Source: Streptacidiphilus anmyonensis
Lineage (GTDB): Bacteria; Actinomycetota; Actinomycetes; Streptomycetales; Streptomycetaceae
Assembly: GCF_000787855.1 (NCBI RefSeq)
Contig: NZ_BBPQ01000003.1
Span: 133,273-169,756, forward strand
DNA length: 36,484 nt
Reading direction: 5' to 3'
Shown here: piece after piece, positions 1 to 36,484 of the stretch
Numbering within the stretch: the stretch's first letter is position 1
Layout: every line of letters begins with the position of its first letter
The notes under the pieces: model-generated
The model's input: the letters and a program-made list of their open reading frames with translations, nothing else
What the model was told of the DNA's origin: nothing
Databases searched by the model: none
Translations under genes and position numbers: made by a program

Positions 1-453
1 GCGCAGGAGGGCGGGCGGGGGGACGGTGAGGACGTGGCAGGTGGCGCGGGAGACGCAGTAGCGGGCGGTCGCGCCGTGGAGGAGGCGCGCGGGCCACTCG
101 CGGGGGCCGGAGCCGAGGACGAGGAGGTCGTCCTCCCGCTCGGCGGCGTCCACCAGCGCGGACCCCGCCGGGCCTCGGATCAGCAGCAGCTCGACCGGCA
201 CGTCTCCCGGCACGCCGCCGAACGCCTCGTCGAAGGCGTTGCGCAGGCGCCACTCCGCCTCCCGCTCCCACTCGGTGAGCGGCGGCGGGCACGGCATGTG
301 CCGGTAGCCGACCTGCGCGCCGACGGGGAGCCAGGCCAGCACGGCGAGCAGCGGAACGCCCCTGCGTCGCGCCTCGGCGAGGCCGACGCGCAGCGCCTCG
401 AGGCTGCTGGGCGTTCCGCTGACTCCCACGACGACGCGCCGCGCGTCCGGCAT
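1..453 (-). CDS. Universal stress protein (UspA family), 3' end cut by window edge
   Basis: 151 codons are open from an ATG at 453 to the window edge, so the C-terminus is missing. The protein begins MPDARRVVVGVSGTPSSLEA, the usual beta-1 strand and first loop of a Usp fold. Near the visible end LLVLGSGPREW and a following LLHGATARYC segment match the family's ATP-binding loop pattern (G-x2-G-x9-G-S/T) only loosely. Usp proteins are cytosolic dimers, often nucleotide-binding, and induced by starvation or redox stress. A GTG three codons upstream (462) is an alternative start; a GAGGAG lies 3 nt before the GTG and 12 nt before the ATG, so neither spacing is ideal. The family call is firm; ATP binding is uncertain because the motif is weak. 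Confidence 0.8.
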   Translation of the reverse strand, partial: MPDARRVVVGVSGTPSSLEALRVGLAEARRRGVPLLAVLAWLPVGAQVGYRHMPCPPPLTEWEREAEWRLRNAFDEAFGGVPGDVPVELLLIRGPAGSALVDAAEREDDLLVLGSGPREWPARLLHGATARYCVSRATCHVLTVPPPALLR

Positions 454-598
454 GACGGGCACCTGCTCCTCACGGTCGGGCCGGCCGCGGGGTGCGGTTC
501 GGCCGGTTCGTCATTCCACCGCATCGAGGGCGTCGCCGGGAGCGGTTTTGACGTCCTCCGAACGTGCGGGGCCGGAGATCTGACGCCCGCTTGGCGTC

Positions 599-1771
599 TC
601 AGCCGCTGATGCCGTCCCGGTTCAGCACCGCGCCGATCAGCGCGTACCCGGGGTAGTCCATCAGCACCACGCCGGTGTGCGTCAGCTGCGCGCCGCCGCT
701 GCCGGTGAGGTCGTTCAGGGCCAGCTGGTTGACGCCGGTGGTGAACCAGGTGCCACCGGCGACATCGGCCGGGCCGGGGCCGAACGGGGCGCAGTTGGCG
801 GACAGGTAGGTGGTGAACATGGCGCCGCTGGTGTCCGCGGAGGCCGCGGCGATGTTGGCGCGGGCCTCGGACCACTTGGTGCCGGTGTTGCACTGGGTCC
901 AGTCGTTCTCGACGTAGGAGCCCGCGTTGCCGCTGGTCAGCTGGGTCAGACCGTAGCCGGGGTAGACCTCGCCGACGGGGCCGGTGAAGCTGCTCAGCAC
1001 GATGTGGCCGCGGGCCTGGCCGAGCTGCGGCATCGCGGCGGTCGAGGTTCCGGTGACGCTCGGGGCGTAGAACAGCCCGGGGTAGCGGGCCAGGTAGCTC
1101 TGGAAGATCCGGATGCGGTCCGCCGTCGTGGTGGAGGCCGGGTCGTCGGCGCAGTGGCCGATGGAGGCCGTGCCGCTGCCGCCCTCGGCGGTGTCGGCGT
1201 CGCACTCGCCGTGCAGGTCCATCACGATCGTCTCGCGCGGGTGGGCGGCGAGGAAGGCCTGGGCGTGCGTGAGCACGTCGTCGAAGTTGGCGTTCTGGTA
1301 GACGTCGGTGTGGTGGATCGCGAAGGCGGTGCCGCCGTTGACGACCCGCACCCGGATGTCGATGGCGCGGATGCCCGCGTTCAGCTGGGCGTCCAGGGTC
1401 GCGGCGCCGTCGCCGTGGTCCTCCTGGGCCTCGTAGGCCCAGGGGGCGAGCCCGCCGTGGATGGCGAGGGTGTCGTGGGTGCCGGGGATGGAGAGCGAGC
1501 CGAGGCTGAGGTTGTCCGGCAGGGCGCCCATCCAGTCCGGGTGGGAGGCGCCGGTCAGGCTGTCGAAGGCGGGGGAGGAGCTGCTGGGCTGCGCGGACGC
1601 CGTGCCCGCGCCGGCGGTGAGCGCCGCGCCTGCCGTCAGGGCCACGGTGGCCGCGACGGCGAGCCCCCGTCGTGCGGCGCTGAGCCGGGTGATGGCGAGC
1701 CTTGAGGTGCCCAGCCTTGTGGTGCCGAGCCGGGTGGTTCCGCGCCTGGTGGTGCCGATGTGCTGTCGCAT
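599..1771 (-). CDS. Secreted phosphatidylinositol-specific phospholipase C-like protein
   Basis: 390 aa, PI-PLC X-domain fold. SIPGTHDT (His99, Asp100), IDIRVR (Arg140) and AIHHTD (His153/His154) match the catalytic His/Asp/Arg/His set of Bacillus PI-PLC. The family cleaves phosphatidylinositol or GPI anchors to a cyclic inositol phosphate and diacylglycerol. The N-terminus is a signal peptide: a twin-Arg-like ARRGLAV, a hydrophobic Ala/Leu/Val stretch (about 36-55) and a probable cleavage site after ASA (residue 60), so export, possibly by Tat, is expected. Residues 5-30 before the hydrophobic core hold an unusual Thr-Arg-Leu-Gly repeat. GGAGGA lies 9 nt before the ATG. The gene is divergent from the two-component system. 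A GTTCACC heptamer (minus strand, 1863-1857) resembles one unit of a PhoP box. The exact substrate is not determined. Confidence 0.85.
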   Translation of the reverse strand: MRQHIGTTRRGTTRLGTTRLGTSRLAITRLSAARRGLAVAATVALTAGAALTAGAGTASAQPSSSSPAFDSLTGASHPDWMGALPDNLSLGSLSIPGTHDTLAIHGGLAPWAYEAQEDHGDGAATLDAQLNAGIRAIDIRVRVVNGGTAFAIHHTDVYQNANFDDVLTHAQAFLAAHPRETIVMDLHGECDADTAEGGSGTASIGHCADDPASTTTADRIRIFQSYLARYPGLFYAPSVTGTSTAAMPQLGQARGHIVLSSFTGPVGEVYPGYGLTQLTSGNAGSYVENDWTQCNTGTKWSEARANIAAASADTSGAMFTTYLSANCAPFGPGPADVAGGTWFTTGVNQLALNDLTGSGGAQLTHTGVVLMDYPGYALIGAVLNRDGISG

Positions 1772-1908
1772 ACCGTGCCGTCCTCCACTGGGATCCGTGC
1801 GGTGCGCCCGTCCACGGGTGCGCAGCCGCCTCGGTTACCGGATGGTAGGGACGCCTGGTGAACTTGAGAAGGCCACGACAAGAATGCGGTCCTGACGTAC
1901 CGAGCCTC

Positions 1909-1914
1909 TACCTT
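1909..1914 (+). promoter_or_regulatory. Candidate -10 box (TACCTT) of a leaderless mRNA
   Basis: TACCTT fits the streptomycete TANNNT -10 pattern and ends 7 nt before the ATG at 1922, so transcription would start at or next to the A of the start codon. The only SD-like bases (GAGGG) sit 1 nt from the ATG, too close for normal use. No clear -35 box is visible. Confidence 0.35.
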
Positions 1915-1921
1915 TGAGGGC

Positions 1922-3433
1922 ATGGACCTGCTGCGCCGACTCCGGCTGTTCGCGCGCGCGCACCCGTACTGGGCCGACGCGCTGCTGGCGGCCTTGCTGT
2001 ACCTGGTCACCGTGCTGTGGCCGACCGGAGGCCGGCCCAGCACGCAGTGGTCCAACTTCGACCCCGACGAGGTGCTGCTCGTCGCCGGGCTGCTGGTCTA
2101 CGCTCCGCTCGCGCTGCGCCGCAGGTACCCGATCCTCGTGCTGGCCTGCACCGTCGCCGCGACGGTCGGCTACATGTTCGTCGGGCCCGTGCGCGGGCCC
2201 ATCCTGGCCGGGTCCGGTCTCGCCATCTACACCGTCTCCTCGGTCGTCGAGCGCCGACTGGCCCTGGCGATCGGCGGTGTGGCGGTGCTCTCCGTCGGCA
2301 TCGCCAGCATGGCGCTCTCCCCCGAGAAGTGGGACAAGAGCGTCAACGGCATCGCCTTCGCGTGGACGGCGATGACGGTCGCCGTCGGCGAGTCGGTGCG
2401 CAGCAGGCGCGCCTTCGTCGCCGCGATAGAGGAGCGGGCCCGCCGCGCCGAGCACACGCGCGAGGAGGAGGCCCGCCGCCGCGTCGCCGAGGAGCGGCTG
2501 CGCATCGCCCGCGAGCTGCACGACATCGTCGGCCACCACATCGCGCTGATCAACATCCAGGCCGGCGTCGCCTCCACCGTGCTGGACAGCCAGCCGGACG
2601 CCGCGCGCACGGCGCTGGCCCAGGTCCGGGAGGCGGGCCGGGCCGCGCTCAGCGAGCTCGGCGCGACGGTCGCCGTGCTGCGGCAGACGGGCGAGGGCGA
2701 GGAGACCGCGAGTCCGCGCGAACCCGCGCCGGGTCTCGGCCAGCTCGCTCAGCTGCTGGACTCCTTCGAGCGGGTCGGCCTGCGAGTGGACTGCCGCACC
2801 GAGGGCGGGCCCGTCCCGATCCCGGCCGCGGTGGACCTGACCGCCTACCGCGTGGTGCAGGAGTCGCTGACCAACGTCGGCAAGCACTCTCACGCCTCGG
2901 CGGCGACGGTCCTGCTGGAGTACCGTCCCGGCGTGCTGCACATAGAGGTCGACGACCAGGGCCCGGGGCCCAAGGCCGCAGCGGCCGGCCGCAGCGGCGC
3001 GGAACGCGGCGGCGGCTACGGCCTGATCGGCATGCGTGAGCGCGCCGCGTCCGTCGGCGGCTCCTTCACCGCGGGGCCCATGCCGGGCGGCGGCTTCCGC
3101 GTGACGGTCGACCTGCCGCTCGGCACGGTCGGCTCCGCGGGCCGCACCGGCCGCGCCGGCCGCGCGGAGGCGACCGGCGGACCGGTCGCACCGCGCGTGA
3201 GCCTGCCGAACCTCCTCGGCCCCCGCCGCCCGGCTCCGGACGCCTGCCCGCCCGACGAGGACGCCTACTCGGCCGTCGCGGATGCCTACCCGCCCGCCGT
3301 GGACGCCTACCCGGCCGTCGGATCGGCCCTGCCGCCGAGCGCGCACTCGGCCCCCATCGTCCCCGAGGCCACGTCCGCCCGCCGCCGCGCGTCCGAGGCG
3401 CGGAGAGCCGCACGAACGACAGGAGACGCATGA
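1922..3433 (+). CDS. NarL-type sensor histidine kinase (HisKA_3)
   Basis: 503 aa. Residues 15-155 contain four or five hydrophobic segments. A coiled linker rich in Arg/Glu (about 158-195) leads to the HisKA_3 dimerisation motif RIARELHDIVGHH, with His200 as phosphoacceptor. The HATPase_c domain shows the N box ESLTNVGKHS (about 314-323), DDQGPGP (344-350) and GGGYGLIGMRER. Little is visible outside the membrane, so the signal is probably sensed within or near it. After about residue 400 there is a 100-residue low-complexity tail with three DAYP/S-type repeats that typical family members lack. The stop overlaps the response regulator start by 4 nt (ATGA), so the two are translationally coupled partners. 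The signal is unknown. Confidence 0.93.
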   Translation: MDLLRRLRLFARAHPYWADALLAALLYLVTVLWPTGGRPSTQWSNFDPDEVLLVAGLLVYAPLALRRRYPILVLACTVAATVGYMFVGPVRGPILAGSGLAIYTVSSVVERRLALAIGGVAVLSVGIASMALSPEKWDKSVNGIAFAWTAMTVAVGESVRSRRAFVAAIEERARRAEHTREEEARRRVAEERLRIARELHDIVGHHIALINIQAGVASTVLDSQPDAARTALAQVREAGRAALSELGATVAVLRQTGEGEETASPREPAPGLGQLAQLLDSFERVGLRVDCRTEGGPVPIPAAVDLTAYRVVQESLTNVGKHSHASAATVLLEYRPGVLHIEVDDQGPGPKAAAAGRSGAERGGGYGLIGMRERAASVGGSFTAGPMPGGGFRVTVDLPLGTVGSAGRTGRAGRAEATGGPVAPRVSLPNLLGPRRPAPDACPPDEDAYSAVADAYPPAVDAYPAVGSALPPSAHSAPIVPEATSARRRASEARRAARTTGDA

Positions 3434-4119
3434 CCATCCGGGTGCTGCTCGCGGACGACCAGGTGCTGGTCCGGGCCGGGCTCAAGGTGCTGGTGGACTC
3501 CGCGCCCGACCTCGTCGTGGTCGGGGAGGCGGCGACGGGGCTGGAGGCGGTCCGGCTGGCCAGGGAGGCGCGGGCCGACGTCGTGCTGATGGACATCCGG
3601 ATGCCCGAGCTGGACGGCCTGGAGGCCACCGCGCGGATCACCGCCGACGAGGATCTGGCGGGGGTGCGGGTGCTGGTGCTCACCACCTTCGAGACCGACG
3701 ACTACGTGTTCCAGTCGCTGCGGGCCGGGGCGTCCGGCTTCCTCGGCAAGGGCGCGGAGCCGGACGCGCTGCTGGACGCGATCCGCGTCGTCGCGCGCGG
3801 CGAGGCGCTGCTGACGCCCGCCGCCACCAAGGAGCTCATCGCCCGGTACCTGTCCCAGCCCGAGCGCGGCACGCCCGCGGCCGCGCCGCCGAGCCTCGCG
3901 GTGCTGACCGACCGGGAGCGCGAGATCGTCGCCATGGTGGCGACCGGCGCGTCCAACGACCAGATCGGCGAGCAGCTCGCCGTCAGCCCGCTGACGGTCA
4001 AGACGCACGTCAGCCGGGCCCTCATCAAGCTCGGTGCGCGCGACCGGGCGCAGCTCGTGGTGCTCGCCTACGAGAGCGGTCTGGTGCGACCCAGCGCGCA
4101 TTCCGGTTACGACGCGTGA
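3430..4119 (+). CDS. NarL/FixJ-family response regulator
   Basis: 229 aa. The receiver domain (about 1-120) has the acidic pair Asp9/Asp10, phosphoacceptor Asp55 in VVLMDIRMPE, the switch threonines in VLTTFE and a conserved Lys in LGKGAEP. A LuxR-type HTH follows at about 155-220 (LTDREREIVAMVA, SPLTVKTHVSRALIKLGARD). It should bind DNA as a phosphorylated dimer after phosphotransfer from the coupled kinase. The ATG lies inside the kinase stop codon. Targets are unknown; the divergent PI-PLC-like gene or the kinase's own promoter are natural candidates by position only. Confidence 0.95.
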   Translation: MTIRVLLADDQVLVRAGLKVLVDSAPDLVVVGEAATGLEAVRLAREARADVVLMDIRMPELDGLEATARITADEDLAGVRVLVLTTFETDDYVFQSLRAGASGFLGKGAEPDALLDAIRVVARGEALLTPAATKELIARYLSQPERGTPAAAPPSLAVLTDREREIVAMVATGASNDQIGEQLAVSPLTVKTHVSRALIKLGARDRAQLVVLAYESGLVRPSAHSGYDA

Positions 4120-4204
4120 TTCACCCCACACACCCTGCGGGTGGTCAGGTCTTGCGGACGGTGCGGAGGTCCGTGGCACACTGACACCAGCAGTACGACG
4201 TTTT

Positions 4205-4331
4205 GCGCACTCCGGGGTCGGTGAAAGTCCGAACCGGCGGTTACAGTCCGCGACCCGACCGCTTCCAGCGGCCGGTTGACCAGGTGAAATTCCTGGACCG
4301 ACGGTTAAAGTCCGGATGGGAGGCAGTGCGC
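4205..4331 (+). promoter_or_regulatory. FMN riboswitch (RFN element)
   Basis: The conserved RFN blocks are present in order: GGTCGGTGAAAGTCCGAACC, CCGGCGGTTACAGTCCGCGA, GGTGAAATTCCTGGACCG and ACGGTTAAAGTCCGGATGGG ending in AGGCAGTGCGC. The closing helix P1 is a perfect 6-bp pair, GCGCAC (4205-4210) with GTGCGC (4326-4331). RFN aptamers bind FMN and shut down riboflavin synthesis or transport genes. It lies about 180 nt before ribE and should control the whole ribE-ribM-ribBA-ribH operon. Confidence 0.97.
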
Positions 4332-4390
4332 GGCGGACGTCGGGCTGCGGCGTCGTCGCCACGCGCGCACCCTGCCGGGTGTGTTCCGGA

Positions 4391-4416
4391 GCGGCCCCTT
4401 AGGGGTCCCCGGCCGC
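4391..4416 (+). terminator. GC-rich hairpin in the riboswitch expression platform
   Basis: GCGGCC (4391-4396) pairs with GGCCGC (4411-4416), and the enclosed bases can also form CCCC-TTA-GGGG. There is no U-tract, so it may terminate through stem strength or act by changing access to the ribosome site (GGAGAG at 4504-4509). The mechanism cannot be decided by eye. Confidence 0.4.
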
Positions 4417-4513
4417 GCGCAGCGCCCTCCCCGCGACCCGTGCACTCGTCCGTTGTCAGCTCCCGCAACAGCCCCGGAGACCGCGCAGTAGGCGCGAGGT
4501 CACGGAGAGCTGA

Positions 4514-5203
4514 ATGTTCACGGGAATCATCGAAGAGCTGGGCGAGGTCCTCTCGATCGAGGACTTGGGCGACTCCGCCCGTGTCCGCCTGCGCGGCCCC
4601 GTCACCACCGCCGACGCCCGTGAGGGCCAGTCCATCGCGGTGAACGGCGTCTGTCTCACCGTCCTCGACACCGACGCCGAACTGGCCGCCCACCCGGGCG
4701 AGTTCAGCGCCGACGTGATGCGCGAGACGCTGGAGCGGTCCAGCCTCGGCGCGATCGGGGTCGGCTCCCGGGTCAACCTGGAGCGCGCCATGGCGCTCGG
4801 CGCCCGCCTCGGCGGCCACCTGGTCCAGGGGCACGTCGACGGCACCGGCGTGCTGCTCTCCCGCACTCCCGGCGAGGCCGGGGCGGACGGGAATCCCCAG
4901 TGGGAGGTCCTGCGTTTCAGCCTGCCGGCGCAGCTGTCGCGGTACCTCGTCGAGAAGGGCTCGATCACCGTCGACGGCGTCAGCCTGACCGTGGTGGAGG
5001 CGGCCGTGGACTCGTTCACCGTCAGCCTGATCCCGGCCACGCTCGCGCACACCACCCTCGGCCTGAAGAAGGCGGGGGAACCGGTGAACCTCGAGGTCGA
5101 CGTGCTGGCGAAGTACGTCGAGCGGCTGCTCGGCGACCGCGCCGTGCCCGGCCTCGCGGTGAACCACGCAGTGATCCAGGCGAGCCAGCAGACGGGAGCC
5201 TGA
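4514..5203 (+). CDS. ribE: Riboflavin synthase, alpha subunit
   Basis: 229 aa, usual length about 200-215. It starts with the invariant MFTGIIEELG and has two lumazine-binding beta-barrel repeats (about 1-100 and 101-210), each with a VNGVCLTV/VDGVSLTV-type motif. It converts two 6,7-dimethyl-8-ribityllumazine molecules to riboflavin plus the pyrimidinedione that RibH reuses. The first repeat ends in the conserved GGHLVQGHVDGTG. A GGAGAG site lies 4-5 nt before the ATG. It is the first gene behind the FMN riboswitch; ribM follows after 6 nt. The start is fixed by the family N-terminus. Confidence 0.97.
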   Translation: MFTGIIEELGEVLSIEDLGDSARVRLRGPVTTADAREGQSIAVNGVCLTVLDTDAELAAHPGEFSADVMRETLERSSLGAIGVGSRVNLERAMALGARLGGHLVQGHVDGTGVLLSRTPGEAGADGNPQWEVLRFSLPAQLSRYLVEKGSITVDGVSLTVVEAAVDSFTVSLIPATLAHTTLGLKKAGEPVNLEVDVLAKYVERLLGDRAVPGLAVNHAVIQASQQTGA

Positions 5204-5209
5204 CGGGCC

Positions 5210-5863
5210 ATGAGCAATCTGGTCAACGACCTCAACAGCACGGCGTTCAGCCTGTTCGGACAGCAGATCAAGTGGTCCGACATGGTGGGCAACCTGCTCG
5301 GCCTCGGCGCCCTGGCGCTCGGCTGGCGCCGCTCGATGCTCACCTGGCCCGTGCAACTGCTCTCCGGCGTGGTGCTGTTCGCGGCCTTCGCCGCCGGACA
5401 CCTGAGCGGCAGCGCCGGCAAGCAGCTGATCGTCGTCGCCGTCTCGGTCTGGGGCTGGTACCAGTGGCAGCGCGGCCGCGCCAAGGCCGGTGACGTCCAG
5501 GTCCGCTTCGCGACCTGGACCGAGCGCGGCCTGCTGGTCGCCGCCACCGCCGTCGGCACCGTGGCCCTCGCCGAACTGTTCCAGGCCTACCCGTGGATGT
5601 CCTGGAGCCCCTGGGCCGACGCCTACATCTTCACCGGCACGCTCGCCGCGATGTACGCGCAGGCCCGCGGCTGGGTGGATTTCTGGCTCGCCTGGCTGGC
5701 CGTCGACCTGGTCGGCGTGCCACTGAACTTCGAGAACGGCTACGCCTTCTCGGGCTACGTCTACATCGTCTACTTCGTCCTGGTGATCCTGGGTCTGCGC
5801 TCCTGGTGGCTGCGCAGCCGCAACGCCGAGCAGCCCGCCCTCGCGGAAGGAGCCGTCGCATGA
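5210..5863 (+). CDS. ribM: RibM, PnuC-like riboflavin transporter
   Basis: 217 aa integral membrane protein with about six hydrophobic segments and a PnuC-type layout: aromatic-rich helices around [13 protein letters not shown] (about 81-95), [18 protein letters not shown] and a last helix with [16 protein letters not shown]. RibM proteins of streptomycetes and corynebacteria carry riboflavin by facilitated diffusion; intracellular trapping as FMN/FAD drives uptake. Position inside the riboswitch operon separates it from vitamin B3 transporters of the same superfamily. The stop overlaps ribBA (ATGA). Confidence 0.93.
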
Positions 5864-7161
5864 GCGCCATAGAGCAACTCGCCGAGCAGCACGGAGAGGT
5901 CTACGAGGACCTCACCCTGGACAGCATCGAGTTCGCCATCTCCGAGATCGCGGCCGGGCGCCCGATCGTCGTCGTCGACGACGAGAACCGCGAGAACGAG
6001 GGCGACCTCGTCTTCGCCGCCGAACTGGCCACGCCCGAGCTGGTCGCCTTCGCGATGCGCGAGTGCCGCGGCCTGATCTGCGTGCCGATGACCGGCGAGG
6101 ACCTGGACCGGCTGGAGCTGGGCCAGATGGTCGCGCAGAACACCGAGTCGATGCGCACCGCCTTCACCGTCTCGGTGGACGCCAGGGAGAACGTCACCAC
6201 CGGCATCTCCGCCGCCGACCGGGCGCACACCATCCGGCTGCTGGCCGACCCGTCCAGCGTCACCGGCGACTTCGTCCGCCCCGGCCACGTGTTCCCGCTG
6301 CGCGCCCGTCCGGGCGGCGTGCTGGAGCGCGAGGGCCACACCGAGGCCGGTCCCGACCTGTGCCGCCTGGCCGGGCTGCGTCCCGCCGCCGCGATCTGCG
6401 AGATCGCCAACGACGACGGCACCATGGCCCGCCTGCCCGAGCTGGTCGTCTTCGCCCGCCGCCACGGCCTGGCCCTGGTCTCCATCGAGGACCTGATCGC
6501 CTACCGCCGCAAGGCCGAGGCGAGCGTCACCCGCGCCGCGACCACCTCGCTGCCCACCGAGCACGGCAGCTTCACGGCCGTCGGCTACCTGAGCGAGCCC
6601 GACGGCGTCGAGCACATCGCGCTGGTCGCGGGCGGCCTGGACGCCGACGGCAAGCTGCCCGACGGCGAGGAGGTGCTGGTCCGGGTCCACTCCGAGTGCC
6701 TGACCGGCGACGTCTTCGGCTCGCTGCGCTGCGACTGCGGCCCGCAGCTGGCCGCCTCGCTCGACAAGATCGCGAGCGAGGGCCGCGGCGTGGTCCTCTA
6801 CATGCGCGGACACGAGGGGCGCGGCATCGGTCTGGTCCGCAAGCTGCGCGCCTACGAGCTGCAGGAGGGCGGCCGCGACACCGTCGACGCCAACCTCGAG
6901 CTCGGCCTGCCGGCCGACGCCCGCGACTACCGCGCCGCCGCGCTGATCCTGGCCGACCTCGGCGTCCGCTCGGTGCGGCTGCTCAGCAACAACCCCGACA
7001 AGCACGTCGCGCTCAGCGAGCACGGCCTGAGGGTGCTCGGCCGCGAGGCGGTCCGGGCCGGCGTCGGCGAGCACAACCTGCGGTACCTGCTGACCAAGCG
7101 CGACCGGATGGGCCACGACCTGCCCTGGCTCGACGAGTTGACCCCCGCGCACAGCGCCTGA
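5860..7161 (+). CDS. ribBA: Bifunctional DHBP synthase / GTP cyclohydrolase II
   Basis: 433 aa. The N-terminal RibB half (about 15-215) has the acidic metal site [18 protein letters not shown] and [18 protein letters not shown], and makes 3,4-dihydroxy-2-butanone 4-phosphate from ribulose 5-phosphate. The C-terminal RibA half opens [20 protein letters not shown] gives zinc ligands Cys280, Cys291 and Cys293, followed by [11 protein letters not shown] and LRAYELQ. The Tyr in RAYELQ is kept, unlike the Met-bearing Streptomyces GCH II paralogues reported to release a formylated intermediate, so a canonical product is expected. The start lies in the ribM stop codon. A 50-nt gap follows before ribH. 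Confidence 0.97.
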
Positions 7162-7211
7162 ACCACGCACGACATCGCAATCGCACGAGAACAACGAAAG
7201 GACGTACGCAA

Positions 7212-7688
7212 GTGAGCGGCGAGGGAGCCCCCCAGCTCGACGTGCAGGGTGCCAAGGAGCTGAAGGTCGCGGTCGTCGCGGCCCAGTGGCACACCGTGGT
7301 CATGGACGGCCTGATCGCCGGCGCCGAGCGGGCGCTGGACGAGTTCGGCGTCACCGACCGCACGGTGGTCCGCGTCCCGGGCAGCTTCGAGCTGCCGGTG
7401 GCCGCGAAGGCGCTGGCCGCACGCGGCTACGACGCGGTCGTGGCGCTCGGCGTCGTCATCCGCGGCGGCACGCCCCACTTCGACTATGTGTGCGAGGCCG
7501 CCACGATGGGCCTCACCCAGGTGAGTGTCGACTCCGGCATCCCGATCGGTTTCGGCCTGCTGACCTGCGACAACGAGCAGCAGGCGCTGGACCGGGCGGG
7601 TCTTGCGGACTCCAAGGAGGACAAGGGCCACGAGGCGACCACGGCGGCGCTGAGCACGGCGGTGCTGATCAGGGGCCTCGGCGCCTGA
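7212..7688 (+). CDS. ribH: 6,7-dimethyl-8-ribityllumazine synthase (lumazine synthase)
   Basis: 158 aa from a GTG; AAAGGA lies 9 nt upstream. Motifs in order: [40 protein letters not shown] with the catalytic His, [18 protein letters not shown] and a C-terminal DKGHEAT. It condenses the RibA-route pyrimidine with DHBP to give the lumazine that RibE uses. Family members assemble as pentamers or 60-mers. It is the last gene of the riboflavin operon; a weak hairpin follows. Confidence 0.97.
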
Positions 7689-7707
7689 GACTGGTTTCTT
7701 GTCCATT

Positions 7708-7725
7708 CCACCGTCCGTACGGTGG
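7708..7725 (+). terminator. Short hairpin after ribH
   Basis: CCACCGT (7708-7714) pairs perfectly with ACGGTGG (7719-7725) around a CCGT loop. There is no U-tract, so this is a weak terminator candidate between ribH and hisE. Confidence 0.35.
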
Positions 7726-7738
7726 GACGACACGACCC

Positions 7739-7761
7739 GTTCCCGGGGAACCACGTAGGGT
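7739..7761 (+). promoter_or_regulatory. hisE promoter candidate with palindrome
   Basis: GTTCCC-G-GGGAAC is a perfect dyad (7739-7751). It is followed by TAGGGT (7756-7761), a TANNNT-type -10 that ends 10 nt before the hisE ATG. The dyad would lie in the promoter spacer, where a repressor could act. No known regulator is assigned. Confidence 0.35.
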
Positions 7762-7771
7762 AGGGCCCATC

Positions 7772-8041
7772 ATGGCGCTAAAGACATTCGAAGAGCTCTT
7801 CATCGAGCTGCAGCGGAAGGCCGCCGCGGGCGAGCCCGGGTCGCGGACCGCCGAGCTGGTCGGCCTGGGCGTGCACGCCATCGGCAAGAAGGTCGTCGAG
7901 GAGGCGGCCGAGGTGTGGATGGCCGCCGAGCACGAGTCCGACGAGCGGACCGCCGAGGAGATCTCCCAGCTGCTGTACCACCTCCAGGTGATGATGGTCG
8001 CGCGCGGCCTCACCCTGGAGGACGTCTACGCCCATCTGTAG
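7772..8041 (+). CDS. hisE: Phosphoribosyl-ATP pyrophosphatase
   Basis: 89 aa, standard for stand-alone HisE. The MazG-like fold is shown by [14 protein letters not shown], the metal-binding [11 protein letters not shown] (EExxE type), a second [16 protein letters not shown] helix and a C-terminal [10 protein letters not shown]. It hydrolyses phosphoribosyl-ATP to phosphoribosyl-AMP plus PPi, step 2 of histidine synthesis. It pairs with hisG 105 nt downstream, but a strong hairpin lies between. The ATG at 7772 matches the family N-terminus. Confidence 0.95.
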
Positions 8042-8060
8042 ACCCCGCGTGTTCTGACGC

Positions 8061-8092
8061 AGCGGGGCACCGAGCCGTTTCGGTGCCCCGCT
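8061..8092 (+). terminator. Strong intrinsic hairpin between hisE and hisG
   Basis: A perfect 13-bp stem: AGCGGGGCACCGA (8061-8073) with TCGGTGCCCCGCT (8080-8092), loop GCCGTT, followed by TTCG. It begins 20 nt after the hisE stop and should terminate or attenuate read-through into hisG. Confidence 0.8.
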
Positions 8093-8146
8093 TTCGTATG
8101 TTGCGAACCAACCCCAGGAAGACCCACCCCAGAAAGGCAGCACAGC

Positions 8147-8992
8147 ATGCTCCGCATCGCCGTCCCGAACAAGGGCTCACTCGCCGAACCGGCGGCGGGC
8201 ATGCTCCATGAGGCCGGCTACCGCCAGCGCAAGGACAGCAAGGAGCTGGTCCTGGTCGACCCCGAGAACCGGGTCGAGTTCTTCTACCTGCGCCCCCGCG
8301 ACATCGCGATCTACGTCGGCTCGGGCCGCCTCGACATCGGCTTCACCGGCCGCGACCTGCTGCTCGACTCCGGGGCGGAGGCCGAGGAGGTCCTCTCGCT
8401 GGGCTTCGCCGGCTCGACCTTCCGCTTCGCCGGCCCGCCCGGAGTGGCCGGCAGCGTCAAGGACCTGGAGGGCCGCCGGATCGCCACCTCCTACACCGGC
8501 CTGGTCGAGAAGCACCTGGCCGACGCCGGCATCACGGCCACCGTCACCAAGCTGGACGGCGCGGTCGAGACGGCCGTGCAGCTCGGGGTCGCCGAGGTCA
8601 TCGCCGACGTCGTGGAGACCGGCACCAGCCTGCGCAACGCCGGCATGGAGGTCTTCGGCGAGCCGATCCTGCGCTCCGAGGCCGTCGTCATCCGTCCCCT
8701 CGGCGCGGCCGACGATCCCGCGGTGGACCAGTTCATGCGACGTCTCCAGGGTGTCCTGGTGGCCCGTCGGTACGTGATGATGGATTACGACATCCGTGCC
8801 GAGCACGTCGCGGAAGCGGTCGCGCTCACCCCTGGTCTGGAGTCGCCGACGGTCTCCCCGCTGCACAGCGAGGGCTGGGTGGCGGTCCGGTCCATGGTGC
8901 TGCGTAAGGAGGCTCAGCGGATCATGGACGACCTCTGGAGCATCGGCGCCCGCGCGATCCTGGTCACCGACATCCACGCCTGTCGGCTCTGA
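8147..8992 (+). CDS. hisG: ATP phosphoribosyltransferase, long form (HisG_L)
   Basis: 281 aa, the length of the long form that does not need HisZ. It begins MLRIAVPNKGSLAEPA. The catalytic domains hold DIAIYVGSGRLDIGFTGRDL and the PRPP loop segment EVIADVVETGTSLRNAGMEV. The last about 75 residues (from TPGLESPTVSPL) form the C-terminal regulatory domain used for histidine feedback. It makes phosphoribosyl-ATP from ATP and PRPP, the committed step of histidine synthesis. GAAAGG lies 9 nt upstream of the ATG. The PH-domain gene starts 2 nt after its stop. Confidence 0.96.
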   Translation: MLRIAVPNKGSLAEPAAGMLHEAGYRQRKDSKELVLVDPENRVEFFYLRPRDIAIYVGSGRLDIGFTGRDLLLDSGAEAEEVLSLGFAGSTFRFAGPPGVAGSVKDLEGRRIATSYTGLVEKHLADAGITATVTKLDGAVETAVQLGVAEVIADVVETGTSLRNAGMEVFGEPILRSEAVVIRPLGAADDPAVDQFMRRLQGVLVARRYVMMDYDIRAEHVAEAVALTPGLESPTVSPLHSEGWVAVRSMVLRKEAQRIMDDLWSIGARAILVTDIHACRL

Positions 8993-8993
8993 C

Positions 8994-9458
8994 ATGACCG
9001 CGAGCCCGGGCGTCACCACCGCGCCACCGCTGCCGCGCACCTGGCAGCCGGTCCTGACGCGGGTGGTGCTGCTCGGGCTCGCGGCCCTCTCGGTCGGCTT
9101 CTTCGCCCTGATCGCGGCGATCGGCGCACCGGACTGGCAGCGGCACGACCGCATCGGGATCGGCGGCAGCGGCATCGTCTTCGCCCTGGTCCTGGTGGTG
9201 CTGGCCCGCCCGAAGGCCAAGGCGGACCGCACAGGGCTGACGGTGGTCAACTTCGTGCGCAAGCGCCGACTGGAATGGCCGCAGATCCTCGCCGTCAACC
9301 TCCACCTGGGCGACCCGTGGGTGACCCTCGACCTCACCGACGGCGGGACGTTGGCGGTCGTCGCGATCCAGCCCGGCGCCGGGCGCAAGCAGGCCTGGCG
9401 CATGGCGCAGGAACTGCGCGCCTGCGTCGACGCCTACGGCACGGCGGAGCAGCCCTGA
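8994..9458 (+). CDS. PH domain-containing membrane protein
   Basis: 154 aa. Two hydrophobic helices (about 20-43 and 55-72: VLLGLAALSVGFFALIAAI, GIVFALVLVVLA) precede a bacterial PH-like segment with TGLTVVNFVRKRRLEWPQI and WVTLDLTDGGTLAVVAIQP, the usual beta-strand order of small actinobacterial bPH2 proteins. It starts 2 nt after the hisG stop with no clear SD of its own, so it is probably translated by coupling. Function is unknown; families of this kind sit in the inner membrane with the PH fold in the cytosol. Confidence 0.8.
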   Translation: MTASPGVTTAPPLPRTWQPVLTRVVLLGLAALSVGFFALIAAIGAPDWQRHDRIGIGGSGIVFALVLVVLARPKAKADRTGLTVVNFVRKRRLEWPQILAVNLHLGDPWVTLDLTDGGTLAVVAIQPGAGRKQAWRMAQELRACVDAYGTAEQP

Positions 9459-9505
9459 GGTACGGTTAGGGTCTTTACCAAGCCTTTGGAGAATTCCCAC
9501 CTCCC

Positions 9506-11245
9506 ATGGACCCTCACAGTATTTCCGTGGCCTGGCTGCTGCTCGGCGTCGCCGTGCTGCTGATCCTGGCCAACGGGCTCTTCGTGGCAGCCGAGTTCGC
9601 CCTCATCACCGTGGACCGCGGGGAGGTGGAGCGGGCCGCCGCGGCGGGGGACCGGCGGGCGTCACGCGTGGACGGCGCCCTGCGGACGCTCTCCTTCGAG
9701 CTGTCCGGCGCGCAGCTCGGCATCACCGTGACCTCCCTGCTCGTCGGCATGCTGGCCAACCCGGCGCTCGGACTGCTGCTGGCCCCGCCGCTGCGTGGCA
9801 TCGGAGTGTCGAGAGGCGTGGTCACCGGGGTCGCCGCCGTCGTCGGACTGCTGCTGGCGACCGTCCTGCAGATGGTGATCGGCGAGCTGGTGCCCAAGGG
9901 CTGGGCGATCTCGCGGCCGCTTCAGGCCGCACGCGCCGTCGTCGCGCCGCAGGTGGTCTTCTCCCGGGTGTGCCGACCGCTGATCCTGGTGCTCAACGGG
10001 GCCGCCAACCGGATCGTCCGGGCCCTCGGCATGGAGCCCGCCGAGGAGTTGGCCTCCGCGCGCAGCGCGGAGGAGCTGGTGGCGCTGGCCCGCCACTCCG
10101 CGCACGAGGGCTCGCTGGAGACCGACACCGCGGACCTGTTCGTGCGCACCCTCGGCCTCGCCGAGCTCTCCGCCGAGTCCGTGATGACGCCGCGGGTGGA
10201 CGTCGCGGCCCTGGAGGACCACGCGACCGCCGCCGACGTGCTCAACCTGACCCGGGCGACCGGCCTGTCCCGGTTCCCCGTCTACCGGGAGACGATCGAC
10301 GACGTCGTCGGCGTGGTCACCCTCAAGGACGCGCTCGCGGTCAAGGCCGAGCGGCGCGCCCAGGTGCGCGTCGGCGCGCTGGCCTCGCCGCCGCTGCTGG
10401 TGCCGGAGACGCTGCCCGCCGACCGGCTGCTGGACCTGCTGCGCAGCCGCCAGCAACTCGCCGTCGTCGTCGACGAGTACGGCGGGACGGCCGGGGTGGC
10501 CACCCTCGAGGACATCGTCGAGGAGATGGTCGGCGAGGTCCAGGACGAGCACGACCCGGACGACCTGCCCGAGCTGCGCCCGACCGCGGCCGTCGCCGGC
10601 CACCGGGCCTGGCTCGCCGAGGGCCGCTGCCGCGTCGACGTGCTGGAGACCGTCGGCCTGCACGCGCCCGAAGGCCCGTACGAGACGGTCGCGGGTCTGC
10701 TCGCCGACCTGCTCGGCCGGATCCCCGTGCCCGGCGACGCGGCCGAGCTGCCCGGCTGGCGCCTGACCGCGGTTCAGGTCCACCGCCACCGTACGGAGCT
10801 CGTGCGGCTTGAGCGCCTGGACCACCCCCACGGCGGAAACGGCCACCGGAGTCGCCGCAGCCACCGCGGCCGCGGCGCCGCCGACCGCAGTGCCGCCGAC
10901 CGCGGCAACGGCCATGACGCCCGTGGTGCCCACAAGGTCGACGACGCTCGCGACGGCCGTGACACCCGCAAAACCGACGACGCCCGCGACGCCCATGGCG
11001 GCCAGGACGCCCACCAGCGCGATGACGCTCGCGACGGCCGACACACCCACGGCGTCCATGACCGGTCGGACATCCGGGACGGCCGTGGCGCCCAAGGCAG
11101 CCAAGACGGCCACGACGGGCCCGACGCGCGCGACGGACACGACGGACACGACGGACACGACGGTCGAGGCGGCCGTGAAGGTGGCGCGGGCGATGGCGGT
11201 GCCAGTGGTGCCGGCCGTGGCGGCGAGACGGGCGGCGACCGATGA
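9506..11245 (+). CDS. CNNM/CorC-type (DUF21-CBS-CorC_HlyC) membrane protein with His/Asp-rich tail
   Basis: 579 aa; usual length is about 430-450. A DUF21 membrane domain (about 5-200, with NGLFVAAEFALITVDRGEVE and QLGITVTSLLVGMLANPALG) is followed by a CBS pair (VMTPRVDVAALE, LSRFPVYRETIDDVVGVVTLKD, QQLAVVVDEYGGTAGVATLED) and a CorC_HlyC domain. The family is linked to Mg2+/Co2+ handling. After about residue 445 a 130-residue tail follows, made of Arg/Asp/His/Gly repeats such as DARDGRD and GHDGHDGHDG, which is not part of the family. GGAG is 15 nt before the ATG, a long spacing. The stop overlaps the next CNNM gene by 4 nt. Confidence 0.92.
   Translation: MDPHSISVAWLLLGVAVLLILANGLFVAAEFALITVDRGEVERAAAAGDRRASRVDGALRTLSFELSGAQLGITVTSLLVGMLANPALGLLLAPPLRGIGVSRGVVTGVAAVVGLLLATVLQMVIGELVPKGWAISRPLQAARAVVAPQVVFSRVCRPLILVLNGAANRIVRALGMEPAEELASARSAEELVALARHSAHEGSLETDTADLFVRTLGLAELSAESVMTPRVDVAALEDHATAADVLNLTRATGLSRFPVYRETIDDVVGVVTLKDALAVKAERRAQVRVGALASPPLLVPETLPADRLLDLLRSRQQLAVVVDEYGGTAGVATLEDIVEEMVGEVQDEHDPDDLPELRPTAAVAGHRAWLAEGRCRVDVLETVGLHAPEGPYETVAGLLADLLGRIPVPGDAAELPGWRLTAVQVHRHRTELVRLERLDHPHGGNGHRSRRSHRGRGAADRSAADRGNGHDARGAHKVDDARDGRDTRKTDDARDAHGGQDAHQRDDARDGRHTHGVHDRSDIRDGRGAQGSQDGHDGPDARDGHDGHDGHDGRGGREGGAGDGGASGAGRGGETGGDR
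11131..11163 (+). repeat. 9-bp tandem repeat inside the CNNM tail
   Basis: The unit CGACGGACA occurs three times in a row plus a partial copy (CGACGG). It encodes the GHDGHDGHDG part of the tail. In-frame slippage of such units would change tail length without breaking the gene. Confidence 0.85.
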
Positions 11246-12279
11246 GCGCGCTTGCCCTCTTCTTCGCCGTGCTGCTCCTGCTCGGCAACGCCTTCTTCGT
11301 CGGCGCCGAGTTCGCGCTCGTCTCGGTCCGGCGCAGCCAGGTCGAACCCCTCGCCCAGGCGGGCGACAAGCGCGCGGCCACGGTCCTGCGCGCGCTCGAG
11401 GACGTCTCCGCGATGCTCGCGGCGACCCAACTCGGCATCACCGTCTGCTCCCTGCTGCTCGGCGCGCTCGCCGAGCCCGCGCTCGCCGGCCTGCTGGAAG
11501 GACCGTTCCACGCCCTCGGCCTGCCCGACGCGCTCGTCCACCCGGCCGGATACGTCCTGGCCCTGATGATCGTCGTGGCGCTGCACATGGTGATCGGTGA
11601 GATGGTGCCGAAGAACATCGCACTCGCGACGCCCGAGCGCGCCGCGCTCCGACTCGGCCCGCCGCTGGCCGCGCTCGCCCGCTGGCTGCGTCCGTTCATC
11701 GCCTTCCTCAACGCCCTCGCCAACCTGGTGCTGCGGCTGCTGCGGGTCGAGCCGAAGGACGAGATCGCCGCCGCCTACACCAGCGAGGAGCTGACCCACC
11801 TGCTGCGCGCCTCCCACGCCGCCGGCCTGCTCGGCCGCATGGCGCACGAGCGCCTGGAGGACGCCCTGGAGCTGGGCCTGCGCCCGGTGCGGGAGGTGGT
11901 GATGCCGAGCGCCAAGCTCGTCACCGTCGACAGGGCCGTCACCGCCGGCCGGATCGAGGAGCTCGCGGTGCGCACCGGCTACTCCCGCTTCCCGGTCGTC
12001 GGCGACCGCGGCGCCTTCCTCGGCTACCTGCACGTCAAGGACGTGCTGGAGCTGGACGACGCCGACGAGCAGGTGCCCGACCGGCTCTGGCGGCCCATCA
12101 TCACCCTCTCCGGCGACCTTCCGCTCGACGACGCCCTCGGCGCGATGCGCCGCTCGGCCGCGCATCTGGCCGGCGTCGTCGACGCCGACGGGGTGACGCT
12201 CGGCCTGGTGGCGCTGGAGGATGTCCTGGAGGAACTGGTGGGGGAGGTCCACGATCCGGACCACCGGGCCCATGGCTAA
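11242..12279 (+). CDS. CNNM/CorC-type (DUF21-CBS) membrane protein, shorter paralogue
   Basis: 345 aa. DUF21 membrane domain (about 1-185: GNAFFVGAEFALVSVRRSQVE, QLGITVCSLLLGALAEPALA, VALHMVIGEMVPKN) followed by a CBS pair (VVMPSAKLVTVD, GYSRFPVVGDRGAFLGYLHVKDVL, AHLAGVVDADGVTLGLVALED). It lacks the CorC_HlyC domain of its neighbour and stops straight after the second CBS motif. The ATG lies in the stop codon of the upstream paralogue, so the two are co-translated and may form a heteromer. The expected role is metal-ion transport or its regulation in the membrane. Confidence 0.93.
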   Translation: MSALALFFAVLLLLGNAFFVGAEFALVSVRRSQVEPLAQAGDKRAATVLRALEDVSAMLAATQLGITVCSLLLGALAEPALAGLLEGPFHALGLPDALVHPAGYVLALMIVVALHMVIGEMVPKNIALATPERAALRLGPPLAALARWLRPFIAFLNALANLVLRLLRVEPKDEIAAAYTSEELTHLLRASHAAGLLGRMAHERLEDALELGLRPVREVVMPSAKLVTVDRAVTAGRIEELAVRTGYSRFPVVGDRGAFLGYLHVKDVLELDDADEQVPDRLWRPIITLSGDLPLDDALGAMRRSAAHLAGVVDADGVTLGLVALEDVLEELVGEVHDPDHRAHG

Positions 12280-12304
12280 GCTGACCACCGATCGAACAGA
12301 TCAG

Positions 12305-12329
12305 CAGAACCAACAGAACCAACAGAACA
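12305..12329 (+). repeat. Short direct repeats upstream of the ABC operon
   Basis: CAGAACCAA occurs twice in tandem (12305-12322), followed by a third partial CAGAACA. It is an A-rich island in a GC-rich context, in the leader of the ABC ATPase gene. It could be a regulator site or only a low-complexity leader. Confidence 0.6.
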
Positions 12330-12356
12330 CGGCAACATTCGGGGGAGTGTGAGCAG

Positions 12357-13283
12357 GTGAGCGATCGACGTCTCGAAGTCGACGCCCTGTCCAAGCGGTA
12401 CGGCGACACCGTCGCGCTGGACCGCATGAGCTTCGACGTGCGGGCCGGGGAGATCTTCGGCTTCGTCGGCAGCAACGGCGCCGGCAAGACCACCACGATG
12501 CGCATCATCCTCGGTGTGCTGGCCGCCGACGGCGGAGAGGTGCGCTGGGACGGCGTCCCGGTGGACCAGGAGACGCGCAGCCGGATCGGCTACATGCCGG
12601 AGGAGCGCGGCCTCTACCCGCGCATGAAGGTCGGCGAGCAGCTGACCTACCTGGCCCGCCTGCACGGACTCGGCGCGGCGGAGGCGGCTGAGGCCGTGCG
12701 TTCGTGGACCGAGCGTCTCGGCGTCCACGCCCGTTTCGGCGACGAGGTGCAGAAGCTGAGCCTCGGCAACCAGCAGCGCGTGCAGCTGGCCGCGGCACTC
12801 GTGCACAACCCGGAGATACTCGTCCTCGACGAGCCCTTCTCCGGGCTGGACCCGGTGGCCGTCGACGTGATGAGCCAGGTGCTGCGCGAGAAGGCCGCCG
12901 AGGGCATCCCCGTCATCTTCTCCAGCCACCAGCTCGACCTGGTCGAGCGGCTGTGCGACCGCGTCGGCATCGTCCGCGCGGGCACGATGGTCGCCTGCGA
13001 CACCGTGGAGCGGTTGCAGGCGTCCGGTGGCGAGGAGTTGCTGGTGCACGCGCCCGCCGCGCCCGAGGGCTGGGCGTCGGGCCTCACCGGCGTCACCGTC
13101 CGCGGCCGGGAGAACGGCCGCACCGTGCTGGCCCTCGACGAGGGCGCGGACGACCAGGCCGTCCTCGCGGCGGCCCTGGCCACCGGCCCGGTCACCGAGT
13201 TCGCCCGCCGGCGCTCCTCGCTGACCGAGCTGTTCCGGCACGTGGTGAGCGCGGAGACGAACACGGGGGAGACCGAGAAGTGA
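12357..13283 (+). CDS. ABC transporter ATP-binding protein (NatA/YhaQ-like)
   Basis: 308 aa from a GTG, with GGGGGAG 9 nt upstream. Walker A GSNGAGKTT (38-46), Q-loop region GYMPEERGLYP, signature LSLGNQQR (135-142), Walker B ILVLDE (155-160) with PFSGLDP, and H-loop SSHQ. The signature is the LSxGNQQ form common in ABC-2 exporters of the NatA/YhaQ type rather than LSGGQ. A DUF4162-like C-terminal domain (about 215-300) ends in SSLTELFRHVV. Its stop overlaps the permease start. The substrate is unknown; NatAB exports Na+, and YhaQP is a related two-gene exporter. Confidence 0.94.
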   Translation: MSDRRLEVDALSKRYGDTVALDRMSFDVRAGEIFGFVGSNGAGKTTTMRIILGVLAADGGEVRWDGVPVDQETRSRIGYMPEERGLYPRMKVGEQLTYLARLHGLGAAEAAEAVRSWTERLGVHARFGDEVQKLSLGNQQRVQLAAALVHNPEILVLDEPFSGLDPVAVDVMSQVLREKAAEGIPVIFSSHQLDLVERLCDRVGIVRAGTMVACDTVERLQASGGEELLVHAPAAPEGWASGLTGVTVRGRENGRTVLALDEGADDQAVLAAALATGPVTEFARRRSSLTELFRHVVSAETNTGETEK

Positions 13284-14455
13284 GCAAGGGCAACCACCAG
13301 AGCGGGCAGCTGACCAACCTCGAGGCGGTCCGGCTGGTCGCCGGCCGTGAGATGTCGGTGCGCCTGCGGTCCAAGGCGTTCAGGATCCTGCTCGGCATCA
13401 CCGCCCTCGCCTTCCTCGCGGTGCCGATCATCACCAAGCTCGCCGCCTCCGGCCCGACGACGCAGCACGTCGCCGTGGTCCAGGCGGACGCCGACTACGG
13501 CCAGGGACTCGAGAACCTGGCCGACAAGCTGCACCAGAAGGTCGCCGTCACCGTCGTCTCCGACCAGGCGGCCGGCACGGCCGCGGTCCGCGACGGCAAG
13601 GCCGACGCGTTCGTGGTCTCCCATGGCGCGGACGGCACCCAGGTGACGGTGAAGAAGTCCCTGCCGGACTCCCTGCAGACGCTCTTCTCCTTCGCGGGCG
13701 CGGCCGAGCAGGGCCCGCCGCCGGCCTCCCAGCAGGTCCACACGACCACCCTGCAGAAGACCGACCCGCAGCAGGGCCAGAAGATCGCCATCGCCATCAC
13801 GGCCGGTCTGCTGATGTACCTCATCCTGATGACGGTCGGTCAGATGGTGGCCCAGGGCGTCGTCGAGGAGAAGACCAGCCGCGTCGTCGAGCTCCTGCTC
13901 GCCACGATCAAGCCGTGGCAGCTGCTCGCCGGCAAGGTCGCGGGCGTCGCCGTGGTCGGCGCGATCCAACTCGTCGTCCCCGGCGTGCTGGGCCTCGCCG
14001 TCGGCATGGCCGACGGCCAGCTCAGCGTCTCGCTCAGCGCGTCGGTCGGCAGCCTGCTGTGGACCCTGGCGTGGTTCGCGGCCGGCTTCTGGCTCTACGC
14101 GATGATCTTCGCCTCGGCGGGCGCGATGGTCTCCCGCCAGGAGGACCTCGGCGGGGTGATGGCCCCCATCATGATGCCGCTCATCGCCGGCTGGGTGGTG
14201 GCCATCTCCATCCTGCCCACCAACCCGGACAGCGGCCTCGGCGAGATCCTCTCGTTCGTCCCGCTCACCGCCCCGGTCCTGATGCCGATGCGCTGGGCGC
14301 TCGGCGTCGCCCCCGTCTGGCAGGTCCTGGTCGCCCTGGCCCTCACCCTCGCCTGCGGCGTCTTCGTCCTCCGCTTCGCCGGCCGCATCTACCGCAACAG
14401 CGTCCTCCGCAGCGGCGCCCGCGTCCCCCTCCGGGAGGCACTGAAGGCCGCGTGA
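13280..14455 (+). CDS. ABC-2 type permease (NatB/YhaP-like)
   Basis: 391 aa from a GTG overlapping the ATPase stop. One hydrophobic helix (about 33-50, ILLGITALAFLAVPII) is followed by a soluble external domain (about 55-165, VAVVQADADYGQGLENLA onward). The rest (about 170-375) has five or six membrane helices with the family motif VVEEKTSRVVELLLATIKPW. This matches ABC-2 permeases of the NatB class. A bidirectional hairpin follows. It forms a two-component exporter with the preceding ATPase; the substrate is not evident. Confidence 0.93.
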   Translation: MSKGNHQSGQLTNLEAVRLVAGREMSVRLRSKAFRILLGITALAFLAVPIITKLAASGPTTQHVAVVQADADYGQGLENLADKLHQKVAVTVVSDQAAGTAAVRDGKADAFVVSHGADGTQVTVKKSLPDSLQTLFSFAGAAEQGPPPASQQVHTTTLQKTDPQQGQKIAIAITAGLLMYLILMTVGQMVAQGVVEEKTSRVVELLLATIKPWQLLAGKVAGVAVVGAIQLVVPGVLGLAVGMADGQLSVSLSASVGSLLWTLAWFAAGFWLYAMIFASAGAMVSRQEDLGGVMAPIMMPLIAGWVVAISILPTNPDSGLGEILSFVPLTAPVLMPMRWALGVAPVWQVLVALALTLACGVFVLRFAGRIYRNSVLRSGARVPLREALKAA

Positions 14456-14467
14456 CGCCCCACCGAC

Positions 14468-14496
14468 GTGCGGCTCCCCTCTCGGGGGAGCCGCAC
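14468..14496. terminator. Bidirectional terminator hairpin
   Basis: A perfect 12-bp stem, GTGCGGCTCCCC (14468-14479) with GGGGAGCCGCAC (14485-14496), loop TCTCG, lies between the convergent permease and merR genes and can serve both. Confidence 0.8.
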
Positions 14497-14545
14497 ACGG
14501 TCGTGAATTCGCTGGTCGACTCCGTGCTCCAGAGCCACGATGCGC

Positions 14546-14908
14546 CTATGGACCAACCCGCCCCGCTTCCGCGAGGAGCTCGTCGACCAGGCGACGTGAG
14601 TGCTCCAGCCCCGCGATCGACTCGTCCAAGCGCCTGCGCTGCCGGGCCAGGCGGGTGACCATCTCCGGGCACTGCGGCAGCAGTCGCCCCGCGTCGTACC
14701 CCACGCACGGCAGCATGACCGCGATGTTCGCGGTGTTCAGACCCGCGGCGAGCAGCGCCCGGATGGTGTCGACCCGCGCCACGTCCGACTCCTGATAGCG
14801 ACGCCGGCCCGCGGTCGTCCGGTCAGGCGCCAGCAGCCCGCGCTCCTCGTAGTACCGCAACAGCCGCTCCGGCACTCCGGAACGGGCGGCGAGTTCGCCG
14901 ATCTGCAT
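14546..14908 (-). CDS. MerR-family transcriptional regulator
   Basis: 120 aa. The N-terminal winged HTH is typical: MQIGELAARSGVPERLLRYY, EERGLLAPDRTTAGRRRY, ESDVARVDTIRALLAAGLNT. A dimerisation helix (TRLARQRRRLDESIAGLEHS) ends the protein. The effector domain is very short, with two cysteines (CVGYDAGRLLPQC) that could sense redox or metal state; this is inference. GGGGAGGGGGAG lies just before the ATG. It is divergent from the SDR gene and a MerR-type promoter lies between, so it probably controls that gene. Confidence 0.93.
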   Translation of the reverse strand: MQIGELAARSGVPERLLRYYEERGLLAPDRTTAGRRRYQESDVARVDTIRALLAAGLNTANIAVMLPCVGYDAGRLLPQCPEMVTRLARQRRRLDESIAGLEHSRRLVDELLAEAGRVGP

Positions 14909-14947
14909 CCGCGCTCCCCCTCCCCACCTGCGACGATGCCGCAGGGC

Positions 14948-14979
14948 TTGCTCCTCACACCGATGAGAGGACCTACGGT
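14948..14979 (+). promoter_or_regulatory. MerR-type operator/promoter of the SDR gene
   Basis: TTGCTC (14948-14953) and TACGGT (14974-14979) are separated by 20 bp, longer than the usual 17. The spacer carries an imperfect dyad, TCCTCA with TGAGAGGA. An overlong spacer with a central dyad is the hallmark of promoters that MerR proteins untwist. Confidence 0.65.
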
Positions 14980-15017
14980 CGTCGCGTTCAACACCACGCG
15001 AGTCGGAGGAGATTCCC

Positions 15018-15680
15018 ATGCCAGGACTAGTCATCGTCGGCGCCGGACCGGGCCTGGGCGCCTCGATCGCCGCGCGGTTCGGGCGCGAGGGCCTCCCCGT
15101 CACGGCGATCGCCCGCAGCGAAGCCGTACACGAGGTCGCCGCCGCGGTGCGCACGCAGTCCTCTGCTCCGGTGCTCGCCCTGCGCGCCGACAGCACCGAC
15201 CGTACCGCGCTCTACGCCGCCGTCGACGCAGCCGTGGACGCGCACGGCGTGCCCGACGTCCTCGTCTACAACGCCGCGATCATCCAGGCGGACCGGCCCG
15301 GCGAACTGAGCACGCAGCAGCACCTGGAGGCGTGGTCGGTGAACGTGCTCGGCGCGATGGACGCGGCGACGTACCTGGCCCCGCGGATGGCCCGGACCGG
15401 CGGCGGCACGGTGATCATCACCGGTGGCATGCCGCAACCCCTGGGCCGCAGCACGAGCCTGTCCCTCGGCAAGGCCGGTGTCCGCGCGCTCACCCGGATC
15501 CTCGACCAGGAGTACCGCCACCTCGGCGTGCACGTGGCCACCGTCACCGTGGACTGCGCCGTCGTGCCGGGCACCGACGCGGACCCCGACCTGATCGCCG
15601 AGCACTACTGGGCTCTGCACCAGCAGCCGCAGGCGCAGTGGCAACACGAGGTCGTGCACTCGACCTCAGCCTCGGCGTGA
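15018..15680 (+). CDS. SDR-family NAD(P)-binding protein with altered catalytic site
   Basis: 220 aa Rossmann protein. The nucleotide loop is GAGPGLGASIAARFG near the N-terminus, then LRADSTD (adenine loop) and VYNAAI (in place of NNAG). The usual YxxxK reads LSLGK, with the Tyr replaced by Leu, and the upstream catalytic Ser position is also unclear (ITGGMPQP). It may therefore be a divergent reductase or a binding protein. GGAGGAG lies 6-8 nt before the ATG. It sits behind the MerR-type promoter and is followed by a wrbA remnant and an MIase-like gene. Confidence 0.85.
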   Translation: MPGLVIVGAGPGLGASIAARFGREGLPVTAIARSEAVHEVAAAVRTQSSAPVLALRADSTDRTALYAAVDAAVDAHGVPDVLVYNAAIIQADRPGELSTQQHLEAWSVNVLGAMDAATYLAPRMARTGGGTVIITGGMPQPLGRSTSLSLGKAGVRALTRILDQEYRHLGVHVATVTVDCAVVPGTDADPDLIAEHYWALHQQPQAQWQHEVVHSTSASA

Positions 15681-15719
15681 AGCAAGCCACCCACCCCACC
15701 ACCTCGAAACGGAGAACTC

Positions 15720-15870
15720 CTGTGCGCCGAGGACATCGAGTGGGCCGACGCGGTGCCCTTCGGCTCCCGACGCCCAGGGCGACAACCCCGTCGACGACAC
15801 CACCCGCACCGCCGCCCGTATCCAGGCCGAGCGCGTCGTCAAGATCACCGCACAGCTCAGGGCCGCCTGA
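15720..15870 (+). pseudogene. Decayed WrbA-like NAD(P)H:quinone oxidoreductase fragment
   Basis: Two short pieces of a flavodoxin-fold quinone reductase survive in different frames. From 15729 one frame reads EDIEWADAVPFGS, matching the family segment before its TPTRFG flavin loop. From 15769 the next frame reads DAQGDNPVDDTTRTAARIQ and ends ITAQLRAA with a TGA at 15868-15870, matching the family C-terminus. The about 100 residues expected between them, and the N-terminal half, are absent, and the junction is out of frame. A SD-like GGAG precedes the remnant. It appears to be an internal deletion in a gene that once sat between the SDR and MIase genes. Confidence 0.65.
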
Positions 15871-15910
15871 CCGAGCGTCAATCGTCACACCTGCATCAGA
15901 AGGAGAAGCC

Positions 15911-16213
15911 ATGAAGGAATTCCTGGTCGAACTCACCACCACGGTGCCCGAGGGCACCGACCCGGCCGAGGTCGAGCGTCGGCGCGCGGCCGAAGCCGTC
16001 CGCGCTGCGGAACTGGCCCGCGCCGGCCACCTGGTCCGGCTGTGGCGCCCCGTGGGCGAGCTGCGCAGCATCGGTCTCTGGCGGGCCGCCGACGAGGCCG
16101 AGCTGTACGAGAAGGTGCTCGGCACGCTTCCGCTGTGGCCGTGGATGACCTCGACGGTCACCTCCCTCCACTCGCACCCCAATGACCCGGCCGGAGTCGC
16201 CGACGCGGTCTGA
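15911..16213 (+). CDS. Muconolactone delta-isomerase-like protein
   Basis: 100 aa, the size of the MIase family (about 96). It begins MKEFLVELTTTVPEGTDPAE and has ARAGHLVRLWRPVGELRSIGLWRA, then LYEKVLGTLPLWPWMTSTVT and a C-terminal HPNDP, in the order seen in the ferredoxin-like MIase fold. Classical members isomerise muconolactone in catechol catabolism, but no other beta-ketoadipate gene is nearby. The family also occurs beside SDR and quinone-reductase genes in actinomycetes, so a small-molecule or dimeric accessory role is as likely. AGGAGAAG lies just before the ATG. Confidence 0.85.
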   Translation: MKEFLVELTTTVPEGTDPAEVERRRAAEAVRAAELARAGHLVRLWRPVGELRSIGLWRAADEAELYEKVLGTLPLWPWMTSTVTSLHSHPNDPAGVADAV

Positions 16214-16277
16214 TCCCCACGCGGCCCCGCCGCGGACCCGGATCGTCGCCGGCCCCGGCGCTCGACCCTGGTCGGCG

Positions 16278-16955
16278 CTAACCCGCTGTCAGCAGGGCGA
16301 GGATCTCCTGGGTCGCGCGGACGTCGCCGAAGCTGCGGTAGATCGTGGTCAGTGAGGCGTTGTGGGTGGCGTCGTCGCGGGTCGCGCAGGCGTCGGCGGC
16401 CAGGATGGTGCGGTAGCCCAGGGTGGCGGCGTCGCGGACGGTGGATTCGACGCAGACGTTGGTGACCAGGCCGCAGGCCAGGATGGTGTCCACGCCGCGC
16501 TGCTCTAGGAACGCGGGGAGGGGGCAGCGGCCGGGGAAGAAGGCGGAGGCGGTGGTCTTCTCGACCACCAGGTCCTCTGCGGCGGGGGCGAGTTCGGGCC
16601 AGAGGCGGTCACGCGTCGGGCCGGAGCCGCCGGCGCGGCGGTAGCGTTCCGCGATCTCGGGGCCGCAGAAGTCCAGCGCCCAGCTGGTCGCCTGCTCGGG
16701 GACGGCGGGCAGCACCCACGCGACGGTGCCGCCCGCCGCGCGGGTCCCGCGCGCGAGCGCGCGGACGTTGGGGACGGCGGCCAGCCCGAACGGGTTGCCG
16801 TCGACGAAGAAGCGCACCATGTCGACGACCACCAGCGCGGTCCGGCCGCCCGTCAGCCGTTCGTAGGCGTGGCGCCGGCCCCTGCGCCGCTCCTGACGTG
16901 CGTACTCGCGGGCGTCTATGCGCCAGGCGTGGGGCCTCGGTTCCGTCTGGGCCAC
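16278..16955 (-). CDS. Isochorismatase-family cysteine hydrolase
   Basis: 225 aa from a GTG at 16955. The catalytic triad is visible: Asp45 in ALVVVDMVRFF, Lys133 in VEKTTASAF and Cys168 in GLVTNVCVESTVRDA. Typical substrates are isochorismate, nicotinamide, N-carbamoyl compounds or related amides; the cysteine favours a hydrolase of the carbamoyl or nicotinamidase type. An in-frame ATG at 16991 would lengthen it by 12 residues and overlap the upstream AAA+ gene by 26 nt, but it has no good SD; AGGG 8-10 nt before the GTG favours the shorter form. It is co-directional with and immediately downstream of the AAA+ gene. Confidence 0.9.
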   Translation of the reverse strand: MAQTEPRPHAWRIDAREYARQERRRGRRHAYERLTGGRTALVVVDMVRFFVDGNPFGLAAVPNVRALARGTRAAGGTVAWVLPAVPEQATSWALDFCGPEIAERYRRAGGSGPTRDRLWPELAPAAEDLVVEKTTASAFFPGRCPLPAFLEQRGVDTILACGLVTNVCVESTVRDAATLGYRTILAADACATRDDATHNASLTTIYRSFGDVRATQEILALLTAG

Positions 16956-16965
16956 GACCGCGACC

Positions 16966-19017
16966 CTACCGACCGTCGATGAGTTCTCCATAGGCCTGGA
17001 GAACGTCCGGCAGCCGCAACGCGGCCAGGTCCTGTCTGGTGGGCAGCTCGGCCAGCACCGACAGCCGCAGGTCCCGGTAGGCGCAGGACTTCTCGTACAG
17101 CGTGCGCATGAAGCGCCCGTTGCCGAGGTCGTCGATCCAGCCCTCGCGCACCACGTGGCCGCAGATGCTGCGGAGCTCCTCCAGGGCCTCGTCGTCCCAG
17201 AAGTCCCCGTCGTGCGCGGCCAGCGACTGGCCGATGGCGGCCAGTTCGACGGGGCGGTAGCTCGGGAAGTCGACGCGGGTGGTGAAGCGGGAGCTGAGGC
17301 CGGGGTTGGCGGCCAGCAGGCGGTTCATGCCCTCGGGGTAGCCGGCGAGGATGACGACCAGGCGGTCGCGGTTGTCCTCCGCGCGCTTGAGCAGGACCTG
17401 GAGGGCCTCGTCGCCGTAGGCGTCGCCCTTGGAGTAGCCGGAGTTGGCGAGGCTGTAGGCCTCGTCTATGAACAGGACCCCGTCCAGCGCGGAGTCGATC
17501 AGCTCGTTGGCCTTCACCGCGGTCTGGCCCAGGAACTCGCCCACCAGGTCCGCGCGCTGGGCCTCGACCAGGTGGTCGCCGCTGAGCAGGCCGAGGGCGT
17601 AGAAGACCCGGCCGAGGATCCGGGCGACGGTGGTCTTGCCGGTCCCGGAGGGGCCGGAGAACACGAAGTGCCGCTTGGGCGGCTGCACCGGCAGGCCCTG
17701 GTCCGCGCGCAGGCGCGCCATCCGCAGCTGGGCGGAGAGCGCCAGCACCTGCCGCTTGACCGGCTCCAGCCCGACCATGCGGTCGAGTTCGGCCAGCGCC
17801 GCCTCCAGCCGCTGCTGGTCCGGCGGCGTCTCGCGGTTCGCGGACGCGGGCAGCGCGGCGCGGTCGCGGGCGGCCGGGACGGTCGCGCTCTCGGTCGCGC
17901 CGTCGACGGTCGTGGTGCCCGCCGCCGTCTCCGCCTCGGCCTCCTCCTCGTCCTCGGCGAGCGGGAAGCCGGGCAGCGGGTCGTAGAAGACCGGCTCGAA
18001 GCCGACGTCGACGGGGTTGTCGGCGCCGTCGTCGAAGTCCGTCGCGTCGGCGCCGCCCTCGAAGCCCGTCCCCTCGAACCCGCCGCCCTCGAAGCCCGTC
18101 CCCTCGAACGCGGTCGCGTCGAAGCCCGTGCCGTCGAACGCGGTGATGTCGAAGCCGGACACGTCCCCGCCGCCGACGCCGCCCGCCCGGCCGGGACGCA
18201 GCAGGCCCGGCTCCTGCGGGGACTCGAGCAGGGCGGGGTCGACGCCGTCCTCCGCGGTGATCGCGGCGAGGCGGGCGGAGGTGTCCATGAAGCCGGGGTC
18301 GACCCGGTGCACCGCCCGGTAGAGCGAGAGGGCCGCCGCGCTGCGGCCGACGCCCTCGTAGGCGCGGGCGAGCCAGTACCGCAGCTCCTTGCGCTGCGGC
18401 TGCTCCGAGCGGCAGCGGGCGAGCGAGGTCGACAGCGGCAGCTCGGCCTGGCCGCACATGTCGAGGCGCACCCGCGCCATGCCGCTGAACAGGCCCGCCT
18501 CGATGCCGAGCAGCGGGTCGTCGAGCAGCCCGTCGGTGTCGCGGATCAGCTGCTCCCAGTCCTTGGTGAGGTAGGAGCGGCAGGCGTGCAGGAAGCGGAC
18601 GGCGCTGTCCTCGGTCGCGCCGGGGCACTCGGCCAGCGCCTGGTCGAGCTCGGCGAGGTGGCGTCCGTCGAGCCAGTGCGAGGCGTGGGCCAGGGTCAGG
18701 TCCCGCCCGGTCTCCAGCAGCGGCTGGACCCACCAGCCCAGCCAGTACCAGGAGCTGAGCGGACGTCGGTGGCGGCGCCGCTGCTCGCCGAAGCGCTCCC
18801 GGTGCCGGTGCATGTTCAGCAGGGCGGCCGAGGTGTCCGAGCGCAGCGCGTGCAGGCCGAGCCAGGCGTCGGCCATGCCCGGGTCGAGCCGGACGGCGGC
18901 ACGGAACTCCTCCTCGGCGCGGGTGTACGCGCCGGCGGTGTAGGCGTCCATGGCACGCAGCCAGGCGCGATCGGCCAGGCCGCGTGAGCGCCTGTCGCCG
19001 TTGTCCTCAGTCCCCAC
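16966..19017 (-). CDS. TPR-AAA+ ATPase (CbxX/CfxQ, EccA-like)
   Basis: 683 aa from a GTG at 19017, preceded by AGGGGG 7 nt away. An ATG at 19110 would add 31 low-complexity residues and lacks a good SD. The N-terminal half (about 15-250) is helical with TPR-like repeats (AYTAGAYTRAEEEFRAAVRL). A linker (about 287-321) holds phenylalanine repeats such as EGTGFEGGGFEGTGF, then an acidic stretch. The C-terminal CbxX/CfxQ AAA+ domain has Walker A GPSGTGKTT (455-463), Walker B GVLFIDEAYS, sensor VVILAGYPEGMN and arginine finger SSRF. TPR plus CbxX is the plan of EccA in type VII secretion, but no other ESX gene is present here. Partners are unknown. Confidence 0.9.
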   Translation of the reverse strand: MGTEDNGDRRSRGLADRAWLRAMDAYTAGAYTRAEEEFRAAVRLDPGMADAWLGLHALRSDTSAALLNMHRHRERFGEQRRRHRRPLSSWYWLGWWVQPLLETGRDLTLAHASHWLDGRHLAELDQALAECPGATEDSAVRFLHACRSYLTKDWEQLIRDTDGLLDDPLLGIEAGLFSGMARVRLDMCGQAELPLSTSLARCRSEQPQRKELRYWLARAYEGVGRSAAALSLYRAVHRVDPGFMDTSARLAAITAEDGVDPALLESPQEPGLLRPGRAGGVGGGDVSGFDITAFDGTGFDATAFEGTGFEGGGFEGTGFEGGADATDFDDGADNPVDVGFEPVFYDPLPGFPLAEDEEEAEAETAAGTTTVDGATESATVPAARDRAALPASANRETPPDQQRLEAALAELDRMVGLEPVKRQVLALSAQLRMARLRADQGLPVQPPKRHFVFSGPSGTGKTTVARILGRVFYALGLLSGDHLVEAQRADLVGEFLGQTAVKANELIDSALDGVLFIDEAYSLANSGYSKGDAYGDEALQVLLKRAEDNRDRLVVILAGYPEGMNRLLAANPGLSSRFTTRVDFPSYRPVELAAIGQSLAAHDGDFWDDEALEELRSICGHVVREGWIDDLGNGRFMRTLYEKSCAYRDLRLSVLAELPTRQDLAALRLPDVLQAYGELIDGR

Positions 19018-19292
19018 CGCTTCGCCCCCTGCTGCTCCGCGTCCCCGCTGCCCGCTGGAGGGCTGACCCGGGAGGCCTGCAGACGCCACACCTTGACGGT
19101 CCGTGAGCACGCGGCGACCGAGCCCGCACGCTCATGGGGAATCGTACCGGGGTCTTGCTGATCCGGAAGAGTGCCGCGCTGCCGTATCGGCTGGTGGGGA
19201 CATAAACAGAGTTCTCACACAAGCGGAGGGTTTTACTCTGCATATCACGCTCGGTCACCGGGGCCAGTGGTGCCTGGCGGACGGATGGGCCG

Positions 19293-19370
19293 GAAAAGGA
19301 CGAGCTGCCGGCCACGGGGGAACGGCCGGCAGCTCGTGTCTGCGAAGCGCGATCACAGTGCGTCGCGCTG
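19293..19370 (-). ncRNA. Candidate small RNA, about 78 nt, two stem-loops
   Basis: A promoter-like TTGACC-18-TACGTT (19406-19377, minus strand) is followed by a compact structured transcript. Stem-loop 1 is GCGCGA/TCGCGC (19368-19363 with 19352-19347, 10-nt loop). Stem-loop 2 is a perfect 14-bp terminator stem (19337-19300) and the RNA ends in CCTTTTCC. On the RNA the terminator loop reads GTTCCCCCGT, a C-run able to pair with Shine-Dalgarno sequences. No convincing protein is encoded. Ends are estimated from box spacing. It lies between the uridine-kinase-like gene and the AAA+ gene. Confidence 0.5.
19300..19337 (-). terminator. Intrinsic terminator, perfect 14-bp stem
   Basis: ACGAGCTGCCGGCC (19300-19313) is the exact complement of 19324-19337, with a 10-nt loop. 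On the minus strand it is followed by CCTTTTCC, a usable U-tract by streptomycete standards. It would end the candidate small RNA and any read-through from the kinase gene. Confidence 0.8.
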
Positions 19371-19376
19371 ATTCAG

Positions 19377-19406
19377 AACGTAGTTGGTGCCAGGGGTGCA
19401 GGTCAA
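19377..19406 (-). promoter_or_regulatory. Sigma-70 type promoter of the candidate small RNA
   Basis: On the minus strand TTGACC (19406-19401), an 18-nt spacer and TACGTT (19382-19377) match the TTGACN/TANNNT pattern of the main streptomycete sigma factor well. Of the promoters noted by eye in this window, it has the best pair of boxes. Confidence 0.6.
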
Positions 19407-19499
19407 GGGCATCATCGTGGGGTGGTTCGCCCCCGGGCGGTTGCGTTCCCCGACGATTCGCTGGCTCGCGGACAGGCTATTGGGTACACGCTGTAGCGA

Positions 19500-20081
19500 T
19501 TACGCTGCGTCAGCGAACGGCCGACCGGTGGAGCCGGTCACCAGGAAATCCGCGAAGCCACGGCTGGGGTCGACACGGAAGTGCTCGGACTGTTCCTTCG
19601 TCCACTGTTTCCAGAACTCCGCGAGCTGCGGACCGTCCCGCAGTTCGCCGCGCGTGCGGGCGGTCTCGGCGTCCAGGTCCATCCACAGCAGCGCCGACAG
19701 GTACGGCCGCACCGCGCGCCGTCCGGCGCCCACGCCCTCCAGGATCAGGAACGGCGGAGCGGCCGGAAGCTCCCGGACCGTCTCGTCGAACCGCGCGAGC
19801 TCCCAGTCGTAGACGCGGTGGCGCACCGGACGTCCCTCGGCCAGGGGTGCGAGCACCTCCGTCCGCAGCCGGCCGGTCCAGGCGAAGAACTCCTCGTGCG
19901 TCGCCAGATCGTCCAGGTGCACGACCGGAGCGGGGCCGTCCTCGCCGAGTTCCCCGGCGAGGAGGGCGGCGAAGGTGGTCTTGCCGGAGCCGGCGTAGCC
20001 GTCGACGGCCAGCAGTCGCGTCGGCCCGCAGGAGGGCGCGAGGACGCGGAGGCGCGCGGCGAGGGAGGGGAGGCTGAGCAT
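19500..20081 (-). CDS. Uridine kinase-like P-loop NTPase
   Basis: 193 aa. Walker A is GYAGSGKTT (about 28-36); a PVVHLDDLATHEEFF segment supplies the acidic residues that in uridine and panthothenate kinases follow the P-loop; FLILEGVGAGRRAV and the DLDAETARTRGELRDG lid region follow. The pattern is that of the uridine kinase/PRK superfamily, so phosphorylation of a nucleoside or other small alcohol is expected, but the substrate cannot be read from the sequence. It is divergent from the acyl-CoA dehydrogenase gene; the next minus-strand items are the small-RNA candidate and the AAA+ gene. Confidence 0.82.
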   Translation of the reverse strand: MLSLPSLAARLRVLAPSCGPTRLLAVDGYAGSGKTTFAALLAGELGEDGPAPVVHLDDLATHEEFFAWTGRLRTEVLAPLAEGRPVRHRVYDWELARFDETVRELPAAPPFLILEGVGAGRRAVRPYLSALLWMDLDAETARTRGELRDGPQLAEFWKQWTKEQSEHFRVDPSRGFADFLVTGSTGRPFADAA

Positions 20082-20173
20082 GGTGATCCGAGCCTACGGC
20101 GTGACGGCCCGGATCCGCCCAGCTCCGGCGTGGTGCGGGCCGCCCCGAATGGGGCATACTTCCAGCGCTGCAT

Positions 20174-20189
20174 GTTAGCGATCGTTCAC
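20174..20189. promoter_or_regulatory. Palindromic operator candidate upstream of the acyl-CoA dehydrogenase
   Basis: GTTAGCGATCGTTCAC matches its own reverse complement at 12 of 16 positions, centred on CGATCG. It sits about 85 nt before the ACAD start in the divergent intergenic region, a usual place for TetR-type operators of fatty-acid genes. Confidence 0.45.
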
Positions 20190-20218
20190 CGAGACCCGGT
20201 GCCGTCGTACGTGTCGTC

Positions 20219-20247
20219 GCCCGACCTCCCCACCTGGGGCGTCGGGC
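20219..20247 (+). other. Hairpin in the 5' leader of the acyl-CoA dehydrogenase gene
   Basis: GCCCGAC (20219-20225) pairs with GTCGGGC (20241-20247), and an inner CCCC-ACCT-GGGG continues the stem. It ends about 10 nt before the AGGAGG ribosome site, so it might affect translation or mRNA stability. Confidence 0.5.
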
Positions 20248-20272
20248 CCCGAGACCAGGAGGCAGAGCCGCC

Positions 20273-21433
20273 ATGACCGCGTCCGCGACCAAGCCCGTCG
20301 AGCGCCAGCTCCCCACCGACGAGGCGCGCGAGCTGCTCGCGCTCACCCGGGACCTCGCCGACAACGAGCTCCGGCCGCAGGCGTCCGAGGAGGAGGCCGC
20401 GGCGGAGTTCCCCCGCGAGGCCTTCCGCACGCTCGGCCGCTCGGGTCTGCTGGGCCTCCCGTACGACGAGCAGTACGGCGGCGGCGCCCAGCCGTACGAG
20501 GTCTACCTCCAGGTGATCGAGGAGCTGGCGGCCGCGCGCCTCACCGTCGGCCTCGGCCTCAGCGTGCACACCCTCTCCTGCCACGCCCTCGCCACCTTCG
20601 GCAGTGAGGCGCAGCGCGAGAAGTGGCTGCCGGACATGATCGGCGGCGAGCAACTCGGCGCGTACTGCCTCTCCGAGCCGCAGTCCGGTTCGGACGCGGC
20701 CGGGCTGAAGACCCGGGCCCTGCGGGAGGGCGACGAATACGTCGTCAACGGCACCAAGGCGTGGATCACCCACGGCGGCGTCGCCGACTTCTACAGCACG
20801 ATGGTGCGCACCAGCGACGACGGCCCGCGCGGCATCAGCGTGCTGCTGGTCCCGGCCGACACCCCCGGCGTCTCCGGCGCAGCGCCCGAGCGCAAGATGG
20901 GTATGAAGGGCTCCCCGACCGCCCAGGTCCTCTTCGACGACGCCCACGTCCCCGCGGAGCGCCTGATCGGCCAGGAGGGCCAGGGCTTCGGCATCGCCAT
21001 GGCCGCGCTGGACTCCGGCCGCCTCGGCATCGCCGCGTGCGCGGTGGGCGTGGCCCAGGCCGCGCTGGACTACGCGGTGGGCTACGCGAAGGAGCGCGAG
21101 CAGTTCGGCCGCGCCATCGCGGACTTCCAGGGCCTGTCCTTCCTGCTCGCCGACATGGCGACCGCGGTCGAGGCCGGCCGCGCCCTCTACCTGGCGGCCG
21201 CGCGCCGCCGCGACGCCGGGCTCTCCTTCAGCAAGGAGGCGGCGATGGCCAAGCTCTTCTGCACGGACGCGGCGATGCGCGTCACCACGGACGCGGTCCA
21301 GGTCCTCGGCGGCTACGGCTACACCCAGGACCACCCGGTCGAGCGGTACATGCGCGAGGCGAAGGTGCTCCAGATCGTCGAGGGCACCAACCAGATCCAG
21401 CGCCTGGTGATCGGCAGGACGCTCACCCGCTGA
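20273..21433 (+). CDS. Acyl-CoA dehydrogenase
   Basis: 386 aa, standard length. Domain order is ACAD_N (about 15-125), the middle beta domain with YCLSEPQSGSDAAGLKTRA and GTKAWITHGG, and the helical C-domain with the FAD/CoA motif YTQDHPVERYMREAKV. The likely catalytic base is Glu370 in QIVEGTNQIQRLVIGR, the position used by short/medium-chain enzymes. It oxidises an acyl-CoA to the enoyl-CoA with electrons going to ETF. AGGAGG lies about 10 nt before the ATG. It is followed by an inverted repeat and then by a DUF and an APH-family kinase gene, an association reminiscent of ACAD10/ACAD11. Confidence 0.96.
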   Translation: MTASATKPVERQLPTDEARELLALTRDLADNELRPQASEEEAAAEFPREAFRTLGRSGLLGLPYDEQYGGGAQPYEVYLQVIEELAAARLTVGLGLSVHTLSCHALATFGSEAQREKWLPDMIGGEQLGAYCLSEPQSGSDAAGLKTRALREGDEYVVNGTKAWITHGGVADFYSTMVRTSDDGPRGISVLLVPADTPGVSGAAPERKMGMKGSPTAQVLFDDAHVPAERLIGQEGQGFGIAMAALDSGRLGIAACAVGVAQAALDYAVGYAKEREQFGRAIADFQGLSFLLADMATAVEAGRALYLAAARRRDAGLSFSKEAAMAKLFCTDAAMRVTTDAVQVLGGYGYTQDHPVERYMREAKVLQIVEGTNQIQRLVIGRTLTR

Positions 21434-21436
21434 GCA

Positions 21437-21491
21437 GTCAGGGGCGCGGGGTACTGCGCGAGCAACCCCTGACATGCGGACGGCCCTGCGC
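21437..21491. repeat. Interspersed inverted repeat, shorter copy
   Basis: GTCAGGGG (21437-21444) and CCCCTGAC (21466-21473) are perfect arms just after the ACAD stop. The inside contains ACTGCGCGAG, and the following TGCGGACGGCCCTGCGC (21475-21491) is identical to a 17-nt block in the longer element at 26541-26649. It can act as a terminator. Confidence 0.75.
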
Positions 21492-21546
21492 GTCCGGCGA
21501 TCCCCCACCCTTCGGGCATTGCACGGCTCTGGCCTCCTCAACGGGA

Positions 21547-21563
21547 TCTGACATACCGTCAGA
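21547..21563. promoter_or_regulatory. Perfect palindromic operator before the DUF7064-like gene
   Basis: TCTGAC-ATACC-GTCAGA is a perfect 6-bp dyad with a 5-bp centre, 26 nt before the GTG. It probably overlaps the core promoter and would suit a TetR-family repressor; no such regulator gene is in the window. Confidence 0.6.
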
Positions 21564-21589
21564 CATTCCTTCCCGTCGAGGAGGCCAGT

Positions 21590-22756
21590 GTGGTGTTCCG
21601 TCCCGTCCCCCTGGACGAGTACCCCGTGCACCAGGCGCCGCTGTCCATGCGGCACGTCGCCACCGGGGACCGCAACGCGTACGACCGCTGCATCGTCCAC
21701 GTCTTCGACCACGCGGGACGCGCCCTGCTGATCGCCGGGCTCGGGGTGTACCCGAACGCCGGCGTCATCGACGCCTACGTGACGCTCAAGGTGGGCGACA
21801 CCCTCCACGCCGTCCGCGCCTCGGACGCGCTGGGGGAGGACCGGATGAGGCTCGCCGTCGGGCCGATCCGGATCGAGGTGGTCGAGCCGCTGCGCACCCT
21901 GCGGGTGATCTGCGAGGGCGAGGGCGAGGGCGACGCATCGGACGGCCTCGCCTGTGATCTGACCTGGCAGGCGGAGTTCCCCGCCGTCTGGGAGCCGCAC
22001 CACCTCGGCTACAGCGGGGACCGGCTCACGCTGGAGGGCCGCAGGTTCGTGCAGGCCGGCGGCGCGAGCGGGTGGATCCGGGCCGGGGGCGAGGAGTTCA
22101 CGCTCACGCCGGGGGAGTGGACCGCGACCCGGGACCGCAGTTGGGGGGTGCGGCCGATCCCGGGCGAGCAGCCCGGCCGCGCGGCCGAGGAGCACCGGAC
22201 CGAGGGGTTCCACTGGGTGTGGTGCCCGATCCGCTTCCGCGACCGCTTCGTCATGGTGATCCTCCAGGAGGACGCCGACGGGTACCGCTCCCTCAACGAG
22301 GCCGTGCTCGTCCACGCCGACGACAGCCGCCGGGACGAACAACTGGGCTGGCCCCACGTCGACATCGCCTACCGGCCCGGCACCCGCGTGCCGACCGGGG
22401 CGACCCTGCACCTCACCGACGCCGCCCGCAAGCCGGTCGAGATCCACGCCGAGCTGCTCGGGGGCACCCCGCTCGCGGTCGGCGCGGGCTATCCGCCCGC
22501 GCAGGACTGGCAGCACGGCACATGGCAGGGGCGCGGCTGGGTGGACCGCCGCCGCTACGACCTCACCGACCCGGCCGACCTCGGCCTCGCCGCCTACGGG
22601 GTCACCGACCACGCCGCCCGCTTCACCCTCGACGGGGAGGTCGGCCACGGCGTCTTCGAGCACGGCAGCTTCGGACGCCACGACCCCTCCGGCTTCGCCG
22701 GCTTCTCCGCCGTCGCGCCCGTCGCGCCCGTCGCCCCGCACGCCCGGGAGGTGTGA
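21590..22756 (+). CDS. DUF7064/DUF7065-like protein, function unknown
   Basis: 388 aa, soluble, beta-rich, no signal peptide or membrane helix. Recognisable stretches are WQAEFPAVWEPHHLGY, GEWTATRDRSWGVRPIPGEQ and GFHWVWCPIRFRDRFVMVIL, with many Trp, Arg and His residues in an order I associate with proteins now placed in DUF7064/DUF7065, distantly related to the hydroxyneurosporene-synthase/lipocalin-type barrels. That assignment is from memory. GAGGAGG is 5 nt before the GTG start. The APH-family kinase follows after 2 nt, so they are co-translated. A role in handling a lipid or terpenoid-like acid is suggested only by the neighbours. Confidence 0.7.
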   Translation: MVFRPVPLDEYPVHQAPLSMRHVATGDRNAYDRCIVHVFDHAGRALLIAGLGVYPNAGVIDAYVTLKVGDTLHAVRASDALGEDRMRLAVGPIRIEVVEPLRTLRVICEGEGEGDASDGLACDLTWQAEFPAVWEPHHLGYSGDRLTLEGRRFVQAGGASGWIRAGGEEFTLTPGEWTATRDRSWGVRPIPGEQPGRAAEEHRTEGFHWVWCPIRFRDRFVMVILQEDADGYRSLNEAVLVHADDSRRDEQLGWPHVDIAYRPGTRVPTGATLHLTDAARKPVEIHAELLGGTPLAVGAGYPPAQDWQHGTWQGRGWVDRRRYDLTDPADLGLAAYGVTDHAARFTLDGEVGHGVFEHGSFGRHDPSGFAGFSAVAPVAPVAPHAREV

Positions 22757-22758
22757 CG

Positions 22759-23859
22759 ATGACCGCCGCACCGGCCCCGCGCCCGCGCACCAGCACCCGT
22801 GACCCCGAGCAGCTGAGGGCCCGCCTCGCGGCGTGGATCGCCGGCTGGCAGCCCGACGCGACCCCCGAGAAGCTGACCGTCCCTCAGTCCAACGGCATGT
22901 CCAGCGAGACCGTCCTGTTCGACCTGCGCCACGCCGACGGCAGCCTCCAGCCCTGCGTGCTGCGGCTCGCCGCCGACCCGAACGCCTACACCGTGTTCCC
23001 CGCCTACGACATGGAGCGCCAGTACCGCTGCATGGAGCTGGTCGCCGCGCACACCAAGGCGCCCGTGCCGACGCTGCTGCGGCTGGAGACGGACCCGGAG
23101 CCGCTCGGCGCGCCCGCCTTCGTCATGGAGCGGGTCGACGGGCGCGTCCCGCCCGACCTCATGCCCTACACCTACGGCGGCAACTGGCTGCACGAGGCCG
23201 GCGAGTCGGAACGCGGGCAGCTGCAACGCGCGAGCGTCGAGCTGCTCGCCGAACTCCACCGCGCGCCCGTCGCCGAGGCCGGGTTCCTCCGGTCCCGCGC
23301 GCCGGGTGACACGCCGCTGCGACAGCACGTCAACGAGCAACGGGCGTACTACGACTGGGTCGTGCGGGGACGCGCGGCCTCACCCCTGATCGAGCGCGCC
23401 TTCGCCGCGCTGGAGCGGCTCTGGCCGGCCGACCCGGGCGAGACCGTGCTCAGCTGGGGCGACGCCCGCATCGGCAACGTCATCTACCAGGGTTTCACCC
23501 CGGCGGCCGTGCTCGACTGGGAGATGGCCGCGCTGGGCCCGCGCGAGCTCGACCTCGGCTGGTTCGTCTTCCTGCACCGCTTCTTCCAGGACCTGACCGT
23601 CGCCTCCGGGCAGGACGGCCTCCCGGGCTTCCTGGACCGGGGGACCGTCGCGGCGCAGTACGCCCGGGCGAGCGGGCACACGCCGCACGACCTGGAGTTC
23701 TTCACGCTGTACGCGGCCCTGCGGCATGCCGTGGTGATGCTCAGGATCGGCTACCGGCAGGTCCACTTCGGCGAGGCGGAGGCCCCGGCCGACCCGGACC
23801 GGCTGATCCTGCACCGGGCGACGCTGGAGGCGATGGTCGAAGGACGCTACGCGGCCTGA
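22759..23859 (+). CDS. APH-family kinase (ACAD10/11-type phosphotransferase)
   Basis: 366 aa. The APH kinase core shows an N-lobe with VPQSNGMSSETVLFDLR and VLRLAADPNAY, a hinge FVMERVDGRVPPD, the catalytic loop WGDARIGN (Asp235, Asn240) and the metal-binding VLDWEMA (Asp253). The catalytic loop has Trp-Gly-Asp where aminoglycoside kinases have His-Gly-Asp, as in the APH domains linked to acyl-CoA dehydrogenases. Those domains in ACAD10/ACAD11 phosphorylate 4-hydroxyacyl-CoAs. With an ACAD gene just upstream, the same chemistry is more likely than antibiotic resistance. GGAGG is 8 nt before the ATG. Its end overlaps the next, convergent gene by 13 nt. Confidence 0.85.
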   Translation: MTAAPAPRPRTSTRDPEQLRARLAAWIAGWQPDATPEKLTVPQSNGMSSETVLFDLRHADGSLQPCVLRLAADPNAYTVFPAYDMERQYRCMELVAAHTKAPVPTLLRLETDPEPLGAPAFVMERVDGRVPPDLMPYTYGGNWLHEAGESERGQLQRASVELLAELHRAPVAEAGFLRSRAPGDTPLRQHVNEQRAYYDWVVRGRAASPLIERAFAALERLWPADPGETVLSWGDARIGNVIYQGFTPAAVLDWEMAALGPRELDLGWFVFLHRFFQDLTVASGQDGLPGFLDRGTVAAQYARASGHTPHDLEFFTLYAALRHAVVMLRIGYRQVHFGEAEAPADPDRLILHRATLEAMVEGRYAA

Positions 23860-24230
23860 CGCTGCTGCGGGATGACCCGGCCGACGTGCGAGAAGGGCTG
23901 GCGGCGCCAGTCCAGCTCGGCGGGGAGCGTCAGGAACTCGGCGAGCGAGGGCTCGGCGTCCAGCAGCTGGTCCTCCTCGTCGGCGTCGTCCAGCCAACGG
24001 CCGGAGCCCTGGCAGACGGTGGCGGAGAAGGGGTGCCACGGCGTGGTCACGACGGCGTGCTGTGGAAAGCGCTCCTCGTCGTCCAGAACGGCGATCGGAC
24101 GGTGGCAGTCGGGGCAGCGGAACCGGGTGATCTCCCAGGTCTCCGCCTCGCCCGGGTCGGTGCCCGGCGTTCTGGCCTCGATGTCGGCCTCTTCGTTCCG
24201 GACAGCGCTGAGCTGCTCGACAACAGTCAT
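23847..24230 (-). CDS. Conserved small protein with one CxxC motif
   Basis: 127 aa from an ATG at 24230, with GGGGGAG 5 nt upstream; a longer in-frame reading to 24287 lacks such a site. The only clear motif is FRCPDCHRPIAVLDDEE (about 37-53), half of a zinc-ribbon. The rest is rich in Asp, Glu, Trp and Pro. I do not recognise a function. It is divergent from the Lrp-type regulator and its 3' end overlaps the APH-family kinase gene on the other strand by 13 nt. Confidence 0.75.
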   Translation of the reverse strand: MTVVEQLSAVRNEEADIEARTPGTDPGEAETWEITRFRCPDCHRPIAVLDDEERFPQHAVVTTPWHPFSATVCQGSGRWLDDADEEDQLLDAEPSLAEFLTLPAELDWRRQPFSHVGRVIPQQRQAA

Positions 24231-24370
24231 GTGAACTCCCCCTGGAGCAGGCACGCGGACCTCTGACGCCGCGACCATAGCGACCACTTCCCATCCAGGG
24301 CACCGGATAACCCTGAGGGTGCGGGCGGCTCCGGCAAGGGCCTGTGTCCTTGCTCACACGACGCGTCGGC

Positions 24371-24376
24371 TAAGTT
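24371..24376 (+). promoter_or_regulatory. Candidate -10 box (TAAGTT) of a leaderless lrp-type mRNA
   Basis: TAAGTT fits TANNNT and ends 6 nt before the GTG at 24383; TTGCTC at 24350-24355 is a possible -35 with a short 15-nt spacer. There is no Shine-Dalgarno sequence before the GTG. Confidence 0.45.
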
Positions 24377-24382
24377 GTCCGG

Positions 24383-24826
24383 GTGGAGGAACTCGATCGA
24401 CAGATCGTGCAGCTGCTGGTCGCGGACGGCCGGATGAGCTACACGGACCTGGGCAAGGCCACCGGCCTGTCCACCTCGGCGGTGCACCAGCGGGTGCGAC
24501 GCCTCGAACAGCGCGGCGTGATCCGCGGCTACGCCGCGATCGTCGACCCGGAGGCGGTCAACCTGCCGCTGACGGCGTTCATCTCAGTCAAACCCTTCGA
24601 CCCCAGCGCACCGGACGACACCCCCGAACGGCTCGCCGGGATCGAGGAGATCGAGGCCTGCCACAGCGTGGCCGGCGACGAGAACTACATCCTCAAGATC
24701 CGCGTGGCCACCCCGGGTGATCTGGAGGACCTGCTCGCGCGGATCCGCTCGGCGGCCGGCGTCTCGACCAGAACCACGGTCGTGCTCAGCACCCCCTACG
24801 AGGCGCGCCCGCCCCAGCTGAAGTAG
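24383..24826 (+). CDS. Lrp/AsnC-family transcriptional regulator
   Basis: 147 aa. The N-terminal AsnC HTH is clear: MEELDRQIVQLLVADGRMSY, LGKATGLSTSAVHQRVRRLE, QRGVIRGYAAIVDPEAV. The C-terminal RAM/effector domain has the VAGDENYILKIRV and DLEDLLARIRSAAGVSTRTT segments. It should form octamers that respond to an amino acid or related ligand. It lies 70 nt before a co-directional amidohydrolase gene and is divergent from the CxxC protein. The GTG start has no SD; see the -10 box 6 nt upstream. Confidence 0.95.
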   Translation: MEELDRQIVQLLVADGRMSYTDLGKATGLSTSAVHQRVRRLEQRGVIRGYAAIVDPEAVNLPLTAFISVKPFDPSAPDDTPERLAGIEEIEACHSVAGDENYILKIRVATPGDLEDLLARIRSAAGVSTRTTVVLSTPYEARPPQLK

Positions 24827-24883
24827 GGCGGCCGCGGCGGGACCGCCCCCGGGGCTGGTCACGGCGTCGTCGGCGTCGTCTCA

Positions 24884-24889
24884 TAAGGT
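24884..24889 (+). promoter_or_regulatory. Candidate -10 box (TAAGGT) before the amidohydrolase gene
   Basis: TAAGGT ends 7 nt before the ATG at 24897, again the leaderless spacing. The same bases (AAGGTGG) could be read as a Shine-Dalgarno site, so this is ambiguous. No good -35 is visible. Confidence 0.35.
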
Positions 24890-24896
24890 GGACCGC

Positions 24897-26537
24897 ATGA
24901 CCGCCGCAGCACCGCTCCCCGCCCTCGCCGACTCCGCCGCGCGCACGGTCCTGCTGCGCGGCGGCGACGTCTACAGCCCCGCCGACCCCTTCGCCACCGC
25001 CCTGCTGATGCAGGACGGCGTCGTCGCCTGGGTCGGTGAGGAGGGCGCGGCCGAGAGCTACGCCCGCGACGCCGACCTCGTCGTGGACCTGGCGGGCGCC
25101 CTGGTCACCCCGGCGTTCGTGGACGCCCACGTGCACGCCACGTCGACCGGCCTCGCCCTCACCGGCCTGGATCTGACGGCCTGCCCGAGCCTGGGCGAGG
25201 CGCTGGCGCGCATCCGCGCCTTCGTCCGCGCGTCCGGCGTCGGGCCGGGCGGCGTGCTGCTCGGCCACGGCTGGGACGAGGCCAAGTGGCCCGAGCGCCG
25301 CGCGCCCAGCCTCGCCGAGCTCGACGAGGCCGCCGACGGCACCGCGCTCTACCTCTCCCGCACCGACGTCCACTCCGCGCTCGCCTCCACGGCCCTGCGC
25401 GCCCTCGCGGGCCCGGAGTTGCCGGGTCTGCCCGGACACCTGCCCGAGGGCCCGCTCAGCCGCGCCGCCCACCACGCCGTCCGGGCCGCCGCCCTGGGCC
25501 ATCTGACCGCCCCGCAGCGCGAGGCCGCGCAGCGGGCCACACTGGCCCACGCGGTCACCCTCGGCATCGGCGCCCTCCACGAGTGCGCGGGCCCGCAGAT
25601 CTCCTCCGAGGCGGACCTGACGGGTCTGCTGGCCCTGGCGGCGGCCGGCGGCGGTCCGGAGGTCTTCGGCTACTGGGGCGAGCTCGGCGCGGTCGACACC
25701 GCCCGCCGCCTGGGCGCGGTCGGCGCGGGCGGAGACCTCTTCATCGACGGCGCGCTCGGCTCCCACACCGCGTGCCTGCACGCCGCCTACGCCGACGAGG
25801 AGCACACCGGCGCCTCCTACCTCAGCGCCGAGGACGTCGCCGACCACGTCCACGCCTGCACCGAGGCGGGCCTCCAGGCGGGCTTCCACGCCATCGGGGA
25901 CGGCGCGCTGGGGGCCCTGGTCGCTGGCGTCCGCGCGGTCGCCGAGAAGCTCGGCCTGGAGCGCGTCCGAGCCCTGCGGCACCGTGTCGAGCACGCCGAG
26001 CTGCTGACCCCCGAGCAGATCGCCGCCTTCGCCGAGCTCGGCCTCACCGCGTCCGTGCAGCCCGCGTTCGACGCGTTCTGGGGCGGCGAGTCCGGTATGT
26101 ACGTCGACCGCCTCGGCGCGGAGCGCGCCCGCACGATGAACCCCTTCGCGGCGCTGCTGCGCGCGGGCGTCCCGCTGGCCTTCGGCTCCGACGCGCCGGT
26201 CACCCCGCTGGACCCGTGGGGCACGGTCCGCGCGGCGGCCTTCCACCGCACGCCCGAGCACCGCGTCTCCGCGCGGGCGGCGTTCACCGCCCACACGCGC
26301 GGCGGATGGCGCGCCCTGGGGCGCGACGACGCCGGCACCCTCGTCCCCGGTGCGCCCGCGTCCCTCGCGGTCTGGGCGCCGACCGACCTGATCGTCCAGG
26401 CCCCGGACGAGATCATCCGCAACTGGTCCACGGACCCCCGCAGCGGCGTCCCGGGCCTGCCCGACCTCACGCCGGGTCGGGAGCTGCCGAGCTGTCTCGC
26501 GACGCTCGTGAACGGTAAGACTGTGCACATGCGCTAG
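24897..26537 (+). CDS. YtcJ-like amidohydrolase (amidohydrolase family 3)
   Basis: 546 aa metal-dependent TIM-barrel hydrolase. The first metal motif is DAHVHA (His78, His80). Further motifs are GHGWDEAKWPERRAPSLAEL, typical of YtcJ proteins, FIDGALGSHTA, GFHAIGDGAL, RHRVEHAELL and FGSDAPVTPLDPW with the late catalytic Asp. An N-terminal and C-terminal beta-sandwich flank the barrel. Members hydrolyse amides or formamides; the substrate here is unknown. The ATG at 24897 fits the family better than the GTG three codons upstream. The Lrp-type gene precedes it and may regulate it. A long inverted repeat follows. Confidence 0.92.
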   Translation: MTAAAPLPALADSAARTVLLRGGDVYSPADPFATALLMQDGVVAWVGEEGAAESYARDADLVVDLAGALVTPAFVDAHVHATSTGLALTGLDLTACPSLGEALARIRAFVRASGVGPGGVLLGHGWDEAKWPERRAPSLAELDEAADGTALYLSRTDVHSALASTALRALAGPELPGLPGHLPEGPLSRAAHHAVRAAALGHLTAPQREAAQRATLAHAVTLGIGALHECAGPQISSEADLTGLLALAAAGGGPEVFGYWGELGAVDTARRLGAVGAGGDLFIDGALGSHTACLHAAYADEEHTGASYLSAEDVADHVHACTEAGLQAGFHAIGDGALGALVAGVRAVAEKLGLERVRALRHRVEHAELLTPEQIAAFAELGLTASVQPAFDAFWGGESGMYVDRLGAERARTMNPFAALLRAGVPLAFGSDAPVTPLDPWGTVRAAAFHRTPEHRVSARAAFTAHTRGGWRALGRDDAGTLVPGAPASLAVWAPTDLIVQAPDEIIRNWSTDPRSGVPGLPDLTPGRELPSCLATLVNGKTVHMR

Positions 26538-26540
26538 CCG

Positions 26541-26649
26541 CTCAGGGGGGCGGGGGACTGCGCGAGAAACCACCCTGTGCGGACGGCCCTGCGCCTTCGG
26601 TCCGGCACATGGGTGGGTGGCTTGTCGCGCAGTTCCCCGCGCCCCTGAG
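26541..26649. repeat. Interspersed inverted repeat, full-length copy (109 bp)
   Basis: The left arm (26541-26575, starting CTCAGGGGGGCGGGGGACTG) is an imperfect complement of the right arm (26611-26649, ending CCCCGCGCCCCTGAG). The inner part (TGTGCGGAC with GTCCGGCACA) also pairs, so the whole could fold into one long hairpin. It begins 4 nt after the amidohydrolase stop and ends just before the SLATT gene. The sequence type is one I remember as scattered between genes in streptomycetes. Confidence 0.8.
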
Positions 26650-26677
26650 GTGAGTGCAACTGGACCTAGGGGGAAGA

Positions 26678-27139
26678 GTGACCGGACCGGCCGAGGCGCA
26701 ACTCGAGTTCGTCGCCGCCGAGGTGCGCCGCATCATGGCGGCGGTGAAGCGGCACCAGAACGGGGACCGCCGACGCGCCTTCGGGCTGCAGATGGCGACA
26801 GTGACGCTGTCCGCCTGTTCGACCGTGCTGCTCGGCGTCCGGGTCGGGGATCCGGGGCGGCAGGTCCTGCTGGATGTCGCGCTCGGCATCAGCGCGCTCA
26901 TCACCGTCCTCGCCGCCTGGGACGCCTTCTTCTCGCACCGCTCACTCTGGATCCAGGCCAGCCAGACCGTCCTGCGGCTCGAATCGCTCGACCGGGACAT
27001 CACCTTCTACAGCAAGGGCCTCACCGACGGCCCCGCCTCCGACCAGGTCCGGGAGTTCCTGGAGCGGCTCGACGAGATCCTGCGGGAGCACCACGACGGG
27101 TGGGCCAAACTGCGGCGTCGGGAGCCCGACGCCGCGTAG
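26678..27139 (+). CDS. SLATT-domain (DUF4231-type) two-helix membrane protein
   Basis: 153 aa from a GTG with AGGGGG 4 nt upstream; a GTG at 26654 is possible but has no SD. Two membrane helices (about 38-58, LQMATVTLSACSTVLLGVRV, and 68-86, VALGISALITVLAAW) are followed by a conserved aromatic segment SLWIQASQTVLRLESLDRD and a cytosolic helix ending near EHHDGWAKLRRRE. This is the SLATT plan, proposed as a pore-forming effector in nucleotide-activated defence systems. No CD-NTase, SLOG or other sensor gene is adjacent, so a defence role here is not shown. Confidence 0.75.
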   Translation: MTGPAEAQLEFVAAEVRRIMAAVKRHQNGDRRRAFGLQMATVTLSACSTVLLGVRVGDPGRQVLLDVALGISALITVLAAWDAFFSHRSLWIQASQTVLRLESLDRDITFYSKGLTDGPASDQVREFLERLDEILREHHDGWAKLRRREPDAA

Positions 27140-27259
27140 CAGAGCGCGGTCCCCGCCGCCCGGATTCCGCCGAACGAAGGGTTGGCCCGAACCCGGTCCG
27201 GGCCCCAGCGCACCGCGCTGACCTGCGGCGTAACGTCGTCTGCCCAGGTAACACCCCGG

Positions 27260-27290
27260 TTGACAGGCCCTGCGGGGCCGCGAGTAGGTT
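27260..27290 (+). promoter_or_regulatory. Promoter candidate with 19-bp spacer and central dyad
   Basis: TTGACA (27260-27265) and TAGGTT (27285-27290) are near-consensus boxes 19 bp apart, and the spacer holds GGCCC-TGCG-GGGCC. The long spacer with a dyad resembles MerR-controlled promoters. Transcription would run through about 350 nt before lnt. Confidence 0.5.
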
Positions 27291-27642
27291 CGTCGTCGTC
27301 CACCGGACAGCAGACCCACGCCAAACCCGGGACCGCCGTTGGTCTCCACCGCCAGGAGCCGGCGCCGCCGGACCGGGGAGCGCGGGCCTCGGCGCGAGCG
27401 CGCGCAAGCGCGCCTCGCGGCGACGGGTGTGGACTCCGGGCTCGGCCCGGACGCTCAGTAGACAACGGCTTCTGGTCGGCCCGCAGCCAGCAGGTCCCGA
27501 GTCGGACCGAAGAGCGTCCGGGCCGTTTCCGTGCCGCGACCTGGCACGCGCTCCCTCAGGTCCGCTCTCACCTGCACTTAACCGCAGGATGTACCGTCTT
27601 CCCACAGCCCCTGGAATCATCTGCTGCGGATTGGCGGCGAAC
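27291..27642 (+). other. Non-coding stretch upstream of lnt with stable hairpins
   Basis: No reading frame here looks coding. It holds a hairpin with a GCAA tetraloop (GCGAGCGCGC at 27394-27403 with 27408-27418, one bulged C) and TCCGGGC-TCG-GCCCGGA (27435-27451). It could be a structured lnt leader or a separate RNA. A TACCGT at 27592-27597 might be a second, proximal -10. Confidence 0.4.
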
Positions 27643-29280
27643 GTGCCCTTGACCCTGGAATCGGACGACCGTTCCAAGGACCTCGCGGAGGCCGGAGCGC
27701 GCCCGCCGCGTCTCGTCCGGATCGGCGCCCGGATCCGCCGCGGCCTGCCGCGCACCGCCCTCGCCGCGCTCTGCGGCGTGCTGCTCGCGCTGTCGTTTCC
27801 CTCCGTCGGCATCTGGCCGCTGTCGCTCGTCGCCGTCGCCGGCCTGAGCCTGCTCACGTACGGGCGCACGGCGCGGCAGGGCGCCTGGACGGGTCTGGTC
27901 TTCGGCCTGGTCTTCATGCTGTGGCTGCTGCTGTGGATCGACGTCATCGGCTACGACGCCTGGGCGCTGCTCTCCGTCGCCGAGGCGCTCTTCCTGACCG
28001 CCATGGGCGCCGGGCTCGCGGTCGTCTCCCGGCTGCGCTTCTGGCCGCTGTGGACCGCGTGCCTGTGGGTGGCCCAGGAGTGGGCGCGCGACCGGGTGCC
28101 GCTCGGCGGCTTCCCGTGGGGGCGCCTCGCGTTCGCCAACACCTCCTCGCCGTTCACGCCGCTCGCGGCGCTCGGCGGGGCACCGCTGGTCAGCTTCGCG
28201 GTCGCGCTCTGCGGTGCGCTGCTCGCGGCGGCGGTGCTGGCGCTGCGCACCCGAGAGGGCCGGGAGCGCAGCGGTCGTCTCGGGCTCGCCTGCGTGGCGG
28301 GCGCGGCCGTGGCCGGCGTCGTCGGCTACGCGGTCCCGCTGCCGACCGCCGGGACCACCGCGGGCGGCCCTGCCTACGCGCAGATCGGCGTGGTCCAGGG
28401 CAACGTGCCGCACGCCGGCATGGACTTCCTCGGCCGCCCGATGCAGGTGCTCGACAACCACGTCGCGGCGACCTTCGACCTGATGAACAAGGTCGACGCG
28501 GGCAAGCTCCCGCAGCCGCAGCTGGTGATCTGGCCGGAGAACTCCTCCGACGTCAACCCGTACAACACGCCCGCCGCCTACGACGCGATCAGCCAGGCCG
28601 CGGGGCGCACCGGTGTGCCGATGCTGGTCGGCGCGCTCGTCGATGGACCGGACGCGCAGCACGTGATGAACGAGGGGATCGTCTGGGACCCGAAGACGGG
28701 CCCCGGCGCGCACTACACCAAGCAGCACCCGGTGCCGTTCGGCGAGTACGTGCCGTTCCGCTCGATCCTGATGAAGTACATCACCCGCCTCCAGCGGGTG
28801 GCCCGCGACTTCTACCCGGGCGACAAGACCGGCATCCTCCAGGTCGGCCCGGCGAAGATCGGCGACGTGATCTGCTTCGAGGTCGCCTACGACGGCATCG
28901 TCCACGACGCGGTCGCCAAGGGCGGCCGGGTCCTGGTCGTGCAGACCAACAACGCGACGTACGAGCACACCGACCAGCCGGACCAGCAGTTCGCCATGTC
29001 CCGCCTGCGCGCGGTCGAGCACGGGCGCGCCGTGGTGATCGCCGCGACCAGCGGCATCAGCGCGGTCATCGCTCCGGACGGCTCGGTCGTCCAGCGCACG
29101 CAGCTGGCCACGCAGGCCGAGCTCGACGTCAAGGTCCCGCTGCGTGACGGCCTCACCCTGGCCGACCGCGTCGGCGCCGGGCCGGAGTGGGCGCTGTCCT
29201 TCGTCGGCCTCGGCGCGGTCGCCTTCGCGGCCTGGACGCGCCGCCGGCGCTCCTCGGGAACGCCTGGAACACCGGCCTGA
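27643..29280 (+). CDS. lnt: Apolipoprotein N-acyltransferase
   Basis: 545 aa from a GTG at 27643; an in-frame ATG at 27589 would add 18 residues, and neither start has a strong SD. The N-terminal half has six or more membrane helices (about 30-235). The C-terminal nitrilase domain carries the catalytic triad Glu299 (WPENSS), Lys360 (HYTKQHPVPFGEYVP) and Cys411 (VICFEVAYD). Lnt adds the third acyl chain to the N-terminal cysteine of lipoproteins at the outer face of the membrane. In mycobacteria Lnt is fused or adjacent to the mannosyltransferase Ppm1 next to rbpA; here no Ppm1 domain or gene follows. Confidence 0.94.
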   Translation: MPLTLESDDRSKDLAEAGARPPRLVRIGARIRRGLPRTALAALCGVLLALSFPSVGIWPLSLVAVAGLSLLTYGRTARQGAWTGLVFGLVFMLWLLLWIDVIGYDAWALLSVAEALFLTAMGAGLAVVSRLRFWPLWTACLWVAQEWARDRVPLGGFPWGRLAFANTSSPFTPLAALGGAPLVSFAVALCGALLAAAVLALRTREGRERSGRLGLACVAGAAVAGVVGYAVPLPTAGTTAGGPAYAQIGVVQGNVPHAGMDFLGRPMQVLDNHVAATFDLMNKVDAGKLPQPQLVIWPENSSDVNPYNTPAAYDAISQAAGRTGVPMLVGALVDGPDAQHVMNEGIVWDPKTGPGAHYTKQHPVPFGEYVPFRSILMKYITRLQRVARDFYPGDKTGILQVGPAKIGDVICFEVAYDGIVHDAVAKGGRVLVVQTNNATYEHTDQPDQQFAMSRLRAVEHGRAVVIAATSGISAVIAPDGSVVQRTQLATQAELDVKVPLRDGLTLADRVGAGPEWALSFVGLGAVAFAAWTRRRRSSGTPGTPA

Positions 29281-29334
29281 CCTCCGGCGTTCTACCGTGG
29301 AAGCCTGACACGACCAACGAAGGGCCAAGCCACG

Positions 29335-29853
29335 GTGCGCGCGTCCCGACTCAAGCGGTTCCTGCCCCTGCTCGTCGCCGCCTACGCGGTGGCCGAGCTG
29401 GTGCTCCTGGTGACGGTGGCCGAGCTGATCGGCTGGCTGCCGACGCTGCTGTTGCTGTTGGCCGGGTTCGTGGCGGGTGCGTCGGTCGTCAAGCGCGCGG
29501 GCCTGAAGGCGTTCGCGGCGGCGCGCAAGGGCAGCGTGCCGGAGGGCGAGGCGCGGACGGCGGTCACCGTCGTCGGCGGCGTCCTGCTGATGATCCCGGG
29601 CTTCATCAGCGACGTGCTCGGTCTGCTCTGCCTGGTCCCGCCGGTGGCGCGGCGCCTGCAGCGGGTGCCGATGGCGCTGCTGCGCCGCGGCCCTCTCGGC
29701 GACGCCGTCCGCCTCCAGGAGCAGGTCCGCATCCACCGGCCGGACGGCAAGGTGGTCCAGGGCCAGGTCGTCCACGAGGACGGCGCGCCCGCCTCCGGCC
29801 CGTACGACTACTCCCGCCGCGACGAGCCCCAGGACCGCGGCGAGCTGCGCTGA
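29335..29853 (+). CDS. fxsA: FxsA-family membrane protein
   Basis: 172 aa from a GTG, 54 nt after lnt. Membrane segments at about 8-27 and 28-48 (LVAAYAVAELVLLVTVAELI, LLLLLAGFVAGASVVKRAG) and about 77-105 (GGVLLMIPGFISDVLGLLCL) with the family motif MIPGFISDVLGL. FxsA of E. coli eases phage T7 exclusion when overproduced; the normal role is unknown. The C-terminal 40 residues are charged and soluble. AAGGG lies about 10 nt upstream. Confidence 0.93.
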   Translation: MRASRLKRFLPLLVAAYAVAELVLLVTVAELIGWLPTLLLLLAGFVAGASVVKRAGLKAFAAARKGSVPEGEARTAVTVVGGVLLMIPGFISDVLGLLCLVPPVARRLQRVPMALLRRGPLGDAVRLQEQVRIHRPDGKVVQGQVVHEDGAPASGPYDYSRRDEPQDRGELR

Positions 29854-29984
29854 GGCTGAGCCGCCCGACCGGCTCCGTTCCGGCGGTGGCCGCCCAGCAG
29901 CGGCGGCAGGAGAGCGGGAGCCGCCCGTTCGTGCCCGCGGCGGAGCAGCCCCGGGCGGGGGTGGCCGACCGACGCTGCGGGTCA

Positions 29985-30500
29985 CTACAGCTGGCGGCCG
30001 GGCTCGTTTCCGGTCTCCACGTAGCACGGGGTGCCCGTGGCGCGGGCCTGGAGGAAGGCCGCGGCCCGCTCGAACTGGTCGGCGTCCAGGTCCGGACGCC
30101 AGGCGTCCAGGGTGCGGACCTCCCAGCGGGTGTGCTCGGACGGGTCGAGCCGGATCGCGTGCAGTTGCGCCTCGGAGAGGACTCCGCCGTCGAAGAAGAA
30201 GCCCAGATGGCCGTAGGGCCAGTACGGGCGCGGGGGGATGAACCGCATGCCGAGCAGACGCGGCTCGCCGCCGAACTCGATGCCGGTCTCCTCCCGGCAC
30301 TCGCGGACGGCGACCTGCCAGGGGGTCTCGGCCGGGTCGTCGAGGTTGCCGCCGGGCCACTGCCAGCGCTCCAGGCGCTGCTCCTCGACCGACCTCAGCT
30401 GGAGCAGGCGTCCGGCCGTGTCGGTGAACATCAGGCAGGCGAAGACGGTCGCCTTGGGCAGCGCGGCGCTGTACTGCTCCGGGGGGATCCACTGGGGCAT
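29985..30500 (-). CDS. NUDIX hydrolase
   Basis: 171 aa from an ATG at 30500, with GGAG 6 nt upstream; an in-frame extension to 30587 runs into the terminator hairpin and is not credible. The Nudix box reads GGNLDDPAETPWQVAVRECREETGI, in two pieces GGNLDDPAE and REcREETGI; the loop before the first Glu is one residue longer than in the consensus. The box binds Mg2+ and the family hydrolyses nucleoside diphosphates linked to another group. The substrate is unknown. It lies downstream of rbpA on the same strand, separated by a strong terminator. Confidence 0.92.
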   Translation of the reverse strand: MPQWIPPEQYSAALPKATVFACLMFTDTAGRLLQLRSVEEQRLERWQWPGGNLDDPAETPWQVAVRECREETGIEFGGEPRLLGMRFIPPRPYWPYGHLGFFFDGGVLSEAQLHAIRLDPSEHTRWEVRTLDAWRPDLDADQFERAAAFLQARATGTPCYVETGNEPGRQL

Positions 30501-30535
30501 CGGCTGCTCCGGGTTCTGTGGGCGGACGCGTTCGG

Positions 30536-30585
30536 GCGCGACGAGGCCCGGGCTCCCCGCGAGGGGAGCCCGGGCCTCGTCGCGC
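30536..30585 (-). terminator. Very strong terminator after rbpA
   Basis: A perfect 23-bp stem (30536-30558 with 30563-30585) capped by a GCGA tetraloop starts 8 nt after the rbpA stop. No U-tract follows on the minus strand, as is common in streptomycetes. Confidence 0.85.
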
Positions 30586-30593
30586 AAGGCGCT

Positions 30594-30965
30594 TTACGCG
30601 CTCTTGCGGTCGCGCGGATGCACGGCGATGTTCATGCGACCGGAGCGGAGAACCTCCAGGCGCTCGGCGAGGACCTCCTCCAGCTCCTCGCGCGTGCGCC
30701 GCTCCATCAGCATGTCCCAATGCGTACGGACCGGCTTGATCTTCTTCTCTTCGGGCTCGTCACCGTCGATCAGCAGCGCCTCGCTGCCGCAGAACCGGCA
30801 CTCCCAGATGTGCGGGATCTCGGCCTCGACCGAGAAGGGCACCTCGAAGCGGTGTCCGTTCTGGCATGCGTACTCGACGGTCTGGCGAGGCGCCAGATCG
30901 ATACCGCGGTCGGTCTCGTAGCTGGTCGCCCCGAGTCGCGTGCCGCGGAGAGCTCGCTCACTCAT
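30594..30965 (-). CDS. rbpA: RNA polymerase-binding protein RbpA
   Basis: 123 aa, the expected size. N-terminal MSERALRGTRLGATSYETD, the zinc-binding-like core with Cys34/His38 (YACQNGH) and Cys56/Cys59 (WECRFCG), a basic linker EEKKIKPVRTHWDMLMERR and the sigma-interaction helix REELEEVLAERLEVLR. RbpA binds the principal sigma factor and RNA polymerase and stabilises open complexes in actinobacteria. GGGAGG lies 8 nt before the ATG. A SigR-type promoter is found upstream, in keeping with rbpA being in the SigR regulon of S. coelicolor. A strong terminator follows. Confidence 0.97.
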   Translation of the reverse strand: MSERALRGTRLGATSYETDRGIDLAPRQTVEYACQNGHRFEVPFSVEAEIPHIWECRFCGSEALLIDGDEPEEKKIKPVRTHWDMLMERRTREELEEVLAERLEVLRSGRMNIAVHPRDRKSA

Positions 30966-31028
30966 GAATCGTGCCTCCCGGGCTCTTGGCCCACAGGACT
31001 GGATGTCGCTGTCTTCGTCGGTCGGTAC

Positions 31029-31055
31029 AACGTGCGGCAACCGTCGAAGATTCCC
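31029..31055 (-). promoter_or_regulatory. SigR-type promoter of rbpA
   Basis: On the minus strand GGGAAT (31055-31050), an 18-nt spacer and GTT (31031-31029) match the SigR consensus GGGAAT-N18-GTT exactly. The site is about 65 nt before the rbpA ATG. It implies induction by thiol-oxidative stress. Confidence 0.85.
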
Positions 31056-31224
31056 GCAGTACGCGCGCGACTTACGTCACGCCGCCCAAGTTTGTACCCA
31101 CCCGCGTCCGATTTGTCACATCTGGGGGCAGATATCACCCTCGGTTGACCTATCGTGTCGCGCAGTCACGAAATGACAGACCTCCGCACGGCCTCCACGG
31201 CGCCTTCACGGGATGCCCCGCGGG

Positions 31225-32580
31225 TCACGAGATGTTCGGGACCCGGTTGCCCGCGGCCTCGATCGCCCGGCGCACCGGAACGCGCATGAGCAGCAGGAAA
31301 CCGATCGCGAAGAAGACCAGCAGCGAGATGATCGCGATCCGGTAGCTCCCGGTCACCTGGTAGGCGAGGCCGAAGACGAGCGGGCCCATCCAGCTGGTGC
31401 CGCGGTCGCTGATCTTGTAGAGCGAGAAGTACTCGGCCTCGTGGCCGGCCGGGATCAGGTGCGAGAACAGCGAGCGCGACAGCGCCTGGCTGCCGCCCAG
31501 CACCAGGCCGATGGCGGCGGCCAGGGTGTAGAACCAGATCGGCTGGTGGGCGGGCATGACGTAGCCGAAGGCCAGGGTGACCACCCACGCCACCAGCGAG
31601 CCCATGATGGTGCGCTTGGCGCCGAAGCGCCCGGCGATCCGCCCCAGCAGCAGCGCGCCGCCGATGGCGACGATCTGGACCAGCAGCACGCCCGCGATCA
31701 GCGTGGTCTGGCTCATGCCCAGTTCCTCGCTGCCGTAGAGGGAGGCTTGGGAGATCACGGTCTGGATGCCGTCGTTGTAGCAGAGGAACGCGATCAGGAA
31801 GAGCAGCGTCAGCGGGTACTTCTTCATCCCGCGCAGCGTCCCGGCGAGCTCGCGCAGCGTGCCGCCCGCATGCTCGTCGACGGGCTTCGCCACCGGGGCG
31901 AGACCTGCCCGCTGCGGCAGGCGCAGCATCGGGAAGACCGTGAAGGTGGCCCACCACAGACCGGCGGAGGCCAGGCAGAGGCGGACCGCCGTGCCGCTGG
32001 AGAGGCCGAGCGCGCTGTGGCCGAGGAAGAGCGCGAGGTTCAGCACGAGCAGCAGGCCGCCGCCCGCGTAGCCGAAGGCCCACCCCTTGGAGGAGATCCG
32101 GTCCCGGTCGTCCGGGGCGGCCAGGCCCGGCAGGAAGGAGTTGGCCAGGGCCGCGGAGACGGCGTAGCAGACGTTGGCGACGACCAGCAGTCCGCCGCCG
32201 AGCAGGTAGCGGTGGCCGCCGAGGAAGAACATGCCGAGCGTGGCCGCCGCGCCCACGTACGCGAAGGCGACGAGCAGGGTCTTGTGGCGACCGGCGCGGT
32301 CCGCGGCCGCGCCGGCCAGCAGCATCACCGCGACGGAGATCAGCACGGAGAAGGAGACCGTGTACGGGAAGAACGATCCGGCTCGGACGGCGAGGCCGAG
32401 CGGATGCACGTCGCCGTGGGAGTCGGCCGAATTCTTGGCGATGTCGGTGAGGTAGGGGCCGAGGAAGACCGTGAGCACCGTCGCCGAGAAGGCCGCGTTC
32501 GCCCAGTCGTTCAGATACCACCCGAGTTGGGCGCGCTTGAGGTCGGTCGTCTCGGTCGACGCCGGGGCAGTAGTGATCAA
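31225..32580 (-). CDS. MFS transporter, Atg22/UMF1 type
   Basis: 451 aa with about twelve membrane helices. Family signatures are GWYLNDWANAAFSATVLTVF, the YDWAN-like motif of the Atg22/UMF1 group, GAAADRAGRHK between helices 2 and 3, SFLPGLA and RSLFSHLIPAGHEAEYFSLY. Yeast Atg22 exports amino acids from the vacuole; bacterial members have unknown substrates. The start is a TTG at 32580 overlapping the TGA of the upstream GDPD gene (TTGA), so they are coupled and the transporter may handle a product of that enzyme. Confidence 0.9.
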   Translation of the reverse strand: MITTAPASTETTDLKRAQLGWYLNDWANAAFSATVLTVFLGPYLTDIAKNSADSHGDVHPLGLAVRAGSFFPYTVSFSVLISVAVMLLAGAAADRAGRHKTLLVAFAYVGAAATLGMFFLGGHRYLLGGGLLVVANVCYAVSAALANSFLPGLAAPDDRDRISSKGWAFGYAGGGLLLVLNLALFLGHSALGLSSGTAVRLCLASAGLWWATFTVFPMLRLPQRAGLAPVAKPVDEHAGGTLRELAGTLRGMKKYPLTLLFLIAFLCYNDGIQTVISQASLYGSEELGMSQTTLIAGVLLVQIVAIGGALLLGRIAGRFGAKRTIMGSLVAWVVTLAFGYVMPAHQPIWFYTLAAAIGLVLGGSQALSRSLFSHLIPAGHEAEYFSLYKISDRGTSWMGPLVFGLAYQVTGSYRIAIISLLVFFAIGFLLLMRVPVRRAIEAAGNRVPNIS

Positions 32581-33401
32581 ATCCAGGCTCCGCGCTCGAT
32601 CAGGACATCGCGCAGGACGTCGATGTGATCCGTCATGATGCCATCAACACCCAGATCGAGCAGTGACCTCATCCGGTCGGCTTCGTTCACCGTCCAGACG
32701 TGGACCTGCAGGCCGAGCGCGTGGGCGGTCTCCACGAAGGCGCGGTCGACCAGGCGCGGGCCGGTGTCGCCGCCGCCCGCGACGCGCTCGGGCACCTGGA
32801 GGCAGACCGCGCGGCGGCGTGCGCCGCGACCGAGCGGAAGCCCGCCCCGGGCCAGGGAGCGCACTTTGAGCGCGGCCACGTCGCGGGGTCCGGCGGAGGT
32901 GGCCAGCCGCGGCCCGGCCGCGGCGCGGACGGCGGCCAGGCGCGTCTCGGAGAAGGAGCCGACGCAGACGCGGTCCCAGGCGTTCGTCCGCCGCACGGCG
33001 TCGACCAGCGGGCGGACCGCCGCCGCGGCCTTCACGTCGATGTTGAAGCGGGTCTCGGGAAAGGCGTCGAGCAACTCCTCCAGCGTCGGTATCGCCTCGC
33101 GTCCGCCGATGCGGGCGGCGGAGACGATGCGCCACGGCAGCTGGGCGACCGCGCCGGTGCCGTCGGTGACCCGGTCCAGCCGGTCGTCGTGGAAGGCGAC
33201 CAGCACGCCGTCGGCCGTGGTGTGGACGTCCGTCTCCAGATAGCGGTAGCCCAGCCGGACGGCCCGTTCGAAGGCCGCCATCGAGTTCTCGGGACCGCCG
33301 AGGGTACCGCCCCGGTGGGCGAACGCGAGCGGACCCGGGTGGTCCAGATATGGATGTCGGGCGGCGGGGCGGCCCGGGCGCAGAGCGGAATCGCTGGTCA
33401 C
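32577..33401 (-). CDS. Glycerophosphodiester phosphodiesterase (GDPD)
   Basis: 274 aa from a GTG at 33401, where the family homology begins; a longer frame to 33584 looks non-coding. Motifs: FAHRGG (catalytic His), GGPENSMAAFERAV (metal Glu), LETDVHTTADGVLVAFHDDRLDR (Glu, Asp and second His), FNIDVKA and a C-terminal VHVWTVNEADRMRSLLDLGVDGIMTD. It splits glycerophosphodiesters to glycerol 3-phosphate and an alcohol. No secretion signal is visible, so it is probably cytosolic. No SD precedes the GTG; CATACT 7 nt upstream may be a leaderless -10. The stop overlaps the MFS gene. Confidence 0.94.
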   Translation of the reverse strand: MTSDSALRPGRPAARHPYLDHPGPLAFAHRGGTLGGPENSMAAFERAVRLGYRYLETDVHTTADGVLVAFHDDRLDRVTDGTGAVAQLPWRIVSAARIGGREAIPTLEELLDAFPETRFNIDVKAAAAVRPLVDAVRRTNAWDRVCVGSFSETRLAAVRAAAGPRLATSAGPRDVAALKVRSLARGGLPLGRGARRRAVCLQVPERVAGGGDTGPRLVDRAFVETAHALGLQVHVWTVNEADRMRSLLDLGVDGIMTDHIDVLRDVLIERGAWI

Positions 33402-33470
33402 GGGCAGAAGTATGCCCGTTGGCGCAGGTGGCGCGGAGTCACGGCGGCACCACCAATTGTCATCAATCGC

Positions 33471-33499
33471 TTGACTCACTCCACCCGCGCGGATGAAAT
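33471..33499 (+). promoter_or_regulatory. Promoter candidate of the roadblock operon
   Basis: TTGACT (33471-33476), a 17-nt spacer and TGAAAT (33494-33499) form a plausible sigma-70 type promoter in a locally AT-richer stretch, about 150 nt before the first gene. Confidence 0.4.
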
Positions 33500-33600
33500 T
33501 AAGGCGCTGCGAGCGGACGGCATATTCCGCGGCGGTCTCCCGTCCTTTTGCCGGGTGTCTTTTCGGCATGCCTTCCCAGCGCAATCTGCCCTGAATTCAT

Positions 33601-33614
33601 CGGTGCATGCACCG
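33601..33614. promoter_or_regulatory. Perfect 14-bp palindrome upstream of the roadblock operon
   Basis: CGGTGCATGCACCG is fully self-complementary and lies 36 nt before the ATG at 33651. It could be an operator or, in RNA, too tight to form a hairpin. No regulator is assigned. Confidence 0.5.
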
Positions 33615-33650
33615 GCTTTCCTGCAGAATCTGATCGAAATTGATAGGTCG

Positions 33651-34655
33651 ATGTCTGAGCGAGATCGAATCGCCCGGGTTCTGCCCGAGGAGGTGCTCGC
33701 GGCGCTCACCGCGCAGAGCCGCGCCGCCGCGACCGGGACGCTGTGGGCCGCAGGCGATCCGGGCGGCCTGCTCCGGCTGGACGGCGGGCGTATCACCGGA
33801 GCGGAGAGCCCCGGCGCGCCCGGGGCCGAGGCCCTGCTGCTGCGCTCCGGCCGGATCCTGGAGGCCTCGTGGGTCGCCGCCTACCAGGCGGGCGCCCCCT
33901 CCGGGCGCTTCGCGGTCGAGCTGGTGCGGCGCGGTCTGGTCGGCGCGGCCGAGCTGGAGACGGTCTGTCTGATGGCCCTGTTCGACGCCGCCTTCGCCAT
34001 TGCGGCCGGCACGGTCGAGGAGTGCCGCTGGGAGCCGCCGCCCCCGGACGCAGGTCCGGTGGCCGGCAACGGAGCCGGTGCCGGTGCCGGGGCCGCCGTC
34101 GGGACCGATGCCGCGTTCGGAGCCGAACCGGTCGGCAGGGAGCAGCCCTGGACCAGTGCGGTGACCAGGGTGGACGCCTGGCAGCTGCGCGCCGAGACGG
34201 AGCGGCGACTGGTCGCGCTCGCCCAGTTCCCGACGCCGGTGAGGCCTGGGCGCGACCGGCTCGCGGCGGTCGCGGAGCCTGCGGCCGCGCAGGCCGCCGT
34301 CGGTGCCGGCCCGAACGCCGGGGGTCCCCGGGCCGCCGGGGGCCTGCGCCGGGAGGTGCTCGGGCTCGCCGACGGGCGGCGTACCGCGCGCGACATCGCC
34401 TTTCTGCTGGGCCGGGGCGTCTACCCCGTGACGGTCGAGGCGTCCCGGCTGCTGGCCGACGGGCTGGTCCGGATCGGCTCGGCGAACCGGGAGGGCGGCG
34501 AGGTCCGGGCCCTGCTCGCGCCCCGGCACGCCGCGCCCCCCGCCGCCCCGTCCGGCATCGCGTCCGGCATCCCGTCCGGCGTCTCCTCCGGCGTGGCGGA
34601 CCCCGCCGGTCCGGTGCGGCTGCCCCGGCGGCAGAGCCGCGTGAGCGGCTCATGA
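33651..34655 (+). CDS. DUF4388-like protein with C-terminal winged-helix-like segment
   Basis: 334 aa. Residues about 1-125 fit a DUF4388-type domain: GTLWAAGDPGGLLRLDGGRI, GAEALLLRSGRILEASW and LFDAAFAIAAGTVEECRW. A Gly/Ala-rich linker follows (about 135-165), then a basic helical stretch DAWQLRAETERRLVALA and a winged-helix-like part (about 228-275) with VLGLADGRRTARDIAFLLGR and RLLADGLVRIGS. The C-terminus repeats SGI/SGV. DUF4388 proteins occur with MglA/MglB-type polarity and gliding genes. The stop overlaps the next gene (ATGA). The start was chosen where homology and high GC3 begin; the SD is weak (AGG). Function unknown. Confidence 0.75.
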   Translation: MSERDRIARVLPEEVLAALTAQSRAAATGTLWAAGDPGGLLRLDGGRITGAESPGAPGAEALLLRSGRILEASWVAAYQAGAPSGRFAVELVRRGLVGAAELETVCLMALFDAAFAIAAGTVEECRWEPPPPDAGPVAGNGAGAGAGAAVGTDAAFGAEPVGREQPWTSAVTRVDAWQLRAETERRLVALAQFPTPVRPGRDRLAAVAEPAAAQAAVGAGPNAGGPRAAGGLRREVLGLADGRRTARDIAFLLGRGVYPVTVEASRLLADGLVRIGSANREGGEVRALLAPRHAAPPAAPSGIASGIPSGVSSGVADPAGPVRLPRRQSRVSGS

Positions 34656-35341
34656 GCCACGGGGGGCTCTGGGGGGAGGCGGGCCAGGACGAGGCCGCCC
34701 CGGGGGCACTGGAGAGCGCGATGCGCATCCCCGGCGCGGTGGCGGCGGCCTTCGGTGACATCGGCAGCGGACGGGTCCTCGGTACGACCTCCCGTCCCGC
34801 GCAGACCGGAGGAGTTCCGGAACCGCTCGGAAAAGTCGCGCTCGGAATTGCGATGGGCGCGGTCGAGGATTTCGGCGGCGTGGTCGGAAATGCGGACGCC
34901 GGGGGATCTGATCCGACCGGAAACGGTCAGGCGGTCGAGGAAGTCATCATCACCGGATCGCGCTATTTCTGTCTCTGGCAGGCGGCGCGTCTGCGTTCGG
35001 GGGAGTGGCACGCGTTCATCCAGATCTCCCTGGACCGGTCGCAGGCGAATCTGGCCATGGCGCGGCTTGATCTGCGCGCGGTCGCGGAATGCCTGCCGGG
35101 CGCGGTCGAGTACCACCGGCACCTCGACGCGGCCGCGCGGTCGTATCCACCCGTCGCCGCCCGCGCCCGACCCGAGCCGGACCCCGCGCCGCCGCCCGAG
35201 GCGCCCTACGAGGACGGGGAGGAACTGCCGCGCCGGGAGCCCGGCCGGCAGATACCCGGCGCGGTGCCGGCCGCGCGGGCCAGGCAGGTTTCGGAATCGA
35301 CGCTCCGTCAGATTCTGTGGGGTCTCAGACGGTACCGGTAG
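34652..35341 (+). CDS. Roadblock-like protein with long Pro/Arg C-terminal tail
   Basis: 229 aa. Residues about 20-165 look like a roadblock/LC7 fold: an opening helix and AVAAAFGDIGSGRVLGTTS strand pair, a helix PLGKVALGIAMGAVEDFGG, VEEVIITGSRYFCLWQAARL, WHAFIQISLDRSQANLAMAR and a last helix LRAVAECL. The tail from about 170 is Pro/Glu/Arg-rich and ends in a helix STLRQILWGLRRYR. The DNA between about 34800 and 34960 is less GC-rich than the surroundings. The start lies in the stop codon of the DUF4388-like gene. I infer a dimerisation or scaffold role; no catalytic motif is seen. Confidence 0.65.
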   Translation: MSHGGLWGEAGQDEAAPGALESAMRIPGAVAAAFGDIGSGRVLGTTSRPAQTGGVPEPLGKVALGIAMGAVEDFGGVVGNADAGGSDPTGNGQAVEEVIITGSRYFCLWQAARLRSGEWHAFIQISLDRSQANLAMARLDLRAVAECLPGAVEYHRHLDAAARSYPPVAARARPEPDPAPPPEAPYEDGEELPRREPGRQIPGAVPAARARQVSESTLRQILWGLRRYR

Positions 35342-35369
35342 GGCCGGTGCCCGGGGAGGGAGTGAGTGG

Positions 35370-35747
35370 ATGAGCCAGGAGGCGCTGGTCGCCGAGATCC
35401 GCGGCCTGCGCGAGCGGGTGCCCGGGATCACCGACGCGGCCGTGGCCGCGGTCGACGGCCTGCTGGTCGCGGCGGACACGGCGGCGGAGATCGACCCGGA
35501 GTCGCTGGCCGCGCTGGCGGCCGCGGGCCTGGGCCTGGCCCGCCGGACCGCGGCCGTGTCCGGACGCGGCCCGCTGCGGCAGACCGTGACCCACTGCGGC
35601 GGCGGCTACGCCGTGATCTACGCGGTGGGCGACACCGCGCTGCTCGCGGTCCTCGGCGACGAGGGCCTCGACCTCGGGCGCCTGCACCTGGAGACCGGAG
35701 CGCTCATCGAGCGCCTGGACGACCTGCTGTGCGGGCGCACGAGATGA
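35370..35747 (+). CDS. Roadblock/LC7-domain protein
   Basis: 125 aa, a single roadblock domain as in MglB and CvnB. The order fits: LVAEIRGLRERVPGITDAAV, VDGLLVAADTAAEIDPESLA, the central helix ALAAAGLGLARRTAAVSGRG, QTVTHCGGGYAVIYAVGDTA, LLAVLGDEGLDLGRLHLE and a final helix. Such proteins dimerise and bind or stimulate small Ras-like GTPases. No GTPase, DUF742 or sensor kinase gene stands beside it, unlike in Streptomyces conservons. GGGAGG lies about 10-13 nt before the ATG. The next gene starts 31 nt downstream. Confidence 0.85.
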   Translation: MSQEALVAEIRGLRERVPGITDAAVAAVDGLLVAADTAAEIDPESLAALAAAGLGLARRTAAVSGRGPLRQTVTHCGGGYAVIYAVGDTALLAVLGDEGLDLGRLHLETGALIERLDDLLCGRTR

Positions 35748-35778
35748 ACGACACAGAAGACCGACTTTGGGGAAGAGC

Positions 35779-36201
35779 ATGAACACACCGGCGAGCATGT
35801 CCGACCGCATCACCGAACTCGTCAAGCACCTGCGCAACGACGTGCCCGACTGCCTGGCGGCGGGGGTGATCGACCTGTCCACCGGCATGCTGCTGACCGT
35901 GGAGACGGTCGACTCCCACCCGGCGGAGGTCCTCGACCTGCTCGCCGCCGCGACGTTCGAGCTGTTCCAGGGTCGGAACGTGGTGATGATCGAGAACATC
36001 TTCAAGGAGCGGCGCGGCGTCTCCTCCGACCGGCACTACTTCCAGGAGGTGCTGGTCAACAGCGACAACCTGGCCCACCTGTTCATCCGGATGGACAGTC
36101 AGGACGAGATGGTGTCCGTCGTCGTGTGCCGCAAGAACGTCAACGTGGGGATGCTCTTCGCGCAGACCCGACGGGTGATCAAGGAGCACGGCCCCATGTG
36201 A
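35779..36201 (+). CDS. Roadblock-like protein, third in the operon
   Basis: 140 aa from an ATG with GGGGAAG 3-4 nt upstream. It shows the roadblock order: ITELVKHLRNDVPDCLAAGV, IDLSTGMLLTVETVDSHPAE, the helix VLDLLAAATFELFQGRN, VVMIENIFKERRG, YFQEVLVNSDNLAHLFIRM and MVSVVVCRKNVNVGMLFAQ with a last helix. It is clearly distinct from the preceding roadblock protein. It has more Asn, Phe and Met than its neighbours. It probably forms homo- or heterodimers with the other two. It is the last gene of the set; a convergent gene begins 9 nt after its stop. Confidence 0.7.
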   Translation: MNTPASMSDRITELVKHLRNDVPDCLAAGVIDLSTGMLLTVETVDSHPAEVLDLLAAATFELFQGRNVVMIENIFKERRGVSSDRHYFQEVLVNSDNLAHLFIRMDSQDEMVSVVVCRKNVNVGMLFAQTRRVIKEHGPM

Positions 36202-36210
36202 CAGGGGCCG

Positions 36211-36417
36211 TCACCCCAGGTGCAGCCCCCTGGCCTCGAGGGCGAGTTTCAGCAGCCGCAGGGCGCGTGGGCCGACGCCGGGCAGCCGGCGCAGGTCCGC
36301 CTCGGGGACGCCGTCCAGATCCCCGAGGCGGCGGTAGCCGGCCCGCTCGAGAGCGAGGCGTGCCGGCTCGGTCAGCCCGGTGGGCAGGTCGTGGGTGGGC
36401 AGGTCGTCGGTGGTCAT
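36211..36417 (-). CDS. Small helix-hairpin-helix protein
   Basis: 68 aa. After a short Thr/Asp/Pro N-terminus comes ARLALERAGYRRLGDLDGV and EADLRRLPGVGPRALRLLK, a helix-hairpin-helix with the LPGVGPRA hairpin, similar to the end of the RNA polymerase alpha C-terminal domain and to stand-alone HhH proteins. DNA binding is expected but the target is unknown. GGAGG lies 7 nt before the ATG. It converges on the roadblock operon with a 9-nt gap. Confidence 0.85.
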   Translation of the reverse strand: MTTDDLPTHDLPTGLTEPARLALERAGYRRLGDLDGVPEADLRRLPGVGPRALRLLKLALEARGLHLG

Positions 36418-36484
36418 GGCGGAACCTCCGGCGGGATCGCGGCGGGAGCGGGGGACGGGAGCGGCCGACGGCCGTCTCGTACCC

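Follow-up and report, generated by a model that had tools for sequence, protein, structure and literature searches.

Streptomycetes rank among the main sources of antibiotics, and a function is known for few of their small RNAs. Small RNAs with C-rich loops or motifs are known from several bacteria: the 6C RNA has two hairpins whose loops contain runs of six C, and the Rsa group of Staphylococcus aureus pairs C-rich motifs with target mRNAs. Mycobacterial B11, a 6C RNA, represses a reporter that carries the eccB4 5' UTR, whose six-G tract could pair with either of the two C-rich loops of B11, and this repression survived the alteration of either loop singly (PMC10470900). S. aureus RNAIII, which belongs to another phylum and context, also has C-rich loops that pair with target mRNAs (PMC3765725). 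Within Streptomyces, Moody et al. (2013), who name small RNAs after the right flanking gene, used RNA-seq and Northern blots to detect the RNA scr1434/sar6912/svr1031 in S. coelicolor, S. avermitilis and S. venezuelae; their account gives it as highly expressed, with a peak in aerial growth and sporulation on the blots, and describes scr1434 as conserved among streptomycetes and as forming a very stable stem-loop whose loop is rich in C (PMC3765725). Two further RNAs, scr5583 and a sodF-associated RNA, are portrayed there as likewise conserved and highly expressed, and scr5583 as having a C-rich terminal loop (PMC3765725). Open-access full texts searched for this RNA under its names in the three species, and for SCO1434, yielded no other relevant paper.

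We analyzed a stretch of 36,484 nucleotides from Streptacidiphilus anmyonensis (assembly GCF_000787855.1, contig NZ_BBPQ01000003.1, positions 133,273 to 169,756), referred to here as the window. A sequence-only reading had proposed a small-RNA gene on its minus strand, between a kinase gene and an AAA+ gene. Sequence, folding and comparison with relatives confirm this gene and its named parts, including the first stem-loop and the perfect 14-bp terminator stem, and all three genes lie on the minus strand (Table 1). The same reading had called both promoter boxes near-consensus, a description that holds for the looser streptomycete form of the -10 element, TAnnnT, and fails for TATAAT, with which TACGTT shares three of six letters.

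Table 1. Features of the small-RNA locus, in window coordinates
Feature	Position	Strand	Basis or remark
Small-RNA gene	19406-19292	minus	promoter boxes to tail, between kinase and AAA+ genes
-35 box TTGACC	19406-19401	minus	sequence; alignment of relatives
-10 box TACGTT	19382-19377	minus	18-nt spacer from -35 box
Likely transcription start	19373-19369	minus	placed from the position of the -10 box
Predicted transcript, about 80 nt	19373-19292	minus	start placed as above; fold
5' hairpin	19369-19346	minus	fold; helix 1 of alignment A1
Terminator hairpin, 14 perfect pairs	19337-19300 (arms 19337-19324 with 19313-19300)	minus	fold; helix 2 of alignment A1
C-rich loop GTTCCCCCGT	19323-19314	minus	nearly fixed tip in relatives
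Tail CCTTTTCC	19299-19292	minus	sequence after hairpin
Conserved block (promoter, transcript, terminator)	19413-19279	minus	match in genome G012; column conservation in 170 distinct units
AAA+ gene	16966-19110	minus	downstream of unit; start codon uncertain; putative SCO1434 counterpart
Small P-loop kinase gene	19500-20081	minus	upstream of unit; weak PRK/uridine kinase match, below Pfam cut-off

For the predicted transcript of 82 nt the fold has an energy of -45 kcal/mol (z -5.95), a value equalled by none of 200 shuffles. Three sites in the window have a perfect hairpin with arms of at least 13 nt and a loop of 3-12 nt, where the mean per shuffle is 0.13 (30 shuffles, maximum 2), and TTGAC-N18-20-TANNNT matches twice in the window, both strands summed. 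Generic promoter and terminator scanners run over 18000-21000 returned no promoter and no terminator, because TACGTT departs from TATAAT at half its letters and the T-run of the tail is just four long. Taken alone, this single-sequence evidence for a small-RNA gene is moderate, and the comparison with relatives is decisive. Elsewhere in the window, the other promoter-like match lies at 27260 on the plus strand, with boxes TTGACA and TAGGTT; a perfect 13-bp hairpin with a 6-nt loop sits between hisE and hisG (8061-8092); and at 30536-30585 a perfect inverted repeat, with arms of 23 bp around a 4-nt loop, exceeds the small-RNA hairpin in length.

Gene order offers a name for the unit. The sole match in the window at the Rfam gathering level is an FMN riboswitch (4203-4333, plus strand, 99.2 bits), which is followed, as judged from translations, by ribE, a pnuX-like gene, ribBA, ribH, hisE, hisG, a PH-domain-like gene and two CNNM-type genes. 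A few extra genes separate the CNNM genes from the AAA+ gene in the window, whereas in Streptomyces loci the order runs directly from CNNM through AAA+ and the unit to the kinase; all 30 Streptomyces loci that reach both hisG and the first CNNM gene show the order hisG, PH, CNNM1, with CNNM2 and AAA+ following where they are reached. SCO1443 is a riboflavin synthase gene with an RFN element (PMC4681348). Counting down from this anchor as ribE gives 1442 for the pnuX-like gene, 1441 for ribBA, 1440 for ribH, 1439 for hisE, 1438 for hisG, 1437 for the PH-domain gene, 1436 and 1435 for the CNNM genes and 1434 for the AAA+ gene, a count that assumes that S. coelicolor, which is outside the compared records, keeps this order. 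The riboflavin-operon gene order together with the SCO1443 anchor therefore points to the AAA+ gene as SCO1434. The window unit and scr1434, as the latter is described, have in common a probable place to the left of SCO1434, an intergenic position, conservation among streptomycetes and a very stable stem-loop whose loop is rich in C (PMC3765725). We infer from gene order and these features that the unit is very probably the ortholog of scr1434, so that an RNA to which the sequence-only reading could attach no known family now has a likely name. By comparison, scr5583 and the sodF-associated RNA can be likened to the unit by description, scr5583 also in its C-rich loop, and by name belong to other loci, near SCO5583 and behind sodF (PMC3765725).

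No Rfam 15 family matches the unit, either in the window or in nine relative loci, and the part of an Rfam-based S. lividans table that we consulted names no RNA for the SCO1434 locus (PMC8079986). A family that resembles the unit is 6C (RF01066, which includes B11), also an actinobacterial small RNA, with hairpin loops rich in C and a terminator-like stem of high GC content. The 6C model scores 30 bits on the terminator hairpin (E 0.034), against a gathering cut-off of 47, and finds no match at E up to 1 in the nine relative loci, among them four variants with two hairpins (L320, L322, L323, L330). In addition, 6C has two C-loops, whereas the unit in the window has one, of five C, and stands at another locus among other neighbours. 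We therefore rejected membership in 6C, a family with which comparison had been suggested from the sequence, on both score and architecture.

Conservation of the unit in relatives is confined to the span from promoter to terminator, while the flanks diverge. A 301-nt nucleotide query matched 17 of 61 genomes, its own included, several of which, outside the genus, match the terminator part only; within the genus, 10 of 14 genomes match. In G012, query positions 88-222 alone align, at 93% identity, which corresponds to window 19413-19279, from before the -35 box to past the terminator, and similarly confined matches occur in G004 (query 93-222) and G003 (query 88-207). Across 170 distinct units, column conservation increases some 10 nt upstream of the -35 box and drops about 8 nt past the terminator stem. 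A strict pattern, TTGAC-N18-20-TACGTT-N38-68-GTTCCCCCGT, recovers the unit in 196 of 297 family genomes, in one copy each save for two in G004, and finds none when read backwards. A scan of named genomes returned at least 120 stretches; of 80 titles among the matches listed, 78 are labelled Streptomyces and one Streptosporangium nondiastaticum (L082, syntenic). The remaining title, a contig labelled as a Bordetella parapertussis MAG (L042), has no hairpin, AAA+ gene or kinase gene, and we take it for a chance match.

Both helices of the predicted RNA covary. In an alignment (A1) of 72 of 131 non-redundant units, hand-picked to cover the lineages, 15 of 21 base pairs show two-sided changes and 98.1% of cells are paired, compared to a shuffled mean of 90.9%, with none of 500 shuffles as high. 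In the 5' hairpin four of five pairs have changed on both sides and 93.8% of cells are paired; for the terminator the figures are 11 of 16 and 99.1%. Sliding the partner by one to three columns lowers pairing to 34-50%, and RNAalifold agrees. Related sequences can beat shuffles without structure; the pair-count and type-count measures, which are robust to relatedness, also exceed all 500 shuffles. As far as an alignment can indicate it, the structure itself is under selection, beyond the letters alone. The -35 box TTGACC is invariant in A1, although the collecting pattern, which fixes promoter and loop letters (TTGAC among them), makes invariance in this alignment partly a matter of construction. 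Most Streptomyces units in A1 have tails with fewer T than that of the window, for example TTCTGCCC.

These observations bear on the simplest alternative, that the hairpin is merely the terminator of the kinase gene, preceded by a chance promoter-like sequence. The kinase stop does lie some 160 nt ahead of the hairpin, which may well end kinase transcription too. A conserved promoter, a fixed loop and a covarying 5' hairpin would be superfluous for a terminator, however, and the counterpart is reported as expressed as a separate RNA (PMC3765725), which leaves this explanation very improbable.

Evidence independent of the collecting pattern comes from the nucleotide search, from a covariance-model search and from loci anchored on the kinase. 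Run on 40 of the 101 family genomes without a pattern match, the covariance model found matches in 33. Clear units, at 41 bits or more, account for 23 of these, and 22 of the 23 are followed by the AAA+ gene inside the locus; four more genomes (G001, G007, G010 and G011) score 28-31 bits, yet are syntenic. All 23 clear units carry the -35 box, except L198, whose match begins later, and the -10 boxes of the pattern-negative relatives are mostly other forms of TAnnnT, such as TACTTT, TAAGTT and TAGGTT, with TGCGTT in L177. A kinase-anchored search of 29 genomes matched 16, and was the sole route to the unit of G200.

In a search of 296 genomes of the class, the model matched 65. The 26 of these that belong to the family score at least 87 bits, and scores in the 39 from outside it do not exceed 38.3 bits. 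The four of these 39 that we inspected (L230-L233) have no AAA+ or kinase homolog nearby, and we treat the outside-family matches as background hairpins. The 700 nt behind the kinase relatives of two further families of the class, and of one of the order, contain no unit (L329, L331-L335). One of the inspected hairpins, L232 (G449, of another family), has the loop GTTCCCCCGC on the stem GGAGCCCGGTC with neither a TTGAC box nor an AAA+ or kinase homolog nearby; it could be either chance or a second use of the tip.

The neighbourhood of the unit is nearly constant. In 165 of 170 pattern loci the AAA+ gene follows on the same strand, and in 163 of 170 the kinase gene precedes on the same strand; these 170 synteny loci include repeat fetches of five genomes, while the 170 units of the column and reading-frame statistics are distinct. 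The AAA+ gene is missed at L042, at three locus ends and at L103, and the kinase at L042, at four locus ends and at L008 and L173, where none is within reach. The AAA+ product contains Pfam EccA1 N-terminal (above cut-off), AAA and AAA lid domains, and falls below the cut-offs of NCBIfam EccA, SpoVK and CbbX. Between the kinase and AAA+ genes of five genomes, G020, G139, G197, G121 and G261 (L324-L328), we found no recognizable unit; the two genes are nearly adjacent in G121 and G261, and four of the five genomes are of 5.8-6.2 Mb and belong to the largest genus, the fifth being of 6.4 Mb. Because these genomes keep both neighbours without the unit, the RNA is a separable module.

This arrangement invites the alternative that the unit is a 5' leader or attenuator of the AAA+ gene, in which the promoter would start the AAA+ mRNA and the hairpin would choose between stop and read-through. 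The unit does lie on the same strand, just upstream of the AAA+ gene, wherever that gene is found, and read-through is compatible with all the data here. Against this, conservation ends about 8 nt past the stem (in G012 at 19279) instead of running into the AAA+ gene, and the distance to the AAA+ match ranges from about 150 to more than 1000 nt, the long values reflecting in part a poorly conserved AAA+ N-terminus; the end point of conservation and the variable spacing make attenuation less likely. Furthermore, the folds that we computed, which were not a dedicated search, contain no alternative antiterminator fold, both genes persist without the unit in five genomes, and the counterpart is reported as a small RNA in three species (PMC3765725). 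We consider attenuation quite unlikely. Promoter-to-terminator conservation, covariation, fixed synteny, the absence of the unit from five genomes and the published data on its counterpart together argue that this is, almost certainly, a conserved and independent streptomycete small-RNA gene with its own promoter and terminator.

A coding function fits the comparison poorly. The sequence-only reading had noted a single open reading frame, of 20 codons (19415-19353), and had judged the product to be RNA and not protein. The frame exists, and is not the only one, as a 33-codon GTG frame on the minus strand (19356-19255) begins within the predicted transcript; the judgement in favour of RNA holds up. 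Reading frames across the loop vary between relatives (170 distinct units). Leaderless mRNAs are common in Streptomyces, and GTTCCCCCGTGA is present in 161 of the 170 units, so that a short leaderless peptide ending right after the loop (GTT CCC CCG TGA) could be imagined. The distance from -10 box to loop, however, varies by single bases from 46 to 54 nt; frames are open through the loop in all three phases (101, 69 and 78 units, with multiple counting possible), and in 24 of the 170 units no frame is. The window and eight other units have TGG in place of TGA, and third-position variation is absent in the loop, although the collecting pattern demanded the loop letters. With both frame and start variable, we reject the peptide reading, whose likelihood we regard as negligible.

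The feature that most distinguishes the family is a nearly fixed loop on freely changing stems. Described here for the first time are this loop, GUUCCCCCGU, on stems of 9-33 uninterrupted pairs that are rewritten between lineages, as well as the conserved promoter, the two-hairpin variants and the losses in five genomes. The loop is kept in 28 of the 40 pattern-negative genomes (the 23 clear units, the four weaker ones and G200, where its 5' half is altered); in these units it reads GTTCCCCCG followed by T or C, with the exception of G200, where it reads CTCTCCCCCGT. Three g4 genomes carry the variant GTTCCCCCGC. The window and G012 have 14 uninterrupted pairs beneath the loop and typical relatives that we checked have 13-16, while the final hairpin has 33 in G001 (L322), 31 in G010 (L320), 23 in G011 (L323) and 16 in G007 (L330). 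In G001, G010 and G011 the final stems differ in sequence from that of the window, and the tip is still GTTCCCCCGT. These three genomes and G007, alone among the loci examined, have a further hairpin with GTTCCCC or GTTCCCCCG in its loop, and it looks as if the tip had been doubled or transplanted onto a new stem. G068 (L195) presents GTTCCCCCGT on a nested hairpin of nine uninterrupted pairs that has been inserted into the original loop; the copy belonging to that loop reads GTTCCCTAG. Because the tip is kept almost letter for letter while the stem changes, it is probably the working part of the RNA.

How such a tip might work was sought among possible partners. In seven genomes, ACGGGGGAAC occurs 2-14 nt before RTG 61 times (four being the opposite strand of the unit itself), against 13 times read backwards, and 55 of these loci, once inspected, had no gene shared between genomes except two distant ABC proteins. 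In 12 Streptomyces genomes, CGGGGGAAC occurs 3-9 nt before ATG 98 times against 68 in the control, and 30 inspected loci held one related pair of open reading frames (L290, L312), of doubtful coding status. Since ribosome sites are G-rich anyway, we claim no enrichment from either surplus. The string CGGGGGAACTTCTC(C/T)TC(C/G)ATG recurs in five of the 12 genomes; at three inspected loci the frames behind ATG have 9, 181 and 10 codons, unlike gene starts, and we read the string as coding sequence on the opposite strand. Nor do the neighbouring genes pair with the loop better than with 12 permuted loops: the mean best run is 8.25 for the AAA+ leader (permuted, 7.15-9.22) and 6.50 for the kinase gene (permuted, 7.00-8.65). 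With the exact 10-mer and 9-mer complements near start codons, then, no target conserved between genomes was found, which leaves room for many weak or shifting targets, for shorter seeds or for a protein partner.

The last of these possibilities would make the unit a protein-binding hairpin, whose fixed tip binds a dedicated protein that the RNA sequesters or guides. A loop that hardly varies on free stems, together with the failure of our searches to find a conserved mRNA partner, would suit such a role, as would the second C-rich hairpin in four genomes of the genus, which recalls multi-site sponges. The idea comes without a candidate protein, however; five consecutive C also suit pairing with G-runs, and the actinobacterial precedent, B11/6C, is one of pairing (PMC10470900). 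We regard protein binding as unlikely.

The explanation that we favour as a whole, and hold to be reasonably likely, is that of an independent small RNA of about 80 nt, orthologous to scr1434, whose tip pairs with G-runs of ribosome sites. A housekeeping-type promoter, TTGACC-18-TACGTT, would drive the RNA, and its own GC-rich terminator hairpin would end it. The RNA may then act in trans, its GC-rich stem presenting GUUCCCCCGU as a single-stranded tip that could pair with G-runs in the ribosome-binding regions of mRNAs, for which B11/6C offers the precedent. Such pairing would mostly lower translation, as with mycobacterial 6C/B11, and would probably take place in aerial growth and sporulation, when the counterpart is most abundant. 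On the present analysis, the specific proposal, raised already by the sequence-only reading, that the RNA acts through pairing of its C-rich tip stands at about even chances. A bolder and more tentative idea is that GUUCCCCCGU is a dedicated tip read independently of its stem, in an uncharacterised regulator found across the Streptomycetaceae that either competes broadly for G-rich ribosome sites in sporulation or uses a dedicated protein. Selection would then fix tip and promoter but allow the stem to change, whether by rewriting, by growth to 33 pairs, by nesting or by doubling; this, too, we put forward as a conjecture that may well prove wrong.

The analysis thus takes a kind of RNA already known, scr1434, to the level of the whole family, with its structure tested and its tip seen to be nearly fixed. 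Annotation based on Rfam misses the unit because no Rfam 15 family matches it. The unit is single-copy and syntenic, its ten-letter tip is almost fixed throughout the family, and its counterpart is described as highly expressed in the three species measured (PMC3765725). The five genomes without the unit and the four with a second C-rich hairpin provide natural comparisons for this streptomycete RNA.
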